Source: Paracoccaceae bacterium (lineage in GTDB: Bacteria > Pseudomonadota > Alphaproteobacteria > Rhodobacterales > Rhodobacteraceae). Taken from it: a stretch of 64,000 bases of DNA. The notes under the pieces are model-generated. The model was not told where the DNA came from. It did no database searches and saw only the letters and a program-made list of their open reading frames with translations. Of the stretch, positions 1-64,000 are shown piece after piece; the stretch's first letter is position 1, and each line of letters opens with the position of its first letter. Location of the stretch: the NCBI GenBank assembly GCA_016938875.1, contig JAFGTV010000038.1, positions 157,770-221,769 of the forward strand, read 5' to 3'. The position numbers and the translations under genes were made by a program.

Positions 1-141
1 CGTTTACGCGACATCCAATGCTTCTAAGGCGCAAGCGGATTGCGGTCGAGATCTCAATATGTGCTTCGTTAGGCGAACTTTTGCCTGTTGCGCGGGCGCG
101 CGAATGGTGAAAAGTCGGTGTGATCATCACGCGGAGGGGCC

Positions 142-627
142 TTGAAACGTTCCGATATCAGTCTGGTCGCGCTACGCCGCATCCTGCGCGCGACCGAGAT
201 TTATGGCCGCGAGCTGGCCAAGGCTGCCGGGTTGACGGCGGTGCAGGTGCGCGTGTTGCAAATCATCGCCGAGACCGGGCACAGCACCCCCAAGGCGATC
301 TCGTCGCGCATGGGGGTGTCGCAGGCCACGATGACCACGCTGATCGACCGGCTGGTGGCCAAGGGGCTGGTGGATCGCCGCCGCTCCGAGGCGGATCGCC
401 GGCAGATGGACATCCTGATCACCCCCGAGGGGCGCGCCGCGGTCGCGCGCGCGCCTGATCCGTTGCAGGACCGCTATGTGGCCGCCTTTGATGCGCTGCC
501 CGACTGGGAACAGGCGATGATCGTGGCGGCGCTGGAACGTGTCGGCAGCCTGCTGGATGCGGGCCATCTGGATGCGGCCCCTGTTCTGGACCTGGGCGAT
601 ATCGGCAAACCGTCCCCGTCGCGCTAG
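142..627 (+). CDS. MarR-family transcriptional regulator
   Basis: A 161-residue winged-helix regulator. Residues about 30-95 hold the MarR DNA-binding core: a helix-turn-helix segment around SSRMGVSQATMTTLIDRL, followed by a wing with the typical DRR..RR pattern. The length is usual for the family. The reading frame opens with TTG at 142, preceded at 6-9 nt by a strong GGAGGGG ribosome binding site; no in-frame ATG fits better. MarR proteins are dimeric repressors that release DNA on binding small phenolic or osmotic signals or on oxidation. The ligand and targets cannot be read here. The gene stands alone ahead of clpP, and its true partner may lie left of the window. Confidence 0.85.
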   Translation: MKRSDISLVALRRILRATEIYGRELAKAAGLTAVQVRVLQIIAETGHSTPKAISSRMGVSQATMTTLIDRLVAKGLVDRRRSEADRRQMDILITPEGRAAVARAPDPLQDRYVAAFDALPDWEQAMIVAALERVGSLLDAGHLDAAPVLDLGDIGKPSPSR

Positions 628-709
628 CCGCGCGCCGCCCAATCGCTGTGCAAATCGCGTCAACCGCCCGGCCCGGATGCCTGCCGTCGCGGAAACGCCG
701 CGCTTGCCC

Positions 710-738
710 TTGCAGGGGTCCGGGCGCGGAACTAAGAC
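710..738 (+). promoter_or_regulatory. Candidate sigma70-type promoter of clpP
   Basis: A TTGCAG hexamer (710-715), a 17-nt spacer and a TAAGAC hexamer (733-738) lie 58 nt before the clpP start. The spacing is ideal and the hexamers are moderately good. This is a pattern reading only. A heat-shock sigma32 element cannot be excluded in the same stretch. Confidence 0.3.
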
Positions 739-795
739 TCTGTTCGGTATCGGGGGCTATTTCTGCCCCTCCAGACAGTTCAGAGGCAGGCGCAC

Positions 796-1428
796 ATGAT
801 CGACCCGACCGAGCATTACATGAATACCCTCGTGCCCATGGTGGTCGAGCAGACCTCGCGCGGGGAACGCGCCTATGACATCTTTTCGCGCCTCCTGAAG
901 GAACGGATCATCTTCATCACCGGGCCGATCCACGACGGGATGTCCTCGCTGATCGTGGCGCAGCTTTTGCACCTTGAGGCGGAAAATCCCACCAAGGATA
1001 TCTCGATGTATATCAACAGCCCCGGCGGCGTGGTGACATCGGGCCTGTCGATCTATGACACGATGCAATACATCAAGCCCAAGGTCAGCACGCTGGTCGT
1101 CGGGCAGGCGGCCTCGATGGGCTCGCTCTTGCTGGCGGCGGGTGCCGAGGGGATGCGCTTCTCGCTGCCCAATTCGCGCATCATGGTGCACCAGCCCTCG
1201 GGCGGGTATCAGGGCCAGGCGACGGACATCATGATCCACGCCCAAGAGACCCAGAAACTCAAGGACCGGCTGAACCAGATCTACGTCAAACACACCGGCC
1301 AGGAAATGCAGTCGGTGGTCGATGCGCTGGAACGCGACAACTTCATGGATGCCGAGACCGCCAAGGCCTGGGGCCTGATCGACGAGATCGTAGAAAGCCG
1401 CGCGGCAGCCGAAGACGCCAAGAGCTAG
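796..1428 (+). CDS. clpP: ATP-dependent Clp protease proteolytic subunit ClpP
   Basis: The serine protease subunit that forms the tetradecameric chamber fed by ClpX or ClpA in the cytoplasm. The catalytic triad is visible: Ser107 in GQAASMGS, His132 in IMVHQPSGG, and Asp181 in [11 protein letters not shown]. At 210 residues it is normal length, with a short N-terminal segment before the mature start. It is followed after about 160 nt by clpX, the usual alphaproteobacterial order. A strong hairpin separates the two, so ClpP and ClpX levels may be set independently. Identification is secure. Confidence 0.98.
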
Positions 1429-1437
1429 GCCGCACCT

Positions 1438-1478
1438 CCCGGGCGCGCGGGTCACAGCCGCGCGCCCGGGCCGATTTT
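1438..1478 (+). terminator. Hairpin between clpP and clpX, probable terminator or attenuator
   Basis: A perfect 13-bp inverted repeat, CCCGGGCGCGCGG (1438-1450) and its complement (1458-1470), has a 7-nt loop. Four T residues follow at 1475-1478 after CCGA. The stem is strong, but the T tract is short and offset, so partial termination is likely. Confidence 0.6.
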
Positions 1479-1585
1479 GGCGTTGTGCCCCCAAAATTCC
1501 TGCCCTACGCTGGCAGGAGACACAGGCCCGCCCGCGCGCGGGCCCTCCCGCACGGCGGGGGATATGACAAGTCCAGAGGACCGAA

Positions 1586-2848
1586 ATGGCGAATACTTCA
1601 GGCGGCGACTCGAAAAACACGCTCTACTGCTCGTTCTGCGGCAAGAGCCAGCACGAGGTGCGCAAACTGATCGCCGGCCCGACCGTCTTCATTTGCGATG
1701 AGTGCGTCGAACTGTGCATGGATATCATCCGCGAAGAGACCAAGACCTCGGGGCTGAAATCCACCGACGGCGTGCCCACGCCCAAGGAAATCTGCGACGT
1801 GCTGGACGATTACGTGATCGGCCAGATGCATGCCAAGCGGGTGCTGTCGGTCGCGGTGCACAACCACTACAAGCGGCTCAACCACGCGGATAAATCCGAT
1901 ATCGAGCTGGCGAAATCCAACATCCTGCTGATCGGCCCCACAGGCTGCGGCAAGACGCTGCTGGCCCAGACGCTGGCGCGCATCCTCGATGTGCCGTTCA
2001 CCATGGCCGACGCCACCACCCTGACCGAGGCCGGTTATGTCGGCGAGGATGTGGAAAACATCATCCTCAAGCTGCTGCAATCGTCCGAGTATAACGTCGA
2101 ACGCGCCCAGCGCGGCATCGTCTATATCGACGAGGTCGACAAGATCACGCGCAAGTCCGACAACCCCTCGATCACCCGCGACGTGTCGGGCGAGGGCGTG
2201 CAACAGGCCCTGCTCAAGATCATGGAGGGGACCGTCGCCTCGGTGCCGCCCCAGGGCGGGCGCAAGCATCCGCAGCAGGAATTCCTGCAAGTCGACACCA
2301 CCAATATCCTGTTCATCTGCGGCGGCGCCTTTGCCGGCCTGGAAAAGATCATCGCCCAGCGCGGCAAGGGGTCCGCCATCGGCTTTGGCGCCGACGTCAA
2401 GGAGAACGACACCCGCGGCGTGGGCGAGATGTTCGGCGAGCTGGAGCCTGAGGATCTGCTGAAATTCGGCCTGATCCCGGAATTCGTCGGCCGCCTGCCG
2501 GTGATCGCCACGCTTCAGGATCTCGACGAAGAGGCCCTGGTGACGATCCTGACCGAACCCAAGAACGCCCTGGTCAAGCAATACCAGCGCCTGTTCGATC
2601 TCGAAGATACCAAGCTGACCTTCACCGACGACGCGCTCAAGGCCATCGCCAAGCGCGCCATCGCGCGCAAGACCGGCGCGCGCGGCCTGCGCTCGATCAT
2701 GGAGGACATCCTGCTCGACACGATGTTCGACCTGCCGGGCATGGACAACGTCGAAGAGGTGGTGGTCAACGAAGAGGCCGTGACCTCCGAGGCGGCGCCG
2801 CTGATGATCTACGCCGACCAGAAGAAGGAAGGCGCGACAGCGGGCTGA
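1586..2848 (+). CDS. clpX: ATP-dependent Clp protease ATP-binding subunit ClpX
   Basis: AAA+ unfoldase that recognises and threads substrates (for example ssrA-tagged proteins) into ClpP. The N-terminal C4 zinc-binding domain is seen as Cys15/Cys18 and Cys37/Cys40. Walker A is GPTGCGKT at 117-124 and Walker B is in [10 protein letters not shown] near residue 190. Pore-loop and sensor regions follow, with the C-terminal D2-small domain. At 420 residues it is standard length. The start at 1586 follows GAGGACCGAA. It lies directly downstream of clpP and 4 nt before the RidA gene, which may be co-transcribed. Confidence 0.98.
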
Positions 2849-2852
2849 TCCC

Positions 2853-3251
2853 ATGCGGCGACACATCTCGACCGGATCTCCCTTCGAGGAAAAGATCGGC
2901 TATTCCCGCGCAGTGGTGTGCGACGGATGGGTGTTCGTCGCGGGCACCACGGGTTATGACTATGCCACGATGACCATGCCTGATGGGGTGGCCGATCAAT
3001 GCGCAAACGCGCTGAAAACCATCGAAAATGCCCTGCAACAGGCCGGTGCCGCCCTCGATGACGTGGTGCGCGTGCGCTATATCCTGCCCGAGGCCGCCGA
3101 CTGGCCCGGGTGCTGGCCGGTGGTCTCGGCGGCCTTTGCCCGCGCGCGCCCGGCGGCCACGATGATCGTTGCCGCCCTGCAAGACCCCGAAATGAAGATC
3201 GAGATCGAGGTTACCGCCCGCCAGCCGCAGGGCGCCGCGCCGACCGCCTGA
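2853..3251 (+). CDS. RidA family protein (YjgF/YER057c/UK114)
   Basis: A 132-residue single-domain RidA-fold protein. RidA enzymes hydrolyse reactive enamine/imine intermediates such as 2-aminoacrylate; other subfamilies have different substrates. The C-terminal [24 protein letters not shown] keeps the family's R.A.T.V..L..P...IEIE.TA pattern, including the conserved Arg and Glu. The start is 4 nt after the clpX stop, suggesting co-transcription. The subfamily is uncertain: the segment [22 protein letters not shown] is the form seen in RidA-like proteins annotated only as RidA family. Confidence 0.88.
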
Positions 3252-3382
3252 CCGATCCTTCCGCGTCGTCTTGGGCCAAATACCCGTGTCCCGGTCCCGC
3301 CACGCTCGCGTCGCCGGGGTGGGGGCACTGGACCTTGCCGCGCACATGGGCCATATGTGATGAAACCGATCTGGAGGGGCGC

Positions 3383-3766
3383 ATGGGACTGCTCGATACC
3401 TTGCTGAAATATGTGACCTGGTGGAACGCGGAAACCCTGGGCACCCGGCTGTTCACCGCGCGCAACGGCGTCAAGGTGGGCGAGGATGAGCAGGGCAATG
3501 TGTTCTACGAATCCCGCGACGCGAAACGCCGCTGGGTCATCTTCAACGGAGAGGTCGAGGCAAGCCGCGTGTCGCCCGATTGGCATGGCTGGCTGCATCA
3601 TACCTGGGACGCGCCGCCCTCGCGGGTGCCGCTGACGCGCAAGCCCTGGGAAAAACCGCATCTTGAAAACCTTACCGGCACGGCGTTGGCCTATGCGCCC
3701 GCCGGCTCGCTGCGCCAGGCCGACCCGGCGGCGCGGCGCGACTACGAGGCTTGGCAGCCGGAATAG
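3383..3766 (+). CDS. NADH:ubiquinone oxidoreductase subunit NDUFA12 family
   Basis: A 127-residue protein related to the B17.2/NDUFA12 accessory subunit of respiratory complex I, found in alphaproteobacteria and mitochondria. Family marks are the aromatic N-terminus [19 protein letters not shown] and the core [25 protein letters not shown], followed by P..PW..PH..N.TGT..AY.P. The ATG at 3383 follows a GGAGGGG site. It is separated by 4 nt from the mlaD-like gene, as is common in this lineage. It acts at the cytoplasmic arm of complex I, supporting assembly or stability. Confidence 0.93.
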
Positions 3767-3770
3767 CGCG

Positions 3771-4235
3771 ATGGCCGAGAACAGCCCCACCGAAATCATG
3801 GTCGGCGGCGCGGTGCTGGCACTTGCGTTCGGCTTTTTGCTGTATGCGACGAACGTCACGGGCGCGGGGGGCGGCGGCGCCGGTCAGTATGAGCTGACGG
3901 CCAGTTTCCGCTCGGCCGAGGGGGTGTCGGTGGGCACCGATGTGCGTTTGGCCGGGGTCAAGGTCGGCACCGTCACGGCGTTGGATCTGAACCCGCAGAC
4001 CTACCGCGCCGATGCCCGGTTTTCCCTCGATGACGCGATTGCGCTGCCCGATGACAGTGCCGCGCTGATCGCCTCCGAGGGGCTGCTGGGCGGCACCTTT
4101 GTCGAGATCGTGCCCGGCGGGTCGCCCTTTGATCTGGAGCCCGGGGGCGAGGTTCTGGATACCCAGGGCGCGGTCAGCCTGGTCACGCTCTTGCTGAAAT
4201 TCTTTACCTCCTCTGGTGAGGGGGACACGCAATGA
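3771..4235 (+). CDS. mlaD: MlaD-family lipid transport protein (MCE domain)
   Basis: A 154-residue protein with one N-terminal membrane helix (about residues 9-28) and a single MCE domain carrying the G.SVGTDVRLAGVKVGTV signature. MlaD is the periplasm-facing, substrate-handling ring subunit of the Mla phospholipid transporter. The other Mla components (ATPase, permease, MlaC) are not nearby; this split location is usual in the group. The stop overlaps the DUF2155 start by 4 nt (ATGA), so the two are translationally coupled. Confidence 0.92.
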   Translation: MAENSPTEIMVGGAVLALAFGFLLYATNVTGAGGGGAGQYELTASFRSAEGVSVGTDVRLAGVKVGTVTALDLNPQTYRADARFSLDDAIALPDDSAALIASEGLLGGTFVEIVPGGSPFDLEPGGEVLDTQGAVSLVTLLLKFFTSSGEGDTQ

Positions 4236-4780
4236 TCCGGCACGCGGCCCTGGCGATCCTCTTGCTGGGCACGGCCCCCCTGGCCGCCCAGGAGCAGGGC
4301 TGGAGCCCCGAGGGCTGGACCCCCGATGGCTGGACCGTCGAGCCGCTGGAAGAGCTGCCGCCCGGCGATCAGATGCTGCGCGACCTCAACCCGGATGACG
4401 GCCAACCGCTGGAGATGATCCCGCGTGAGGATCCCCTGGTGATGGACCGGCAAAACATTGCCACCCAGACCACGATCGCGGCCGAAACCGCCCCCGCGGG
4501 CGCGTTGCTGCGTGGTCTGGACAAGGTGTCGGGCGACACGGTGGACCTGGCGCTGGCACCGGGGGAAACCGGGCGCGTCGGGCGGATCGAGGTCACCTTG
4601 CAGGAATGCCGCTATCCGGCGGACAACCCTGCCTCTGACGCATTTGCACTGCTGCGCATCGTCTCGTCGCGCGATGGCGCGGTGCTGTTCGAGGGCTGGA
4701 TGCTGGCCTCCAGCCCGGCGCTGAACCCGCTGGACGATTCGCGCTATGACGTGTGGGTGCTGCGCTGCAATAAGTCCTGA
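4232..4780 (+). CDS. DUF2155 domain-containing exported protein
   Basis: A 182-residue protein with a cleavable Sec signal ([21 protein letters not shown]). A low-complexity [15 protein letters not shown] stretch follows, then the DUF2155 domain (about 85-180) with the family's D..TG.VG..EV....CRYP..NP..DAFA..R... and [14 protein letters not shown]...YDVWVL.C pattern. Function is unknown; the family is conserved in alphaproteobacteria. It overlaps the mlaD-like gene by 4 nt, and its 3' end overlaps the convergent aat gene by 37 nt. Confidence 0.85.
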
Positions 4781-5388
4781 GGGCTGGGCGGCGGGCCGGG
4801 CCGGTTGAAATCGGCCTTTGCCTCCAGCGCCTTTGCCAAACGCGCGTGATAGGCCGCACGACTGATTTCCACTGCGCCCAGGCTTTTCAGGTGGGGCGTC
4901 AGGAACTGCGTATCGAACAGCTGAAATCCGCCCAGCCGCAGCCGATCCACCAGATAGGCCAGCGCGATTTTCGAGGCATCCGTGCGCCGCGAAAACATGC
5001 TTTCGCCAAAGAACGCCCCGCCCAAGGTCACGCCATACACGCCGCCCACCAGCGTTTCGCCCTCCCAGACCTCTAGCGAATGGGCATGGCCCATCGCATG
5101 CAGCGCCTGATAGAGCCTGCGGATCGTGTCGTTGATCCAGGTTTCGTCGCGCGCGGCACAGGCCTGAACCACCCCGGCGAAATCGGTATTTGTTCGAATA
5201 GTGAAAGCCGCGCGGCGGATTTTGCGTGAAAGGCTGCGCGAGATGTGGAAATTGTCCAAGGGGAATATGCCGCGATGGCGCGGGTCCACCCAGAAAATCG
5301 CCGGGTCGTCGCGCGATTCGGCCATCGGAAAGACGCCCGCCGCATAGGCATGCAGCAACAGCTCTGGGGTGATCTCGCTGCTGTCCAT
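4744..5388 (-). CDS. aat: Leucyl/phenylalanyl-tRNA--protein transferase
   Basis: N-end rule enzyme that adds Leu or Phe to N-terminal Arg/Lys of proteins, marking them for ClpAPS. The 214 residues show the GNAT-like family blocks [21 protein letters not shown], the ETWIN segment, [39 protein letters not shown], and [17 protein letters not shown]. The 3' end runs 37 nt into the convergent DUF2155 coding region. It is functionally linked to the Clp system at the start of the window, although unlinked in transcription. Confidence 0.96.
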
Positions 5389-5437
5389 CGCAGATGTCCC
5401 CGGGGCGCGCGTCGGGGCCGGGCGGGGTCCGGCGCGC

Positions 5438-6787
5438 CTAAAGCGCGGGGTCGGACTCCAACCAATGCTCCAGCCAGTGGATGTTGTAAGTGCCGCTCAG
5501 GATGTCGGGCTCGTTCAGCAAGGCGCGAAACAGCGGCACGGTGGTGTCCACGCCATCGACGATCAACTCGCCCAGGGCGCGGTTCAGCCGGGCCAAGGCC
5601 TCGTTCCGGTCGCGGCCATGCACGATCAGCTTGCCGATCAGGCTGTCGTAATAGGGCGGGATCGCATAGCCCTGATACAGCGCCGAATCCATCCGCACCC
5701 CCAGCCCACCAGGGGCGTGAAAGGCGGTGATCCGGCCGGGACAGGGCGAAAACTCGGGCAGGCGCTCGGCGTTGATGCGCACCTCGATGGCATGGCCGTT
5801 GATCTGCAATTCGTCCTGGGTGAACGATAGCGGCCTGCCCTCGGCCACCCGGATCTGTTCGCGCACCAGATCGACGCCGAAAATCGCCTCGGTGACGGGA
5901 TGTTCGACCTGCAAACGGGTGTTCATCTCGATGAAATAGAACTCGCCGTCCTCATAGAGGAACTCGATCGTGCCGGCGCCGGTATAGTTGATGCGCGCGA
6001 CCGCGTCGGCGCAGATCTTGCCGATGCGCGCGCGGGTGTCGGGGTCGATCGCGGGGCCGGGGGCCTCTTCGAACACCTTTTGGTGGCGCCGTTGCAGCGA
6101 GCAGTCCCGCTCGCCCAGATGGACCGCGTTGCCCTTGCCGTCGCCAAAGACCTGGATCTCGATGTGGCGCGGGCGGCCGAGGTATTTCTCGATATAGACC
6201 TCGTCATTGCCAAAGGCCGACTTGGCCTCGGCACGGGCGGTCTGGAACGCGCTTTCCAGATCATCCGCGGTGCGCGCCAGTTTCATGCCGCGCCCGCCGC
6301 CGCCGGCGGTGGCCTTGATGATGACCGGATAGCCGATCTCGGCGGCCACGGTGCGGGCGCTGTCCAGATCGGGCACCCCGCCGTCAGAGCCGGGCACACA
6401 GGGCACGCCCAGGGCCTTCATCGTTTCCTTGGCGGTGATCTTGTCGCCCATCATGCGGATATGTTCCGCGGTCGGCCCGATAAAGGTCAGGCCGTGATCC
6501 TCGATCACCTGCACAAAACGGGCGTTTTCCGACAGAAAGCCATAGCCGGGATGGATCGCCTGGGCCCCGGTGATTTCGCACGCCGAGATGATGGCGGGGA
6601 TCGACAGATAGCTGTCGGTGCCCGGCGGCGGGCCGATGCACACGCTCTCGTCTGCCATGCGCACATGCATCGCGTCGGCATCCGCGGTGGAATGCACCGC
6701 GACCGAGCGGATGCCCATCTCGCGGCAGGCGCGGATCACGCGCAGGGCGATTTCGCCGCGGTTGGCGATGAGGATTTTGTCGAACAT
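5438..6787 (-). CDS. accC: Acetyl-CoA carboxylase, biotin carboxylase subunit
   Basis: ATP-grasp enzyme that carboxylates biotin on AccB, the first half of malonyl-CoA formation for fatty acid synthesis. 449 residues, full length: N-terminal [23 protein letters not shown], the glycine-rich ATP lid around [14 protein letters not shown], the catalytic segments [16 protein letters not shown] and [19 protein letters not shown], and the C-terminal biotin carboxylase domain. It lies 10 nt after accB and is co-transcribed with it. Confidence 0.98.
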
Positions 6788-6797
6788 GGGCTGGGCC

Positions 6798-7289
6798 TTA
6801 TTCGATGATCATCAGGGGGGCGCCGAACTCGACCGGCGCGCCATCCTCGACCAGGATCCGTTTGACCGTGCCGGATTTGGGCGCGGGGATGTGGTTCATG
6901 GTCTTCATGGCCTCGACGATCAGCAGGGTCTGCCCCTCGGTCACCGCGGTGCCGACGGAGACAAAGGCCGGGGCGTCGGGTTCGGGGGCCATATAGACCG
7001 TCCCCACCATCGGCGAGGTGACGGCGCCGGGGTGTTGGGCGGGGTCGTCCACGGCGATCTCTGCCGCGGCGGGGGCGCCGGCGGCGGGCATCGCGCTGGG
7101 GGCGGGGGCGGTCATGTACTGTGCCGGGGCGGCCATCTGCACCGGGGCGCTGCGCGACACCCGCACGTCCAGAGAGTCGTCCTGGCCATATTCGCGCTTG
7201 ACCTGCAATTCGGTCAGGTCGTGCTCGCGCAGCAGTTCAGCCAGCGCCTGAATAAAGGCTACGTCCGCCTCGTGGGATGTTTTGCTCAT
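6798..7289 (-). CDS. accB: Acetyl-CoA carboxylase biotin carboxyl carrier protein
   Basis: 163 residues with an N-terminal helical domain, a long Ala/Pro linker (about 50-85) and a C-terminal biotinyl domain. The biotin site is Lys129 in [12 protein letters not shown] at 7289 is preferred over the longer upstream frame because it opens [20 protein letters not shown], the conserved N-terminus. The carrier shuttles carboxybiotin from AccC to the transferase. It is the first gene of the accBC pair. Confidence 0.97.
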
Positions 7290-7569
7290 GCCAGTCCTCG
7301 ATCGGTCCCGCGTGCGCGGACCAAGGCCGCGCCGCATCCTGAATTTGGCCGCTTATACGCGAGGGAAAACCCCATGGAAAGCGGGTCCGGACGGTTTTTG
7401 CCCCGGTGGCAAAGATGTGCTCTGCCCAAGGAGTAGGCAAAATCGTCGCGCGGGGCGCGCAAAACCGTCAAAAGGGGCCGATATGGGCGACTCTAAAATT
7501 TACCGTTTGATAAAATTAATCCCTGTGGCAGGCTGAGAGCGACGCAAGACCGCATCAGGGAGGGCCGGC
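7290..7569. other. Divergent intergenic region accB / pydX
   Basis: No gene seen. It holds the back-to-back promoters of accBC (minus) and the pyrimidine-degradation genes (plus). The right part (7490-7530) is distinctly AT-rich and contains the RutR-like site listed separately. Confidence 0.6.
7499..7514 (+). promoter_or_regulatory. RutR-like operator upstream of pydX
   Basis: The 16-mer TTTACCGTTTGATAAA matches 12 of 16 positions of the better site at 11450-11465, sharing the unbroken core ACCGTTTG. It is partly palindromic (TTTA...TAAA). It sits 56 nt before the pydX start, where a repressor would act. RutR's published box is TTGACCA-NN-TGGTCAA. Confidence 0.45.
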
Positions 7570-8925
7570 ATGGCCAATACGCAACTGACCCCCGGCGTGG
7601 TGCCCGGACGCCTGGCGCCCGGGGACTACCATGACAACTTTTCCGACAAGACCCCGCCGCTGAGCGCGCATGAGGCGGCCGTGGCTGCGGACCGGTGCTA
7701 TTTCTGCCATGACGCGCCTTGTGTGACGGCCTGTCCCACGGCGATCGACATTCCGCTGTTCATCCGCGAGATCAGCACCGGCACCCCCACCGCCGCCGCG
7801 CGCACGATTTTCGAGCAGAACATCCTGGGCGGCATGTGCGCCCGCGTCTGCCCGACCGAGCAGCTGTGCGAAGAGGCCTGTGTGCGCGAGGCCGCCGAGG
7901 GGCGCCCGGTCGAAATCGGGCGGCTGCAACGCTTTGCCACGGATACGCTGATGGCGGCGGGCGGGCATCCGTTCACCCGCGCCCCCGCGACGGGCAAGCG
8001 CGTGGCGGTGGTCGGCGCGGGGCCTGCGGGTCTGGCCTGTGCGCACCGGCTGGCGATGAAGGGCCACGAGGTGCAGCTTTTCGATGCCCGGCCCAAGGCC
8101 GGGGGCCTGAACGAATACGGCATCGCCGCCTACAAGACCGTGAACGACTATGCCCAGGCCGAGGTCGCCTGGCTGATGCAGATCGGGGGAATCACCATCC
8201 ATAACGGCGCGCGCCTGGGCGATGACCTGTCGCTGGAGGGGTTGCGGGCCGATCATGACGCGGTGTTCCTGGCCATCGGCCTGGGCGGGGTGAATGCCCT
8301 GCGCACCGAGGGCGAGGAGACCTCGCATGTCCACGACGCGGTGGATTTCATCGCCCAGCTGCGCCAGTCCGACGATCTGTCCGCGTTGCCCATCGGGCGG
8401 TCCGTGGTGGTGATCGGCGGCGGGATGACGGCGGTGGATGCCGCGGTCCAGTCCAAGCTGTTGGGCGCCGAAAAGGTGACGATGGTCTATCGGCGCGGCC
8501 GCGACGCGATGAGTGCGTCGGAGCAAGAGCAGCACCTGGCGGCCTCCAAGGGGGTGCGCATCATCACCGGCGCGGCACCGCTGCGCATACTCGGCAACGG
8601 CGCGGTCGAGGCGGTCGAATTCGCCTATACCCGTGAAACCGACGCCGGGCTGGAGCTGAGCGAGGAAACCTTCAAGATCAAGGCCGACCAGGTGTTCAAG
8701 GCGATCGGCCAGACGCTGGAGGGCGCACCGCAGGGACTGACCCTGTCGGGGCGCAAGATCGCCGTGACCGGGGCGGGCCGCACCAGCCTGGACGGGGTCT
8801 GGGCCGGGGGCGATTGTGCCTCGGGCGGGGACGATCTGACCGTGACGGCGGTGGCCGAGGGCCGCGACGCCGCCGAGGATATTCACGCAACACTCATGCA
8901 GGGGGAGGGTCCGGCCAATGGCTGA
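7570..8925 (+). CDS. pydX: Dihydropyrimidine dehydrogenase, NAD(P)H/FAD iron-sulfur subunit
   Basis: The electron-input subunit of bacterial dihydropyrimidine dehydrogenase (PydX/PreT). It passes electrons from NAD(P)H through FAD and Fe-S centres to PreA for reduction of uracil and thymine. 451 residues: an N-terminal alpha-helical Fe-S domain with two Cys groups (CYFCHDAPCVTACP near 42-55 and CARVCPTEQLCEEAC near 95-109), then a glutamate-synthase-like domain with GAGPAGL for FAD (about 150) and GGGMTAVDAA for NAD(P) (about 285). It overlaps preA by 8 nt, implying translational coupling. Confidence 0.93.
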   Translation: MANTQLTPGVVPGRLAPGDYHDNFSDKTPPLSAHEAAVAADRCYFCHDAPCVTACPTAIDIPLFIREISTGTPTAAARTIFEQNILGGMCARVCPTEQLCEEACVREAAEGRPVEIGRLQRFATDTLMAAGGHPFTRAPATGKRVAVVGAGPAGLACAHRLAMKGHEVQLFDARPKAGGLNEYGIAAYKTVNDYAQAEVAWLMQIGGITIHNGARLGDDLSLEGLRADHDAVFLAIGLGGVNALRTEGEETSHVHDAVDFIAQLRQSDDLSALPIGRSVVVIGGGMTAVDAAVQSKLLGAEKVTMVYRRGRDAMSASEQEQHLAASKGVRIITGAAPLRILGNGAVEAVEFAYTRETDAGLELSEETFKIKADQVFKAIGQTLEGAPQGLTLSGRKIAVTGAGRTSLDGVWAGGDCASGGDDLTVTAVAEGRDAAEDIHATLMQGEGPANG

Positions 8926-10225
8926 TCTGAGCTGCGACTTCGTGGGCATCAAATCGCCCAACCCGTTCTGGCTGGCCTCGGCCCCGCCCACCGACAAGGA
9001 ATACAACGTCCGCCGCGCGTTCGAGGCCGGCTGGGGCGGCGTGGTGTGGAAAACCCTGGGCGAGGACGGCCCGCCGGTCGTCAACGTCAACGGCCCGCGC
9101 TATGGCGCGATCTGGGGGGCGGACCGCCGCCTGCTGGGGCTGAACAACATCGAGCTGATCACCGACCGCCCGCTGGAGGTGAACCTGCGCGAGATCAAGT
9201 CGGTCAAGCGCGACTATCCCGACCGGGCCGTGGTGGTCTCGCTGATGGTCCCGTGCGAGGAGGAGGCGTGGAAAAAGATCCTGCCGTTGGTCGAGGAAAC
9301 CGGCGCCGACGGGATCGAGCTGAACTTTGGCTGCCCGCACGGGATGAGCGAGCGCGGCATGGGTGCCGCCGTCGGCCAGGTGCCCGAATATGTCGAAATG
9401 GTCACCCGCTGGTGCAAGCAGAATACCCGCATGCCGGTGATCGTGAAGCTGACGCCGAATATCACCGATATCCGCCTGTCCTCGCGCGCGGCGCATCGGG
9501 GCGGGGCGGATGCGGTCAGCCTGATCAACACGATCAACTCGATCACCTCGGTCGATCTGGACCTGATGGCGCCCGAACCCACGATCGACGGCAAGGGCAC
9601 ACATGGCGGATATTGCGGTCCGGCGGTGAAACCGATCGCGCTGAACATGGTGGCCGAGATCGCCCGCGACGCCCAGACCCGCGGGTTGCCGATTTCCGGC
9701 ATCGGCGGCGTGACGACGTGGAAGGACGCGGCCGAGTTCATGGCGCTGGGCGCGGGCAATGTGCAGGTCTGCACCGCGGTGATGACCTATGGCTTCAAGA
9801 TCGTCCAGGAGATGATCTCGGGGCTGAGCGCGTGGATGGATCAAAAGGGCCACGCGCAGCTGTCCGATTTCGTCGGCATGGCGGTGCCCAATGTCAGCGA
9901 CTGGCAGTATCTCAACCTCAACTACATCACCAAGGCCGAGATCGACCAGGACGCCTGTATCAAATGCGGCCGCTGCTATGCCGCCTGCGAGGATACCAGC
10001 CACCAGGCCATCGCCATGGGCGAGGATCGCAGCTTTACCGTCAAGGATGAGGAATGCGTCGCCTGTAACCTGTGTGTCGATGTCTGCCCGGTCGAGGGGT
10101 GCATCACCATGCGCCGCCTTGCGCCGGGCGAGGTGGACCCGCGCACCGGCAAGGTGGTTCCGGCCGAATATGGCAACTGGACCCAGCATCCCAACAACCC
10201 GGGAAAGACCTGCGCGGCGGAATGA
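8918..10225 (+). CDS. preA: Dihydropyrimidine dehydrogenase, catalytic subunit PreA/PydA
   Basis: FMN TIM-barrel enzyme that reduces uracil/thymine to dihydropyrimidines. 435 residues: a dihydroorotate-dehydrogenase-like barrel (1-about 330) with ELNFGCPHGMSERGMGAA, where the Cys is the usual active-site acid. A two-[4Fe-4S] ferredoxin domain follows: CIKCGRCYAAC at about 348-358 and CVACNLCVDVCP at about 382-393. Subunit order and the 8-nt overlap with pydX match the known bacterial two-subunit form. First step of the reductive pathway encoded up to 15.7 kb. Confidence 0.95.
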   Translation: MADLSCDFVGIKSPNPFWLASAPPTDKEYNVRRAFEAGWGGVVWKTLGEDGPPVVNVNGPRYGAIWGADRRLLGLNNIELITDRPLEVNLREIKSVKRDYPDRAVVVSLMVPCEEEAWKKILPLVEETGADGIELNFGCPHGMSERGMGAAVGQVPEYVEMVTRWCKQNTRMPVIVKLTPNITDIRLSSRAAHRGGADAVSLINTINSITSVDLDLMAPEPTIDGKGTHGGYCGPAVKPIALNMVAEIARDAQTRGLPISGIGGVTTWKDAAEFMALGAGNVQVCTAVMTYGFKIVQEMISGLSAWMDQKGHAQLSDFVGMAVPNVSDWQYLNLNYITKAEIDQDACIKCGRCYAACEDTSHQAIAMGEDRSFTVKDEECVACNLCVDVCPVEGCITMRRLAPGEVDPRTGKVVPAEYGNWTQHPNNPGKTCAAE

Positions 10226-10229
10226 GCGG

Positions 10230-10553
10230 CTAAAGCTCGATATCCAACCGCCGGATCACCGGCTCGGGGTCGGCGCGCCACAGATTGGCCGCGTCGGCCC
10301 TTTGTCGTTCCTGCACGGCCTCCAGCGGGGTGGTGTCGAAACTGGGCGGCGGGCCGGTGGGCCGGTCAGGATCGGGGGCGGGAAACTCTGCCCGCGGCGG
10401 GGTCTGGCCGCGACGGCCGGTTTCACTGCGCGGGGCGGTGGCACCGTCATCGGCGGGCACCGGCGTGACACGGGTGCGCGTGGATGTCTGGGCCAGGGTG
10501 GTAAGCGCGCCATCGCTGACACCCACCACCGGAAACGGGCCGAATATCTGCAT
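10230..10553 (-). CDS. Conserved hypothetical protein
   Basis: A 107-residue protein starting MQIFGPFPVVGVSDG. The middle is Pro/Thr/Arg-rich and likely disordered (about 30-80). The end is a more ordered segment, FDTTPLEAVQERQRADAANLWRADPEPVIRRLDIEL. No signal peptide or membrane helix. I do not recognise a domain. It is convergent with preA with a 4-nt gap and lies downstream of the rutR-like gene on the same strand. Its placement inside the pyrimidine block may be incidental. Confidence 0.55.
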   Translation of the reverse strand: MQIFGPFPVVGVSDGALTTLAQTSTRTRVTPVPADDGATAPRSETGRRGQTPPRAEFPAPDPDRPTGPPPSFDTTPLEAVQERQRADAANLWRADPEPVIRRLDIEL

Positions 10554-10667
10554 CTGTCCCAAGCTCCTGCTCAGGCCCCCACCTGTTCCCCAGTTTGCGC
10601 CCGATCCGCGATCAGGCAAGGGGGGCGGGCGGGGTTTCTGGGCGCAGGGTTAACCGGCCATTCCCGC

Positions 10668-11282
10668 TCAGGGCGTCAGCAGACGGGTGAACAGGCTGGT
10701 CAGATAGCGTTCCGCCTCGTCGAACGGGTCGTCTCGATCACGACCCAGAACCGCGCGCACCTGCACGTCGAAATCGGCATAATGCTGGGTCAGCGCCCAG
10801 ATCGAGAAAATCAGGTGATAGGGATCGACCGGGGCGATGCGCCCTGCCGCGCTCCAGCCCGCGATCAGGGCGGCCTTTTCATCGACAAGGGTTTTCAATT
10901 CCCCTTCCAGGGCGGGGCGGATGCGCGGCGCGCCTTGGATGATCTCATTGGCGAAGAGTCGGCTTTCGCGGGGAAAATCACGGCTCATCAATAGTTTGCG
11001 CCGCACATAGGCCAGGATTTCGTCAAGCGGCGCACCGTTGGCATCCAGCGCGCGCAGCGGGTCCAGCCAGGTATCCATCAACCCCGACAACAGGGCGACA
11101 TGGATCGCCTCCTTGGACGGAAAGTAGTAAAGCAGGTTGGGTTTCGACAGCCCTGCGGCCGTGGCGATCTGGTCCAGCGTCGCGCCGCGAAAGCCGTATT
11201 GCGAGAACACGCCAAGGGCCGCGTCCAGGATCGTCTCGCGGTTGCGGCGCTGGATTCGGGTGCGGGGGCGATCGTGGGTCAT
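10668..11282 (-). CDS. rutR: RutR-like TetR-family regulator of pyrimidine degradation
   Basis: 204 residues. The N-terminal TetR helix-turn-helix (about 13-60) reads ILDAALGVFSQYGFRGATLDQIATAAGLSKPNLLYYFPSKEAIH. The C-terminal ligand domain contains W..PL, ESRLFANEII.GAP and the HLIFSIWALTQHYADFDVQV block typical of RutR. In E. coli RutR represses rut genes and is released by uracil. Here it is divergent from the transaminase gene and flanked by pyd genes, and a RutR-box-like palindrome lies in the shared promoter. Confidence 0.88.
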   Translation of the reverse strand: MTHDRPRTRIQRRNRETILDAALGVFSQYGFRGATLDQIATAAGLSKPNLLYYFPSKEAIHVALLSGLMDTWLDPLRALDANGAPLDEILAYVRRKLLMSRDFPRESRLFANEIIQGAPRIRPALEGELKTLVDEKAALIAGWSAAGRIAPVDPYHLIFSIWALTQHYADFDVQVRAVLGRDRDDPFDEAERYLTSLFTRLLTP

Positions 11283-11449
11283 CGCGGCACCGGAGTTGGG
11301 GCGGGGTGGTTAATTTCACTTTCCATTTTGCGCATAAAAATCCATCATCCGCCTGCAAAACCGGCTTCTCAGTCAGGCGCGTGACGCGCAGGGCGGCCCT
11401 CGGCCAGGCGGTATTCCTTGACTGCCCTTAAGCCTCTGCTAGCGTCATC

Positions 11450-11465
11450 CTGACCGTTTGGTCAA
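11450..11465. promoter_or_regulatory. RutR box between rutR and the transaminase gene
   Basis: CTGACCGTTTGGTCAA contains the perfect inverted repeat TGACC-GTTT-GGTCA and fits the E. coli RutR consensus TTGACCA-NN-TGGTCAA at 14 of 16 positions, counting the two free N positions. It lies 56 nt before the transaminase start, the same distance as the pydX site to its gene. It probably controls both divergent genes. Confidence 0.75.
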
Positions 11466-11520
11466 ACATTTTACGCCGCCGCGACCGCGCATCGGGTGGC
11501 CTGACCTCAGGGGGTGCTCC

Positions 11521-12849
11521 ATGGCGCTTGATCGCAATCCTGTTCCCAACGACCTGTCGGCATTCTGGATGCCGTTCACCGCGAACCGCCAGTTCAAAAA
11601 GGCGCCGCGGATGTTCGTGGGCGCCAAGGACATGTATTACACGACCTCGGACGGGCGCCAGGTGCTGGACGGCACCGCGGGCCTGTGGTGCTGCAACGCG
11701 GGCCATTGCCGCCCCAAGATCACCGAGGCGATCCAGAAACAGGCCGCCGAGCTGGACTATGCCCCGGCCTTTCAGATGGGCCATCCCAAGGCGTTCGAAC
11801 TGGCCAGCGCGCTGCGCGACATGGCGCCCGAGGGGATGGATCACGTCTTTTTCACCAACTCCGGCTCTGAGTCGGTCGAGACCGCGCTGAAGATCGCCAT
11901 CGCCTATCACCGGGCGCGGGGAGAGGGCGCGCGCACCCGGCTGATCGGGCGCGAGCGGGGCTATCACGGGGTCAATTTCGGCGGCATCTCGGTGGGCGGC
12001 ATCGTCACCAACCGCAAGGTGTTCGGCTCCCTGCTGACCGGCGTCGATCACCTGCCGCACACCCACCTGCCCGAGCAGAACGCCTTTACCCGTGGCCAGC
12101 CCGAGCATGGCGCCCATCTGGCCGACGACCTGGAACGGATCGTGGCGCTGCATGGCGCGGAAACCATCGCCGCGGTGATCGTGGAGCCGATGGCCGGCTC
12201 CACCGGGGTGCTGCTGCCGCCCAAGGGCTATCTGGAACGACTGCGCGAGATTTGCACCAAGCACGGCATCCTCTTGATCTTTGACGAGGTGATCACCGGG
12301 TTCGGTCGTCTCGGGTCCGCCTTTGCGGCGGATCATTTCGGGGTGATGCCCGACATGATGACCACCGCCAAGGGGCTGACCAACGGGGTGATCCCGATGG
12401 GCGCGGTGCTGGCCACCGGGGCGATCCACGATGCCTTCATGAACGGGCCCGAGCATCTGATCGAGCTGTTCCACGGCTATACCTACTCGGGCAACCCGAT
12501 CGCCTCCGCCGCCGGTCTGGCCACGCTGGAGACCTACCGCGAAGAGGGCCTCTTCGAGAATGCCGCCGCCCTGGCCCCCTATTGGGAGGACGCGCTGCAT
12601 TCGCTCAAGGGGCTGCCCCATGTCATCGACATCCGCAACATGGGCCTGATCGGCGCGGTCGAGCTGAGCCCGATCGCGGGCGAGCCGACCAAGCGCGCCT
12701 TTACGGCCTTCCTGAACGCCTATGAAAAGGGGCTGTTGATCCGCACCACCGGCGACATCATCGCGATGAGCCCGCCGTTGATGATCGACAAGCCGCAGAT
12801 CGACGAGCTGTTCGGCAAGCTGACCGATGTGCTCAAGGCGCTGGACTGA
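11521..12849 (+). CDS. Omega-amino acid:pyruvate transaminase (class III, PLP)
   Basis: 442 residues of the class III aminotransferase fold. N-terminal FWMPFTANRQFK is the beta-alanine:pyruvate transaminase hallmark. Cofactor features are SGSESVETALKIA, HGVNFGG, the IFDEVITGFGRLG aspartate, and the PLP lysine in TTAKGLTNG. Family and neighbours point to transamination of beta-alanine (from uracil) and 3-aminoisobutyrate (from thymine) with pyruvate, giving malonate semialdehyde or methylmalonate semialdehyde. ATG at 11521 follows an AGGGGG site. A taurine or other omega-amine substrate is possible. Confidence 0.9.
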   Translation: MALDRNPVPNDLSAFWMPFTANRQFKKAPRMFVGAKDMYYTTSDGRQVLDGTAGLWCCNAGHCRPKITEAIQKQAAELDYAPAFQMGHPKAFELASALRDMAPEGMDHVFFTNSGSESVETALKIAIAYHRARGEGARTRLIGRERGYHGVNFGGISVGGIVTNRKVFGSLLTGVDHLPHTHLPEQNAFTRGQPEHGAHLADDLERIVALHGAETIAAVIVEPMAGSTGVLLPPKGYLERLREICTKHGILLIFDEVITGFGRLGSAFAADHFGVMPDMMTTAKGLTNGVIPMGAVLATGAIHDAFMNGPEHLIELFHGYTYSGNPIASAAGLATLETYREEGLFENAAALAPYWEDALHSLKGLPHVIDIRNMGLIGAVELSPIAGEPTKRAFTAFLNAYEKGLLIRTTGDIIAMSPPLMIDKPQIDELFGKLTDVLKALD

Positions 12850-12876
12850 ACCTAAACCCCAAAAGGGAGACGACCC

Positions 12877-14127
12877 ATGCCCGCCCCCGGCGAGAACCTG
12901 AAAATCAATGGCGAACGGCTGTGGGACAGCCTGATGGAAATGGCCAAGATCGGCCCGGGCGTGGCGGGCGGCAACAACCGCCAGACCCTGACCGATGCCG
13001 ATGCCCAGGGGCGCGCGCTGTTCCAGTCCTGGTGCGAGGCCGCCGGCTGCACCATGGGGCTGGACCAGATGGGCAACATGTTCGCCCAGCGTCCGGGCAC
13101 CGATCCCGACGCGCTGCCGGTCTATGTCGGCAGCCATCTCGACACCCAGCCCACGGGCGGCAAATACGACGGCGTCCTGGGTGTTCTGGGCGGGCTGGAG
13201 GTGATCCGCACGCTGAATGACATGGGGATCAAGACCAAGCATCCCATCGTGGTGACCAACTGGACCAACGAAGAGGGCACCCGCTTTGCCCCGGCGATGC
13301 TGGCCTCGGGGGTCTTTGCGGGGATGCACACCCAGGACTGGGCCTATGCGCGCGAGGATGCAGAGGGAAAGCGCTTTGGCGACGAGTTGGCGCGCATCGG
13401 CTGGAAGGGCGACGAAGAGGTTGGCGCGCGCAAGATGCACGCGTTCTTCGAGTTGCACATCGAACAGGGCCCGATCCTGGAGGCCGAGGGCAAGGATATC
13501 GGCGTCGTGACCCACGGCCAGGGTCTGCGCTGGATCCAGGTGACGATCACCGGCAAGGACAGCCACACAGGCTCGACCCCGATGCCGATGCGCAAGAACG
13601 CGGGCCTGGGCATGGCGCGGGTTCTGGAACTGGTCGATCAGATCGCCTGGTCGCACAAACCCCACGCGGTGGGCGCGGCGGGCCATATCGATGTCTATCC
13701 CAACTCGCGCAACGTGATCCCCGGCAAGGTGGTCTTTACCGTCGATTTCCGCTCGCCCGACCTGGCGGTGATCGAGGACATGGAGGCCCGGCTGAAATCC
13801 GGCGCGCAAGCGATCTGTGACGAGATGGGTCTGGGCGTGACCTTCGAGACGACCGGCGGGTTCGACCCGGTGGCCTTCGACGAGGGCTGTGTCGGCGCGG
13901 TGCGCACGGCCGCCGAGCGGTTGGGCTATTCGCACATGGACCTGATTTCCGGCGCCGGGCATGACGCGTGCTGGATCAACCGCATGGCGCCCACCGCGAT
14001 GGTGATGTGCCCCTGCGTGGACGGGCTGAGCCACAACGAGGCCGAGGAGATCAGCCCCGAATGGGCGGCGGCCGGGGCGAACGTGCTGTTCCACGCGGTG
14101 GTGGAGACGGCGGAGATCGTGGAGTAA
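12877..14127 (+). CDS. Zn-dependent amidohydrolase, beta-ureidopropionase/carbamoylase (M20 family)
   Basis: 416 residues of the M20 hydantoinase/carbamoylase group. Metal ligands appear in GSHLDTQPTGGKYDGVLGVL, TNEEGTRFAPAMLASG and FFELHIEQGPILE. GKDSHTGSTPM and GAGHDACWINRMAPTAMVMCPCVDGLSHNEAEE complete the site. It hydrolyses N-carbamoyl-beta-alanine to beta-alanine, CO2 and ammonia, the third step of the pathway. It sits 27 nt after the transaminase and before the dihydropyrimidinase. Allantoate amidohydrolase activity cannot be excluded by sequence alone; context favours the pyrimidine role. Confidence 0.92.
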   Translation: MPAPGENLKINGERLWDSLMEMAKIGPGVAGGNNRQTLTDADAQGRALFQSWCEAAGCTMGLDQMGNMFAQRPGTDPDALPVYVGSHLDTQPTGGKYDGVLGVLGGLEVIRTLNDMGIKTKHPIVVTNWTNEEGTRFAPAMLASGVFAGMHTQDWAYAREDAEGKRFGDELARIGWKGDEEVGARKMHAFFELHIEQGPILEAEGKDIGVVTHGQGLRWIQVTITGKDSHTGSTPMPMRKNAGLGMARVLELVDQIAWSHKPHAVGAAGHIDVYPNSRNVIPGKVVFTVDFRSPDLAVIEDMEARLKSGAQAICDEMGLGVTFETTGGFDPVAFDEGCVGAVRTAAERLGYSHMDLISGAGHDACWINRMAPTAMVMCPCVDGLSHNEAEEISPEWAAAGANVLFHAVVETAEIVE

Positions 14128-14164
14128 GTGCGGGGCGCCGGGGGGCCAGCCCCCCGGACCCCCC

Positions 14165-14187
14165 GGGATATTTGCGACCAGAAGAAG
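14165..14187 (+). repeat. Dispersed intergenic element GGGATATTT-N4-CCAGAAGAAG, copy 1
   Basis: GGGATATTT and CCAGAAGAAG are separated by four bases. The same 19 fixed bases and spacing recur on the opposite strand at 63966-63988. A G-rich/C-rich hairpin (about 14139-14167) precedes it. It lies 38 nt before the dihydropyrimidinase gene. Confidence 0.7.
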
Positions 14188-14225
14188 ACAAGGGGCCTGT
14201 CCAGGGCCCGACAGGGAGACATGCC

Positions 14226-15680
14226 ATGACCACGCTCATCAAGAACGGAACCATCGTCACCGCGGATCTGACCTACAAGGCGGATGTGTTGATCGAGGGC
14301 GGCAAGATCGTCGAGATCGGGCCGGACCTGAACGGCGACGAGGTGCTGGACGCCACGGGCTGTTACGTGATGCCGGGCGGGATCGACCCGCATACGCATC
14401 TTGAGATGCCCTTCATGGGCACCTATTCCAGCGATGATTTCGAGAGCGGCACGCGCGCGGCCCTGGCCGGCGGGACCACGATGGTGGTCGATTTCGCGCT
14501 GCCCAGCCCGGGGCAGGGGCTGCTCGATGCGTTGCAGATGTGGGACAACAAATCGACCCGCGCGCATTGCGATTACAGTTTTCACATGGCGATCACCTGG
14601 TGGAGCGAACAGGTGTTCAACGAGATGGAGACGGTCGTCAAGGAGCGCGGCATCAACACCTTCAAGCATTTCATGGCCTACAAGGGCGCCTTGATGGTCA
14701 ATGATGACGAGCTGTACGCCAGTTTCAGCCGCTGTGCGGAGCTGGGCGCGATCCCGTTGGTGCATGCCGAGAATGGCGACGTGGTGGCCGAGTTGTCGGC
14801 CAAGCTGTTGGCGGCGGGCAATACCGGCCCCGAGGCACACGCCTATTCCCGTCCGCCCCAGGTCGAGGGCGAGGCGACGAACCGCGCGATCATGATCGCC
14901 GACATGGCCGGTGTGCCGCTTTATGTCGTGCATACCAGCTGTGAGGAAAGCCACGAGGCGATCCGGCGGGCGCGCATGGCGGGCAAACGGGTTTGGGGCG
15001 AGCCGCTGATCCAGCATCTGACCCTGGACGAGAGCGAGTATTTCAACCCCGACTGGGACCATGCCGCACGCCGGGTGATGAGCCCGCCGTTCCGCAACAA
15101 ACAGCACCAGGACAGCCTGTGGGCCGGGTTGCAATCGGGCAGCCTGTCGGTGGTGGCGACCGATCACTGTGCCTTCAGCACCGATCAGAAACGCTATGGC
15201 GTGGGCGATTTCACCAAGATCCCCAATGGCACCGGCGGGCTGGAGGATCGGATGCCGATGCTGTGGACCCATGGCGTGGGCACCGGGCGGCTGACGCCCA
15301 ACGAGTTCGTCGCCGTCACCTCGACCAACATCGCCAAGATCCTGAACATCTATCCCAGCAAGGGCGCGGTCCTGGTGGGGGCCGATGCCGACCTGGTCGT
15401 GTGGGATCCCGAGAAGGAAAAGACGATCTCGGCCGCGACGCAGCAATCTGCCATTGATTACAACGTGTTCGAGGGCAAGAGGGTCAAGGGTCTGCCGCGC
15501 TATACCCTGACGCGCGGCCATGTGGCCGTTGCCGATGGCGAGATGCGCAGTAAAGAGGGGCATGGCAAGTTCGTCAAACGCGCCCCCGATGGCGCGGTGA
15601 ACAAGGCGTTGTCGAGCTGGAAAGAGCTGACCGCGCCGCGCCCGGTGACGCGCAGCGGCATCCCCGCCAGCGGCGTCTGA
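14226..15680 (+). CDS. hydA: Dihydropyrimidinase (D-hydantoinase)
   Basis: Binuclear-metal amidohydrolase that opens dihydrouracil/dihydrothymine, the second pathway step. 484 residues. Metal ligands are visible in GGIDPHTHLEMPFMG (HxH), the carbamylated lysine in FKHFMAYKGAL, His in LVHAENGD and YVVHTSCEE, and Asp in VVATDHCAF. The substrate-contact stretch MSPPFRNKQHQDSLW is also seen. ATG at 14226 is chosen over ATG at 14221, which is followed at once by a stop. An ABC importer follows after 64 nt. Confidence 0.96.
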   Translation: MTTLIKNGTIVTADLTYKADVLIEGGKIVEIGPDLNGDEVLDATGCYVMPGGIDPHTHLEMPFMGTYSSDDFESGTRAALAGGTTMVVDFALPSPGQGLLDALQMWDNKSTRAHCDYSFHMAITWWSEQVFNEMETVVKERGINTFKHFMAYKGALMVNDDELYASFSRCAELGAIPLVHAENGDVVAELSAKLLAAGNTGPEAHAYSRPPQVEGEATNRAIMIADMAGVPLYVVHTSCEESHEAIRRARMAGKRVWGEPLIQHLTLDESEYFNPDWDHAARRVMSPPFRNKQHQDSLWAGLQSGSLSVVATDHCAFSTDQKRYGVGDFTKIPNGTGGLEDRMPMLWTHGVGTGRLTPNEFVAVTSTNIAKILNIYPSKGAVLVGADADLVVWDPEKEKTISAATQQSAIDYNVFEGKRVKGLPRYTLTRGHVAVADGEMRSKEGHGKFVKRAPDGAVNKALSSWKELTAPRPVTRSGIPASGV

Positions 15681-15744
15681 GACAACAAAGAGCACGACCC
15701 GCCGCGTGCCCCCCGGGGGCGCGCGTGCCAGGAAGGGAGCGAAT

Positions 15745-16527
15745 GTGAAGACCCCGGTAATCAAGGCAGATCATCTGGATCTGGTGTTTCAGACCAATGA
15801 CGGCCCCGTTCAGGCGCTGAGCGATGTGTCGCTTGACGTGGAAAAGGGCGATTTCGTCAGCTTCATCGGCCCATCGGGCTGTGGCAAGACCACCTTTCTG
15901 CGTTGCGTGGCGGCGTTGGAACATCCCACGGGGGGCACGTTGCGGGTCAATGGCATGACCCCGGACATGGCCCGGCAGGAACGCTCTTACGGTTATGTGT
16001 TCCAGGCGGCGGGGCTGTATCCCTGGCGCACGATTGCGCGCAATATCCGGTTGCCGCTGGAGATCATGGGGTTTTCCAAGGCTGAACAGGAGACCCGCGT
16101 GCAAAAGGTGTTGGAGCTGGTCGACCTGGCGGGGTTCGGCAACAAGTATCCCTGGCAGTTGTCGGGCGGCATGCAGCAGCGCGCCAGCATCGCGCGCGCG
16201 TTGGCCTTCGATGCTGATATCCTGTTGATGGACGAACCCTTTGGCGCGCTGGACGAGATCGTGCGCGATCACCTGAACGAGCAGCTCTTGGAACTGTGGG
16301 CGCGCACCCAAAAGACCTGTCTGTTCGTGACCCATTCGATCCCCGAGGCGGTGTATCTGTCCACCAAGATCGTGGTGATGAGCCCCCGGCCGGGCCGCAT
16401 CACCGACGTGATCGACAACACCCTGCCGCGCGCGCGTCCGCTGGACATCCGCGACACGCCGGAATTTCTGGAAATCGCCCATCGCGTGCGCGAAGGGCTG
16501 CGGGCGGGGCATGCCTATGATGACTAG
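15745..16527 (+). CDS. ABC transporter ATP-binding protein (nitrate/taurine/pyrimidine-precursor type)
   Basis: 260 residues: Walker A GPSGCGKTT near residue 41, Q-loop in YVFQAAGLYPW, signature LSGGMQQRASIARALA, Walker B ILLMDEPFGALD and a switch His in VTHSIPEA. This subtype serves NMT1-like importers. The start is GTG at 15745 behind GGAAGGGAG. The 3' end overlaps the first permease gene. It most likely powers uptake of a pyrimidine-like compound feeding the adjacent pathway, inferred from context. Confidence 0.9.
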   Translation: MKTPVIKADHLDLVFQTNDGPVQALSDVSLDVEKGDFVSFIGPSGCGKTTFLRCVAALEHPTGGTLRVNGMTPDMARQERSYGYVFQAAGLYPWRTIARNIRLPLEIMGFSKAEQETRVQKVLELVDLAGFGNKYPWQLSGGMQQRASIARALAFDADILLMDEPFGALDEIVRDHLNEQLLELWARTQKTCLFVTHSIPEAVYLSTKIVVMSPRPGRITDVIDNTLPRARPLDIRDTPEFLEIAHRVREGLRAGHAYDD

Positions 16528-17398
16528 GTCCGTGTTGCCGATCCTGACCGTGGTCATGGCGATTGTGGCGCTGTGGTATGGCGGCGCGGTGCTGATGAAC
16601 AAGCGTTGGACGATGGACCAGGCCGCGCGCGCAGGGGTCGAGTTGAGCTTGGCCGAGGTCGTCGCCGACACCCTGTCCCAGGACCGCCCCAAGCTGCCCG
16701 CGCCGCACCAGGTGATCACCGAGCTGTGGAATACCACCGGCGCCAAGGTGCTGGAGGGGCGCGCGTTTTCCAAGCGCAGCCTGATCTTTCACGGCTGGAT
16801 CACGCTCAGCGCGACGCTGCTGGGGTTTGCCATCGGGACCGGGCTGGGCATCGCGCTGGCGGTGGGGATCGTGCATAACCGCGCCATGGACATGAGCGTG
16901 ATGCCCTGGGCCATCGCGTCCCAGACCATCCCGATCCTGGCGATCGCGCCGATGATCATCGTTGTGCTGAATTCGATCGGGGTGCAGGGGCTGCTGCCCA
17001 AGGCGATCATTTCCGCCTATCTGTCGTTCTTTCCGGTGGTCGTGGGCATGGTCAAGGGGCTGCGCAGCCCCGATGCGATGCAGTTGGATCTGATGCGCAC
17101 CTATTCGGCCAGCGGGACGCAGGTGTTCTCGATGCTGCGGTTGCCCTCGTCGATGCCGTATCTGTTCACCTCGCTCAAGGTGGGGATGGCGGCCAGCCTG
17201 GTCGGCGCCATCGTGGGCGAGTTGCCCACCGGCGCGATCCGGGGTCTGGGCGCGCGCCTGCTGGCGGGCAGCTATTATGGCCAGACCGTCCAGATCTGGA
17301 GCGCGCTTTTCGCCGCCGCGATCCTGGCCGCGACCCTGGTCGGGCTGATCGGGCTGATCCAGCGGATCACGCTGAAACGCATGGGGATGGCACGATGA
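16511..17398 (+). CDS. ABC transporter permease
   Basis: 295 residues, about seven hydrophobic segments. The first is an N-terminal anchor, followed by a roughly 80-residue soluble insertion. The BPD_transp_1 coupling loop lies near RTYSASGTQVFSMLRLPSSMPYLFTSL. It overlaps the ATPase gene by 17 nt; starts at 16511, 16517 and 16520 are all possible. It overlaps the second permease by 4 nt. Together the two form the membrane channel of the importer. Confidence 0.88.
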   Translation: MPMMTRSVLPILTVVMAIVALWYGGAVLMNKRWTMDQAARAGVELSLAEVVADTLSQDRPKLPAPHQVITELWNTTGAKVLEGRAFSKRSLIFHGWITLSATLLGFAIGTGLGIALAVGIVHNRAMDMSVMPWAIASQTIPILAIAPMIIVVLNSIGVQGLLPKAIISAYLSFFPVVVGMVKGLRSPDAMQLDLMRTYSASGTQVFSMLRLPSSMPYLFTSLKVGMAASLVGAIVGELPTGAIRGLGARLLAGSYYGQTVQIWSALFAAAILAATLVGLIGLIQRITLKRMGMAR

Positions 17399-18240
17399 TC
17401 TGGGTCATCTTTGCACTGGCGTTCTGGGCCGGGGGACTGGCGCTGAACCTGTGGCTGTCCAATTGCCCCTGGCGCGGCACGCTGGCGGTGCGCCTGGCGG
17501 TGCCGGCGATCTTTGGCCTGACCATCCTGGTATTGTGGGAGGGGCTGACGCGCGGCCTGGGCGTGCCCCCGGTCATCCTGCCGCCGCCCTCGGCCATCGG
17601 GGTGCGGATCGCGGCCAGCCTGCCCATACTGTGGGGGGATTTCGTGCAGACCTTCGTCAAGGGGGCGCTGACCGGCTATGTGATGGGCTGCGGCGCGGCG
17701 GTGCTGACGGCGATCGTGATCGACCGCTCGACGTTTCTGCAACGCGGGTTATTGCCGGTGGGCAATTTCATCGCCGCGCTGCCGATCATCGGTACCGCAC
17801 CGATCCTGGTGATGTGGTTCGGGTTCGACTGGCAGTCCAAGGCCGCGGTCGTCGTCGCCATGGTGTTCTTTCCGGTCCTGATCAACACGGTCCAGGGGCT
17901 GGCCGCGGCCAGTGCCATGCAAAAGGATCTGATGCGGACCTATTCGGCCAGCTACGGCCAGACCCTGGCCAAGCTGCGCCTGCCCGCGGCGATGCCGTTC
18001 ATCTTCAACGGGCTTAAAATTTCGACAACCCTTGCGTTGATCGGGGCGATCGTGGCTGAATTTTTCGGCAGTCCCATCCGTGGCATGGGGTTTCGTATTT
18101 CGACCGAGGTCGGGCGGCTGTCGCTTGATATGGTCTGGGCGGAAATCGCCGTGGCGGCCCTGGCCGGTTCGGCGTTTTACGGTCTCGTCGCGGCGGTGGA
18201 GAGAGGGGTCACCTTCTGGCACCCATCGCAACGGGGCTGA
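17395..18240 (+). CDS. ABC transporter permease
   Basis: 281 residues, six or seven membrane segments, with the EAA-type loop in RTYSASYGQTLAKLRLPAAMPFIFNGLKIS. The core is closely similar to the preceding permease (shared RTYSAS...LRLP..MP), so the pair probably arose by duplication and forms a heterodimer. The start overlaps the previous stop by 4 nt. Confidence 0.9.
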   Translation: MIWVIFALAFWAGGLALNLWLSNCPWRGTLAVRLAVPAIFGLTILVLWEGLTRGLGVPPVILPPPSAIGVRIAASLPILWGDFVQTFVKGALTGYVMGCGAAVLTAIVIDRSTFLQRGLLPVGNFIAALPIIGTAPILVMWFGFDWQSKAAVVVAMVFFPVLINTVQGLAAASAMQKDLMRTYSASYGQTLAKLRLPAAMPFIFNGLKISTTLALIGAIVAEFFGSPIRGMGFRISTEVGRLSLDMVWAEIAVAALAGSAFYGLVAAVERGVTFWHPSQRG

Positions 18241-18274
18241 ACGACAAAAGGCAAATGCCATAACGGAGGTAAAG

Positions 18275-19261
18275 ATGAAAACCACACTGACCCTGGCGCT
18301 GGGCGCGCTGGCCCTTGGCGCGGGCGCGGCCGATGCGGCCGACAAGATGACGCTGCAACTCAAATGGGTGACCCAGGCCCAGTTCGCGGGCTACTACGTC
18401 GCCCTCGAAGAAGGCTTTTACGAAGACGAAGACCTGGACGTGACGATCAAGCCGGGCGGCCCGGATATCGCGCCGACCCAGGTGGTTGCGGGCGGTGGCG
18501 CGGATGTCGTCATCGACTGGATGCCCTCGGCCCTGGCCGCGCGCGAAAAGGGGCTGGCGCTGGTCAACATCGCCCAGCCGTTCAAATCCTCGGGCATGAT
18601 GCTGACCTGCCTCAAGGAAACCGGCATCACCTCGCCGGCCGATTTCCCCGGCAAGACGCTGGGCGTGTGGTTCTTTGGCAATGAATACCCGTTCCTGAGC
18701 TGGATGAGCCAGCTGGGTATTCCCACCGATGGGTCCGAGGGCGGCGTGACGGTTCTGAAACAGGGCTTCAACGTCGATCCGCTGCTGCAAAAGCAGGCCG
18801 ACTGCATCTCGACCATGACCTACAACGAATACTGGCAGGTGATCGAGGCGGGGATTTCCCCCGACGAGCTGGTGACCTTCAAGTATGAGGACCAGGGCGT
18901 CGCGACGCTGGAGGACGGCCTGTACGTCATGGAGGACAAGCTGTCGGACCCGGCCGAGGTCGACAAGCTGGCCCGCTTCGTGCGCGCCTCGATGAAGGGC
19001 TGGAAATGGGCCGAGGAAAACCCCGATGCCGCCGCGATGATAGTGCTGGACTATGACGAAAGCGGCGCCCAGACCGAAGAGCATCAAAAACGGATGATGA
19101 GCGAGGTCGCCAAGCTGACCGCCGGATCCAACGGCGCACTGGACGAGGCCGACTATGAGCGCACGGTGGCATCCTTGCTGTCGGGCGGGTCTGATCCGGT
19201 GATCACCAAGGCACCCGAGGGGGCCTGGACCCACGTCGTCACCGACGCGGCGCTGAACTAG
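18275..19261 (+). CDS. ABC transporter substrate-binding protein, NMT1/THI5-like
   Basis: 328 residues with a Sec signal (MKTTLTLALGALALGAGAADAADK). The mature protein opens MTLQLKWVTQAQFAGYYVALEEGFYEDEDLDVTIKPGGPDIAPTQVVAGGGADVVIDW, the classic NMT1/ThiY-like start for periplasmic proteins binding pyrimidine thiamin precursors. Since thiamin genes are absent and pyrimidine catabolism is adjacent, uracil, thymine or a related base is the likely ligand (inference). ATG at 18275 follows GGAGGT. A strong terminator follows the gene. Confidence 0.88.
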   Translation: MKTTLTLALGALALGAGAADAADKMTLQLKWVTQAQFAGYYVALEEGFYEDEDLDVTIKPGGPDIAPTQVVAGGGADVVIDWMPSALAAREKGLALVNIAQPFKSSGMMLTCLKETGITSPADFPGKTLGVWFFGNEYPFLSWMSQLGIPTDGSEGGVTVLKQGFNVDPLLQKQADCISTMTYNEYWQVIEAGISPDELVTFKYEDQGVATLEDGLYVMEDKLSDPAEVDKLARFVRASMKGWKWAEENPDAAAMIVLDYDESGAQTEEHQKRMMSEVAKLTAGSNGALDEADYERTVASLLSGGSDPVITKAPEGAWTHVVTDAALN

Positions 19262-19283
19262 GCCACGTCCATCCCGTGAAACA

Positions 19284-19321
19284 GGGGCCGCCCCGCAGCA
19301 CGATCTGCGGGGCGGCCCTTT
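19284..19321 (+). terminator. Intrinsic terminator after the importer operon
   Basis: A perfect 14-bp stem, GGGCCGCCCCGCAG (19285-19298) with its complement (19305-19318), has a 6-nt loop and is followed by TTT. It ends the pyrimidine block. Confidence 0.8.
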
Positions 19322-19335
19322 GCGTTGCGGCCGTC

Positions 19336-19349
19336 TTGATTCCGATCAA
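19336..19349 (+). promoter_or_regulatory. Perfect FNR/FnrL box
   Basis: TTGATTCCGATCAA is an exact TTGAT-N4-ATCAA consensus. A TAGTTT -10-like hexamer lies at 19372-19377. A start about 7 nt further, near 19384, would place the box centre at about -41.5, the class II activator position. The only gene downstream is the small lipoprotein at 19424. Confidence 0.75.
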
Positions 19350-19423
19350 GGACAGGAATAACTGAACGATGTAGTTTAGTTGTGCGGGTTGGGAGACCCG
19401 GCAGTTGAAGGGAGATGAGGAAG

Positions 19424-19570
19424 ATGACCACCAAAACCCTGATGAAACTGGCCTTGGGGCTGGGCCTTGCCGCGTTTCTGGCGGGCTGCGCGGCGGAACC
19501 TGTGGCCGAATGCGAGCCCGGCGTCGGCGGGATCAGCGAAATGGGCACCGTAACCCCGCCGGGGTGCTGA
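19424..19570 (+). CDS. Small lipoprotein
   Basis: 48 codons: MTTKTLMKLALGLGLAAFLAGCAAE. The lipobox LAGC places the lipidated Cys at residue 22. The mature peptide is only about 27 residues, with two further cysteines, one being the last residue. An AGGGAGATGAGG ribosome site precedes ATG 19424. It resembles entericidin-like or other tiny lipoproteins in size only; I do not recognise the family. The upstream FNR box predicts expression under low oxygen. Confidence 0.65.
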   Translation: MTTKTLMKLALGLGLAAFLAGCAAEPVAECEPGVGGISEMGTVTPPGC

Positions 19571-19705
19571 TCCCATCCCGGTGATGTGCCCCCCCCCGGA
19601 CCGGGGGCGGCGCCGGGGTTCCGTTCGGCGGGGCGGCGGGCGCCTGTGGCGGGTCCGTTGCGCCGCGTCTGCCCCCGCGTGGCGGGTTGCGCGGCGTTGG
19701 CTGTC

Positions 19706-20371
19706 TCAGGCCCGCATAAGCGAGTTGACACACTGTCGAAGGTCATGGGGGTGGCTGCACAGGGCCGTCGCGCCGCCCGCGCGCAGTTCGCGCGCATCCC
19801 CATAGCCCCACAGGACGCCGATAGAGGCCATCTGGTTGCGGCCAGCGGCCCGGGTGTCGTTGTCGCGATCCCCGATCATGCAGCCCTGCGTTGCGTTGAA
19901 CCCTTCTTTTGCAAAGAGATGGGCGATGAGCGCGCCCTTGTCGTCAAAGCGACCGTCAAGCTCGGCCCCGTAAAGGCCGTCGAAATAATCCGCGAACCCA
20001 AAGTGCGCGATGACCTGCCGGGCAAATGGCCGTGGCTTTGCGGTGCACACGACCAGGCGGTATCCATCCTGCCTGAGGTCCGAAAGCGCGGCGAAAATAC
20101 CGCCATAGGGTTCAGCCTGGAAAATGCCGCCATCGGCATAGAATTTCCGGTAGAGCGTTACGGCCGCTTCCGCTTGGTCGGTACCGCCCAGCAACGTCGC
20201 AAAGCTGTGGCGAAGCGGGGGGCCGATGATCCATTTGAGGTCGTCATGGGGCGGAACGGGGCGCCCCAGGGCCGCCAGGGCCGACTGGCAAGATCCGATA
20301 ATGCCACGCGCGGGATCGACCAGTGTGCCGTCCAGATCGAAGAGAAGAAATTTGTCCGCCGGTCTTTTCAT
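19706..20371 (-). CDS. HAD-family hydrolase, phosphoglycolate phosphatase-like
   Basis: 221 residues. The motifs are in order: DLDGTLVD near residue 10 (nucleophile Asp and second Asp), a cap domain with GPPLRHSFATLLGG, the VVCTAKPRPFARQVI Ser/Thr-equivalent region, Lys in the later part, and MIGDRDNDTRAAGRN for the last acidic motif. ATG at 20371 gives MKRPADKFLLFDLDGTL, the natural family start. The typical substrate would be 2-phosphoglycolate or another small phosphoester; specificity is not readable. Confidence 0.88.
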   Translation of the reverse strand: MKRPADKFLLFDLDGTLVDPARGIIGSCQSALAALGRPVPPHDDLKWIIGPPLRHSFATLLGGTDQAEAAVTLYRKFYADGGIFQAEPYGGIFAALSDLRQDGYRLVVCTAKPRPFARQVIAHFGFADYFDGLYGAELDGRFDDKGALIAHLFAKEGFNATQGCMIGDRDNDTRAAGRNQMASIGVLWGYGDARELRAGGATALCSHPHDLRQCVNSLMRA

Positions 20372-20472
20372 CGGCCGCCACTTTGCCCGAAACCGCTGAT
20401 CTTGCAAGGGCCGGACCCGCGCCAAGGCCGCGCTTTCCGGCGCCCGACATCTGTCCGGCCGCTTGAAATGAA

Positions 20473-20501
20473 ACGGGCCGGTGCGATCGGCACCGGCCCG
20501 T
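20473..20501 (-). terminator. Intrinsic terminator downstream of acs
   Basis: A perfect 12-bp stem, ACGGGCCGGTGC with its complement, has a 5-nt loop. On the minus strand it is followed by TTTCATTT, so it ends acs transcription. Confidence 0.75.
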
Positions 20502-20524
20502 AGCGTGTCATTCCCAGGCCCGGA

Positions 20525-22474
<1,950 letters not shown>

Positions 22475-22510
22475 CTTTATGGTCCCTCTGACAGGGTGGG
22501 TCTTTTGTGA

Positions 22511-22534
22511 AAACCCCGCCCGCAGGGGGCGGGG
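22511..22534 (-). terminator. Intrinsic terminator after the branched-chain-type ABC operon
   Basis: On the minus strand CCCCGCCC (22534-22527) pairs with GGGCGGGG (22521-22514) across a 5-nt loop and runs into TTTTC. It separates the transporter operon from acs. Confidence 0.7.
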
Positions 22535-22544
22535 CGCTCCTGGC

Positions 22545-23300
<756 letters not shown>

Positions 23301-23312
23301 GGTCGCGCCTCC

Positions 23313-24071
23313 TTATCCGTGGGACTGGCCGAGATAGGCCTCTTGCACCTTGGGGTGCCCCTTGATCTTCTCGGGGATATCCTCGACCAGCGGCGTGCCC
23401 TGGGCAAGAACGGTGATCCGGTCGGCCAGGCTGAACACCACGTGCATGTCATGCTCGATGATGGCCATGGTGATGTCGCGGCTGGCCTTGATCTCCTTGA
23501 GCAACTCGATGGTGTTGTTGGTGTCGGCCCGCGCCATGCCGGCGGTCGGTTCGTCCAAGAGCAGCAGCTTGGGCTCCTGCACCAGGCACATCGCCATTTC
23601 CAGCCGCCGCTTGTCGCCGCGCGACAGGCTGCTGGCGTGCATGTCCTTTTTTTCGGCCATGTTCACGTCTTCGAGCATGTGCATGGCCTGGGCCACCACC
23701 TCTTTCTCGGCCGAGACGGTTTCAAAGGCATGCATGCGGAACGACCCGTCGCGCTTGGCGAAACAGGGGATCAGCACGTTTTCCAGCACCGTCAGATCGC
23801 CAAAGATCTCGGGCGTCTGGAACACGCGGCTGATGCCCATCTGGTTGATCTCGTGCGGCTTGCGCCCCAGCACCGACTGGCCGTCGAACATGACGCTGCC
23901 GGTGTCGGGGATCAGCTTGCCCACCAGGCAGTTCAGCAGCGTGGACTTGCCCGCCCCGTTCGGCCCGATGATCGCGTGCACCGTGTTTTCCTTGACCGAG
24001 AGATTGACATCCCCCAGCGCCTGAAGGCCGCCGAACCGCTTGTTCACGCCCTTGACTTCAAGAATACCCAT
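23313..24071 (-). CDS. ABC transporter ATP-binding protein, LivG type
   Basis: 252 residues: Walker A IGPNGAGKSTLLNCLVG, signature SLSRGDKRRLEMAMCL (a variant of LSGGQ common in LivG-type proteins), Walker B LLLLDEPTAGM, H-loop IEHDMHVVFSLADRITVL. It ends 12 nt before the LivF-type gene. This is the second, non-identical ATPase of the complex. Confidence 0.92.
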   Translation of the reverse strand: MGILEVKGVNKRFGGLQALGDVNLSVKENTVHAIIGPNGAGKSTLLNCLVGKLIPDTGSVMFDGQSVLGRKPHEINQMGISRVFQTPEIFGDLTVLENVLIPCFAKRDGSFRMHAFETVSAEKEVVAQAMHMLEDVNMAEKKDMHASSLSRGDKRRLEMAMCLVQEPKLLLLDEPTAGMARADTNNTIELLKEIKASRDITMAIIEHDMHVVFSLADRITVLAQGTPLVEDIPEKIKGHPKVQEAYLGQSHG

Positions 24072-24083
24072 CTGTCGGTCTCC

Positions 24084-25298
24084 TTACTCGGCCACATGCG
24101 GGGCGGGTTTGGGTTTATGTCCACCAGCGCCCGTGCCGGGGCCTTTGGACTTTTTCTTGCGGTTGAACAGGCGCGCGATGCGCTGACCGCCCTCGACCAG
24201 GCCACCGGGCAGGAAGATCACCACCAGCATGAACAAGATGCCCAGCGTCAGGTGCCAGCCCTTGCCCACGAAGGGGTGGATCATGGCGACAACCGCATTC
24301 TCCAGCCCGTCAGGCAGGACGGCGAACCAGGCGTGCAGCACGTTGTCGTTGATCTTGGAGAAGATGTTTTCGAAATACTTGATGAAACCCGCGCCCAGCA
24401 CCGGCCCCATCAAGGTGCCCGCACCGCCCAGGATGGTCATCAGCACCACCTCGCCGCTTGCGGTCCACTGCATCCGCTCTGCGCCCGCCAGCGGGTCCAT
24501 CGAGGCCAGAAGCCCCCCTGCCAGGCCGGCATACATCCCCGAGATGACGAACGCCGCCAGGGTGTAGGGCCGGGTGTTCAGGCCGGTATAGTTCATCCGC
24601 GTCTGGTTGGTCTTGATCGCGCGCAGCATCATCCCGAAGGGCGAGCGGAAGATCCGCAGCGACAGGTAGAAGGCCAGGATCGCGATCACCGCGCAGAAGT
24701 AATAGCCGATGTTGAAGGTGAACAGCCATCCGCCCACGTCCAACTGGACCGAGTCGCGCATCACCAGGCCAAACAGGTGCGGGCTGGTCGGAGAGTTCGC
24801 CCCCACCAGGATCTGCGGGTCGTTGCCATAGACCTGAAGCCCGGTCTCGCCGTTGGTGATCGGTGTCAGCACCGAATAGGCCAGGTTGTAGGACATCTGG
24901 GCAAAGGCCAGCGTCAGGATCGAGAAGTAGATGCCCGACCGGCGCAGCGAGATGAACCCGATCAGCAGCGCGAACAGCGCCGAAATGATGATCGCCAGCA
25001 CCAGCCCCGGCAGCACGTTATAGCCCAGCAGCTTGTACATCCACACCACGGTGTAGGAGCCCACCCCCAGGAACGCCGCATGCCCGAAGGAAAGGTAGCC
25101 GGTCAGCCCGAAGAGGATGTTGAAGCCGATCGCGAAAATGCCGTAGATCGCGAATTTCTGCATCAGGTCCGGGTAGCCCGCGTTGAATTGCGCCATGGCC
25201 GAACCTTCGGGGAAGGGTTGCAGCAGCAGCGGCGTGGCCAGCGTCAGGAAGATGACGATCAGCAGAAAGCGGGTGTCTTTTGCGCTTAGTCCAAGCAT
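24084..25298 (-). CDS. ABC transporter permease, LivM type
   Basis: 404 residues, about ten membrane helices. [14 protein letters not shown] is the LivM/LivH mark, and the conserved [39 protein letters not shown] precedes [20 protein letters not shown]. The C-terminal tail (about 30 residues) is rich in Lys, Pro and Gly and cytoplasmic. It pairs with the LivH-type permease 5 nt upstream. Confidence 0.92.
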
Positions 25299-25302
25299 GG
25301 GA

Positions 25303-26343
25303 TCAGTCCTCCATGACGCCCTTGCGGCCCATAAGGCCGCGCGGCCGGGTCAGCAGGATGATGATTGCAACAAGGTAGATGATGACCTGGTCGATGCCGG
25401 GGATGATTTCCTTGACCTCGTTCATCGAGGCAAAGCTTTGCAAGATGCCCAGCATGAACCCCGCCAGCACTGCGCCGGGCAGCGAGCCCATGCCGCCGAC
25501 CACCACCACGACAAAGCTGAGCACCAGGAAATCCATGCCCATGTGATAGTTCGGCGCCAGGATCGGCGTGTACATCACCCCCGCAAGCCCTGCCACCGCG
25601 GCCGCAAGGCCGAACATGATGGTAAAGCGGCGGTCGATGTCGATGCCCAGCAGGCCCACCGTCTCGCGGTCGGCCATGCCGGCGCGCACCACCATCCCGA
25701 AGGTGGTGAACCGCAGGAACGAAAAGACCCCGGCGATGATGATCAGCGAGAACAGGAAATACACCATCCGCCAGTAGGGATAGATGATCACGTTGGGATC
25801 AAAGCCCAGCATCGCGCCGAAATCGAAGCTGCCCGCAAAGGCGTCCGGGGCGCCGGTCTGGATCGGGTTGGCGCCGAAGAAATACTTGATCACCTCCTGC
25901 AACACGATGGCCAGGCCAAAGGTCACCAGGATCTGGTCGGCATGGGGGCGCTTGTAGAAATGCTTGATCAGGCCGCGCTCCATCACGAAACCCAGCACGA
26001 TCATCACGGGGATCGCCAGCACGATCGCCAGCGGCACCGACCAATCGACGATGGCGCCGCCGATCTCGGGGCCGAACCAGCTTTCGACATAGGGCACCTG
26101 GACCTTCAGGGGATTGCCCAGAAAGTCGGTGCGCGTGGGGTCGATCTCCTCGAACGACATGCCGAGAAAGCGCTGCATCGTCACCGCGCAAAAGGCGCCG
26201 ATCATGAACAGCGCCCCGTGGGCAAAGTTCACCACGCCCAGCGTGCCGAAAATCAGCGTTAGGCCCAGCGCGATCAGCGCATAGGCAGAGCCCTTGTCGA
26301 GCCCGTTCAGAACTTGCAGAAGGATCGCGTCCATCTTCCCCAC
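25303..26343 (-). CDS. ABC transporter permease, LivH type
   Basis: 346 residues, about eight membrane helices, with the LivH hallmarks [29 protein letters not shown] and [28 protein letters not shown]. It is 40-50 residues longer than classic LivH because of a polar insertion (about 60-105, with [25 protein letters not shown]) facing the periplasm. The insertion suggests a dedicated, non-leucine substrate. Confidence 0.92.
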
Positions 26344-26408
26344 CCGTGATGTCGGTTTAGGTCTGGAGTGTCAGGGCCACCCACCAGTGGCAGGGCCCGG
26401 ACGAAGGA

Positions 26409-26439
26409 CCGGCCGCGCGCGGGGTGCGCACGCGGCCGG
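26409..26439 (-). terminator. Attenuator hairpin between binding protein and permease genes
   Basis: CCGGCCGCG (26409-26417) and CGCGGCCGG (26431-26439) form a 9-bp stem around a GC-rich 13-nt loop. There is no T tract, so it probably lowers readthrough or protects the upstream mRNA. This would give more binding protein than permease. Confidence 0.5.
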
Positions 26440-26457
26440 CGGTTCTGGGCTGACGGC

Positions 26458-27813
26458 TCAGGCGCCGTCGTTGCACTGACCCAGCGAGGCCTCGTCGCCA
26501 CCGAACATCGGGTGGTTGGACGGGTACTCGACCTGGGCGCGCGGCGTGATCTCGACCACTTCGAGCGTGTCGAACTTGGTGGTCGGGTTGTCGGCGCCCT
26601 TCATGACCAGCACATCCTTGAAGCACTGGTGGTCATCGGCACGATACAGCGTCGGGCCGTTGCCCATGCCGTCGAATTCGAACCCTTCCAGGGCCTCGGC
26701 CACGGCGCAGGGGTTGAACGCCCCGGCACGCGTCACCGCATCGGCATAAAGCAGGGTCTGCACATAGCAGGTGTGCGCAGAGTTCGAGGGCGGACGGCCA
26801 TACTTTTCGCCGAACGACTTGACGAAGGCCTTGGTGCCCTCATCCTGAAGCTGCCAGTTCCAGTTCATCGAGCCGTAGACGCCCTTGATGTTCTCGCCGG
26901 CACCTTCGGCCATCAGTTCCGAGTAGAGCGGAACGACGATCTCGAACTGCTTGCCGTTGACCATCTTGTCGCGCAGGCCGAACTGCACCGCCTGGGTCAG
27001 CGAGTTGATCATGTCGCCGCCGTAGTGGTTCAGGATCAGCACATCGGCGCCCGAGTTCAGCACCGGCGCGATGTAGGACGAGAAGTCGCCCGCACCGACC
27101 GGGGTCAGCACGTTGTTGACGGTTTCCCAGCCCAGCGCCTCGGTCGAGGCGGCAATCGATTCCTGCTGGGTGTAGCCCCAGGTGTAATCGGCCGTCAGGT
27201 GATAGGCGCGGCGGTCAGAGCCATAGGCCTTTTGCAGCACGGGGGCCAGGGCGGCGCCGGACATGTAGGCGTTGAAGAAATGGCGGAAGCCATTGGCCTT
27301 GCGGTCCTTGCCCGTGGTGTCGTTGGAGTGGGTCAGACCGGCCATGAAGATGATGCCGGCCTCTTGGCACAGGCCCTGAACGGCCACGGCCACGCCCGAG
27401 GACGAACCGCCGTTGATCATCACGACGCCGTCTTTTTCGATCATCGACTTGGCCGATGCGCGCGCGGCGTCCGACTTGGTCTGGGTGTCGCCGGTCACGA
27501 ACTCGACCTTCTTGCCCAGGATGCCGGTGCCGTCCAGCACCTTGGAGCTGAAGGTGTTCAGCATGCCGCCGTCGCCCACGCCGTTCAGGTGCTCGACCGC
27601 CAGCTGTTGGGCGCGCAGTTCGTCCAGGCCCTCGTCGGCATAGGGGCCCGATTGCGGCACGTTGAAGCCCAGCTTGACAGTGCTGCCGGTCGGCTCGTTG
27701 GTGAAGGCATAGGCGCCCGAAGTGAAAATGGTGGGCAGCGCCAGGCCGGCCCCGGTGACAGCACCGGTTCTCAGCACGCCGCGGCGCGTAAGGTTCGATT
27801 TCGTCATGAACAT
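26458..27813 (-). CDS. ABC transporter substrate-binding protein, branched-chain amino acid/amide type
   Basis: 451 residues, longer than the usual 370-400. The N-terminus MTKSNLTRRGVLRTGAVTGAGLALPTIFTSGAYA carries a twin-arginine motif, implying folded export. The type I periplasmic-binding (Peripla_BP_6) core starts near VKLGFNVPQSGPYADEG and includes the INGGSSSGVAVAVQGLCQEAGIIFMAG hinge-side pocket. It is first gene of the operon SBP-H-M-G-F. Adjacency to acs and scfR raises the possibility of a carboxylate or amide ligand, but the sequence alone does not decide this. Confidence 0.9.
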   Translation of the reverse strand: MFMTKSNLTRRGVLRTGAVTGAGLALPTIFTSGAYAFTNEPTGSTVKLGFNVPQSGPYADEGLDELRAQQLAVEHLNGVGDGGMLNTFSSKVLDGTGILGKKVEFVTGDTQTKSDAARASAKSMIEKDGVVMINGGSSSGVAVAVQGLCQEAGIIFMAGLTHSNDTTGKDRKANGFRHFFNAYMSGAALAPVLQKAYGSDRRAYHLTADYTWGYTQQESIAASTEALGWETVNNVLTPVGAGDFSSYIAPVLNSGADVLILNHYGGDMINSLTQAVQFGLRDKMVNGKQFEIVVPLYSELMAEGAGENIKGVYGSMNWNWQLQDEGTKAFVKSFGEKYGRPPSNSAHTCYVQTLLYADAVTRAGAFNPCAVAEALEGFEFDGMGNGPTLYRADDHQCFKDVLVMKGADNPTTKFDTLEVVEITPRAQVEYPSNHPMFGGDEASLGQCNDGA

Positions 27814-27862
27814 CCTCCCGTGATGCTATGGGTGGGTCCGCACCTCCTCTGCGCGGACTCGT

Positions 27863-27982
27863 GCTTTACAAAGCGTCCCTATTATCCGCGCTCGACCGAA
27901 AATTTCGCAACAACTGCTTTTCTTGAAACGATTTTTTTGTAAAGATTTACACAGAAGCCGGGATGCATCTGTAAATTAATTA
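27863..27982. promoter_or_regulatory. AT-rich control region with TGTAAA/TTTACA palindromes
   Basis: Between the divergent transporter operon and scfR. It contains GCTTT-AC-AAAGC (27863-27874), the inverted repeat TGTAAA-GA-TTTACA (27938-27951), and a related half-repeat TGTAAATTAATTA (27970-27982). The region is far more AT-rich than its surroundings. These are candidate ScfR or other operators; no binding protein can be assigned from sequence. Confidence 0.45.
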
Positions 27983-28025
27983 TCTTGCAGGTGCAGAAAC
28001 CCCTTGGCAGGGCAAAGGATTTTCG

Positions 28026-29336
28026 ATGTCGCGCAGTGGCTTGACAGGCAACCGGATCCGCGAACGGCGCACCGTGCTGGGCTTGCGCCAGGCCGATCTG
28101 GCCCGATCGGTGGGAATTTCCCCCTCCTACCTCAACCTGATCGAGCATAACCGCCGCAGAATCGGCGGCAAGCTGTTGGTCGAGCTGGCCCGCCAATTGG
28201 GCGTCGAGGCCAGCGCCCTGACCGAAGGGGCGGGGGCCGCGCTGATCGGGGCGCTGCGCGAGGCCGCCGCCGACGAACCCGAGGTCGCCCCCGATCTGCA
28301 ACGGATTGAGGATTTCGCCGGGCGTTTTCCCGGCTGGGCCGGGCTGGTCGCCTCCCATCACCGCCGGGTGCGCGAGTTGGAGCGCACGGTCGAGATGCTG
28401 ACCGATCGGATGACCCATGACCCGTTCCTGTCGGCCTCGCTGCACGAGGTGATCTCGACGGTGACCGCGATCCGTTCGACCGCGGCGATCCTGGTCGACA
28501 CCCAGGATATCGACCCCGACTGGCAGCGCCGGTTCCACCGCAACCTCAGCGATGACAGCCAGCGCCTGGCCGAGGGGGCACAGGCGCTGGTGGCCTATCT
28601 CGACGAAGGGGCCGGGGATGCCGGGGCGCAATCCTCGCCGCAGGAAGAGGTCGAGGCCTATCTGCGCGCGCGCGGCTATCACCTGCCGGAACTGGAGCGC
28701 GCCTTGCCCCCCGCGCCCGAGCGGCTGCTGGCCGCCGCCCCCGAGTTGACATCCGCACCCGCGCGCGAACTGGCGCTGGCGCATCTGCGCCGCTATCGCC
28801 GGGATGCCGAGTTGATGCCGCTGGCCGCCTTTGCCGCCGCCGCGCGCGACACCGGCCTGGACCCCGGCCAGTTGGCCCAACGCTTTGGCGTCGATCCCGG
28901 CGCGGTGTTTCGCCGCCTGGCCGCCTTGCCCGAGGCGCTGGTGGGCGGGCCGGTGGGCCTGGTGACCTGCGACGGGTCGGGTACGCTGACCTTTCGCAAG
29001 CCGGTGACGGGGTTCGCGCTGCCACGGTTCGGGGCGGCCTGCGCGCTGTGGCCGCTGTACCAGGCGCTGTCGCGGCCGATGGCGCCGCTGCGCGCGGTGG
29101 TGGAACCCGCCGGGCGGATGCCCGCGCGGTTCCTGACCTATGCGCTGTGCCAGCCGATGGCGGGGGCGGGGTTCGACGGCCCCCAGGTGCTGGAGGCGGC
29201 GATGCTGATCCTGCCAGAGGAGACCGCGACCCTGCCGCCGGGCGAGGCGCAGCCGATCGGCACGTCCTGCCGGATCTGCCCGCGGCGCGCCTGCATCGCC
29301 CGGCGCGAGCCTTCGATCCTGGCGGACGGGTTTTGA
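28026..29336 (+). CDS. ScfR/RamB-type short-chain acyl regulator (XRE family)
   Basis: 436 residues. The N-terminal Cro/C1 helix-turn-helix (about 8-62) reads IRERRTVLGLRQADLARSVGISPSYLNLIEHNRRRIGGKLL. A middle segment (about 131-195) looks like a histidine-kinase dimerisation helix pair with His140 in ASLHEVISTVTAIRSTAAIL. The C-terminal domain (about 210-436) ends in the Cys cluster TSCRICPRRACIARREPSIL. ScfR/RamB/PccR-type regulators respond to short-chain acyl-CoAs and control acetate or propionate genes. It is divergent from the transporter and near acs, and leads the kinase block. Confidence 0.85.
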   Translation: MSRSGLTGNRIRERRTVLGLRQADLARSVGISPSYLNLIEHNRRRIGGKLLVELARQLGVEASALTEGAGAALIGALREAAADEPEVAPDLQRIEDFAGRFPGWAGLVASHHRRVRELERTVEMLTDRMTHDPFLSASLHEVISTVTAIRSTAAILVDTQDIDPDWQRRFHRNLSDDSQRLAEGAQALVAYLDEGAGDAGAQSSPQEEVEAYLRARGYHLPELERALPPAPERLLAAAPELTSAPARELALAHLRRYRRDAELMPLAAFAAAARDTGLDPGQLAQRFGVDPGAVFRRLAALPEALVGGPVGLVTCDGSGTLTFRKPVTGFALPRFGAACALWPLYQALSRPMAPLRAVVEPAGRMPARFLTYALCQPMAGAGFDGPQVLEAAMLILPEETATLPPGEAQPIGTSCRICPRRACIARREPSILADGF

Positions 29337-29407
29337 CAGGGGCGGGCTTTGCGACGATAGTCGGGCCAAGAGCCGTGAAACGGCCTTGGGCACGTGGGGG
29401 AAGGCGA

Positions 29408-29776
29408 ATGGGCAAGCATGTCCTGCTGATCGAGGATGAGCCGAATATCATCGAGGCGATCCGGTTCCTCCTGTCGCGCGACGGCTGGCAGGTGGACACC
29501 CATTCCGACGGGACCACGGCCCTTGAAAAGGTCATGGAAAAGCGCCCCGATATCGTGATCCTCGACGTGATGCTGCCCGGCCGGTCGGGGTTCGACATCC
29601 TGCGCGACATCCGCGCCGATGCGGACCTGGCAGCCCTGCCGGTGCTGATGCTGACCGCCAAGGGCCAGGTCAAGGACCGCGAGCTGGCCGAACGCCTGGG
29701 GGCCAGCCGGTTCATGGCCAAGCCGTTTTCCAACACCGAGGTGCTGGAGACGGTGCGCGCCCTGGCGGGCGGCTGA
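29408..29776 (+). CDS. Stand-alone response regulator receiver (CheY-like)
   Basis: 122 residues, receiver domain only. The phosphoacceptor is Asp53 in IVILDVMLPGRSG, with the acidic pair Glu9/Asp10, Thr83 in LMLTAKGQ and Lys105 in FMAKPF. There is no output domain. It lies 71 nt after scfR and 3 nt before the small membrane gene, two genes before the SLC5 histidine kinase, its obvious partner. With no DNA-binding domain it must act by protein contact or phosphotransfer. Confidence 0.93.
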   Translation: MGKHVLLIEDEPNIIEAIRFLLSRDGWQVDTHSDGTTALEKVMEKRPDIVILDVMLPGRSGFDILRDIRADADLAALPVLMLTAKGQVKDRELAERLGASRFMAKPFSNTEVLETVRALAGG

Positions 29777-29779
29777 GCC

Positions 29780-30082
29780 GTGGCGCGCGCGCCGCTTTTC
29801 CTGGCCCGGCAGGGGTACCGGCGGCGACGCCTGGCGGATATGGCGCGGTTGATGCCGGTGCTGGGGCTGGCGCTGTTCCTGGTGCCGCTGCTGGATGCCA
29901 ACGGCGGCTTTGGCGCGGGGATGCTGATCTATCTGTTCACCGTCTGGTTCGGGCTGATCGCGGGCACGGCGGTGCTGGCGCGCAGGCTGTGCGTCGCGGC
30001 GCAACAGCAGGACGCGGAAACCGCCACGACCGGGGCAGGGGCCGGGAACGGGGCCGGGGCTGACCCGGAGGGGCGGCGATGA
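29780..30082 (+). CDS. Small two-helix membrane protein paired with the SLC5 kinase
   Basis: 100 residues. Two hydrophobic helices (about 24-41 and 47-66) lie between an Arg-rich N-terminus and a low-complexity Ala/Gly/Thr-rich tail. It overlaps the kinase gene by 4 nt. Many SLC5 acetate/solute symporters are preceded by a small two-helix subunit (DUF4212/YjcH-like); position and topology fit that role here, though sequence identity to that family is not evident to me. Confidence 0.75.
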   Translation: MARAPLFLARQGYRRRRLADMARLMPVLGLALFLVPLLDANGGFGAGMLIYLFTVWFGLIAGTAVLARRLCVAAQQQDAETATTGAGAGNGAGADPEGRR

Positions 30083-32769
30083 TCGCGTTCAACCTGCTGG
30101 TGGCGATCTGCCTGGCCTATGTGGTGTTTCTGTTCGGCGTGGCCTTTCTGGCCGAACGGCGCGCGGCGCGCGGGCAGGGCGGCTGGTTGCGCTCGTCGGC
30201 GGTCTATACGCTGTCGCTGTCGGTCTATTGCACGGCCTGGACGTTTTACGGCGCGGTGGGATACGCGGCCCGCTCGGGGCTGGAATTCGTGACGATCTAC
30301 CTCGGCCCGACGCTGGTGCTGATCGGCTGGTGGTGGACCCTGCGCAAGCTGGTGCGCATCGGCAAGACCCAGCGCATCACCTCGGTCGCGGACCTGATCT
30401 CGTCGCGCTATGGCAAGTCGAACACGCTGGGCGTGATCGTGACGCTGATCGCGGTGGTCGGCACGACGCCCTATATCGCGCTGCAACTGCAATCGGTGAC
30501 GCTGTCCTTTGCGGTCTTTGCCCCCGAAAGCGCGACGCGCTGGGGGGCGGGGGATCTGAACGCGACCGCGCTGACCGTGGCGGCGGGGCTGGCGGTGTTC
30601 ACGGTGCTGTTCGGCACCCGCAACCTGGATGCCAACGAGCGTCACCACGGGGTCGTCACCGCCATCGCCGTCGAGGCGGTGGTCAAGCTGGTGGCCCTGA
30701 TGGCGGTGGGCGTGTTCGTGGTCTGGGGTCTGGCCGGGGGCGTGGGGGCGATGCTGGAGCGGATCGAGGCCTCGCCGCTGGCGGGTATGCCGGTGGTGCC
30801 GGGGCGCTGGATGGGGCTGACCTTCTTGTCGGCCGCCGCGATCCTGACCCTGCCGCGGATGTTCCAGGTCCTGGTGGTCGAGAACGAGGACGAGCGTCAC
30901 CTGGCCACCGCCGCCTGGGCGTTCCCGGCCTACCTGTTCCTGATGAGCCTTTTCGTGGTGCCGATCGCGGTGATGGGCCTGTCCGAGATGGCGCCGGGGT
31001 CCAACCCCGACCTCTTCGTGCTGAGCCTGCCGTTGGCCCATGGCCGCGACGGGCTGGCGACGCTGGCGTTCCTGGGGGGATTTTCCTCGGCCACCTCGAT
31101 GGTGATCGTGGCGGCGATCGCGCTGTCGACCATGGTGTCGAACCATATCGTGATGCCGCTGTTTCTGAACTGGACGCGGGCCGGGGCGACGATGTCGGGC
31201 GATGTGCGCACGCTGGTGCTGCGCGCGCGGCGGGTGTCGATCGGGGCGGTGCTGTTCCTGGGCTATCTCTATTACCGACTGACCGGCGGGTCCGAGGCGC
31301 TGGCGGCGATCGGGTTGATCTCTTTCGCCGGGGTGGCGCAGGTGCTGCCCGCCTTGCTGGGGGGGATATTGTGGCGCGGCGCGACCCGGACCGGGGCCAT
31401 CGCGGGGCTGGCGGCGGGGTTTTCGGTCTGGGCCTACACGCTGTTTCTGCCCAGCGTGGGCGAGGGGGCGGTGATGGGTGCGCGGCTGTTGGCCGAGGGG
31501 CCCTGGGGGATCGGCTGGCTGCGGCCTCAGGCGCTCTTTGGGCTGGAGGGGCTGGACCCGCTGGTGCATGCGGTGGTGTTTTCCATGGCGGCCAACGTGG
31601 CGGCCTTTGTCAGCGTGTCGCTGGCGGGGTTTCCCAGCCCGATGGAGCGGCTGCAAGGCGCGCAATTCGTCAACGTGTTCGACCATTCCACCGCCGGGCA
31701 GGGCTGGAGCCAGGGCCGCGCCGAGGCCGAGGATCTGCTGCTGATGACCCAGCGCATCCTGGGCCCGGTCGAGGCGCAGGGGTTGTTTCAGCGCGCCGCC
31801 GCTGGCCAGGGCAAGCAGGGCTATCTGCCCGATATCACGCCTGAATTCCTGCAACGGCTGGAACGCCAACTGGCCGGGTCCGTGGGGGCGGCCACGGCCC
31901 ATGCGATGGTCGGGCAGATCGTCGGGCGTTCGTCCGTGTCGGTCGAGGATCTGATGCGGGTGGCCGACGAGACCGCGCAGATGATGGAATATTCCAGCCA
32001 GCTCGAGGCCAAGTCCGAGGAACTGGCCCGCACCGCGCGCCAGCTGCGCGAGGCCAACGAAAAGCTGACCGGGCTGTCGGTGCAAAAGGATGCCTTCCTC
32101 AGCCAGATCAGCCATGAATTGCGCACGCCGATGACCTCGATCCGCGCGTTTTCCGAGATCTTGATGGATGGCGACCGGCTGGACCCGGCGGAACTGGGCA
32201 AATATTCGCGCATCATCCACGAGGAATCGCTGCGCCTGACCCGGCTGCTGGACGATCTGCTGGATCTGTCGGTTCTGGAAAACGGCCAGGTCACGCTGCA
32301 TGCCCAGCCGGTGAACCTGCACGATCTGCTGGACCGCGCGCTGGCCGCCACCGGCAGCCCGGTGGGCGGTGGCGGGCTGCATCTGCGGCGCGATCCGGGG
32401 GCCGAGCGGGTCGTGCTGGTGACCGATGGCGACCGGCTGAGCCAGGTGTTCATCAACCTGATCGCCAATGCGCAGAAATATTGCGACGCCGCAGTGCCGG
32501 AACTGACGATCCGGGTGCGCGCGGCCCACGGCGCGGTGGCGGTGGATTTCATCGACAACGGGTCCGGCATCCCGGCGCAAAGCCAGGCGATCATCTTCGA
32601 GAAATTCTCGCGCCTGTCGGATCCGCGTTCGGCGGGCGGCGCCGGGCTGGGCCTGGCGATCTGCCGCGAAATCATGGTTCGGCTGGGGGGCTCGATCAGC
32701 TATCTGCCGGGGCAGGGCGGGGCGGCATTCCGGGTCAGCCTGCCGCTGAGGCGGGCCGAGGCGGCCTAG
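30079..32769 (+). CDS. SLC5-type (sodium:solute symporter) sensor histidine kinase, CbrA/CrbS-like
   Basis: 896 residues. Residues 1-about 530 form a 12-13-helix SSS/SLC5 transporter-like domain. Residues about 540-650 form a helical linker resembling the STAC domain of CbrA/CrbS. A coiled coil follows (SQLEAKSEELARTARQLREANEKL), then HisKA with His679 in FLSQISHELRTPM and a complete HATPase: N box DRLSQVFINLIANAQKY, G1 DFIDNGSGIP, G2 GGAGLGLAICREI. No PAS and no fused receiver. CrbS controls acs and CbrA controls carbon use in other bacteria. The genomic link to acs and scfR supports a short-chain acid sensing role (inference). Confidence 0.92.
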   Translation: MIAFNLLVAICLAYVVFLFGVAFLAERRAARGQGGWLRSSAVYTLSLSVYCTAWTFYGAVGYAARSGLEFVTIYLGPTLVLIGWWWTLRKLVRIGKTQRITSVADLISSRYGKSNTLGVIVTLIAVVGTTPYIALQLQSVTLSFAVFAPESATRWGAGDLNATALTVAAGLAVFTVLFGTRNLDANERHHGVVTAIAVEAVVKLVALMAVGVFVVWGLAGGVGAMLERIEASPLAGMPVVPGRWMGLTFLSAAAILTLPRMFQVLVVENEDERHLATAAWAFPAYLFLMSLFVVPIAVMGLSEMAPGSNPDLFVLSLPLAHGRDGLATLAFLGGFSSATSMVIVAAIALSTMVSNHIVMPLFLNWTRAGATMSGDVRTLVLRARRVSIGAVLFLGYLYYRLTGGSEALAAIGLISFAGVAQVLPALLGGILWRGATRTGAIAGLAAGFSVWAYTLFLPSVGEGAVMGARLLAEGPWGIGWLRPQALFGLEGLDPLVHAVVFSMAANVAAFVSVSLAGFPSPMERLQGAQFVNVFDHSTAGQGWSQGRAEAEDLLLMTQRILGPVEAQGLFQRAAAGQGKQGYLPDITPEFLQRLERQLAGSVGAATAHAMVGQIVGRSSVSVEDLMRVADETAQMMEYSSQLEAKSEELARTARQLREANEKLTGLSVQKDAFLSQISHELRTPMTSIRAFSEILMDGDRLDPAELGKYSRIIHEESLRLTRLLDDLLDLSVLENGQVTLHAQPVNLHDLLDRALAATGSPVGGGGLHLRRDPGAERVVLVTDGDRLSQVFINLIANAQKYCDAAVPELTIRVRAAHGAVAVDFIDNGSGIPAQSQAIIFEKFSRLSDPRSAGGAGLGLAICREIMVRLGGSISYLPGQGGAAFRVSLPLRRAEAA

Positions 32770-32836
32770 GCGCGGAAACCCTTTGTAAACCTGGATCGTG
32801 CATCACCGTGGAAACGCGCGGGAGAGCAGACAGGCA

Positions 32837-33799
32837 ATGACCGACGACGCACATCGGGCGATACTCAGGCGGATGTCTGGTGGCGGTGCCGGACCGGGTG
32901 CCACGCCGGGGGGCGGGTCCGGGTCCGCGGGTCCGGGCGGTGAGGCGGTGCAGGCGCTGCGCCTTGCCGCCGCCCGCGCCGCGTCCGAGGGGTTCGGGCT
33001 GAGCGTGCTGGCCGAGGTCGACGCGCCGCTGCGCCCCAAACTTGAGGATCTGGAGGGCGAGCTTGGCCCCGGCACGCTGGCGGTTCTGCTGGCCGGCGGG
33101 GCGGGGCGCACCGGGCTGGCGGTCTATGCGCCCGAGCTGGCGCAGGCGTTGCTGGAATGGCGGCTGCTGGGCATGATGTCCGAAGAGGCCCCGGCGCCGC
33201 GCGCGATGACCGCCACCGATGCCGCCCTGCTGGCCGATCTGACCGACCCGATGCTGGCCGGGCTAGGCGCGGCGCTGGGCGCGCGTCCGGGCGGGGAATG
33301 GGCGGCGGGCTATGCCCAGGGCGCGCGCCTCGAGGATGTCCGGCAATTGCCGCTGCGGCTGGCGGCGGGGGCCTATCACGGGTTCCGCCTGCACCTGCGG
33401 CTGGGCGGTGCGGGGCGCGGCGGCGCGCTGTTCCTGGCCCTGCCAGAGGCCCGTCCGCTGCCCGTCGCCGCGACCGCTGTCGCCGGTGCCGGGCCTTTGT
33501 GGTCCGATCGAATGCAATCGGGGGTTTTGGGCGCGGCCGTGACGTTGAACGCGGTGCTGTGGCGGTTGCGGATGCCGGTGGCGCAGGCCGGACAATTGGC
33601 GCCGGGCGATCTGGTGCCGCTGCCCGCCGCCTGCCTGGGCCGCGTCCGGCTGGAGGGGGCGGGGCGCACGGCGCTGGCGCTGGGCCGGTTGGGCCAGGCC
33701 CACGGCGAACGCGCGGTCAGGATAGAGGGGATCGGAGCCGCGCCCGCCCCTGACCCGATCCCGGATCACGCGGACATGGCCCTGACCGCGCAACCCTGA
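32837..33799 (+). CDS. FliM/FliN-family C-terminal (SpoA) domain protein
   Basis: 320 residues. A disordered Gly-rich patch (about 14-35) follows the start. A middle region resembles the FliM CheC-like fold, with ALLADLTDPMLAGLGAALG. A C-terminal SpoA-like domain (about 235-300) reads VTLNAVLWRLRMPVAQAGQLAPGDLVPLP...VRLEGAGRTALALGRLGQAHGERAVRI, the shape of the FliM C-terminus. No other flagellar gene is present. It follows the SLC5 kinase by 67 nt with its own ribosome site (AGAGCAGACAGGCA). FliM-type proteins bind phosphorylated CheY; a CheY-like receiver lies three genes upstream. Confidence 0.75.
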   Translation: MTDDAHRAILRRMSGGGAGPGATPGGGSGSAGPGGEAVQALRLAAARAASEGFGLSVLAEVDAPLRPKLEDLEGELGPGTLAVLLAGGAGRTGLAVYAPELAQALLEWRLLGMMSEEAPAPRAMTATDAALLADLTDPMLAGLGAALGARPGGEWAAGYAQGARLEDVRQLPLRLAAGAYHGFRLHLRLGGAGRGGALFLALPEARPLPVAATAVAGAGPLWSDRMQSGVLGAAVTLNAVLWRLRMPVAQAGQLAPGDLVPLPAACLGRVRLEGAGRTALALGRLGQAHGERAVRIEGIGAAPAPDPIPDHADMALTAQP

Positions 33800-33932
33800 C
33801 CCGGTGCAGGGCCTTGGGCGCGGATCAAGGGTCTGGCGCGGGGCATACGGCCCACGCCCCGTGTCACGGGGCGGGCGGTTCGAGCCGTCCCGCGCGGGGG
33901 CGGGGCGGGTTTCAACGGCGCGCCGTGACCGG

Positions 33933-34376
33933 CTATCGGGCCGCGGCCAGCATGTCGATCTGGCTGCGCAGGCCGGGCATGGCCAGGCCCGCGTTGGCCA
34001 GGGCGTCCATGATGTCATCGGTCGGGATGCGCCCCGCCGAGGCAAAGGCCCAGATCAGCGCCGCGCGGATCCCGGCGGCGCAATAGGCGAAATGCGGCCC
34101 CGGCAGGTCGCGCAGCGCGGCGATCTCGGCCTCCAGCAGGTCGGGGGTGATCGGCCCGTGCGGTACCGCGACCTGGGCGAACGCCATCCCCGCGGCCTGG
34201 GCGGCGGCCTGCATGTCGGCGGCGCGCTCGCCGGGGGGCACCTCGTCATCGGGGCGGTTGCAGATCAGGGTGCGAAACCCGGCGGCGGCCAATTGCGCCA
34301 GGCTCTCGGCATCTGGCTGGGCGGCGGCGGCGAACGCATCGGTCAGGCGCGCCATCGGGGGCAGCGGCGCGGTCAT
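33933..34376 (-). CDS. DUF442 (TIGR01244-type) sulfur transferase/phosphatase-like protein
   Basis: 147 residues with a tyrosine-phosphatase/rhodanese-like fold. The active-site Cys is in HFAYCAAGIRAALIWA (C-x3-G-x-R arrangement). DUF442 domains are fused or adjacent to persulfide dioxygenases in Blh-type sulfide detoxification. Start ATG 34376 overlaps the upstream YeeE-type stop by 4 nt. It is the last gene of the persulfide operon on this strand. It probably transfers sulfane sulfur between low-molecular thiols and sulfite or protein acceptors. Confidence 0.88.
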   Translation of the reverse strand: MTAPLPPMARLTDAFAAAAQPDAESLAQLAAAGFRTLICNRPDDEVPPGERAADMQAAAQAAGMAFAQVAVPHGPITPDLLEAEIAALRDLPGPHFAYCAAGIRAALIWAFASAGRIPTDDIMDALANAGLAMPGLRSQIDMLAAAR

Positions 34377-34798
34377 GCCGGTGCCCTCAGCCGGATCATC
34401 AGCGGCACCGCGGCCCACATCCCCGCCACCATCGCGGCAAAGAACAGCCAATGTCCCCAGCCGCCATAGCCCAACGAGGCCACCGCTGGGCCCGGGCACA
34501 GCCCGGCCAGCCCCCAACCCGCGCCGAAAAGGGATGACCCGATGATCAGGTCGCGTCCTACCTCGGGGCGCGGCGGGGCGGGAAAATCGCCGCCCAGCAC
34601 GGGCCGACGCCCGCGCGCGACGATCCAGGCCAGCGCCATCGGGATCATCGCCCCGCCCATCACGAAGGCCAGCGTCGGATCCCAGTCGCCGAACACGTCC
34701 AGCCAGCCTTGGACCTTTTTGGTGTCGGTCATTCCCGACACGAAAAGCCCGGCCCCGAAAAGCGCCCCGGACAGCGCCGCGAACATCGCCCTGCGCAT
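34373..34798 (-). CDS. YeeE/YedE half-size membrane protein (second subunit)
   Basis: 141 residues with four predicted helices and the family stretch GAGWGLAGLCPGPAVASLGYGGWG, whose Cys is typically conserved in YeeE/YedE sulfur-compound channels. An extra conserved patch, GLFVSGMTDTKKVQGWLDVFGDWDPTLAFVMGGAM, is characteristic of the DUF6691/YeeE-2 type. It overlaps the partner gene by one base (TGATG) and the DUF442 gene by 4 nt. The pair together equals one full-length YeeE (compare the SoxT-like protein at 48889). Confidence 0.9.
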   Translation of the reverse strand: MRRAMFAALSGALFGAGLFVSGMTDTKKVQGWLDVFGDWDPTLAFVMGGAMIPMALAWIVARGRRPVLGGDFPAPPRPEVGRDLIIGSSLFGAGWGLAGLCPGPAVASLGYGGWGHWLFFAAMVAGMWAAVPLMIRLRAPA

Positions 34799-35226
34799 CA
34801 GATCACCCCCAGCATGTGGCGAAACACCACGACCGTCAGGCCGCCCGCCAGGATGTAGAACACCGTCGAGACGATACCGCGCATCGACAGACGCGACATG
34901 CCGCACACCCCGTGCCCCGAGGTGCAGCCATTGGCCAGCCGCGTGCCGATCCCCACCATCAGCCCGGCCGCGATCAGCACGGCGATGTTGGTGGTCACAT
35001 GGGTGTCGACCTCGCGGTAGATCGGGATCAGCGGCAGCGGCATCAGCGCGCAGCCCAGCAAGAAGGCCAGCCGCTCGGCCCAGGTTCGCATCCCCGAGCC
35101 ATCCACCAGCCCGCCCAGGATGCCCGAGGCCCCCATGATGCGCCCATTCACCAAAAGATAGAGCGCGCCCGCGGTGCCGATCATCAGCCCGCCGACGAAC
35201 CCCCAGATCCAATCGGTTTCCAACAT
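34798..35226 (-). CDS. YeeE/YedE half-size membrane protein (first subunit)
   Basis: 142 residues with four predicted helices and the signature LANGCTSGHGVCGMSRLSMRGIVST, carrying the two Cys of the first YeeE half. Full-length YeeE proteins import thiosulfate. Half-size pairs in persulfide operons are thought to move sulfane-sulfur species. It is preceded by a 167-nt GC-rich gap after the dioxygenase gene with several short inverted repeats, possibly an attenuator. Confidence 0.9.
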   Translation of the reverse strand: MLETDWIWGFVGGLMIGTAGALYLLVNGRIMGASGILGGLVDGSGMRTWAERLAFLLGCALMPLPLIPIYREVDTHVTTNIAVLIAAGLMVGIGTRLANGCTSGHGVCGMSRLSMRGIVSTVFYILAGGLTVVVFRHMLGVI

Positions 35227-35393
35227 GTCCCTTGTCTTTCCCTGTGGCCGGGCGCCGACGCGCCGGCCTTGTTCCCTGGTTGGGCGCGGGCCGGGGGCCG
35301 GCCGGTGCCTTTTTTATCGGGGCCCTTGTTGCCGTGGCCGCGCGGGTTCCCGCCCGGCGGCCTGCGCCCGTCCCTGGTCCGGTTCCCGCCGGA

Positions 35394-36257
35394 TCAGAGC
35401 TTGTTGATCGGCACCTTGAGATAGACCGTGCCGTTGTCCTCGGGCTCGGGCATCTGGCCGGCGCGCATGTTGACCTGCAACGATGGCACGATCAGCCGGG
35501 GCATCGCCAGGGTCGCGTCGCGCTCGGTGCGCATGCGCACAAAGCTGTCCTTGGCATTGCCCGCGCCGACATGGATGTTGCGCGCCTTTTGCTCGCCCAC
35601 GGTGGTTTCCCAGGCGTATTGATCGCGCCCCGGCGCCTTGTAGTCGTGGCCGACAAAGATCCGCGTGGACTCGGGCAGGGCCAGGATCTTTTGCACGGAC
35701 TCATACAGCGTCTCGGCAGAGCCGCCGGGGAAATCGCAGCGCGCGGTGCCGAAATCGGGCATGAACAGCGTGTCGCCCACGAAGGCCGCGTCGCCGATCA
35801 CATAGGTCAGGCAGGCCGGGGTATGGCCCGGCGTGTGCAGCACGTCGCCGCGCAACTGGCCGATGTGGAAACTGTCGCCCTGGGCAAAGAGGCGGTCGAA
35901 CTGGCTGCCGTCGCGTTGAAACGAGGTGCCCTCGTTGAACACCTTGCCAAAGGTGTCCTGCACCACGCGGATGTTTTCACCGATGCCGATCTTGCCGCCG
36001 ACATGGTCCTGCAAATAGGGCGCGGCGGACAGGTGGTCGGCATGGACATGGGTTTCCAGCAGCCACTCGATTTCCAGCCCTTCGGCCTGGACCCAGGCGA
36101 TGATCGCGTCGGCCGAGCGGGTGTCGGTATGGCCCGAGGCGTAGTCGAAATCGAGGACCGAGTCGACGATCGCGGCCTTTTTGCTGCTGGGATCACGTAC
36201 CACGTAGGACACCGTGTTGGTGGCGTCGTCGAAGAACGCTTTGACATCGGGGGACAT
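35394..36257 (-). CDS. Persulfide dioxygenase-like MBL-fold hydrolase (Blh/ETHE1 type)
   Basis: 287 residues. The metallo-beta-lactamase metal site shows His70, His72, Asp74 and His75 in ETHVHADHLSAAPY, then HTPGHTPACLTYVIGDAAFVGDTLFMPDFGTARCDFPGG and FVGHDYK. ETHE1-type enzymes oxidise glutathione persulfide to sulfite and use one iron at this site. ATG at 36257 is chosen because AAAGGAG lies 7 nt upstream. It leads the operon with the YeeE pair and DUF442. An upstream palindrome suggests control by a sulfide-sensing ArsR repressor. Confidence 0.9.
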   Translation of the reverse strand: MSPDVKAFFDDATNTVSYVVRDPSSKKAAIVDSVLDFDYASGHTDTRSADAIIAWVQAEGLEIEWLLETHVHADHLSAAPYLQDHVGGKIGIGENIRVVQDTFGKVFNEGTSFQRDGSQFDRLFAQGDSFHIGQLRGDVLHTPGHTPACLTYVIGDAAFVGDTLFMPDFGTARCDFPGGSAETLYESVQKILALPESTRIFVGHDYKAPGRDQYAWETTVGEQKARNIHVGAGNAKDSFVRMRTERDATLAMPRLIVPSLQVNMRAGQMPEPEDNGTVYLKVPINKL

Positions 36258-36282
36258 GGGTTTGCTCCTTTGCACGCTTTCT

Positions 36283-36310
36283 AAACATATGCGTGTTCCG
36301 TGATATGTTT
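36283..36310. promoter_or_regulatory. Candidate operator of the persulfide operon
   Basis: A perfect inverted repeat AAACATAT (36283-36290) and ATATGTTT (36303-36310), centre to centre 20 bp, lies 26-53 nt upstream of the dioxygenase start. It is a suitable target for a BigR/SqrR/SoxR-type ArsR repressor (inference). Confidence 0.55.
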
Positions 36311-36331
36311 CAATGGCAACATTTTGCCCAT

Positions 36332-36345
36332 TTGACGTGGGTCAA
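36332..36345. promoter_or_regulatory. FNR-family-like box TTGAC-N4-GTCAA
   Basis: TTGACGTGGGTCAA is a perfect 5-bp inverted repeat with the 4-nt spacer of CRP/FNR family sites; it differs from the FNR consensus by one base per half. It lies 57 nt before the DksA-like gene and 75 nt before the persulfide dioxygenase start on the other strand. Confidence 0.4.
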
Positions 36346-36401
36346 GGCCGGGCGGAAATCCGCCGTGCAAAGGTTCCTGAAAACGGGAACTGGAGACACC
36401 G

Positions 36402-36719
36402 ATGGCGACGCGACAGGACCGGAAGCAGCAGCTTCTGAAACGGTTGGGTGAGTTGGACAGCCGCCTGCACGGGATCGAGGAAGAGTTGGACGCGCACCAG
36501 TCCAAGGATTGGGGCGAGTTGGCTGTCGAACGTGAAGAGGACGAAGTGCTGGAAGGTATCGGGTCCTCGGGGCTGGCCGAGATCAAGCAGATCGGCGCGG
36601 CGCTGGCGCGAATCGAGGATGGCAGCTACGGTTTTTGTGTCCGATGCGGCGATGAGATCGCCGAGGAACGCCTCGACGTGGTACCGGCTACGCCATTTTG
36701 CCGCAATTGCGCTGGCTGA
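36402..36719 (+). CDS. DksA/TraR-family C4 zinc finger protein
   Basis: 105 residues: an N-terminal coiled-coil hairpin (about 5-70) and a C-terminal zinc finger with Cys79/Cys82 (FCVRCG) and Cys100/Cys103 (FCRNC). DksA-type proteins enter the RNA polymerase secondary channel. This is a short form that lacks the canonical DxxDxA tip as far as I can see, having ELAVEREEDEVLEGIG instead. Its role may therefore differ from DksA. It is divergent from the persulfide operon. Confidence 0.85.
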   Translation: MATRQDRKQQLLKRLGELDSRLHGIEEELDAHQSKDWGELAVEREEDEVLEGIGSSGLAEIKQIGAALARIEDGSYGFCVRCGDEIAEERLDVVPATPFCRNCAG

Positions 36720-36744
36720 CGCGCGGTGTAAGGGAACGATCGGC

Positions 36745-37038
36745 ATGAATGATACGACCCCCCAGCGCCGCGCGCCGCAGTTTGCGGGCAGAGCGGTCCA
36801 TGACGATCAGCGCGCGATGATCCGTGCGCGGATCGAGATGTTGCTGTCCAACGGCACGGTCGCCGCCCAGGTCAACAGCAGCCTGCGCAACAAGGCGCGA
36901 CGCGACAGCCCCTGGGCCGATGCCCCGGAGGGTCTGCGCGACGATCGATCCGCCCTACGCGACCCCGGGGCACGCGGCATCCAGAAAGGGAGGGACAGCA
37001 AATGGCCTTCGAAGAGCTCAAGGCCGGGATCGCTCTGA
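36745..37038 (+). CDS. Small hypothetical protein
   Basis: 97 codons starting MNDTTPQRRAPQFAGRAVHDDQRAMIRARIEMLLSNGTVAAQVNSSLRNKARRDSPWADAPEGL. It is basic and soluble, with no recognised domain. AAGGGAA precedes the start. The last 37 nt overlap the next gene, and the corresponding tail (GIQKGRDSKWPSKSSRPGSL) is low-quality protein, so only the first three quarters look selected. It may be a real short gene or a chance frame. Confidence 0.35.
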   Translation: MNDTTPQRRAPQFAGRAVHDDQRAMIRARIEMLLSNGTVAAQVNSSLRNKARRDSPWADAPEGLRDDRSALRDPGARGIQKGRDSKWPSKSSRPGSL

Positions 37039-37214
37039 TCCTGGAAGAGATCGAAAAACGTCCCGAAGATCGTCACGTCCTGCAAGAGGAACTGCGCGAG
37101 AAAATCTCCGAGATGCGCAGCCTGGGCCAGCCAGTCCCCGAGGACATCCTGCGCCTGGAAGAGCAGTTGGGCGATGACGATGCGGACGATCTTTACGACA
37201 ACATGCCGGTCTGA
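37002..37214 (+). CDS. Small acidic helical protein, conserved-looking hypothetical
   Basis: 70 residues, MAFEELKAGIALILEEIEKRPEDRHVLQEELREKISEMRSLGQPVPEDILRLEEQLGDDDADDLYDNMPV: an alpha-helical, strongly acidic protein without signal or membrane segments. A very good AAAGGGAGGG ribosome site is 7 nt upstream. Function unknown. Confidence 0.7.
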   Translation: MAFEELKAGIALILEEIEKRPEDRHVLQEELREKISEMRSLGQPVPEDILRLEEQLGDDDADDLYDNMPV

Positions 37215-37341
37215 ACGGCCCTGATCCGATCCAGATGTTGCGTTTCGCGTGCGCCTGCCCCCTAATAAGGGGAAGGACACTGCCCGTTTCTGCATCCACA
37301 GACGCAGGTTGGGACGGGCGACGCGCAAGGGGATCGCGCAT

Positions 37342-39438
37342 ATGACGCGCTTGGTACGAGTGGAAGAGGCCGCGCCGGGGATCGTGCGGCTGGTATTGGA
37401 CAACCCGCCGCAGAACATGCTGACCGCGCCCGTGCGGGCCGCGCTGGATCAGGCCCTGTCCGACGCGCTGGCGGCGCGGGGCACCCGTGCGGTGCTGATC
37501 GCCGGGGCGGGGCACGGCTTTTCCATGGGCGTTCCCCCCAACGAACGCGACATCCCCGACCACACCCCCACGATGGCGACCATCTGTGCCCGTCTGGACG
37601 GCGCGCGTGTGCCGGTTGTCGCGGCGCTGAACGGCATGGTGATGGGGGCGGGGTGCGAACTGGCGCTGGCGGCGCATTACCGCGTTGCGTTGCGCGGGGC
37701 CCATCTGGGCCTGCCGGATGTCGCGATCGGGCTGCCGCCCTCTGCGGGCACGACCCAGCGTCTGCCGCGTCTGGCCGCGCCGGATGTGGGGTTGCAGATG
37801 ATGATGACCGGACAGCCGCTGCCGGCGCCCAAGGCGCAGCGGTTGGGCCTGGTGGATGTAGTGGTTGACGAGGATCTGGGCGGCGCCGCGTTGCGCCTGG
37901 CCCAGGGCGTGCTGGAGGAACGCGCCGGTCCGCGCCCCGCACCGGGCCGACCGTTGCCGGATTTCGCGGCGCTGCACGAGGCAATTGCCCGCCGCCGCGA
38001 GACGTTGGACCCCGACAGCCCGGTGATCGCGCATGCGCGGATCCTCGATTGTGTCGAGGCCGCGGCGCTTTTGCCCTATGAGGCGGCGCTGACCTACGAG
38101 GCCGCGGCGTTCGAGGATTGCCTCGACACCGTGCCCGCGCGCGCCCTGCGCCATGTGACCCAGGCGGAACGCGACGCGCGGCATCAACTGGCGATCTGGC
38201 AGGGAACCGCCCCGCCCCTGGGGCAGGTGGGCCTGTGGGGCTGGGAACCCGATGCGGCCATGTTGGCGCTGGAGGGGCTTTATGCAGGCCTGACCCTGCG
38301 CATGGCGGCGCCTGACAGCGACGCGTTGAGTGGCGGGGTGGCCCAGGTGGATGCCACGCTGAGTGCCGCCTGTGAGGCCGAGCAGATGGACGAGGCCACC
38401 CGCGCCGCGCTCTGGTCGCGGTTGTCGGGGGCGACGGGAACCGGCGGGCTGGCCGATTGCGCGCTGGTCATCATGGCCGATACCGGCCCCTGGCCAGCGC
38501 GTCGCCCGGCGGCGCAAGCCCTGGCCGCTGTCTTGCCCCAGGGGGCGGTCCTGGCCGCGACCGGGCCGGTCCCCGGACCCGCTGCCCTGGCCGAGGCGGC
38601 GCAGGAACGGGGGGGCGATACGCTGTGGCTGCACCTGCCGGGGCTGGTGCCCGACGCCCAGCTTGCCGAAGTGCTGGTTACCCCGGCGACGACCCCGCAG
38701 GCGCTGGCCAGCCTTGGGGTCTTGTCCCACCGGCTGGGCCGGGTGCCGCTGGTCGCGCAGGGCGAAAGCCCACTGTTGGCGGTTGTCATGGCGGGGCTGG
38801 AGGTCGCCGATGCCCTGGTCGAGGATGGCACATCACCCTATGCGGTGGACGAGGCGATGCGCGCGTGGGGGTTCGGGCAGGGGCTCTACCAGATGGCCGA
38901 CCGGCTGGGTCTCGAGGGGGTACTGGCGTTGCGCGGACAGTTGCCGGGCGGCGCCGATCCGCTGAGCCGCCCGATCCTGGTCGCAGGGCAGATGCTGGCC
39001 GAGGGGCGCCCGGGGCGCGCCGGCGGGCGCGGCTATTACCTTTATTCCGACACCACCCCCGAGGGACAGCCCGACCCGGCCTTGCAGCCGCTGCTGGAGG
39101 CCGCGCGCGAGGTTCTGGGCAAGGATCCGCGCCCGGCCGGGGCCGACACCATCCGCGCGCGGGTGCTGGCAGGCATGGCGCAGGCGGGGGCCGGGCTGAT
39201 CCGGCGCGGCGTGGTGCGGCGCGCGGACGAGATCGACCTGGGCCTGATCCACGGGGCGGGCCTGGCGCGCTGGCGGGGTGGGCCGATGTGTGCCGCCGAC
39301 GAGGTGGATTTGCTGGCGTTGCGCCGCACGCTGCTGGACATGGCAGAGCGGCCCGGCGGCGACGCGATCTGGACCCCCGATCCGCTGATCGTCGAGTTGA
39401 TCAAGTCCGGTCGACGGTTCGGCGACCTGGGCGCCTAG
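37342..39438 (+). CDS. Degenerate FadB/FadJ-like enoyl-CoA hydratase/3-hydroxyacyl-CoA dehydrogenase fusion
   Basis: 698 residues. Residues 1-about 190 are a crotonase domain. Glu106 (GAGCELALAA) matches one catalytic Glu, but the second is Asp126 (GLPDVAIG), and the usual PGAGGTQR is PPSAGTTQR. Residues about 295-480 correspond to the NAD-binding domain, but the GxGxxG loop has become GLWGWEPDAA and the HFFNP motif HLPGLVP. Residues about 480-690 resemble the 3HCDH C-terminal repeats, with PILVAGQMLAEGRPGRAGGRGYYLY. It is likely a diverged beta-oxidation homologue with altered or lost dehydrogenase activity. Confidence 0.8.
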   Translation: MTRLVRVEEAAPGIVRLVLDNPPQNMLTAPVRAALDQALSDALAARGTRAVLIAGAGHGFSMGVPPNERDIPDHTPTMATICARLDGARVPVVAALNGMVMGAGCELALAAHYRVALRGAHLGLPDVAIGLPPSAGTTQRLPRLAAPDVGLQMMMTGQPLPAPKAQRLGLVDVVVDEDLGGAALRLAQGVLEERAGPRPAPGRPLPDFAALHEAIARRRETLDPDSPVIAHARILDCVEAAALLPYEAALTYEAAAFEDCLDTVPARALRHVTQAERDARHQLAIWQGTAPPLGQVGLWGWEPDAAMLALEGLYAGLTLRMAAPDSDALSGGVAQVDATLSAACEAEQMDEATRAALWSRLSGATGTGGLADCALVIMADTGPWPARRPAAQALAAVLPQGAVLAATGPVPGPAALAEAAQERGGDTLWLHLPGLVPDAQLAEVLVTPATTPQALASLGVLSHRLGRVPLVAQGESPLLAVVMAGLEVADALVEDGTSPYAVDEAMRAWGFGQGLYQMADRLGLEGVLALRGQLPGGADPLSRPILVAGQMLAEGRPGRAGGRGYYLYSDTTPEGQPDPALQPLLEAAREVLGKDPRPAGADTIRARVLAGMAQAGAGLIRRGVVRRADEIDLGLIHGAGLARWRGGPMCAADEVDLLALRRTLLDMAERPGGDAIWTPDPLIVELIKSGRRFGDLGA

Positions 39439-39449
39439 GCGGGGTCGGC

Positions 39450-39665
39450 TCAGCCCAGGGCGATGCCGATCACCACCATCATCAGCCCCAGCGCCGACAG
39501 GCCCAGGGCCGCCATGTTCAGCGCGACCACCTTTTGCAGCCGGGTGCGCAGGGCGTCCTCGGACAGGCCCGCGCGGCGCGCGGCGATCATCTGGACGATG
39601 CACCAGATCAGCCCTGCCAGTCCCAGCAGCGACACCACCGCGCCGCCCCAGATCAATCCCGCCAT
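39450..39665 (-). CDS. Small two-helix membrane protein
   Basis: 71 residues, MAGLIWGGAVVSLLGLAGLIWCIVQMIAARRAGLSEDALRTRLQKVVALNMAALGLSALGLMMVVIGIALG: two membrane helices joined by a basic/acidic loop, with both termini probably periplasmic. An AAGGAGGGCGCGACG ribosome site precedes it. Function unknown. Confidence 0.7.
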   Translation of the reverse strand: MAGLIWGGAVVSLLGLAGLIWCIVQMIAARRAGLSEDALRTRLQKVVALNMAALGLSALGLMMVVIGIALG

Positions 39666-39795
39666 CGTCGCGCCCTCCTTGGCCGTTGCGCCCCATGCGC
39701 CTAGTCCAAGGGGGCGTCCTGCGCAAGGGTGGGGCTTGCGGGCGGACGGTCGCGGCGCTAGGTCAGGCGCCAGTCAGTTCGAAAGGAGCCCTGCC

Positions 39796-40053
39796 ATGGA
39801 CGAGACCTCTGCCGATATCAGCTACCGCGTCACCGCCGATGAGCTGCGGTCCTTTATCGAGCGGTTCGAGCGGCTGGATGCCGAAAAGAAGGACATCGCC
39901 GACCAGCAGAAAGAGGTGATGGCCGAGGCCAAGGGCCGTGGCTACGACACCAAGGTGATCCGCAAGGTGATCGCCCTGCGCAAGCGCGACCGCGACGACA
40001 TCGCCGAGGAAGAGGCCGTGCTGGAGCTGTATAAAGAAGCGTTGGGAATGTAA
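39796..40053 (+). CDS. DUF2312 protein, GapR-like nucleoid-associated
   Basis: 85 residues. The DUF2312 core reads LRSFIERFERLDAEKKDIADQQKEVMAEAKGRGYDTKVIRKVIALRKRDRDDIAEEEAVLELYKEALGM. GapR in Caulobacter binds overtwisted AT-rich DNA ahead of forks and polymerases as a helical oligomer that stimulates topoisomerases. The protein here is full-length for the family. AAAGGAG precedes the start. Confidence 0.92.
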   Translation: MDETSADISYRVTADELRSFIERFERLDAEKKDIADQQKEVMAEAKGRGYDTKVIRKVIALRKRDRDDIAEEEAVLELYKEALGM

Positions 40054-40115
40054 GCGCGCCGGTCACGAAAACCCATTGCGGACAGGGCGTTGTGCGGTTG
40101 TGTTGATCCGTCGCC

Positions 40116-40991
40116 TCAGGGGGCGATAAAGTGCACGCCCGGCATGTTCGCGATCTGGAAAATGTCTTCTGCATAACGCTCGGTCAGGGTGTCGACCAGT
40201 TCGGCGGTCCATCCGGGCAGGTCCAGCTCTTCCTCGATCTCTTCGGGAATGGCGTATTTGTCCAGAAACGCCGCCACGATGCGCTGGCGTTGCGCGCCGT
40301 CGGTCTCGGGGTGGCTGTCGAGATAGGCCCGCATCCGCGTCATCCCCTCGGGGGTCATGATCGTGGACAGGAAATCAAAGGTGCCGCGCAGCGTCGTATC
40401 GGGGGCATGGCCCGAGATTTCCTGGAGCAGCTCTGACCAGATCAGCGGCGTGTCCTCGTTGCACCACACCGTCAGCCGGGCCTGGGGATTGGCGTTTCGA
40501 ATGCGGCGCACCATGTCCGACCAGGTCAACACGCGCGGGTCGATCCCGGCGATGAAGCCCTCGAAACTGGGCTCTTTCGACTTGGCGAAGAGTGCGGGGA
40601 TAAAGGTGGCCGGATTGCGCAGCCCCAGGAAGAATTCGCACGGGTTATCGGGAAAGAGCTGTGCCAGCCAGGCCGACTTTTCACCCGCCGCGGGATACAG
40701 CAGATGCTGGTCCAGCACCTTTTGCGGCACGCAGATAAAGGACTGGTTGAACAGGATCAGCCGCTCGGCGGTGTCCTCGTCCATCGTGGCGTCCAGGATG
40801 ACCTGCTGCATCTCGGCGGTTGCGGGCCTGCCGCGCAAGGCGATCATTATCTCGCGCAGCACCGGGCGATAGCGGCTGGGACCGGGAACGACGATCCCTT
40901 CCTTGGCCAGCAGCCCACGGTTTTTCAAAAGGCATTTGAGCAGCCGATCGTCATCCGTGCAATGTGCGCCGATATGATAGACGAGTTCCAT
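40116..40991 (-). CDS. Sulfotransferase-like hypothetical protein with degenerate PAPS loop
   Basis: 291 residues. The N-terminus MELVYHIGAHCTDDDRLLKCLLKNRGLLAKEGIVVPGPSRYRP follows the bacterial sulfotransferase-like pattern (LHIG.HKTGTTSLQ..L..NR..L...GI..PG). The PAPS 5'-phosphosulfate loop KTGTTS is replaced by CTDDDR. FFLGLRNPATFIPALF matches the 3'-phosphate strand region of the fold (usually RDP). It is soluble, with no signal. Probably a non-catalytic or repurposed member. ATG at 40991 is preferred over the longer frame because homology-like sequence starts there. Confidence 0.65.
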   Translation of the reverse strand: MELVYHIGAHCTDDDRLLKCLLKNRGLLAKEGIVVPGPSRYRPVLREIMIALRGRPATAEMQQVILDATMDEDTAERLILFNQSFICVPQKVLDQHLLYPAAGEKSAWLAQLFPDNPCEFFLGLRNPATFIPALFAKSKEPSFEGFIAGIDPRVLTWSDMVRRIRNANPQARLTVWCNEDTPLIWSELLQEISGHAPDTTLRGTFDFLSTIMTPEGMTRMRAYLDSHPETDGAQRQRIVAAFLDKYAIPEEIEEELDLPGWTAELVDTLTERYAEDIFQIANMPGVHFIAP

Positions 40992-41082
40992 ACAGCCTTG
41001 GCCTGTGTGTGCTGTGCCCGTTGAAGCATGATTACACGACGTTTTCTGGACAGTAAAATGGCTTTCCTGTAGTCGGGAACGG

Positions 41083-42759
41083 ATGACTGAGCAAATCACT
41101 CAAGTAACGACTCGCCCCCGCACACGCGCCCGCTTGGCGCTGCGCGCGCTGTTTGATCCGTGGTCGATCGGGGCGGTGGTGATCGCGGCGCTGGTTTTGA
41201 TGCCGATCGTGTCGGTGGTGGTGATGGCGCTGAACCCGGTCGAGAATATCTGGCCGCACCTGATCGCCACCACCTTGCCGCGCTATATCGGCAATACCGG
41301 GATGTTGATGGCCGGGGTGGCGGTGCTGTCGGCGGCGGTGGGCACCGGGGCGGCCTGGCTGATCGCGATGTATCGCTTTCCCTTCGCGCGGGTGTTGGAG
41401 TGGCTGTTGCTGCTGCCGCTGGCGATCCCGGCCTATGTCGGGGCCTATGCGCTGGTGGATTTCCTGGAATATGCGGGACCGGTGCAAACCGGGCTGCGCG
41501 CCGTCTTTGGCTGGACCAACGCGCAGGACTATTGGTTCCCCGAAATCCGGTCGCGCGGGGCGGCGGTGCTGGTGCTGTCGGCGGCGCTTTATCCCTATAT
41601 CTACCTGCTGGCCCGCGCCGCGTTCCGAGAGCAGTCTGGCTGTGCCTACGAGGTGGCGCGCGCGCTGGGGGCGGGGCCTTTGGCGCTGTTCTGGCGGGTC
41701 GGGCTGCCGCTGGCGCGTCCGGCCATCGCGGCGGGCGCGGCCATCGTGATGATGGAGACGGTCAACGATTTCGGCGTGGTCGAATATTTCGCCGTCCAGA
41801 CCCTGACCGCGGGGATCTTTTCGGTCTGGCTGGAAAGCGGCAATGCCGGGGGGGCAGCGCAGATCGCCACGGTGATCCTGGTGCTGATCCTGGTGCTGGT
41901 GGCGCTGGAAAAGACCTCGCGCCGGAACCTTCGGTTTCACAGCCTGTCGCGCCACCACCGCCCCTTGGCCCCGGTGCGCCTGGCCGGCCTGCGCGGCTGG
42001 GTGGCGGCGGCGGCCTGCGGGCTGCCGGTGCTGGTGGGGTTCGTGTTGCCCGTGGGGGTGATCGGCCGGCACGCGCTGGCGCAAACCGATGCCTGGCTGG
42101 ATCCGGGGCTGATCCGGGCGCTGGGCAACACGTTGATCGTTGGCGGGCTGGCGGCGGTCGGCACGGTGGCGGCGGGGCTGTTCCTGGTCTACGGGGTGCG
42201 GCTGACCGGGCGCAGCCTGCCCAAGCTGCTGTTGCCGGTGACCACGATCGGCTATGCCGCGCCGGGTGCCGTGCTGGGGGTGGGGCTGTTGATCCCGATG
42301 GCGGCGGCCGACAACGCGCTGGCCGACACCGCCGAGCGGGTCCTTGGGCTGAATATCGGGCTGGTGATGACCGGATCGGCCTTTGCCATCGTCTATGCCT
42401 ACGGGGTGCGGTTCTTTGCGATCGCCCAGGGGGCGGCGGATGCGGCGATGGGGCGGATCACGCCCAGCCTGCCGATGGCCGCGCGTTCGCTGGGGCGCAC
42501 GGCGGGGGGGACGCTGAGCTCGGTCTACCTGCCGCTGATCCGCCCGTCGATCGGCACCGCGCTGTTGTTGGTATTCGTCGATTGCGTCAAGGAACTGCCC
42601 GCCACGCTGCTGTTGCGGCCGTTCAACTTCAACACCCTGGCGACCCGGGTCTATGACAAGGCCAGCCTGGAAAACCTGGGCGACGCCGCCCCCGCCGCCC
42701 TGCTGGTCAGCGCGGTGGGCCTGGTCGCCGTGGGCCTGCTGGCCCGCGCAAACCGCTGA
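41083..42759 (+). CDS. Fe(III)-type ABC transporter permease (FbpB/ThiP-like double permease)
   Basis: 558 residues, about 12 helices in two homologous halves, each with a BPD_transp_1 coupling loop (EVARALGAGPLALFWRVGLPLARPAI in the first half, MAARSLGRTAGGTLSSVYLPLIRPSI in the second). This is the fused permease architecture of Fe(III) and some thiamin or spermidine importers; VNDFGVVEYF and ELPATLLLRPFNFNTLATRVY are typical of Fe(III) systems. No ATPase or binding-protein gene adjoins it, so its partners are elsewhere. ATG at 41083. Confidence 0.9.
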   Translation: MTEQITQVTTRPRTRARLALRALFDPWSIGAVVIAALVLMPIVSVVVMALNPVENIWPHLIATTLPRYIGNTGMLMAGVAVLSAAVGTGAAWLIAMYRFPFARVLEWLLLLPLAIPAYVGAYALVDFLEYAGPVQTGLRAVFGWTNAQDYWFPEIRSRGAAVLVLSAALYPYIYLLARAAFREQSGCAYEVARALGAGPLALFWRVGLPLARPAIAAGAAIVMMETVNDFGVVEYFAVQTLTAGIFSVWLESGNAGGAAQIATVILVLILVLVALEKTSRRNLRFHSLSRHHRPLAPVRLAGLRGWVAAAACGLPVLVGFVLPVGVIGRHALAQTDAWLDPGLIRALGNTLIVGGLAAVGTVAAGLFLVYGVRLTGRSLPKLLLPVTTIGYAAPGAVLGVGLLIPMAAADNALADTAERVLGLNIGLVMTGSAFAIVYAYGVRFFAIAQGAADAAMGRITPSLPMAARSLGRTAGGTLSSVYLPLIRPSIGTALLLVFVDCVKELPATLLLRPFNFNTLATRVYDKASLENLGDAAPAALLVSAVGLVAVGLLARANR

Positions 42760-42806
42760 GCCAGGGTCTTGCGCGGGCGGGGCGGGGCGGCTAGATCGTG
42801 GCCTGT

Positions 42807-42882
42807 GCCCCTATAGCTCAGCTGGTAGAGCATCTGATTTGTAATCAGAGGGTCGGGAGTTCGAGTCTCTCTGGGGGCACCA
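42807..42882 (+). tRNA. tRNA-Thr (anticodon UGU)
   Basis: The cloverleaf is complete. Acceptor GCCCCTA (42807-42813) pairs with TGGGGGC (42872-42878). The D arm is GCTC...GAGC. The anticodon stem TCTGA/TCAGA encloses the loop TTTGTAA (anticodon TGT). The T arm GGGAG-TTCGAGT-CTCTC follows, then discriminator A and an encoded CCA (42880-42882). Confidence 0.97.
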
Positions 42883-43190
42883 TGTCCATCGCCTGCCTGT
42901 CCGTCAGCCCCGGTTCTTTGGCAAAGCCGAGTGGGCGTATGACAAATCCGTTCGCTCCTCGTTCAACAAGAACGGCACGTGCGACATCGCGGGGCGCGTT
43001 TCGGGGGCCAGACCCGCTGTGCTCGATCGTGCCTGCGGGGGAGGCCGCGCCGCGGGTCCATGCCGGGGGCTTGCAGGCACGGGCCTGCAGTTTGCGCTTG
43101 GTATGGGTTATGGGGTGGCGCGGGCGCGTGGCTTGCCGCATCCATGGCGTTCCGGTCGGGCGCCTGTGTGTCGCGCAGGGCGTCGGCGGG
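42883..43190. other. Gene-free stretch after tRNA-Thr
   Basis: No credible coding frame. It contains a short hairpin TGCAGGC/GCCTGCA (43072-43089) followed by TTTGCG that might end tRNA transcription. The position directly 3' of a tRNA is a common integration site, but I see no integrase and no repeated tRNA 3' end within the window. Confidence 0.5.
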
Positions 43191-44117
43191 TCAGGACGGC
43201 GGGGGGGCGTCCTCCAGGGCCGGATAGATCTGCCGGGCGAGGGGGCGGGTCGCCAGCAGGGCGATGCGGTGTTCCCAGCTGTGACCGGGGTCGCGCCAGC
43301 CCATGCTGGGGCGGATCGGCACGTCGGATTTCCGCTCGGCCAACACTTTCTCGTTCGCGGGCGGGAACAGGTGCTGGCGCCCCCAGGAAAGCGTCGCGCG
43401 ATCGGGCTCCGGGAACAGGGCAGGGGGCATGACCAGTCCCGCCCAGTCGTGCACCAGGGCGATCTGCTGCTCGGGGGCGGCGGCGAAGTCCTCATAGCGC
43501 AACTGGCGGAACCGCGCGCCCAGCGCCGGACCCCAGTCCGACAGCCGCTTTTGGCGTTGCAGCCATTTCCGCGCATTGCTGAACGTGTCGCGCCGCGAGC
43601 CCTTTTTCAGGTTCCAGCTGACGGCCACGGCGCGCGGATCGCGCACCAGGTTCAGCAGCAGCAACTCTCCCGGGGCGATCAGGTGAAAGGCCAGCGCCAT
43701 CTCGGGGGTCTTGGAGCTGTCAATCAGCGTCTCGGCCCCGGTTGCGTCCGCGATCGCGTCCACCAGCCGCGCCAGCGGGGCGAGATAGTCCTGATGCGCC
43801 TGTCGCAATCGGTCCAGACCCTGCGGGTCGTGCCAGTCCCGCGTGCGGCCGGCCGCCTTGAAAAACCGCCGTCCGGCTGCGCCGAAGGCGCGGATGTCAG
43901 ACTCTGCCCGGGGGCCGAAAACGGCGTCCATGACCGGCGCGTAAACCGTGCAGCCGTGCAGCGGCTGATCGCAGCTGCACGGCGCATCATCGCGCCAGGC
44001 CGCCGGCAAATGGCGATGCTGCCCCAGGTTGAAGGCCCGGTCCGACTGCGACAGCAAAAGCGACAGAAGCGTGCTGCCGGAACGGCCACTGCCCGAGATT
44101 GCAACGATGCGTGTCAC
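43191..44117 (-). CDS. Sulfotransferase family protein
   Basis: 308 residues, cytosolic PAPS-dependent fold. The 5'-phosphosulfate loop is ISGSGRSGSTLLSLLL (about 7-22) and the 3'-phosphate site LVRDPRAVAVSW (158-168). IDSSKTPEMA (132-141) supplies the further conserved Ser/Lys. The start is GTG 44117 behind AGGAGG; the frame continues upstream but without family sequence. It is divergent from the second sulfotransferase with a 139-nt shared promoter gap. Acceptor unknown; a glycan, lipid or peptide is possible. Confidence 0.85.
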   Translation of the reverse strand: MTRIVAISGSGRSGSTLLSLLLSQSDRAFNLGQHRHLPAAWRDDAPCSCDQPLHGCTVYAPVMDAVFGPRAESDIRAFGAAGRRFFKAAGRTRDWHDPQGLDRLRQAHQDYLAPLARLVDAIADATGAETLIDSSKTPEMALAFHLIAPGELLLLNLVRDPRAVAVSWNLKKGSRRDTFSNARKWLQRQKRLSDWGPALGARFRQLRYEDFAAAPEQQIALVHDWAGLVMPPALFPEPDRATLSWGRQHLFPPANEKVLAERKSDVPIRPSMGWRDPGHSWEHRIALLATRPLARQIYPALEDAPPPS

Positions 44118-44256
44118 CTGGCCTCCTGGTCCGGCCGACCGGCCCAACGGGCCTTGCTTGGCGGTCTTTGGGGCGTCATTTTTCGTGTGTGTTTTCGCGT
44201 GTATCTTTGTATGCCTTTCCCTAACGAATAAACGCACATGGACCAAGTGGAATAAC

Positions 44257-45306
44257 ATGAGCCCCACGCAGCCCGCGCCCGGCGCGCCGATATTCCTGAT
44301 CTGCTCGGAACGCTCGGGGTCCAACCTGGCCAGCGTGATCATGGGCGCGCATGGCGGCATTTATGCCCATCCGCCCTATCACATGGGCCGCGACGTGCTC
44401 ATGAAGCTGCACGATGCGCTGGCCGGTGGCCCGACCGGAGAGGCCTGGGCATTGTTGCGCGACAACGCGGTGGCGCGGGTCGGGCAGTACCGCGACGCGC
44501 AAGAGGCGCAGCGCCTGGCGGACTGGTTCGCCGCGCAGGGCCGGATCGACCCGTGCGCGATTGCCCGCTTTATCTGGCAGCAGATGCCGCCAGAGGCCAG
44601 TGGCAGGCGGCCCTTCGTCAAGGAAAACAACATTCACAGGTTGCTGCCGTTTCTGGTGAGCTGCTTTCCGGATGCGCAGTTCCTCTTTCAGGTGCGCGAT
44701 CCACGCGACTTTCTGGCCTCGGCCAAGGCACGCAGCAACGGACGGTTCGGCAACAAGTTCGGCTCGCTGCGCGAAGCGTTGCGTGTCTGGCGCGACGATC
44801 AGGAGGGCGGCCTTGCGGCGCTTTCGCTGTTGGGGCCCGAAAAGGTTACGCTGCTGCGTTACGAGGATCTGCTGGCCGATCCCCAGGCACAGCTGCGCCG
44901 GGTCTGCGCCTTTCTCGGACTGGATTTCGATCCCGCGATGCTCAGCTTTCACGAGACCGAGGCCGCCTCGCGGCTGGCGGGGACGCATGACGCACGCCAG
45001 AATGTCGGACGCCCGTTGATCACCGACAATGCTGCCAAATATCGAAAGAACCTGTCGAAATCCGAGATCCGCACGGTCGAGACCCATCTGGGCGACCTGA
45101 TGGACCGCTTTGGCTATGAGAGCGATTATCCGCGCGACTCTCGCCGCAGCGCCTGGCGTGCGCTGAAACCTTGCATGACCGAGGCGGTGGAACGGATCGT
45201 CAACAAGCAACTGCGCGCGCGTTACAAGAATGACAACACGCGGTTGGTCGATGCGCTGGACCGGGTCGCCCGCCCGGTGCCGGGCATGGGCCAGGACGGG
45301 GGCTGA
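44257..45306 (+). CDS. Sulfotransferase family protein, coupled to the adenylation-carrier-SGNH gene
   Basis: 349 residues. The PAPS 5' loop is FLICSERSGSNLASVIM (13-29) and the 3'-phosphate site FQVRDPRDFLASAKARS (144-160), with LRYEDLLADPQAQLRRVCAFLGLDFDP, a frequent sulfotransferase block. The C-terminal 80 residues are basic and Arg-rich. Stop TGA at 45304-45306 is 2 nt before the GTG start of the next gene, so the two are almost certainly translated as a unit. The likely role is to sulfate the product or scaffold handled by the downstream protein (inference). Confidence 0.85.
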   Translation: MSPTQPAPGAPIFLICSERSGSNLASVIMGAHGGIYAHPPYHMGRDVLMKLHDALAGGPTGEAWALLRDNAVARVGQYRDAQEAQRLADWFAAQGRIDPCAIARFIWQQMPPEASGRRPFVKENNIHRLLPFLVSCFPDAQFLFQVRDPRDFLASAKARSNGRFGNKFGSLREALRVWRDDQEGGLAALSLLGPEKVTLLRYEDLLADPQAQLRRVCAFLGLDFDPAMLSFHETEAASRLAGTHDARQNVGRPLITDNAAKYRKNLSKSEIRTVETHLGDLMDRFGYESDYPRDSRRSAWRALKPCMTEAVERIVNKQLRARYKNDNTRLVDALDRVARPVPGMGQDGG

Positions 45307-45308
45307 CC

Positions 45309-47999
45309 GTGAGCCGTGCCATGGGCGACTTTCCAGGACGTATTCTGGACCATGGCCGGACCGCGGCGCGAGCCAGTGCGCTGGAAATCGACGGCGAATG
45401 TTGGAGTTATGGCGCCTTGCTGGCGGCGGTGGGGCGGATCGCACCCGCGCTGCCAGAGCCGCAGGCCGGCGCGGCGCAACCGGTAACGGCGGTGATGGTT
45501 CACCGCCACGCCTCCGCCTATATCGGCCTTTTGGCGGCACATCTGCGTGGCCATGCCTTCGTGCCGATCAATGTCGGCCATCCCGCCTCGCGCAGCGCCC
45601 GCGTGTTGCAGATGTCGGGCGCGAAACAGGTGATCTGCGGTGCGTTGGCGCGGGATCGGCTCGACTCGATCCTGGCCGTGGCGCCCGAGGTGGCCCAGCG
45701 GCTTGAGATCGTCGAGTGTGGCGAACGGTTGGTGGATTTTCCCGACACGGCGCTGCCCGGGGACCTGGGCGGCCCGGCACCGGACGCGCTGGCCTATATC
45801 ATGTTCACCTCTGGCAGCACGGGCGAGCCCAAGGGGGTGCCCGTCGGCCAGGACAACCTGTCGGCCTATCTGCACGCGGTTGACCAGGTGTTTCCGGCCG
45901 TGCCCGGCGACCGGTTTTCCCAGACCTTCGATCTGAATTTCGATCTTGGCATGCACGACATCTTCGTGGCCTTGACGCGCGGGGCCACACTGGTGGTGCC
46001 CTCGCATGCCGAGATGGGCGATATCGCCGCCTGGACGCGAAAGAAGCGGATCACCAACTGGTTCTCGGTGCCGACACTGGGGTATCAGGTCCGGCTTCAG
46101 AACGAGTTGAGCGCGGGCGCCTTTCCCGACCTGCGTTCGGTGCTGTTCTGCGGCGAGGTGCTTTCGGCGCAGCTGGCCCGCGACTGGCAGGCCGCAGCCC
46201 CGAACGCGATCGTGGAAAACTGGTACGGCCCGACCGAGGCCACGATTGCATGCGCGCGGCATGTCCTGTCGGCGCAGGACGCCGGCGGCGGGGCCGACGC
46301 GGTGCCGATCGGCCGACCCTTTCCCGGCATGACGATGCATGTGCTGGACGCGGCGGGCGCGCCCTGTGCTGCGGGAACCGTAGGCTCGCTTTACCTGTCC
46401 GGCCCGCAGCTGGCGCGCGGCTACCTGGATGATCCCGACAGGACGCGCAAAAGCTTTGTGTCGCTGCCCGACGGGACGCGGGCCTATCGCACGGGGGACC
46501 GGGCCGTGCTCGACAAGACCGGGATCACGCATTTTCTCGGGCGCGAGGATTCCCAGATCAAGCTGCGCGGCTACCGGATCGAACTGGGCGAGGTCGAGGG
46601 TGCGCTGCGCGACGCCAGCGGCGGGGGCAACGTGGTCGTGCTGCCCTGGCCGCCCGATGCGGCCGCCGTCGGCTCGCTGATCGGGGTGGTCGAGGGGGAG
46701 GGCGCCGATGCCGGCATCCGGCAGGCGTTGCAACGGAACCTGCCCGATTACATGGTGCCCGCGGAAATCCTGTCGCTGCCGCGGTTTCCCCGCAATGCCA
46801 GCGGCAAGGTGGACCGGCGCGCCCTGGCCGAGGACGTGGCGGCACACCTTCAGGCGGACAGGGTCGCGCTGCCCTCTGACGATCTGGAAAGGGCGTTGCT
46901 GGAGGCGGTGCTGACCGCCGCCCCGGCGATTTCGCGCCACCGGGTGCTGTCGGGGTCCAGCCTTTTGGCAATCGGCATGGATTCGCTGGCGTTCATCCAG
47001 CTTACCATGCTGCTGGAGGACCGCTTTGGGCTCATGCTCGACCAGGCCGAGGTCGTGCGCTTTTCGGAAATGAGCTTTGGCGCCATGGCCAGAGAGATCC
47101 GCGCCCGGCGTGATCAGCCAACGCGCACGCGCAAACGGACCGGCGCGCTGCGGCGGCTGTTGCGCGCCATCAAGGTGCCGCGCCGCAAGCTGAATGTCCG
47201 GCTGTTGCGCACCTTGCAATTCGTCGACCGCTTTCCCCGGGCCCTGGACGACGCATCCGCCCCACTGGTGATTGCGGTCGGGTCATCGGGTGTTTTCCGC
47301 GCCTTCTCGCCCGAGGTGGTCGAGCGTGAATTGGGCGACCGGGTGAGCGCGATCAATGCCGGGCTGCCCGCGGTGTCGCCGGACGGGCTGGTGACGATCT
47401 GCGCCTTTATCCGCGACGAATGCCGCAAGCGTGGGCTGCGGATACGGACCTGCCTGTGGGAACTCGACCCGATGCATATCAGCACCTCGCCCCCCGCCGG
47501 CGACGTTGACGTGACGCAGCGGCACATCGCGCGCGGCCTGCGTGGCGTGCGGCTGCCCGAAACCGCCTCGGAATTCGACTGGTCGCTGGACGAGCGCGGC
47601 GCGTGGCTGGCCGATCCCGACCGCCCGATCCAGCGTCGCCACCCCGACTGGGCGCGCGCGCGCGACATGGTGATCGCGCAGACCTATCGCGGCGCGCTGG
47701 AGATCGACCCGACCCGCCTGGCGGCCTGGAAGGAGGGCGCGCGCCTGCTTTCGCAGGTGAGTGACGAGATGGTGTGCTTTGTGCATCCCGCCGATCCCGA
47801 CATGCTGGCCGAGGTGCCGCAGGCGGTGGGCGAGGACAGGCTTGCAACCCTGCTCGACGCGGTGGCGCGCGACACGGGCCTTCGCGTGTTGCCCTGGCAG
47901 GGGTTCATGCTGCAATCGGACGATTTCATGGATATCAACCACGTGAACGCCGTGCGTGGCCGTGCGGCCCTGTCGGCCCAGTTGGCGCGGATGCTGTAA
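45309..47999 (+). CDS. Adenylation - carrier protein - SGNH-like tri-domain protein
   Basis: 896 residues. (a) NRPS/DltA-like adenylation domain, 1-about 510: core A3 YIMFTSGSTGEPKGVP (163-178), A4/A5 FDLNFDLGMHDIF and NWYGPTEATIA, A7 YRTGD, A8 KLRGYRIELGEVE (about 417-430), A10 NASGKVD with the catalytic Lys near 500. (b) Phosphopantetheine carrier domain, about 515-600, with Ser559 in GMDSLAFIQL. (c) C-terminal SGNH/DltD- or AlgX-like domain, about 655-896, with GSSG (658-661) as nucleophile block and DINH (Asp875, His878) near the end. No condensation or thioesterase domain. The start is GTG 45309 (alternative ATG 45321). It presumably activates an amino or hydroxy acid, loads it, and transfers it to a hydroxyl acceptor. 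Confidence 0.85.
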   Translation: MSRAMGDFPGRILDHGRTAARASALEIDGECWSYGALLAAVGRIAPALPEPQAGAAQPVTAVMVHRHASAYIGLLAAHLRGHAFVPINVGHPASRSARVLQMSGAKQVICGALARDRLDSILAVAPEVAQRLEIVECGERLVDFPDTALPGDLGGPAPDALAYIMFTSGSTGEPKGVPVGQDNLSAYLHAVDQVFPAVPGDRFSQTFDLNFDLGMHDIFVALTRGATLVVPSHAEMGDIAAWTRKKRITNWFSVPTLGYQVRLQNELSAGAFPDLRSVLFCGEVLSAQLARDWQAAAPNAIVENWYGPTEATIACARHVLSAQDAGGGADAVPIGRPFPGMTMHVLDAAGAPCAAGTVGSLYLSGPQLARGYLDDPDRTRKSFVSLPDGTRAYRTGDRAVLDKTGITHFLGREDSQIKLRGYRIELGEVEGALRDASGGGNVVVLPWPPDAAAVGSLIGVVEGEGADAGIRQALQRNLPDYMVPAEILSLPRFPRNASGKVDRRALAEDVAAHLQADRVALPSDDLERALLEAVLTAAPAISRHRVLSGSSLLAIGMDSLAFIQLTMLLEDRFGLMLDQAEVVRFSEMSFGAMAREIRARRDQPTRTRKRTGALRRLLRAIKVPRRKLNVRLLRTLQFVDRFPRALDDASAPLVIAVGSSGVFRAFSPEVVERELGDRVSAINAGLPAVSPDGLVTICAFIRDECRKRGLRIRTCLWELDPMHISTSPPAGDVDVTQRHIARGLRGVRLPETASEFDWSLDERGAWLADPDRPIQRRHPDWARARDMVIAQTYRGALEIDPTRLAAWKEGARLLSQVSDEMVCFVHPADPDMLAEVPQAVGEDRLATLLDAVARDTGLRVLPWQGFMLQSDDFMDINHVNAVRGRAALSAQLARML

Positions 48000-48151
48000 G
48001 CGCCGCATGGCGGGCGTCGCATCTTTCTGCACGACTTCGGCCCCTTGCCGCGCCAGTCGATCAGCCTGGGGCGACTTGGCCGGACTGCTGGGCGGCGGAT
48101 GAGGGGGGCAGGCCGGGCATGCGGCTGGGGCCCCGCACCGCCTGCGTTTTG

Positions 48152-48886
48152 CTATCGCGAGACCTGCATCGCCCCCCACAGCAGCGCCAGCAGCACCGGC
48201 TGGTGCAGCAGATAGACCATCAGGCTGTGCCGGCCCGGCCAGCCCAGGGCGTGGATCAGCCGCCCCTGGGTGCCGGGCGTGGCGCGCAGCCGGTCCCACA
48301 GGCCCGCCGAGGCCGCCAGTTTCGCCAGCGCCAGGCCCATCAGGAACGGCGCGAGCCAAGGGAACACCGGCTCGAAATCCACGCTGAAGCGGGGGGTGCG
48401 GGTCAGGCCCAGCCAGTCCAGCCAGGGCAGATCCAGCGCGCCGGGCCAGATGCGGGGAACCGTGAAAACCGCCACCGCGGCCAGGGCTGTCAGCGCCATG
48501 GGCAGCCGCAGAAAGGCCAGGCCGATCACGCTGGCCAGGGCGATCGCATGCAGGATGCCGAAATAGACGAAGGCGGTGGGGAAAACGACCCAGGTGGCCA
48601 CGGTGACCGCCGCCGCCGCCGCCCCGATCCGGGTCAGCCGCCGGCCAAAGGCCCGCCAGCGGATCGCCTGTCCATGGGCCAGATACAGGCTGACCCCCGA
48701 CAGCAACAGAAACCCGCCCGCCACGGTGATCGACAACAGCCGCAGGCCCCCGGTATGGGTGGCGCCCGGCGGCAGGAAGCCAAGGAATTCCAGGTCATAG
48801 CAAAAGTGAAACACCGCCATGCCGACCAGCGCCAGCGTGCGCGCCAGGTCCAGGGCCGCGATGCGGCCTTGGGGGGCGGGGGGCAC
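48152..48886 (-). CDS. DUF1624 membrane protein (heparan-alpha-glucosaminide N-acetyltransferase-like)
   Basis: 244 residues, about seven helices. RIAALDLARTLALVGMAVFHFCYDLEFLG is the DUF1624/HGSNAT-catalytic start with its conserved His and Asp, and GRHSLMVYLLHQPVLLALLW is the typical last helix. Members transfer acyl groups across membranes onto sugars. GTG start at 48886 is 2 nt after the SoxT-like stop, so it is translationally coupled to the sox regulatory operon. It is convergent with the carrier-SGNH gene, 152 nt away. Confidence 0.85.
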   Translation of the reverse strand: MPPAPQGRIAALDLARTLALVGMAVFHFCYDLEFLGFLPPGATHTGGLRLLSITVAGGFLLLSGVSLYLAHGQAIRWRAFGRRLTRIGAAAAAVTVATWVVFPTAFVYFGILHAIALASVIGLAFLRLPMALTALAAVAVFTVPRIWPGALDLPWLDWLGLTRTPRFSVDFEPVFPWLAPFLMGLALAKLAASAGLWDRLRATPGTQGRLIHALGWPGRHSLMVYLLHQPVLLALLWGAMQVSR

Positions 48887-48888
48887 GC

Positions 48889-49935
48889 TCAATCCGGCTG
48901 GAACCCGGCGATCAGCCGTTTCAGCCCGACATAGGCCCCCGCGCCGATCGCCGCCAGCGTCACCGGCGCGGAATAGGCCAACGTCGAAAAGGCCGTGGCC
49001 CCCTGGCCGACCGAGCAGCCCAGCGCGACCACGCCGCCGATCCCCATCAGTGCCGCGCCGCCGACCTGGCGGCCCAGCTCGCGCGGATCCTCGCAGGCCT
49101 CCCAGCGAAAGGTGCCCTTGCGCCACGATCCGATCCAGGCGCCCAGCAGCACCCCCATCACCGAGCCGACCGAGAAGGACAGCCCCCCCGCCGACGAGGT
49201 CATCAACCACATCAACGTACGCCCCAGCGGCGCGGTAAAGGTGTGCCCCTCGACCGTGACGGCGCCCAAGGTGGCGGTGTTCAGCACCGATGTGCCCCAC
49301 AGTGCCCCCGCGACCGACAGGCCCACCGCCACGCCCCAGCCGATCCGGCGCGGCTCTGCCCGGAACGGGGCATGGGCCAGCGCCCAAGCGAACAGGCCCG
49401 CCGCGATGATCAGTGCCGCCAGCAGCACCGGCACCCCGGTCAGGTCGTGGGCCAGATTGGCCAGACCCTGCATCCGGTCGGCCGGGATCTGCGGAAAGGC
49501 CCAGTCGCGCAACGGCGCCAGCGGCCCCGACAGGGTGACAAAGCCAAAGATCGAGATCACCACCACGATCACCAGCGAGCGCAGATCGCCCCCGCCGAAC
49601 CGCGCCAGCGCGCCAAAGCCGCAATTGCCCGCCAGCGCCATGCCATAGCCGAACAATCCGCCCCCCAGCACGCTGGCCAGCGGGTTCCATTGCAGCCCGT
49701 GATAGGCGGTTTTCATCAGGTCGATCTGTCCCGCCGCGGCCAGCAGATAGGTGGCCGCGATCCCGGTGCCCAGCACCACGCCCCACATCCGCAAGCGGCG
49801 CTGGTCGGCACCGTAGATCGCGCTTTCGAGGGCGCCCAGGGTGCAAAACTCGCCCAGTCGCGCGCCCAGGCCCAGCACACAGCCCGTCACAAGGCCAATC
49901 AGCGCAGCCCAGGCGCCAACCGGAATGATGTCCAT
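48889..49935 (-). CDS. soxT: SoxT-like YeeE/YedE family transporter
   Basis: 348 residues, about nine helices: a full-length YeeE/YedE protein with both Cys-containing halves, GNCGFGALARFGGGDLRSLVI (about 100-120) and ALGCSVGQGATAFSTLAYSAP (about 305-325). YeeE proteins conduct thiosulfate. soxT adjoins soxR in other Sox bacteria and is proposed to bring in a sulfur signal or substrate. It follows soxR by 35 nt. Confidence 0.88.
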   Translation of the reverse strand: MDIIPVGAWAALIGLVTGCVLGLGARLGEFCTLGALESAIYGADQRRLRMWGVVLGTGIAATYLLAAAGQIDLMKTAYHGLQWNPLASVLGGGLFGYGMALAGNCGFGALARFGGGDLRSLVIVVVISIFGFVTLSGPLAPLRDWAFPQIPADRMQGLANLAHDLTGVPVLLAALIIAAGLFAWALAHAPFRAEPRRIGWGVAVGLSVAGALWGTSVLNTATLGAVTVEGHTFTAPLGRTLMWLMTSSAGGLSFSVGSVMGVLLGAWIGSWRKGTFRWEACEDPRELGRQVGGAALMGIGGVVALGCSVGQGATAFSTLAYSAPVTLAAIGAGAYVGLKRLIAGFQPD

Positions 49936-49970
49936 TTCCCCTCCCGTCGCGGATGCGGCGCCGCTACGCT

Positions 49971-50360
49971 TCAGCCTGCCTTGCCGCCCGCCAATGGCGG
50001 CGGGTTCTGGGCATTGCAGAACATGTCATACATCAGATCCAGCATCCGCCGCGCCCGTTCATCGGACAGGGAATAATAGATCGCCTTGCCTTCGCGGCGA
50101 TGGGACACCAGCCCCTCCAGCCGCAGCCGGGCCAATTGCTGGCTGACCGCCGCCTGGCGCGAGGACAGCAGCGTTTCCAGTTCGGTCACGGTCTTTTCGC
50201 CGGTCGACAGGTGGCACAGGATCATCAGCCGCCCCTCATGCGAGAGCGCCTTGAGAAAGCCCGAGGCCGTCTCTGCGTGGTTCACCATGTCCTCGGCTGG
50301 CACGCCCTCGTCGTGGAGCGGCTGGCCGGGGACATGGGGATGGGATGCGTCTGCTGCCAT
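49971..50360 (-). CDS. soxR: SoxR/SqrR-type ArsR repressor of sulfur oxidation
   Basis: 129 residues, ArsR winged helix: LSHEGRLMILCHLSTGEKTVTELETLLSSRQAAVSQQLARLRLEGLVSHRREGKAIYYSL. Cys49 and Cys115 are 66 residues apart, exactly as Cys41 and Cys107 in SqrR, the pair that forms a polysulfide bridge and releases DNA. The extended N-terminus (about 25 residues) is disordered. In Paracoccus SoxR binds the soxS-soxV and soxW-soxX gaps; matching candidate sites occur in both gaps here. Confidence 0.93.
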   Translation of the reverse strand: MAADASHPHVPGQPLHDEGVPAEDMVNHAETASGFLKALSHEGRLMILCHLSTGEKTVTELETLLSSRQAAVSQQLARLRLEGLVSHRREGKAIYYSLSDERARRMLDLMYDMFCNAQNPPPLAGGKAG

Positions 50361-50375
50361 GATCCTGTTCCGGGG

Positions 50376-50870
50376 TCAGAACCCCATGTCATCCTCTATC
50401 GCCGCGATGCCCGCGCGGGCGCACAGATCGTCCAGGTCGGGGCTGGGCGCGCCGGACACGCCGATCCCGCCGACCAGCGCGCCGGCATGTTCGATCGGCA
50501 CGCCACCGCCCAACGCCAGCGGCTGGTCCAGGTCGCGAATGCCCGAATACAGCGTGCCCGGCGCGGTCAAATCGCCCAGGGCCAGCGTGTCGGTGCGGAA
50601 ACTGGCCGCGGTCCAGGCCTTGCGGCGGGCGGTTTCCTCGACATGGGCGCCGGCATAGCGGTCGCGCACGAACGATTGCATGGTGCCAAAGCGGTCCACC
50701 ACCGCCACGCCCACCTGATAGCCCTCGTCGTGGCAATGATCCATCGCGGCGACGGCGGCCTTGACCGCCAGTTCGGGTTTCAGCGCCTTGAACTCGACAA
50801 AGGCATCTTGCGCCTGCGCTGTCGCCCCCGTGACGATCAGTGCCGCGGCCATCGCTGTCTGTTTCATCAT
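50376..50870 (-). CDS. Exported GlcG/HbpS-family (DUF336) heme-binding-like protein
   Basis: 164 residues with a Sec signal (MMKQTAMAAALIVTGATAQAQDA). The domain reads GYQVGVAVVDRFGTMQSFVRDRYAGAHVEETARRKAWTAASF...GGVPIEHAGALVGGIGVSGA, the DUF336 core including its conserved Lys/Thr and GG.P motifs. HbpS-type proteins bind heme and sense redox stress. Start ATGATG at 50870 overlaps the soxS stop. Insertion between soxS and soxR suggests a periplasmic heme or sulfur-related role. Confidence 0.88.
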   Translation of the reverse strand: MMKQTAMAAALIVTGATAQAQDAFVEFKALKPELAVKAAVAAMDHCHDEGYQVGVAVVDRFGTMQSFVRDRYAGAHVEETARRKAWTAASFRTDTLALGDLTAPGTLYSGIRDLDQPLALGGGVPIEHAGALVGGIGVSGAPSPDLDDLCARAGIAAIEDDMGF

Positions 50871-51262
50871 CCTTCCGGCCCTCCCTTGCCGTCGTCCGTC
50901 CATTCGGGTTGCGATTTCAGCATGTTGCCGATCAGCCCCCAAAAGAAGTCCTCGCCCGGATATCCCTCCAGCCGGTCGATCTCGACGCCGTCGCGCAACA
51001 GCACGAAGGTCGGCGTGAACTGCGGCTTGCTGCGCAGCGTGATATCGTCGGGCAGTTTTGCCAGCAGGTCGATTTTGCGCAGCGGCGCCACCTCTCCCTC
51101 GGTGGTTTTCGGATAGATCGGCCCGATCTCGTTGTCCCACATGATGCAATAGGCACAGCCCGCCCGCTCGAACATGGCCAGCACCAGATCCGCCCGCGCC
51201 GCACCCGCAAGCGCGACCACGCCGATCCCGGCGTAAAGCAATGCCGTAAATACTCGTTTCAT
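50867..51262 (-). CDS. soxS: SoxS periplasmic thioredoxin
   Basis: 131 residues: signal MKRVFTALLYAGIGVVALAGAARA, then a thioredoxin-like fold with the redox pair Cys36/Cys39 in ERAGCAYCIMWDNEIGPIYPKT. In Paracoccus SoxS is required for full Sox activity and reactivates the SoxYZ carrier thiol. It receives electrons from SoxV. It is divergent from soxV across a 67-nt gap that holds a candidate SoxR site. Confidence 0.93.
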   Translation of the reverse strand: MKRVFTALLYAGIGVVALAGAARADLVLAMFERAGCAYCIMWDNEIGPIYPKTTEGEVAPLRKIDLLAKLPDDITLRSKPQFTPTFVLLRDGVEIDRLEGYPGEDFFWGLIGNMLKSQPEWTDDGKGGPEG

Positions 51263-51286
51263 TGAGGACTGTCCCGTTACATAGAA

Positions 51287-51308
51287 AAATCGTAATTTGT
51301 TTTTGCAT
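51287..51308. promoter_or_regulatory. Candidate SoxR operator, soxS-soxV gap
   Basis: The 22-mer from AAATCGTAATTTGT to TTGCAT matches 17 of 22 positions of the site at 52732-52753. It lies 22 nt before soxV and 25 nt before soxS. The surrounding DNA is AT-rich. These two gaps are the SoxR-binding regions known in Paracoccus pantotrophus. Confidence 0.6.
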
Positions 51309-51329
51309 CCACGGCAAGGGAGGGCCTCG

Positions 51330-52067
51330 ATGCTTGAGATTTCCTATGGCGGCGCGGCACTGGCGGGCATCTTGTCCTTTCTGTCGCCGTGTATCCTGCC
51401 GATGGTGCCGTTCTACTTGTGCTACATGGCCGGCATCTCGATGAACGAGCTGCGCTCGGAAGAGCAGATCCCGGCGGGCGCGGTGCGCCGCCTGGTGATC
51501 TCGGCGGTGTTCTTTGCGCTGGGCGTCACCTCGATCTTCGTGTTGCTGGGGATGGGGGCGACCGCGCTGGGGCAGGGGTTCCGCGAGTGGAAAGAGGCGC
51601 TGTCCTATGTGGCGGCGGGGATCCTGTTCCTGTTCGGCCTGCATTTCCTGGGGGTTGTGCGCATCCCGTTCCTGTATCGCGAGGCGCGCATCGAATCCAA
51701 AGCAGAGCCGACCACGATCCTGGGGGCCTACATGATGGGGCTGGCCTTCGGCTTTGGCTGGACGCCCTGTGTGGGCCCGGCGCTGGCGGCGATCCTGATG
51801 GTGGCCTCGGGGATGGGCGACATCACCCGCGGAGCGCTGCTGCTGTTGGTCTACGGGATGGCGATGACGTTGCCCTTCGTGATCGCGGCGGCCTTTGCCA
51901 AGCCGTTTCTGCGCTGGATGCAGCGCAACCGCAAATACCTGGGCCATGTGGAAAAGGTCATGGGCGCGATGCTGATCCTGTTCGCGGTGCTGATCGCGAC
52001 CAATTCGGTCAGCTACATCGCCCAGTTCATGATCGACCACATGCCTTGGTTCTCGAAAATCGGATGA
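51330..52067 (+). CDS. soxV: SoxV, CcdA/DsbD-type membrane thiol reductant carrier
   Basis: 245 residues, six helices. Redox Cys21 is in FLSPCILPMVPFYLCYMAG and Cys147 in FGWTPCVGPALAA, the CcdA pair. It carries reducing equivalents from cytoplasmic thioredoxin to periplasmic SoxS/SoxW. ATG at 51330 follows AAGGGAGGG. First gene of the plus-strand sox operon. Confidence 0.96.
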   Translation: MLEISYGGAALAGILSFLSPCILPMVPFYLCYMAGISMNELRSEEQIPAGAVRRLVISAVFFALGVTSIFVLLGMGATALGQGFREWKEALSYVAAGILFLFGLHFLGVVRIPFLYREARIESKAEPTTILGAYMMGLAFGFGWTPCVGPALAAILMVASGMGDITRGALLLLVYGMAMTLPFVIAAAFAKPFLRWMQRNRKYLGHVEKVMGAMLILFAVLIATNSVSYIAQFMIDHMPWFSKIG

Positions 52068-52087
52068 CGACAACAGGGAGGATAGAC

Positions 52088-52651
52088 ATGAGACTGACTT
52101 CGCTTCTGGCCGCCGGTTTCCTGGCGCTTGGCACCCCGGTGCTGGCCTCGCCGATGGGCGACGACGGCCTGCACAAGCCGACATGGCTGCGCGACACCTT
52201 CAAGGACATGTCCGAGGACCTGGCCGAGGCCAATGCCGAGGGCAAGCGCATGCTGGTGATCTGGGAACAGCGCGGCTGCATCTACTGCAAGAAGATGCAC
52301 GAGGAGGTGTTCCCCGATTCGCGAATCGATGCGCTGATTCGCGACAACTACTTCGTGGTGCAGATGAACCTGTTCGGCGATGTCGAGGTGACCGATTTCG
52401 ACGGCACCGTGCTGACCGAAAAGGACATGGCCCGGCGCTGGGGCATCGTGTTCACCCCGACGATGATGTTCATGCCCGAAACGGTTCCCGAGGAGGGCAC
52501 CGCCGCCCAGGCCGCCGTCGCCACGATGCCGGGCGCCTTTGGCAAGGGGACCACGCGGGCCTTGCTGCAATGGGTGCTGGAGAAGGGGTATGAGGGCGAC
52601 GAGCATTTCCAGAAATACGTCGCGCGCACCCTGGCCGCCGACGCTGACTGA
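52088..52651 (+). CDS. soxW: SoxW periplasmic thioredoxin
   Basis: 187 residues: signal MRLTSLLAAGFLALGTPVLA, then a thioredoxin domain with Cys64/Cys67 in EQRGCIYCKKMHEEVF and cis-Pro in IVFTPTMMF. SoxW is reduced by SoxV. ATG at 52088, 20 nt after soxV, follows GGGAGG. It precedes the second candidate SoxR site. Confidence 0.94.
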   Translation: MRLTSLLAAGFLALGTPVLASPMGDDGLHKPTWLRDTFKDMSEDLAEANAEGKRMLVIWEQRGCIYCKKMHEEVFPDSRIDALIRDNYFVVQMNLFGDVEVTDFDGTVLTEKDMARRWGIVFTPTMMFMPETVPEEGTAAQAAVATMPGAFGKGTTRALLQWVLEKGYEGDEHFQKYVARTLAADAD

Positions 52652-52731
52652 CAGGCAATGTCCCCTCGCGGGCCGGGTCGGGAGGGCCGGTTCGTGGGGG
52701 GGCGGGGATGACGGTCCACCAAGGTATGCAG

Positions 52732-52753
52732 AAAATTATATTTGTTGTTGCAT
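52732..52753. promoter_or_regulatory. Candidate SoxR operator, soxW-soxX gap
   Basis: AAAATTATATTTGTTG followed by TTGCAT, sharing ATTTGTT-N-TTGCAT and further bases with 51287-51308. A TATGCA/TTGCAT inverted repeat frames the AT-rich core. It lies about 60 nt before soxX and is distinct from the GC-rich context. Confidence 0.6.
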
Positions 52754-52813
52754 GCCGTGGTGCACCTCCGCTACGTTCTGACGCAGGGATAGACACTGGG
52801 AGGAGTCTTGAAG

Positions 52814-53296
52814 ATGAAAAAGGTTGCACTAGGCGCTGTTTGCCTGATCGCCGGACTGGGAATGGCCTCTGCGACCGAGGTCGCGCCGGGCGATCTGCAA
52901 TACGATGAATACGGCTTTCTGCCCGCCCCGCTGACCGATGCGCCGGGCGATCCCGCCAATGGGCGCAAGATCGTTTCGACCAAGAGCCTGGGCAATTGCG
53001 TGTCGTGTCATACGGTCACCGAGATGATCAAGGACGTGCCCTTTCACGGCAATGTCGGCCCGTCGCTGGATGGGGTGGCCGACCGCTATCCCGAGGCGAT
53101 GATCCGGGGCATCGTGACCAATTCCCAAGGTGTTTTCGAGGGCACCGTGATGCCGTCCTATTACAAGACCGACGGCTTCAACCGCCCTGGGATCGCCTAC
53201 ACCAGCAAACCCATCGAGGGTGAGATCACACCGCTGCTCGACGCGCAGCAGGTCGAGGATGTCGTCGCCTACCTGATGACCCTCAAGGACAACTGA
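52814..53296 (+). CDS. soxX: SoxX, c-type cytochrome subunit of SoxAX
   Basis: 160 residues: Sec signal (MKKVALGAVCLIAGLGMASA), heme site Cys62-x2-Cys65-His66 (NCVSCHT) and axial Met113 in GTVMPSYY. ATG 52814 is chosen because AGGAG lies 8 nt upstream; the TTG at 52808 is too close to it. With SoxA it attaches thiosulfate oxidatively to the SoxY cysteine in the periplasm. Confidence 0.96.
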   Translation: MKKVALGAVCLIAGLGMASATEVAPGDLQYDEYGFLPAPLTDAPGDPANGRKIVSTKSLGNCVSCHTVTEMIKDVPFHGNVGPSLDGVADRYPEAMIRGIVTNSQGVFEGTVMPSYYKTDGFNRPGIAYTSKPIEGEITPLLDAQQVEDVVAYLMTLKDN

Positions 53297-53331
53297 TCCC
53301 CCAGGGATCATTTCCGCAAAAGGAGAGAGAG

Positions 53332-53751
53332 ATGGAATTCACCAGACGTGGAGCAATGGCGGTGGGCGCCGGTCTCGCGGCGGCGCTGATGCTTCCGGCG
53401 CGCGGCGCGATGGCCGCGGCCGACGACAAGATCGCCGAGTTCACCGGTGGCGCGGCAGCGGGGTCGGGCGGCATCACGCTGACCACGCCCGAGATCGCGG
53501 AAAACGGCAACACCGTGCCGATCGAGGTCGATGCACCGGGGGCCGTGTCGATCATGGTCCTGGCCGGGGGCAACCCCACGCCCGAGGTCTGCACCTTCAA
53601 CTTCGGTCCCCTGGCCGGGGCGCAGCGCGGGTCCACCCGGATCCGCCTGGCCGGCACCCAGGACGTGATCGCCGTGGCCAAGATGGCCGACGGCAGCTTC
53701 GTCCAGGCGTCGAACACGGTCAAAGTCACCATCGGCGGCTGCGGCGGCTGA
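53332..53751 (+). CDS. soxY: SoxY, sulfur-carrier subunit
   Basis: 139 residues with a twin-arginine signal (TRRGAMAVGAGLAAALMLPARGAMA) and the C-terminal swinging arm GGCGG, whose Cys137 carries the sulfur substrate. SoxYZ is exported as a complex through the SoxY Tat signal. AGGAGAGAGAG precedes ATG 53332. Confidence 0.97.
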   Translation: MEFTRRGAMAVGAGLAAALMLPARGAMAAADDKIAEFTGGAAAGSGGITLTTPEIAENGNTVPIEVDAPGAVSIMVLAGGNPTPEVCTFNFGPLAGAQRGSTRIRLAGTQDVIAVAKMADGSFVQASNTVKVTIGGCGG

Positions 53752-53771
53752 GTTTCAGGAGAGAATGAACA

Positions 53772-54101
53772 ATGGCAAGTGGTGTTAAACCCCGCGTAAA
53801 GGCCCCCAAATCGGCGGCCGCCGGCGAGTCCGTGGTCATCAAGACCCTGATCAGCCACAAGATGGAATCGGGTCAGCGCAAGGATGGGGACGGCAACCTC
53901 ATCCCGCGCTCGATCATCAACCGGTTCACCTGTGACTTCAACGGCCAGAATGTCGTTGATATCGAGCTTGCTCCGGCGATCTCCACGAACCCCTATTTCG
54001 AGTTCGAGGCGACGATCCCCGAGGCCGGTGAGATGAAGTTCACCTGGTATGACGATGACGGCTCTGTCTACGAGGACAGCAAGTCCATCGCCATCGGCTA
54101 G
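53772..54101 (+). CDS. soxZ: SoxZ, SoxY partner
   Basis: 109 residues without a signal peptide, as expected because SoxZ travels with SoxY. An immunoglobulin-like fold: IKTLISHKMESGQRKDGDGNLIPRSIINRFTCDFNG and FEATIPEAGEMKFTWYDDDGSVYEDSKSI. 20 nt after soxY. Confidence 0.97.
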   Translation: MASGVKPRVKAPKSAAAGESVVIKTLISHKMESGQRKDGDGNLIPRSIINRFTCDFNGQNVVDIELAPAISTNPYFEFEATIPEAGEMKFTWYDDDGSVYEDSKSIAIG

Positions 54102-54131
54102 TCGCAACGACGTTTCAAGGGAGGGAAACGC

Positions 54132-54992
54132 ATGAAAATGGCATCGCTCAAGACGATGACGTCGTCGGTTGCGGCACTGGCGCTGTGCGCCGGGGCCGCC
54201 GCCGCCGACGAAAACGCCGAACTGGTGATCAATGGCGACATCGAGATCGTCACCCGCACCGAGGCGCCCGCGCACCTGGCGGGTCATCTGGACGAAATCC
54301 GGTCTGGCTGGACGTTCCGCACCCGCGAAACCCAGGCGCTGGAAATGGATGACTTCGACAATCCCGGCATGATCTTCGTCGAAAAGGCCATTGAGGCCTG
54401 GGATACCGTCGATGGCACCGAGGGCAAGTCCTGCGCGTCGTGCCATGGCACCGCCGAAGAGGGCATGGCCGGCGTCAAGGCGGTCTATCCCAAGTGGAAC
54501 GAGGCCGCCGGCGAAGTGCGCACGATGGAGATGCAGATCAACGACTGCCGCACCAACCGCATGGGCGCCGAGGAGTGGAAATACTCCGGCGGCGACATGA
54601 CCGACATGGTTGCGCTGATCGCCTCTGTGTCGCGCGGTACGCCGATGAACGTGGCCATCGACGGCCCCGTGGCCGACACCTGGGCCAAGGGCAAGGAAAT
54701 CTACTATACCCGCTTTGGCCAGCTCAACCTGTCCTGCGCCAGTTGTCACGAAGAGAACTATGACAACTACATCCGCGCGGACCACCTGAGCCAGGGGCAG
54801 ACCAACGGGTTCCCGACCTACCGGCTGAAGAACACCAAGCTGAACGCGGTTCACGACCGCTTCAAGGGCTGCATCCGCGACACCCGCGGTGTGCCTTTCG
54901 GGGTCGGCTCGCCGGAATTCGTGGCGCTTGAACTCTATGTCGCCTCGCGCGGCAACGGTCTGTCGGTCGAGGGGCCGTCGGTCCGCAACTGA
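54132..54992 (+). CDS. soxA: SoxA, diheme cytochrome c subunit of SoxAX
   Basis: 286 residues with a Sec signal ending AAAADE. Two heme motifs are present: Cys101-x2-Cys104-His105 (CASCHGTAEEG) and Cys202-x2-Cys205-His206 (CASCHEENYDN). This makes it the diheme form as in Paracoccus. Cys247 in FKGCIRDTRG is the expected axial cysteine persulfide of the active heme. It is followed by an intrinsic terminator. Confidence 0.96.
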   Translation: MKMASLKTMTSSVAALALCAGAAAADENAELVINGDIEIVTRTEAPAHLAGHLDEIRSGWTFRTRETQALEMDDFDNPGMIFVEKAIEAWDTVDGTEGKSCASCHGTAEEGMAGVKAVYPKWNEAAGEVRTMEMQINDCRTNRMGAEEWKYSGGDMTDMVALIASVSRGTPMNVAIDGPVADTWAKGKEIYYTRFGQLNLSCASCHEENYDNYIRADHLSQGQTNGFPTYRLKNTKLNAVHDRFKGCIRDTRGVPFGVGSPEFVALELYVASRGNGLSVEGPSVRN

Positions 54993-55002
54993 CCTGAAAT
55001 TT

Positions 55003-55032
55003 CCCGCGCCAGGGTCTGGCGCGGGTTTTTTT
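55003..55032 (+). terminator. Intrinsic terminator between soxA and soxB
   Basis: CCCGCGCCA (55003-55011) and TGGCGCGGG (55017-55025) form a perfect 9-bp stem with a 5-nt loop, directly followed by seven T. A textbook rho-independent terminator inside the sox gene series. Confidence 0.9.
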
Positions 55033-55049
55033 CGGCCTGAAATATTCAC

Positions 55050-55075
55050 TTTCGCGCATGTGACCGGGCGCGAAA
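55050..55075. promoter_or_regulatory. Palindrome upstream of soxB
   Basis: A perfect inverted repeat TTTCGCGC-N10-GCGCGAAA lies right after the terminator and 24 nt before soxB. It is a candidate operator or promoter element for a separate soxBCD transcript; it does not match the SoxR sites. Confidence 0.45.
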
Positions 55076-55099
55076 CCGCTGAGAGAGGACGCTCACACC

Positions 55100-56791
55100 A
55101 TGATTTCGCGCAGAGATTTCCTGCAGGCGACCGTTGCGGCCTCGGCCATTGTCGGGGCGTCGGGCGTCGGCAACTGGGCGCGCCTGGCCGCGCAACAGAC
55201 GCTGAGCCAGGACCAGCTTTTGCAGTTCGACACGTTCGGCAATGTCACGCTGGTCCATGTCACCGACATCCACGCCCAACTCAAGCCGGTGTATTTCCGT
55301 GAACCCGAGATCAACCTCGGCGTCGGCGCGGTGAACGGGTTGCCGCCGCATGTGACGGGGCAGGATTTCCTCAAGCTGTTCAACCTTACCCCCGGCTCGC
55401 CCGAGGCTTATGCGCTGAGCTATGTCGATTTCGTCGCGCTGGCCAAGGGATACGGCAAGATGGGCGGCCTTGACCGGGTTGCCACGGTGCTGAACGCGAT
55501 CCGCGCGGACCGGCCCGATGCGCTGCTGCTGGATGGCGGCGACACCTGGCATGGCTCTTACACCTGCTTCAAGACGGGCGGGCAGGACATGGTCAACGTG
55601 ATGAACGCGCTCAAGCCCGACGCGATGACCAGCCACTGGGAATTCACGCTGGGCATCGACCGGCTGACCGAGATCGTCGACGGCCTGCCGTTCCCGTTCC
55701 TGGGCGCCAACATCTTTGACGCCGAGTGGGACGAGCCCGCCTATGAGCCCTACAAGATCTTTGAACGCGGCGGGGCCAAGATCGCCGTCATCGGCCAGGC
55801 CTTCCCCTATATGCCGATCGCCAACCCCGGCTGGATGTTCCCCGGGCTGTCCTTTGGCGTGCGCGAAGAGCGCATGAACCAGGTCGTCCAGGAGGTCCGC
55901 GATGCGGGTGCCGATCTGGTGGTGGTGCTGTCGCATAACGGCTTTGACGTGGACCGCAAGATGGCCGCGCAGGTGCCCGGTATCGACGTGATCCTGACCG
56001 GCCACACCCATGATGCGCTGCCCGAGCCGGTGCTGGTGGGCGAGACGATGCTGATCGCGTCGGGGTCGAACGGGAAATTCGTCACCCGGCTGGATCTGGA
56101 TGTGCGCGACGGCCGGATGATGGGTTTCCGCCACAAGCTGATCCCGATCTTTTCCGACGTGATCGCGCCGGACACCCAGGTTGCGGCGCTGATCGACGAA
56201 CAGCGCGCCCCCCACAAGGCCGAGCTGGAGGAGGTGCTGGGCACCACCGACAGCCTGCTGTATCGCCGGGGCAATTTCAACGGCACCTGGGATGACCTGA
56301 TCTGCAACGCGCTGATCGACGAGCGCGAGGCCGACATCGCGCTGAGCCCCGGCTTCCGTTGGGGGCCCAGCCTGTTGCCGGGCGATCCGATCACCCGCGA
56401 GGATCTGTTCAACGCCACCTCGATGACCTACCCGGCGGCCTATCGGTCCGAGATGACGGGCGAGACCCTGAAGATCATCATCGAGGATGTGGCCGACAAC
56501 CTCTTCAACCCCGACCCCTATTACCAGCAGGGCGGCGACATGGTTCGCGTCGGCGGCATGGGCTACCACATTGACGTGTCCAAGCCCCAGGGCAGCCGCA
56601 TCACCAACATGACCCTGTTGAAAACCGGCGAGGCGATCGAGCCGTCCAAGACCTATGTCGTCTCGGGCTGGGCCAGCGTCAACGAGGGCACCGAGGGGCC
56701 GGCGATCTGGGATGTGGTCGAAAGCTACATCAAGCGGATGGGCACGGTGCATGTCGATCCCAACAAGTCGGTGCAGGTGACGGGGGCCTGA
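55100..56791 (+). CDS. soxB: SoxB, thiosulfohydrolase
   Basis: 563 residues. Twin-arginine start (MISRRDFLQATVAASAIVGASG). The metallophosphatase/5'-nucleotidase fold shows its dimanganese ligands in TDIHAQ (Asp56, His58), LLLDGGDTW (Asp145-Asp148), SHWEF (178-182), VLSHNGFDVD and GHTHD. The C-terminal nucleotidase domain follows. It hydrolyses sulfate from SoxY-bound thiosulfate. It leads the soxBCD group behind the terminator and palindrome. Confidence 0.98.
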   Translation: MISRRDFLQATVAASAIVGASGVGNWARLAAQQTLSQDQLLQFDTFGNVTLVHVTDIHAQLKPVYFREPEINLGVGAVNGLPPHVTGQDFLKLFNLTPGSPEAYALSYVDFVALAKGYGKMGGLDRVATVLNAIRADRPDALLLDGGDTWHGSYTCFKTGGQDMVNVMNALKPDAMTSHWEFTLGIDRLTEIVDGLPFPFLGANIFDAEWDEPAYEPYKIFERGGAKIAVIGQAFPYMPIANPGWMFPGLSFGVREERMNQVVQEVRDAGADLVVVLSHNGFDVDRKMAAQVPGIDVILTGHTHDALPEPVLVGETMLIASGSNGKFVTRLDLDVRDGRMMGFRHKLIPIFSDVIAPDTQVAALIDEQRAPHKAELEEVLGTTDSLLYRRGNFNGTWDDLICNALIDEREADIALSPGFRWGPSLLPGDPITREDLFNATSMTYPAAYRSEMTGETLKIIIEDVADNLFNPDPYYQQGGDMVRVGGMGYHIDVSKPQGSRITNMTLLKTGEAIEPSKTYVVSGWASVNEGTEGPAIWDVVESYIKRMGTVHVDPNKSVQVTGA

Positions 56792-56878
56792 GCCCCCGCC
56801 GCCCATCGGCCCCACGGACCCGCAAACGAGACCTGACACGAAACGATCTGACCTGATGATGAGGAGGAGGTTGCCGAC

Positions 56879-58147
56879 ATGACCGACCAGTCACAACCCT
56901 CGACCACCCGGCGCGGTTTTATCAAGACCGGGCTGGCCACTGGCGGCGCGATTGCCGTCGGGGGCGCGGCCCAGGGGGCCACGCCCGACCCGCTGATCAC
57001 CGAGATCCAGCCCTGGGCCCAGGGTCTGGGCGACGGTGTGGATGCCGTGCCCTACGGCCTGCCGATCGAATACGAATCCGACATCGTGCGGCGCAACGTG
57101 CCGTGGCTGACGGCCGATGTGATCTCGTCGATCAACTTTACGCCGATCCACGGGCTGGACGGCACGATCACGCCGCAGGGCTGCGCGTTCGAGCGGCACC
57201 ATTCGGGCGCGATCGAGCTGCGCAAGGAAGACTACCGGCTGATGATCAACGGGTTGGTCGATACGCCGCTGGTGTTCACCTACGAGGATCTGGAACGCTT
57301 TCCGCGTGAAAACCACGTCTACTTCCTGGAATGCGCGGCCAATACCGGCATGGAATGGGCCGGTGCGCAGCTGAACGGTGCGCAGTTCACCCACGGGATG
57401 ATCCACAACATGGAATATTCCGGCGTGCCGCTGCGGCTGCTGCTGGAAGAGGCCGGGATCCAGCCCGAGGGCAAGTGGATCTATGTCGAGGGGGCCGATG
57501 CCTCGTCGAACGGCCGCTCGATCCCGCTGGAAAAGGCGATGGATGACGTGCTGGTCGCCTTCAAGGCCAATGGCGAGGCGCTGCGCAAGGAACATGGCTA
57601 TCCCGTGCGGCTGTGCGTGCCGGGCTGGGAAGGCAACATGTGGATCAAGTGGCTGCGCCGGATCGAGGTCACCGATCAGGCCATCGAAAGCCGCGAAGAG
57701 ACCTCGAAATACACCGACACGCTGGCCGATGGCATCTCGCGCAAGTGGACCTGGGTGATGGACGCCAAATCCGTCGTCACCTCGCCCAGCCCGCAATCGC
57801 CGATCAAGCACGGCCCCGGCCCGCTGGTCATCACCGGGCTGGCCTGGTCCGGGCGCGGTCCGATCGACCATGTCGATGTCTCGATCGACGGGGGCAAGAA
57901 CTGGCAAACCGCCCGCCTGGCCCAACCGGGGCAGCCGATGGCGATCAGCCGGTTCTACCTGGATATCGACTGGGACGGGTCCGAGATGCTGCTGCAAAGC
58001 CGTGCGGTGGACGCCACCGGCTATGTCCAGCCCACCAAGACCCAGCTGCGTGATGTGCGCGGGCTGAACTCGATCTATCACAACAACTGTATCCAGACCT
58101 GGTGGGTCAAGCCGAACGGGGAGGCCGAGAATGTCGAAGTGTCGTAA
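56879..58147 (+). CDS. soxC: SoxC, molybdenum subunit of sulfane dehydrogenase
   Basis: 422 residues. Tat signal TTRRGFIKTGLATGGAIAVGGAAQGA. Sulfite-oxidase fold with the molybdenum-ligand Cys152 in YFLECAANTGMEWAG, and a C-terminal Mo-co dimerisation domain with WSGRGPIDHVDVSIDGGKNW. With SoxD it removes six electrons from the outer sulfur, giving complete thiosulfate oxidation without sulfur globules. It overlaps soxD by 17 nt. Confidence 0.97.
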   Translation: MTDQSQPSTTRRGFIKTGLATGGAIAVGGAAQGATPDPLITEIQPWAQGLGDGVDAVPYGLPIEYESDIVRRNVPWLTADVISSINFTPIHGLDGTITPQGCAFERHHSGAIELRKEDYRLMINGLVDTPLVFTYEDLERFPRENHVYFLECAANTGMEWAGAQLNGAQFTHGMIHNMEYSGVPLRLLLEEAGIQPEGKWIYVEGADASSNGRSIPLEKAMDDVLVAFKANGEALRKEHGYPVRLCVPGWEGNMWIKWLRRIEVTDQAIESREETSKYTDTLADGISRKWTWVMDAKSVVTSPSPQSPIKHGPGPLVITGLAWSGRGPIDHVDVSIDGGKNWQTARLAQPGQPMAISRFYLDIDWDGSEMLLQSRAVDATGYVQPTKTQLRDVRGLNSIYHNNCIQTWWVKPNGEAENVEVS

Positions 58148-59165
58148 TCTGTGGATCAGCACGGCGCTGGCCGCCACCCTTGTCGCCGGCCCCGCCATGG
58201 CCGAAAAACTGGGCCTGGGCCGTCCGGCCCTGCCCGAGGAGATCGCCGCCTGGAACGTGGATGTCGCCCCTGACGGCACCGGCCTGCCGGTCGGGTCGGG
58301 ATCGGTCGAGGATGGCGAGATGCTGTTTTCGGAAAACTGCGCGGTCTGCCATGGCGAGTTCGCCGAAGGCGTGGACAACTGGCCGAAACTGGCCGGGGGC
58401 GACGGCACGCTGGACCATGAGGATCCGCTCAAGACTGTCGGGTCCTACTGGCCGCACCTGTCCACGGTCTTTGACTATGTCCACCGCTCGATGCCGTTTG
58501 GCGGGGCGCAGACCCTGAGCCCGGACGAGACCTATGCGATCGTGGCCTACATCCTTTTTTCCAACTACATCGTTGAGGATGACTTCGTCCTGTCGAACGA
58601 GAATTTCCTGGATGTGACGATGCCCAATGCCGACGGGTTCATCGTGGATGACCGGGATGAAACCGAACTGCCGCTGTTCACCCAGCCGGCCTGTATGTCC
58701 GACTGCAAGGACAGCGTCGAGATCACCATGCGCGCCGCCGTGCTGGACGTGACCCCCGATGTGATCGGCGAGGACGAGGTGCAGGCCGCCGCCGAGATCT
58801 CCGCCGCCGCCGAGGCACAGGAGACCGCGCCCATCGCGATGCCCGACCCCAAGCTGGTCGCGGCGGGCGAAAAGGTGTTCCGTCAATGCGCGTCCTGTCA
58901 CCAGATCGGGGACGGCGCCAAGCACAGGGTCGGCCCGGTGCTGACCGGTGTGGTCGGACGCAAGGTGGGTCAGGCCCAGGGGTTCAAATACTCGCCCTCG
59001 GTCGAAAAGGCCGCCCAGGATGGCATGATCTGGGATCACGACACGCTGGACGCCTATCTGGAAAGCCCCCGCTCGGTCATCCCCAAGGGGCGGATGTCGT
59101 TCCAGGGCCTGCGGTCCGCCGACGACCGCGAGGCGGTGATCGCCTATCTGCGCACCTTCAACTGA
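58131..59165 (+). CDS. soxD: SoxD, diheme cytochrome c of sulfane dehydrogenase
   Basis: 344 residues with a Sec signal. Two cytochrome c domains carry Cys70-x2-Cys73-His74 (NCAVCHGEF) and Cys253-x2-Cys256-His257 (QCASCHQIG), joined by an acidic Ala/Glu linker (about 215-235). The GRMSFQGL Met is the likely axial ligand of heme 2. It is the electron acceptor of SoxC. A terminator follows; no soxE, soxF, soxG or soxH follows in this window. Confidence 0.96.
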   Translation: MSKCRNLWISTALAATLVAGPAMAEKLGLGRPALPEEIAAWNVDVAPDGTGLPVGSGSVEDGEMLFSENCAVCHGEFAEGVDNWPKLAGGDGTLDHEDPLKTVGSYWPHLSTVFDYVHRSMPFGGAQTLSPDETYAIVAYILFSNYIVEDDFVLSNENFLDVTMPNADGFIVDDRDETELPLFTQPACMSDCKDSVEITMRAAVLDVTPDVIGEDEVQAAAEISAAAEAQETAPIAMPDPKLVAAGEKVFRQCASCHQIGDGAKHRVGPVLTGVVGRKVGQAQGFKYSPSVEKAAQDGMIWDHDTLDAYLESPRSVIPKGRMSFQGLRSADDREAVIAYLRTFN

Positions 59166-59190
59166 CGCCGGTTACCCTCCCGAACTGGCT

Positions 59191-59218
59191 GGCGGTCCCC
59201 CGAGGGGGCCGCCTTTTT
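59191..59218 (+). terminator. Intrinsic terminator after soxD
   Basis: GGCGGTCCCC and GGGGCCGCC form a hairpin with a single mismatch or bulge, followed by five T (59214-59218). It ends the sox operon. Confidence 0.85.
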
Positions 59219-59252
59219 GTTTGCCGGGACGGTGCCGGGGCAGGGTTGGGGG

Positions 59253-59753
59253 CTATCCCGCCGGGCTGAAATCGCCGTAGGCGCCCCCGGCAAAGATCAG
59301 CGGTGGCCCCTCGCGCCGGGCGACCTGGTGGACCTGGCCCAGCACGATGGCATGATCGCCCGCGTCATGCACCGCCACCCGGCGGCACGAAAACCGCGCG
59401 ATCCAGCCCTCGCCGATCAGCGGCGGGCCGTCGCCCTCACCGGTCTCCAGCGTCAGCCCGTCAAAGGCCTGGCCGCTGCGCGCAAAGCGCATCGCCAGAT
59501 CGTTCCCGCCCGCGCCCAGCACATGCACCGCGAACCATTCCGCATCGGTCATCGCGGCAAAGCGGGACGAGGACCGCGCCGGCGACCACATCACCAGCGC
59601 CGGGTCGAGCGAGACCGAGGCAAAGCTGTTGGCCGTCATTCCCACCGGGCCGTCCGCGCCCTCTACCGTCACCACGGTCACGCCGGTCGCAAAGCAGCCC
59701 AGGGCGTCGCGATACTGGCGCTGGGTGTCCGGGCCGGGGGTGAATCGCTGCAT
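59253..59753 (-). CDS. Flavin reductase family protein
   Basis: 166 residues of the FMN-binding split-barrel flavin reductase family: FRDALGCFATGVTVVTV-like start (YRDALGCFATGVTVVTVEG), GMTANSFASVSLDPALVMW, FAVHVLGAGGNDLAMRFA, and C-terminal HAIVLGQVHQVARREGPPLIFAGGAYG. It supplies reduced FMN/FAD to an unlinked monooxygenase. ATG 59753 (MQRFTPGPDTQRQYRD) is preferred over the longer frame. It is convergent with soxD and divergent from phnC. Confidence 0.88.
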   Translation of the reverse strand: MQRFTPGPDTQRQYRDALGCFATGVTVVTVEGADGPVGMTANSFASVSLDPALVMWSPARSSSRFAAMTDAEWFAVHVLGAGGNDLAMRFARSGQAFDGLTLETGEGDGPPLIGEGWIARFSCRRVAVHDAGDHAIVLGQVHQVARREGPPLIFAGGAYGDFSPAG

Positions 59754-59824
59754 CGTGGCTATCCTGTTGCTGATCGTGGCCGCGACAATGCGACAGATGC
59801 CCGGCGGCGGCAACCGCCGCGGGG

Positions 59825-59846
59825 CGTCACGAAACCTTCAGCAAAC
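59825..59846 (+). promoter_or_regulatory. Pho-box-like tandem repeat upstream of phnC
   Basis: Two adjacent 11-mers, CGTCACGAAAC and CTTCAGCAAAC, agree at 8 of 11 positions and resemble the PhoB half-site spacing (CTGTCAT plus four A/T-rich bases). They lie 62 nt before the phnC start, where PhoB would activate. The match to the consensus is only moderate. Confidence 0.4.
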
Positions 59847-59908
59847 TGAAACGGGGCTGTCGCAGCCCCCCGTTACGCAGCCCCGGAACGGCCAGCGGGG
59901 GGTTCATT

Positions 59909-60724
59909 TTGCTGCACGTCGAGAATGTCACCAAGATCTTTGGCCGCAACACGGCCGTGGACCGGGTCAGCTTTGCCGTGGACCGGCCCGCCTTTATCGG
60001 GATCATCGGGCGCTCTGGCGCGGGAAAGTCGACCTTTCTGCGGATGCTGAACCGGCTGACCGACGCCACCAGCGGCGAGATCCGGGTCGAGGGGCGCGAC
60101 GTGCTGGCGCTGCGCGGGCGGGACAAGCGCGCCTGGCAGTCGGATTGTGCGATGATCTTTCAGCAGTTCAACCTGGTGCCGCGCATGGACGTGGTGTCGA
60201 ACGTGCTGCACGGCACGTTGTTTCACCGCTCGGCGCTGCGCAGCTTTTTCAACCTTTATCCCGGCGCCGACATCCACCGCGCCATCGACATCCTGGACCG
60301 GCTGGGCATCGCCGAACAGGCCGCCAAACGGGCCGAGGCGCTGTCGGGCGGGCAACAACAGCGCGTGGCGATCGCGCGCGCGCTGATGCAGGATCCGCGG
60401 ATCATCCTGGCCGACGAACCCATCGCCAGCCTGGACCCGATGAACGCCCAGGTGGTGATGGACGCCCTGCGCCGCATCCATGACGAGGACGGGCGCATGG
60501 TCATCGCCAACCTGCACACGCTGGACACCGCGCGGCGCTATTGCGACCGGGTGATCGGCATGCGCGCCGGGCGGGTGGTGTTCGACGGCACCCCGGCGCA
60601 GCTGACCACGGGCGTTGCGCGCGACATCTACGGCGCGGGTGCCGATTTTTCCGAAAGCGCGACCTCGACCTCGATCGAGGCGCTGACCCGTCCCACCGCC
60701 ACGCGCCGGCGCGAGCCGGCCTGA
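59909..60724 (+). CDS. phnC: Phosphonate ABC transporter ATP-binding protein PhnC
   Basis: 271 residues: Walker [10 protein letters not shown] (34-42), signature [17 protein letters not shown], Walker [15 protein letters not shown]-loop [21 protein letters not shown]. The PhnC family type is clear from this last block. The start is TTG at 59909 ([11 protein letters not shown]) behind GGGGGG; no ATG is available. The C-terminal 40 residues are a variable tail. Confidence 0.95.
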
Positions 60725-60744
60725 CATCATGCCTTTTGACCCGT

Positions 60745-60761
60745 CCCCGGCACCGCCGGGG
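60745..60761 (+). other. Small hairpin between phnC and phnD
   Basis: CCCCGGC-ACC-GCCGGGG, a 7-bp perfect stem with a 3-nt loop and no T tract. It is probably an mRNA processing or stability element ahead of the highly expressed binding protein. Confidence 0.4.
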
Positions 60762-60784
60762 CGATCCCAACCCGGAGAGAGACC

Positions 60785-61687
60785 ATGAAGACCTTGCTTG
60801 CTGCCCTTTTGGCCACGTCGACCTTGGCCGCCCCCGTCCTGGCCGACGAGATCACCGAATTCCGCATCGGCATCCTGGGCGGCGAAAACGCCCAGGACCG
60901 ACTGAATTCCAACGAATGCCTGCGGCTGAAGACCGAGGCGCTGCTGGGCGTGCCGACCAAGCTGTTCGCCCCGGCCGATTATAACGGCGTGATCCAGGGG
61001 CTGCTGGGTGGGACCATCGACATGGCCTGGCTGGGCGCGAGCGGTTACGCCAAGACCTATCTGGAGGATCCCGACGCGGTCGAGCCGGTGCTGGTCAAGG
61101 TCAACGTGGATGGCGGCTATGGCTACCATTCGATCGGCTTTGCCCGCAAGGACAGCGGCATCACCTCGCTGGCCGACATGCAGGGCAAGGTGTTCGGTTT
61201 CGGCGATCCGAACTCGACCTCGGGCTACCTGATCCCCTCGATCGAGATCCCGGCCGAGATCGGCGCCAGCATGCAGTCGGGCGACTATTTCGGAGAGGTC
61301 AAGTTCACCGGCGGCCACGAACAGACCATCGTCGCGGTCAACAATGGCGATGTCGACGCGGGCGTGACCTGGGCCGATGGCCTGGGCAACTGGGAGGATG
61401 GCTATAACTCGGGCGCGCTGCGCAAGGCGGTGGATGCGGGCCTGGTCGACATGAACGACCTGGTGGAAATCTGGCGATCCAAGCCGATCCCCGAGGGGCC
61501 GGTGGTGCTGCGCAAGGCGCTGCCCGAGAACGTCAAGGTGCAGATGACCGGGCTGATGGCCTCGCTGCCGGCGATGGATTTCGACTGCTACTACACCGTG
61601 GCGGCGGGCGATTCCAAAGGCTTCATGCCGATCGGCCACGACGCCTATCTGTCGATCATCGAGGCGCGTCGCGCCAAGTCGAACTGA
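60785..61687 (+). CDS. phnD: Phosphonate ABC transporter substrate-binding protein PhnD
   Basis: 300 residues with a Sec signal (MKTLLAALLATSTLAAPVLAD). PhnD core: FRIGILGGENAQDRLNSNE, LFAPADYNGVIQGLLGGTIDMAWLGASGY, and FGDPNSTSGYLIPS, the Ser/Thr loop that binds the phosphonate oxygens. Periplasmic. The ligand could be 2-aminoethylphosphonate, other phosphonates or phosphite; sequence alone does not settle it. Confidence 0.95.
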   Translation: MKTLLAALLATSTLAAPVLADEITEFRIGILGGENAQDRLNSNECLRLKTEALLGVPTKLFAPADYNGVIQGLLGGTIDMAWLGASGYAKTYLEDPDAVEPVLVKVNVDGGYGYHSIGFARKDSGITSLADMQGKVFGFGDPNSTSGYLIPSIEIPAEIGASMQSGDYFGEVKFTGGHEQTIVAVNNGDVDAGVTWADGLGNWEDGYNSGALRKAVDAGLVDMNDLVEIWRSKPIPEGPVVLRKALPENVKVQMTGLMASLPAMDFDCYYTVAAGDSKGFMPIGHDAYLSIIEARRAKSN

Positions 61688-61701
61688 TCGTCTGACCCAA
61701 G

Positions 61702-61738
61702 GGCGGCGGCGGCGGGGGCGCCCCGGCTCCGCCGCCCA
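61702..61738 (+). other. Hairpin between phnD and phnE
   Basis: GGGCGGCGG and CCGCCGCCC form a 9-bp stem around a GC-rich 19-nt loop. It lacks a T tract, so it is an attenuator or 3'-end stabiliser for the phnCD mRNA rather than a strong terminator. Confidence 0.45.
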
Positions 61739-61765
61739 AGCCCCCCCCGTCAAAGGGCCCCACCC

Positions 61766-62644
61766 ATGACACAGAGCAGCGGCCTCATGGCCCCCCCGAA
61801 TGGCGCGGATATGCGCCGTCACTACATGGATCTGACCCGGCGCAGGCGGCTTTATTCCGGCCTGGCGCTGATGGTGTTCGTGCTGTTGATGAGTTCGGGC
61901 TTCGTGGTGGCGGATGATCGCAACGCGGGCGGGTTCTGGGACGGGCTGCACAATATCTTTGATTTCCCCTACCAGGTCGTGGCCGAGGCCGGGACCAAGC
62001 TGGACCTGCTGCCCGCTCATCTGGTGCATTTCTGTCCCGCGCTGCTTGAGACGGTGAATATCGCGGCTGTGTCCACCCTGGTGGGGGGGCTGGCGGGGCT
62101 GGTGCTGTCGCTGATGTCGACGCGGGGGCTGGCGCGGTTTCCCCGGCTGATCCCGCTCTTTCGCCGCGCGATGGACGTGATGCGCGCAATGCCCGAGATC
62201 GTGATCGCGCTGGTGCTGATCTTCGTGATGGGCGGTGGGCCGGTGCCGGCGATGATCGCCATCGCGCTGCACACTGCCGGGGCCCTGGGCAAGCTCTTCT
62301 CAGAGGTCAATGAAAACGCCGACATGAAGCCGCTGGAAGGGCTGGAATCGGTCGGCGCGGGCTGGATGCAGCGGATGATGCTGGGGGTGATGCCCCAGGT
62401 CGCGCCGAATTACCTCAGCTATGCGCTGCTGCGCTTCGAGATCAACATTCGCGCCTCGGCGATCCTGGGCTTCGTGGGGGCGGGCGGCATCGGCTATGAG
62501 CTCAAGAACGCCATGTCCTGGGGCCAGGGCAAGTTCGACGAGGCGGCGGCGATCTTCTTGCTGCTGTTCGGCGCGATCGTGCTGTTCGATCAGCTTTCGG
62601 GCCGGGTGCGCACCCGCCTGACCAGGGGCAGGGTCGCGCGATGA
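61766..62644 (+). CDS. phnE: Phosphonate ABC transporter permease PhnE (first)
   Basis: 292 residues, about six helices. PhnE marks: RAMDVMRAMPEIVIALVLIFVMGGGPVPAMIAIALHTAGALGKLFSEVNENADMKPLEGLESVGAGWMQRMMLGVMPQVAPNYLSYALLRFEINIRASAILGFVGAGGIGYEL. It overlaps the second permease by 4 nt. Confidence 0.95.
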   Translation: MTQSSGLMAPPNGADMRRHYMDLTRRRRLYSGLALMVFVLLMSSGFVVADDRNAGGFWDGLHNIFDFPYQVVAEAGTKLDLLPAHLVHFCPALLETVNIAAVSTLVGGLAGLVLSLMSTRGLARFPRLIPLFRRAMDVMRAMPEIVIALVLIFVMGGGPVPAMIAIALHTAGALGKLFSEVNENADMKPLEGLESVGAGWMQRMMLGVMPQVAPNYLSYALLRFEINIRASAILGFVGAGGIGYELKNAMSWGQGKFDEAAAIFLLLFGAIVLFDQLSGRVRTRLTRGRVAR

Positions 62645-63957
62645 CCGATACCACCGCCCTGATCCGCACCGAGGCCCTGGGCCTGATCGCGCGCAAACGG
62701 CTGATCGCCTTTGGCCTGCCCGCGCTGATCCTGGCCTATCTGGCCTATGTCTTCGTGGCCTTCGATCTGCCGGGGCTGGCGGAACGGGCGCGGCTGGACA
62801 ATGCCCGCGCCCTGGTCGCCGACAGCTATAGCTACAAGACCCACGTCACCCGCGACAACCGCTCGGGCGCGGTCAGCATCGCCATCGAGGGCGAGCGCAA
62901 GGGCACCTATCCCCCCGACCGCCCACCTGCCTGGGTCACCCGCGACGGCGACCGGACGACGATTGATCTGGGGCGCGGCCACGTGGTGCAGTTCACCCCA
63001 GACGGGCTGCGCTATGACGTGCCGGGCTTTGGCCCGATCATCGCCACACCCAGCACGGCGCGTGGCGTGATCACCAACCTGGGCGACGATCTGCCCGACT
63101 GGATCAACCGCTCGAAAAACCGCCTGGCGATCAGCACCCCGGCGGGCCGGGTGTCGGTCACCCGCAACCGAACCGAGGTATTTCGCTATTTCAAAGGGTG
63201 GGAGCTGTTCTTCTTCACCCTCGACAGTCCCTATCACGGCCACAGCCTGCGCCAGGTCGCGTTCGGCCCGCGGATCGACCCCGCGCGGCCCAACCTGGTC
63301 GGGGCCTGGGCGGATTTCTGGGGCAACGCGATGTGGCACCACGCCGATGTCGCCTGGGCGATCTTCGAAACGATCCTGATGGCGTTCCTGGGCACCATGG
63401 GGGCGGCGCTGGTGGCGTTGCCGCTGGGCTTTGTGGCGGCGCGCAACTTTACCCCGGTGGCCGGCATCCGGTTCGGCATCCGCCGGGTGTTCGACTTTCT
63501 GCGCGGGGTGGACGCGCTGATCTGGACCATCGTTCTGGCGCGCGCCTTTGGGCCCGGCCCGCTGACCGGGGCGCTGGCGATCCTGATCACCGACACCGGC
63601 ACCTTCGGCAAGATGTTCTCCGAGGCGCTGGAAAACGTCGATGCCAGGCAGATCGAGGGGGTGCAATCCACCGGCGCGCCGCTGGTGTCGCGCTACCGGT
63701 TCGGGGTGATCCCGCAGATCACCCCGGTGCTGCTCAGCCAGACGCTCTATTACCTGGAATCCAACACCCGCAGCGCCACGATCATCGGCGCGATCACCGG
63801 CGGTGGGATCGGCCTGCTGCTGACCCAGGCGATGATCACCCAAAAGGATTGGGAGGAGGTCAGCTATTACATCATCCTGATCATCGCGATGGTAATGCTG
63901 ATGGACTGGCTGTCGGGCCTGCTGCGCCGCCGCCTGATCACGGGCGCGGCCCGCTAG
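62641..63957 (+). CDS. phnE: Phosphonate ABC transporter permease PhnE (second, with N-terminal extension)
   Basis: 438 residues. The C-terminal 240 residues are a standard PhnE permease (RGVDALIWTIVLARAFGPGPLTGALAILITDTGTFGKMFSEALENVDARQIEGVQSTGA...ESNTRSATIIGAITGGGIGLLL). The N-terminal part has one anchor helix (about 22-42) and a roughly 150-residue periplasmic region rich in beta-prone sequence. It forms a heterodimeric channel with the first PhnE. No C-P lyase genes follow within the remaining 43 nt. Confidence 0.93.
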   Translation: MTDTTALIRTEALGLIARKRLIAFGLPALILAYLAYVFVAFDLPGLAERARLDNARALVADSYSYKTHVTRDNRSGAVSIAIEGERKGTYPPDRPPAWVTRDGDRTTIDLGRGHVVQFTPDGLRYDVPGFGPIIATPSTARGVITNLGDDLPDWINRSKNRLAISTPAGRVSVTRNRTEVFRYFKGWELFFFTLDSPYHGHSLRQVAFGPRIDPARPNLVGAWADFWGNAMWHHADVAWAIFETILMAFLGTMGAALVALPLGFVAARNFTPVAGIRFGIRRVFDFLRGVDALIWTIVLARAFGPGPLTGALAILITDTGTFGKMFSEALENVDARQIEGVQSTGAPLVSRYRFGVIPQITPVLLSQTLYYLESNTRSATIIGAITGGGIGLLLTQAMITQKDWEEVSYYIILIIAMVMLMDWLSGLLRRRLITGAAR

Positions 63958-63965
63958 CCGCCCCC

Positions 63966-63988
63966 CTTCTTCTGGTTTAAAATATCCC
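63966..63988 (-). repeat. Dispersed intergenic element GGGATATTT-N4-CCAGAAGAAG, copy 2
   Basis: On the minus strand, GGGATATTT then four bases then CCAGAAGAAG, identical in all 19 fixed positions and spacing to 14165-14187. It lies 8 nt beyond the last phnE stop, preceded on its strand by GCCTCCGGCGG. Confidence 0.7.
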
Positions 63989-64000
63989 CGCCGGAGGCAT

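Follow-up and report, generated by a model that had tools for sequence, protein, structure and literature searches.

A sulfotransferase-linked protein with fused adenylation, carrier and SGNH-type domains in a Paracoccaceae bacterium

The stretch of DNA analysed here (the window; 64,000 nucleotides of contig JAFGTV010000038.1, assembly GCA_016938875.1, from a Paracoccaceae bacterium) encodes a protein with an adenylation domain (A), a carrier domain (PCP) and an SGNH-type C-terminal domain in one chain, preceded by two sulfotransferase genes, ST1 and ST2. The features of the locus are as follows.

42807..42882, plus strand: tRNA-Thr(TGT); conserved sequence stops at its 3' end in 7 of 9 same-genus stretches
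43191..44117, minus strand: ST1, a divergent sulfotransferase matching Sulfotransfer_3; the GTG at 44117, preceded by AGGAGG, is its probable start
44118..44256, no strand: divergent intergenic region of 139 bases, counted from the start codons; both promoters presumed here
44257..45306, plus strand: ST2, a sulfotransferase of PAPS type (Sulfotransfer_3); 2 bases separate it from the A-PCP-SGNH gene downstream
45309..47999, plus strand: A-PCP-SGNH gene, 896 aa; GTG start, alternative ATG at 45321 possible
45369..46847, plus strand: adenylation domain, spanning roughly residues 21-513; Pfam and TIGRFAM matches
46896..47099, plus strand: carrier (PCP) domain, by our estimate roughly residues 530-597; PF00550 match; phosphopantetheine Ser559 in GMDSL
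47103..47201, plus strand: Lys/Arg-rich linker, about residues 599-631
47202..47996, plus strand: SGNH-type C-terminal domain; Ser659/Ser660 in block I, Asn683/Gly685 in a block II-like motif, Asp875/His878 in block V

The break in conservation at the tRNA 3' end places the module in a variable region. A second copy of the tRNA-Thr end, as an integration mark, was absent within the window, and GC content gave no clear island signal. The ORF at 42798-44231 was not accepted as a gene, because it begins 9 bases ahead of the tRNA-Thr, runs through it, belongs to no family and overlaps ST1 in antisense.

An earlier note, made from the letters of the window, had read adenylation motifs, a carrier serine (Ser559) and GSSG and DINH motifs in the 896-aa protein, and all of them lie where it had placed them (TSGSTGEPKG at 167, GMDSL at 556, GSSG at 658, DINH at 875). 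Pfam matched the adenylation domain (AMP-binding, PF00501, residues 21-373, E 4.4e-61) and the carrier domain (PP-binding, PF00550, residues 550-582, E 7.3e-5, 23.4 bits against a cut-off of 20.8); AMP-binding_C was aligned to residues 465-500 with a score below its cut-off. All 11 aligned sequences carry Lys500, the lysine suggested for motif A10, and Ser559 and D558 of the carrier are just as invariant. Neither a condensation nor a thioesterase domain was matched by Pfam in this protein, and the note's view that no membrane helix is evident agrees with hydropathy on a simple scale, the highest 19-residue mean being 1.7 in the window protein and 1.83 among 11 family members. The linker is strongly basic (net charge +14 over residues 599-639, compared with -6 for the whole protein). 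The sole match to a phosphopantetheinyl transferase in the genome is short and probably of AcpS type, which we counted against the explanation preferred below.

The C-terminal domain had been guessed to be SGNH-like from two motifs, and profile comparison now backs that guess. Pfam gave no match below E 0.017 in this domain in 11 members, and the DltD profile (PF04914) was unmatched both in these members and in the whole genome. When the C-terminal profile was run against 349 genomes, its strongest hit beyond the family (E 1.1e-9, covering just the first blocks) was an SGNH protein whose ORF overlaps an MBOAT ORF; we classed this protein by its MBOAT neighbour, its motifs and a match to the DltD profile just below cut-off, and a PDB search with it found nothing at E 1 or better. 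Alignment of the two by hhalign, running from GSS to DxxH across 256 columns, gave a probability of 97.2%, as compared with 0.5%, 0.1% and 0.1% for three unrelated control proteins, and the profile score of 68.4 bits stands against at most 3.0 across 999 shuffles. We concluded from these profiles that the C-terminal domain is homologous to the SGNH protein encoded beside the MBOAT gene. AlphaFold2, run on one sequence only (window residues 608-896), returned a mean pLDDT of 33, so that an SGNH fold is proposed from sequence profiles. A PDB search with the C-terminal profile found nothing below E 0.25; PDB matches of the domain to designed repeat proteins (E 2.2e-4 at best, with no single stretch passing by itself), to a dUTPase (E 0.035) and to an oxygenase-reductase (E 0.38) were taken as chance. 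Among 14 sequences (the last three read by eye), GSSG and the block V His are invariant; the Asp of DINH is Asp in seven and Asn in the other seven, and as a catalytic Asp it is thus not strictly conserved. No classical block III Asn was identified in the domain.

The order adenylation-carrier-C-terminal domain is kept in 13 relatives, and its occurrence in one chain is therefore not due to chance. Identity to the window protein is 35-58% for the ten aligned relatives. Between the window and its nearest relative, dN/dS was ∼0.36 for the C-terminal domain, 0.37 for the A domain and 0.96 for the linker, and two other pairs gave 0.43 vs 0.34 and 0.21 vs 0.12 for the C-terminal and A domains, respectively, all of these ratios being imprecise because dS is near 1. 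The three pairs (∼0.21-0.43) indicate purifying selection on the C-terminal domain, which appears less constrained than the A domain in two of them. A-domain similarity brought up eight further loci; in the seven whose ORFs were searched (L013-L019, with L020 outside the search), no C-terminal domain was found. G594, G613 and G823 were dropped as well, their matches being weak (E 2.3e-5 to 9.6e-4) and interrupted by internal stops, with no C-terminal relative among the locus ORFs. A scan of viral contigs and phage records found no relative of the protein. Among the literature matches listed, no title or abstract describes the architecture, and two public records name such proteins merely 'non-ribosomal peptide synthetase'; with so plain a name, the family may have been overlooked.

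The adenylation domain matched the amino-acid adenylation model TIGR01733 with 332 bits (cut-off 317). The DltA equivalog TIGR01734 aligned over nearly the whole length of the domain with 263 bits and did not reach its cut-off of 560. The domain retains the amino-acid Asp (D212), and within its LFCGE motif the pocket Cys is kept as well. Cys269 of B. cereus DltA is a D-alanine pocket residue (PMC4176424), and the pocket-code Cys is its counterpart by motif; this Cys alone leaves the amino acid, D-alanine included, undecided. The ten-residue pocket code, placed by hand with GrsA numbering, reads DLHFLCWIAK; nine of the 11 aligned members share it unchanged, and this points to a common substrate.

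The two sulfotransferase genes directly upstream had gone unmentioned in the earlier note. Both products match PF13469 (ST2, E 3e-28; ST1, E 5.9e-12). G-x-G-R-x-G-x-T is invariant in ST1 (11 members), ERSGSN in ST2 (9 members) and RDPR in both; we take these to be the PAPS-binding motifs. ST1 adjoins the A-PCP-SGNH gene in 11 of the 13 relatives (in one as a mere fragment at a contig edge) and is missing in two, and its orientation relative to that gene differs between relatives. ST2 is adjacent in three relatives and fused to the N-terminus in five; the remaining five have neither arrangement.

Glycosyltransferase genes occur near the A-PCP-SGNH gene in four of the 13 relatives. Two of these loci are plasmid-borne and lie within polysaccharide gene neighbourhoods, a third holds the gene in a run with sulfotransferases, and the fourth is L108. 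A fifth relative has an exosortase gene nearby, that is, a protein-sorting gene tied to polysaccharide by association only. We found no glycan-synthesis gene beside the module in the window or, in the part of the relatives' genes scanned, in eight of the 13. The earlier note had considered that the acceptor might be a soluble metabolite. In view of the two linked sulfotransferases and of the glycosyltransferase genes near four relatives, a glycan or glycoconjugate seems the likelier acceptor, with some probability left to a soluble metabolite.

The families matched for the neighbours of the A-PCP-SGNH gene include no MBOAT protein, in agreement with the earlier note, and the source genome has one MBOAT match, on a different contig. 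Seven of eight relative genomes tested, listed as 99-100% complete, gave no MBOAT match, the exception being G092. MBOAT is likewise unmatched in 233 of 295 genomes of the family; its absence is common there and speaks for independence from MBOAT rather than for a special association. An HGSNAT-type gene at 48152 (minus strand) was rejected as a membrane acyltransferase partner, no relative of it being found at E 1e-5 in the first 10 relative loci, the scope of that search (L108-L110 lay outside it).

The conserved domain order, the C-terminal homology, the partnership with ST1 and ST2 including fusion, and the missing MBOAT match in all but one of the eight relative genomes can be read directly from the sequences. 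The explanation that we prefer, with confidence just short of even, is a one-chain cytosolic aminoacyl-O-transferase. Its most probable acceptor is the precursor of a glycan or glycolipid, to which ST1 and ST2 would add sulfate as well. The A domain would activate a small alpha-amino acid (a glycine or alanine type is a guess) as the aminoacyl-AMP and load the aminoacyl group onto the phosphopantetheine at Ser559, in the carrier domain of the same chain. From this tethered carrier the thioester would pass straight to the Ser of the SGNH domain, which would esterify a hydroxyl of the acceptor, and ST1 and ST2 would sulfate the same acceptor before export. Since the acyl group would stay on one side of the membrane, no MBOAT or AT3 shuttle would be needed. 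Besides the phosphopantetheinyl transferase match, the points that weigh against this explanation are the Asn at the triad Asp position in half of the sequences, the five relatives with ST2 neither adjacent nor fused and the two without ST1, the loci with no glycan-synthesis gene found beside the module, the looser constraint on the SGNH domain in two of three pairs, and the MBOAT match in the source genome. Catalytic activity and location in the cytosol, like the amino acid, the acceptor and the timing before export, are what we infer in proposing this route.

The direct fusion of ST2 to the A domain in five of the 13 relatives, and the gap of 2 bases between the two genes in the window, could also mean that ST2 sulfates the amino acid, or a derivative of it, while it is held on the carrier, and that the SGNH domain is a thioesterase releasing a small product. 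Sulfation of a carrier-bound acyl group is known in olefin-forming polyketide synthases, e.g. CurM, and was counted in favour of this explanation. We nevertheless consider it unlikely: five of the 13 relatives are without adjacent or fused ST2 and yet keep the rest of the protein, ST1 rather than ST2 is the more constant partner, glycosyltransferase genes are present in four clusters, and the SGNH domain is kin to the MBOAT-neighbour protein, of a class that includes known transferases. The SGNH domain could also be a carbohydrate esterase that edits or removes acyl groups of a glycan, with the loaded carrier feeding another transferase; many members of the SGNH superfamily are esterases, and the sequence reveals no acceptor specificity. 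Direct hand-over best accounts for the fusion of carrier to SGNH domain, and among the part of the genes examined no other acyltransferase is common to the clusters, which makes such an esterase improbable.

A Dlt-like system with an exported SGNH domain and an MBOAT partner elsewhere in the genome could draw on the match on another contig of the source genome and the one in G092. We regard it as very improbable, because seven of the eight nearly complete relative genomes have no MBOAT match and the SGNH domain follows ATP-dependent cytosolic domains in a chain whose hydropathy shows no membrane helix. The replacement of the triad Asp by Asn in half of the sequences could point to a catalytically dead domain with a binding role only; against the invariant GSSG and His and the purifying selection in all three pairs, we give this hardly any credence.

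Among systems for polymer acylation, PMC12148441 describes two as major, MBOAT-SGNH pairs (PatA/PatB) and AT3-SGNH fusions (OatA); in both, the acyl group crosses the membrane by way of a membrane enzyme and a Tyr, and an SGNH protein then places it (PMC12148441). The preferred one-chain transferase may extend to a third arrangement, a possibility we advance more guardedly than the transferase itself: a soluble A-PCP-SGNH enzyme would aminoacylate a sulfated glycan precursor in the cell, giving a zwitterionic surface polymer. Part of the same joint proposal, and held just as guardedly, is that some species would do this with a single sulfotransferase-A-PCP-SGNH chain. If so, the surface polymer would be zwitterionic, both sulfated and aminoacylated; the recurrent, even fused, sulfotransferases predict a product with both kinds of group, and this doubly decorated product could be sought in marine Roseobacter-type bacteria. 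A carrier fused to an SGNH domain would skip the membrane-crossing step, and the protein could be a compact, fully soluble aminoacyl-ester enzyme.

With PatA/PatB and OatA the protein shares a C-terminal domain homologous to an MBOAT-neighbour SGNH protein, and the residues Ser133, Asp302 and His305 of PatB (PMC12148441) resemble those seen here, with Ser in block I and, in the window protein, DxxH in block V. The same source places the SGNH domains of these systems outside the cytoplasmic membrane and has them receive the acyl group via the Tyr of a membrane part (PMC12148441), whereas the fused carrier would be the donor here, in a protein with no evident membrane part.

The Vibrio cholerae proteins AlmE/AlmF/AlmG, which attach glycine to lipid A, similarly use an adenylation enzyme and a carrier to feed an aminoacyl group to a Gram-negative envelope glycolipid (PMC12930378). 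The Alm proteins are separate, in contrast to the one chain of A-PCP-SGNH. AlmG belongs to another acyltransferase family, not SGNH, and we know of no sulfotransferase for AlmE/AlmF/AlmG. NRPS-like single modules (A-T-TE, A-T-R) also join an A domain and a carrier to a terminal acyl-offloading domain, but the terminal domain here is of SGNH type and sulfotransferase partners recur.

A close parallel is the Dlt system of teichoic acid D-alanylation (DltA, DltB, DltC, DltD, DltX), with its adenylation enzyme, carrier thioester and terminal SGNH-type protein; the adenylation domain follows the DltA model almost end to end and keeps the pocket Cys. The differences are that the three parts form one polypeptide, with a fused carrier in place of a separate small DltC, that no MBOAT neighbour was found, that the DltA cut-off and the DltD profile were missed, that sulfotransferases are the partners, and that the hosts seen here are alphaproteobacteria. 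The single-chain, Dlt-like logic read by the earlier note stands in its adenylation, carrier and SGNH-type parts. Membership in the Dlt system does not, since the DltA cut-off was missed, DltD was unmatched and MBOAT was unmatched in seven of eight relative genomes. We concluded that the A-PCP-SGNH protein follows Dlt-like logic in a new form and stands outside the Dlt system itself.

The main protein, with a predicted adenylation (A), carrier and SGNH-type domain in one chain, is encoded between a tRNA gene and a membrane acyltransferase gene. The features of the window are as follows:

42807-42882: tRNA-Thr
43191-44117, minus strand: ST1, divergent from the main gene
44257-45306, plus strand: ST2, ending 2 bases before the main-gene GTG and 14 before an alternative ATG
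45309-47999, plus strand: main gene (A-PCP-SGNH), an ORF of 896 residues
48152 to ~48920, minus strand: gene for a membrane acyltransferase of HGSNAT/DUF1624 type, convergent with the module (main gene, ST1 and ST2)
48889-49935, minus strand: sulfur transport (Sulf_transp) gene

Pfam assigned residues 21-373 to AMP-binding (E 4.4e-61) and residues 550-582 to a phosphopantetheine site (23.4 bits; cut-off 20.8), and gave no match in the C-terminal 265 residues. Every motif named in the earlier note, including carrier Ser559, was found at its position by a sequence check. The only whole-length match of the main gene in its own genome is itself; partial matches to the A-domain region occur at seven further sites, with 25-31% identity. 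The C-terminal domain as query found matches in 4 of 147 relatives, 2 of 385 genomes of the class and 9 of 390 genomes of the order (3 weak ones later dropped), and the C-terminal profile in 7 of 394 genomes of the family; each count takes in the window's genome, and the samples overlap. The domain also matched two plasmid records, from Leisingera thetidis and Phaeobacter sp. G2, and the phage records searched gave no match. Within the genus, the module is present in 3 of 16 genomes. We concluded that the module is rare and scattered. The order of A domain, carrier and C-terminal region is kept in all 13 relatives examined (loci L029-L038 and L108-L110); L108 contains unread bases, and its main protein is split over two ORFs. 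The first ten relatives, aligned with the window protein (alignment A1, n = 11), are 35-58% identical to it.

The two Sulfotransfer_3 (PAPS-type) genes next to the main gene were absent from the earlier note. Of the first ten relatives, nine have an ST1 relative beside the main gene; so does L109, and L110 has it as a 34-residue C-terminal fragment at the contig edge (11/13 with the fragment counted); none was found in L035 or L108. Its orientation to the main gene may be divergent, as in the window, in line or convergent. ST2 is adjacent or fused in 8/13 relatives, as a separate neighbour gene in L031, L032 and L033 and joined to the main-protein N-terminus in L034, L036, L037, L109 and L110; L035 has only a distant ST2 relative (30% identity), ~7.5 kb off. 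An extra sulfotransferase gene overlaps the main-gene 3' end in L031, L036, L037 and L109. Because ST2 is found fused and the neighbourhood recurs across genera, there is strong genomic evidence that the main protein and the sulfotransferases serve one pathway. ST1 residues Cys 47, 49 and 56 (counted from GTG) are invariant in 11/11 aligned members and could possibly form a structural or metal site. Elsewhere, an internal stretch of an Exilibacterium NRPS (L018:7199-14881) resembles ST2 (22% identity, E 4.6e-8), a possible further NRPS-sulfotransferase fusion.

In the C-terminal domain, GSSG (658-661) and His878 are invariant in 14/14 sequences and residue 875 is Asp in seven and Asn in seven (the last three sequences read by eye). 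When 349 genomes from the phylum were scanned with the 11-member profile, 55 had at least one match at E <=1, nearly all of these short and weak. The best outside the family was a 412-residue protein, aligned at profile positions 5-96 with E 1.1e-9; its ORF and an MBOAT ORF overlap, and this MBOAT neighbour (L044:1309-2547) scored 21.3 bits for DltD, just below the cut-off of 22.7. Three of the matches that follow, those whose sequences were read (E 7e-4 to 3e-3), have G[ST]S towards the start and H-x-N-x-x-G towards the end. Profile comparison of the window family with the MBOAT neighbour gave 97.2% probability over 256 columns, placing GSS over GSS and DINH over DTTH; the four such proteins combined gave 96.4% over 80 columns, two of them taken one by one 88.5% and 85.8% (first blocks only), and three unrelated controls 0.5%, 0.1% and 0.1%. 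By direct HMM test the MBOAT neighbour scored 68.4 bits, in two stretches, against 3.0 for the best of 999 shuffles. A single-sequence structure model was worthless and gave no fold. On the profile comparisons, controls and shuffle test, we accept the domain, at the level of sequence, as SGNH-type of the MBOAT-partner class. The dN/dS values of the C-terminal and A domains were 0.36 and 0.37 (linker 0.96) for window vs L031, 0.43 and 0.34 for window vs L032, and 0.21 and 0.12 for L036 vs L037; dS is ~1, and the values are therefore rough.

With 332 bits, the A domain clears the cut-off of 317 for the general amino-acid adenylation model; the DltA model covers nearly all of it yet scores 263 bits, where the cut-off is 560. 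Among PDB sequences, linear gramicidin synthetase chains ranked best and DltA (3e7w) tenth (E 2.4e-62). The pocket code, with positions set by hand using GrsA numbering, is DLHFLCWIAK in 9 of 11 members and DPHFLCWIVK and DLHFLCWISK in the other two. Asp at the first position fits an alpha-amino acid; we know of no amino-acid code equal to DLHFLCWIAK. By our motif alignment, the Cys of LFCGE is the counterpart of Cys269 of B. cereus DltA, at the bottom of the D-alanine pocket (PMC4176424). The substrate would be a small amino acid.

Of the nine same-genus stretches compared, seven lose similarity to the window at the tRNA-Thr end (42882/42883), and the other two, from draft genomes G006 and G007, lose it before the tRNA; in these two genomes the module and the permease-tRNA stretch lie on different contigs. 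Since same-genus similarity ends there, the module is part of a variable stretch adjoining the tRNA gene, which is probably a hot spot of variable DNA; a search of the window for a second tRNA end was negative. The HGSNAT/DUF1624-type gene, which adjoins a sulfur transport (Sulf_transp) gene, has no relative among the ORFs of the first ten relative loci. Directly 3' of the main gene in L033, an ORF (6487-8832) joins FAD-binding and FMN oxidoreductase domains.

A glycosyltransferase setting was seen in 4/13 relatives: on the Leisingera and Phaeobacter plasmids the gene sits among glycosyltransferase, sugar-nucleotide and polysaccharide/sugar export genes, in L031 sulfotransferases and then a group 1 glycosyltransferase lie beyond it, and glycosyltransferases are near it in L108. 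An exosortase, a protein-sorting gene that often accompanies exopolysaccharide genes, is only a hint of glycan context in L035. No clear glycan gene was found among the scanned part of the genes in the window, L032, L033, L034, L036, L037, L038, L109 or L110. The neighbour genes and sulfotransferases point to a glycan as the putative acceptor. The linker before the SGNH-type domain is basic, strongly so in the window protein (net +14) and in seven of ten aligned relatives (+5 to +18), and weakly (+2/+3) in the three aligned ST2 fusions; it might contact either the membrane or an acceptor that is anionic and perhaps sulfated.

In the simplest reading, the acyl group would pass directly from the carrier to the SGNH Ser and on to a hydroxyl, in the cytosol. 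Carrier activation would require a phosphopantetheinyl transferase, for which the own genome (95.3% complete as listed) has one match; the open frame that holds it is 156 residues long and probably encodes AcpS. The core of the earlier reading, predicted activation, carrier and SGNH functions in one chain, is thus far borne out by these comparisons, and the predicted sulfotransferase partnership is added to it. MBOAT matches were absent from seven of eight relative genomes searched (drawn from L029-L038) and present in 62/295 genomes of a family sample; as absence is usual in the family, the former count only shows MBOAT to be dispensable. Acylation of bacterial polymers has two major systems, MBOAT with an SGNH protein and AT3-SGNH fusions, both of which pass acyl groups across the membrane via a Tyr (PMC12148441). 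In contrast to these systems, the main protein has its carrier fused to the SGNH-type domain and, by hydropathy, lacks a membrane helix. We concluded that it is, as judged from its domains, a new variant of the Dlt logic that stands outside Dlt membership.
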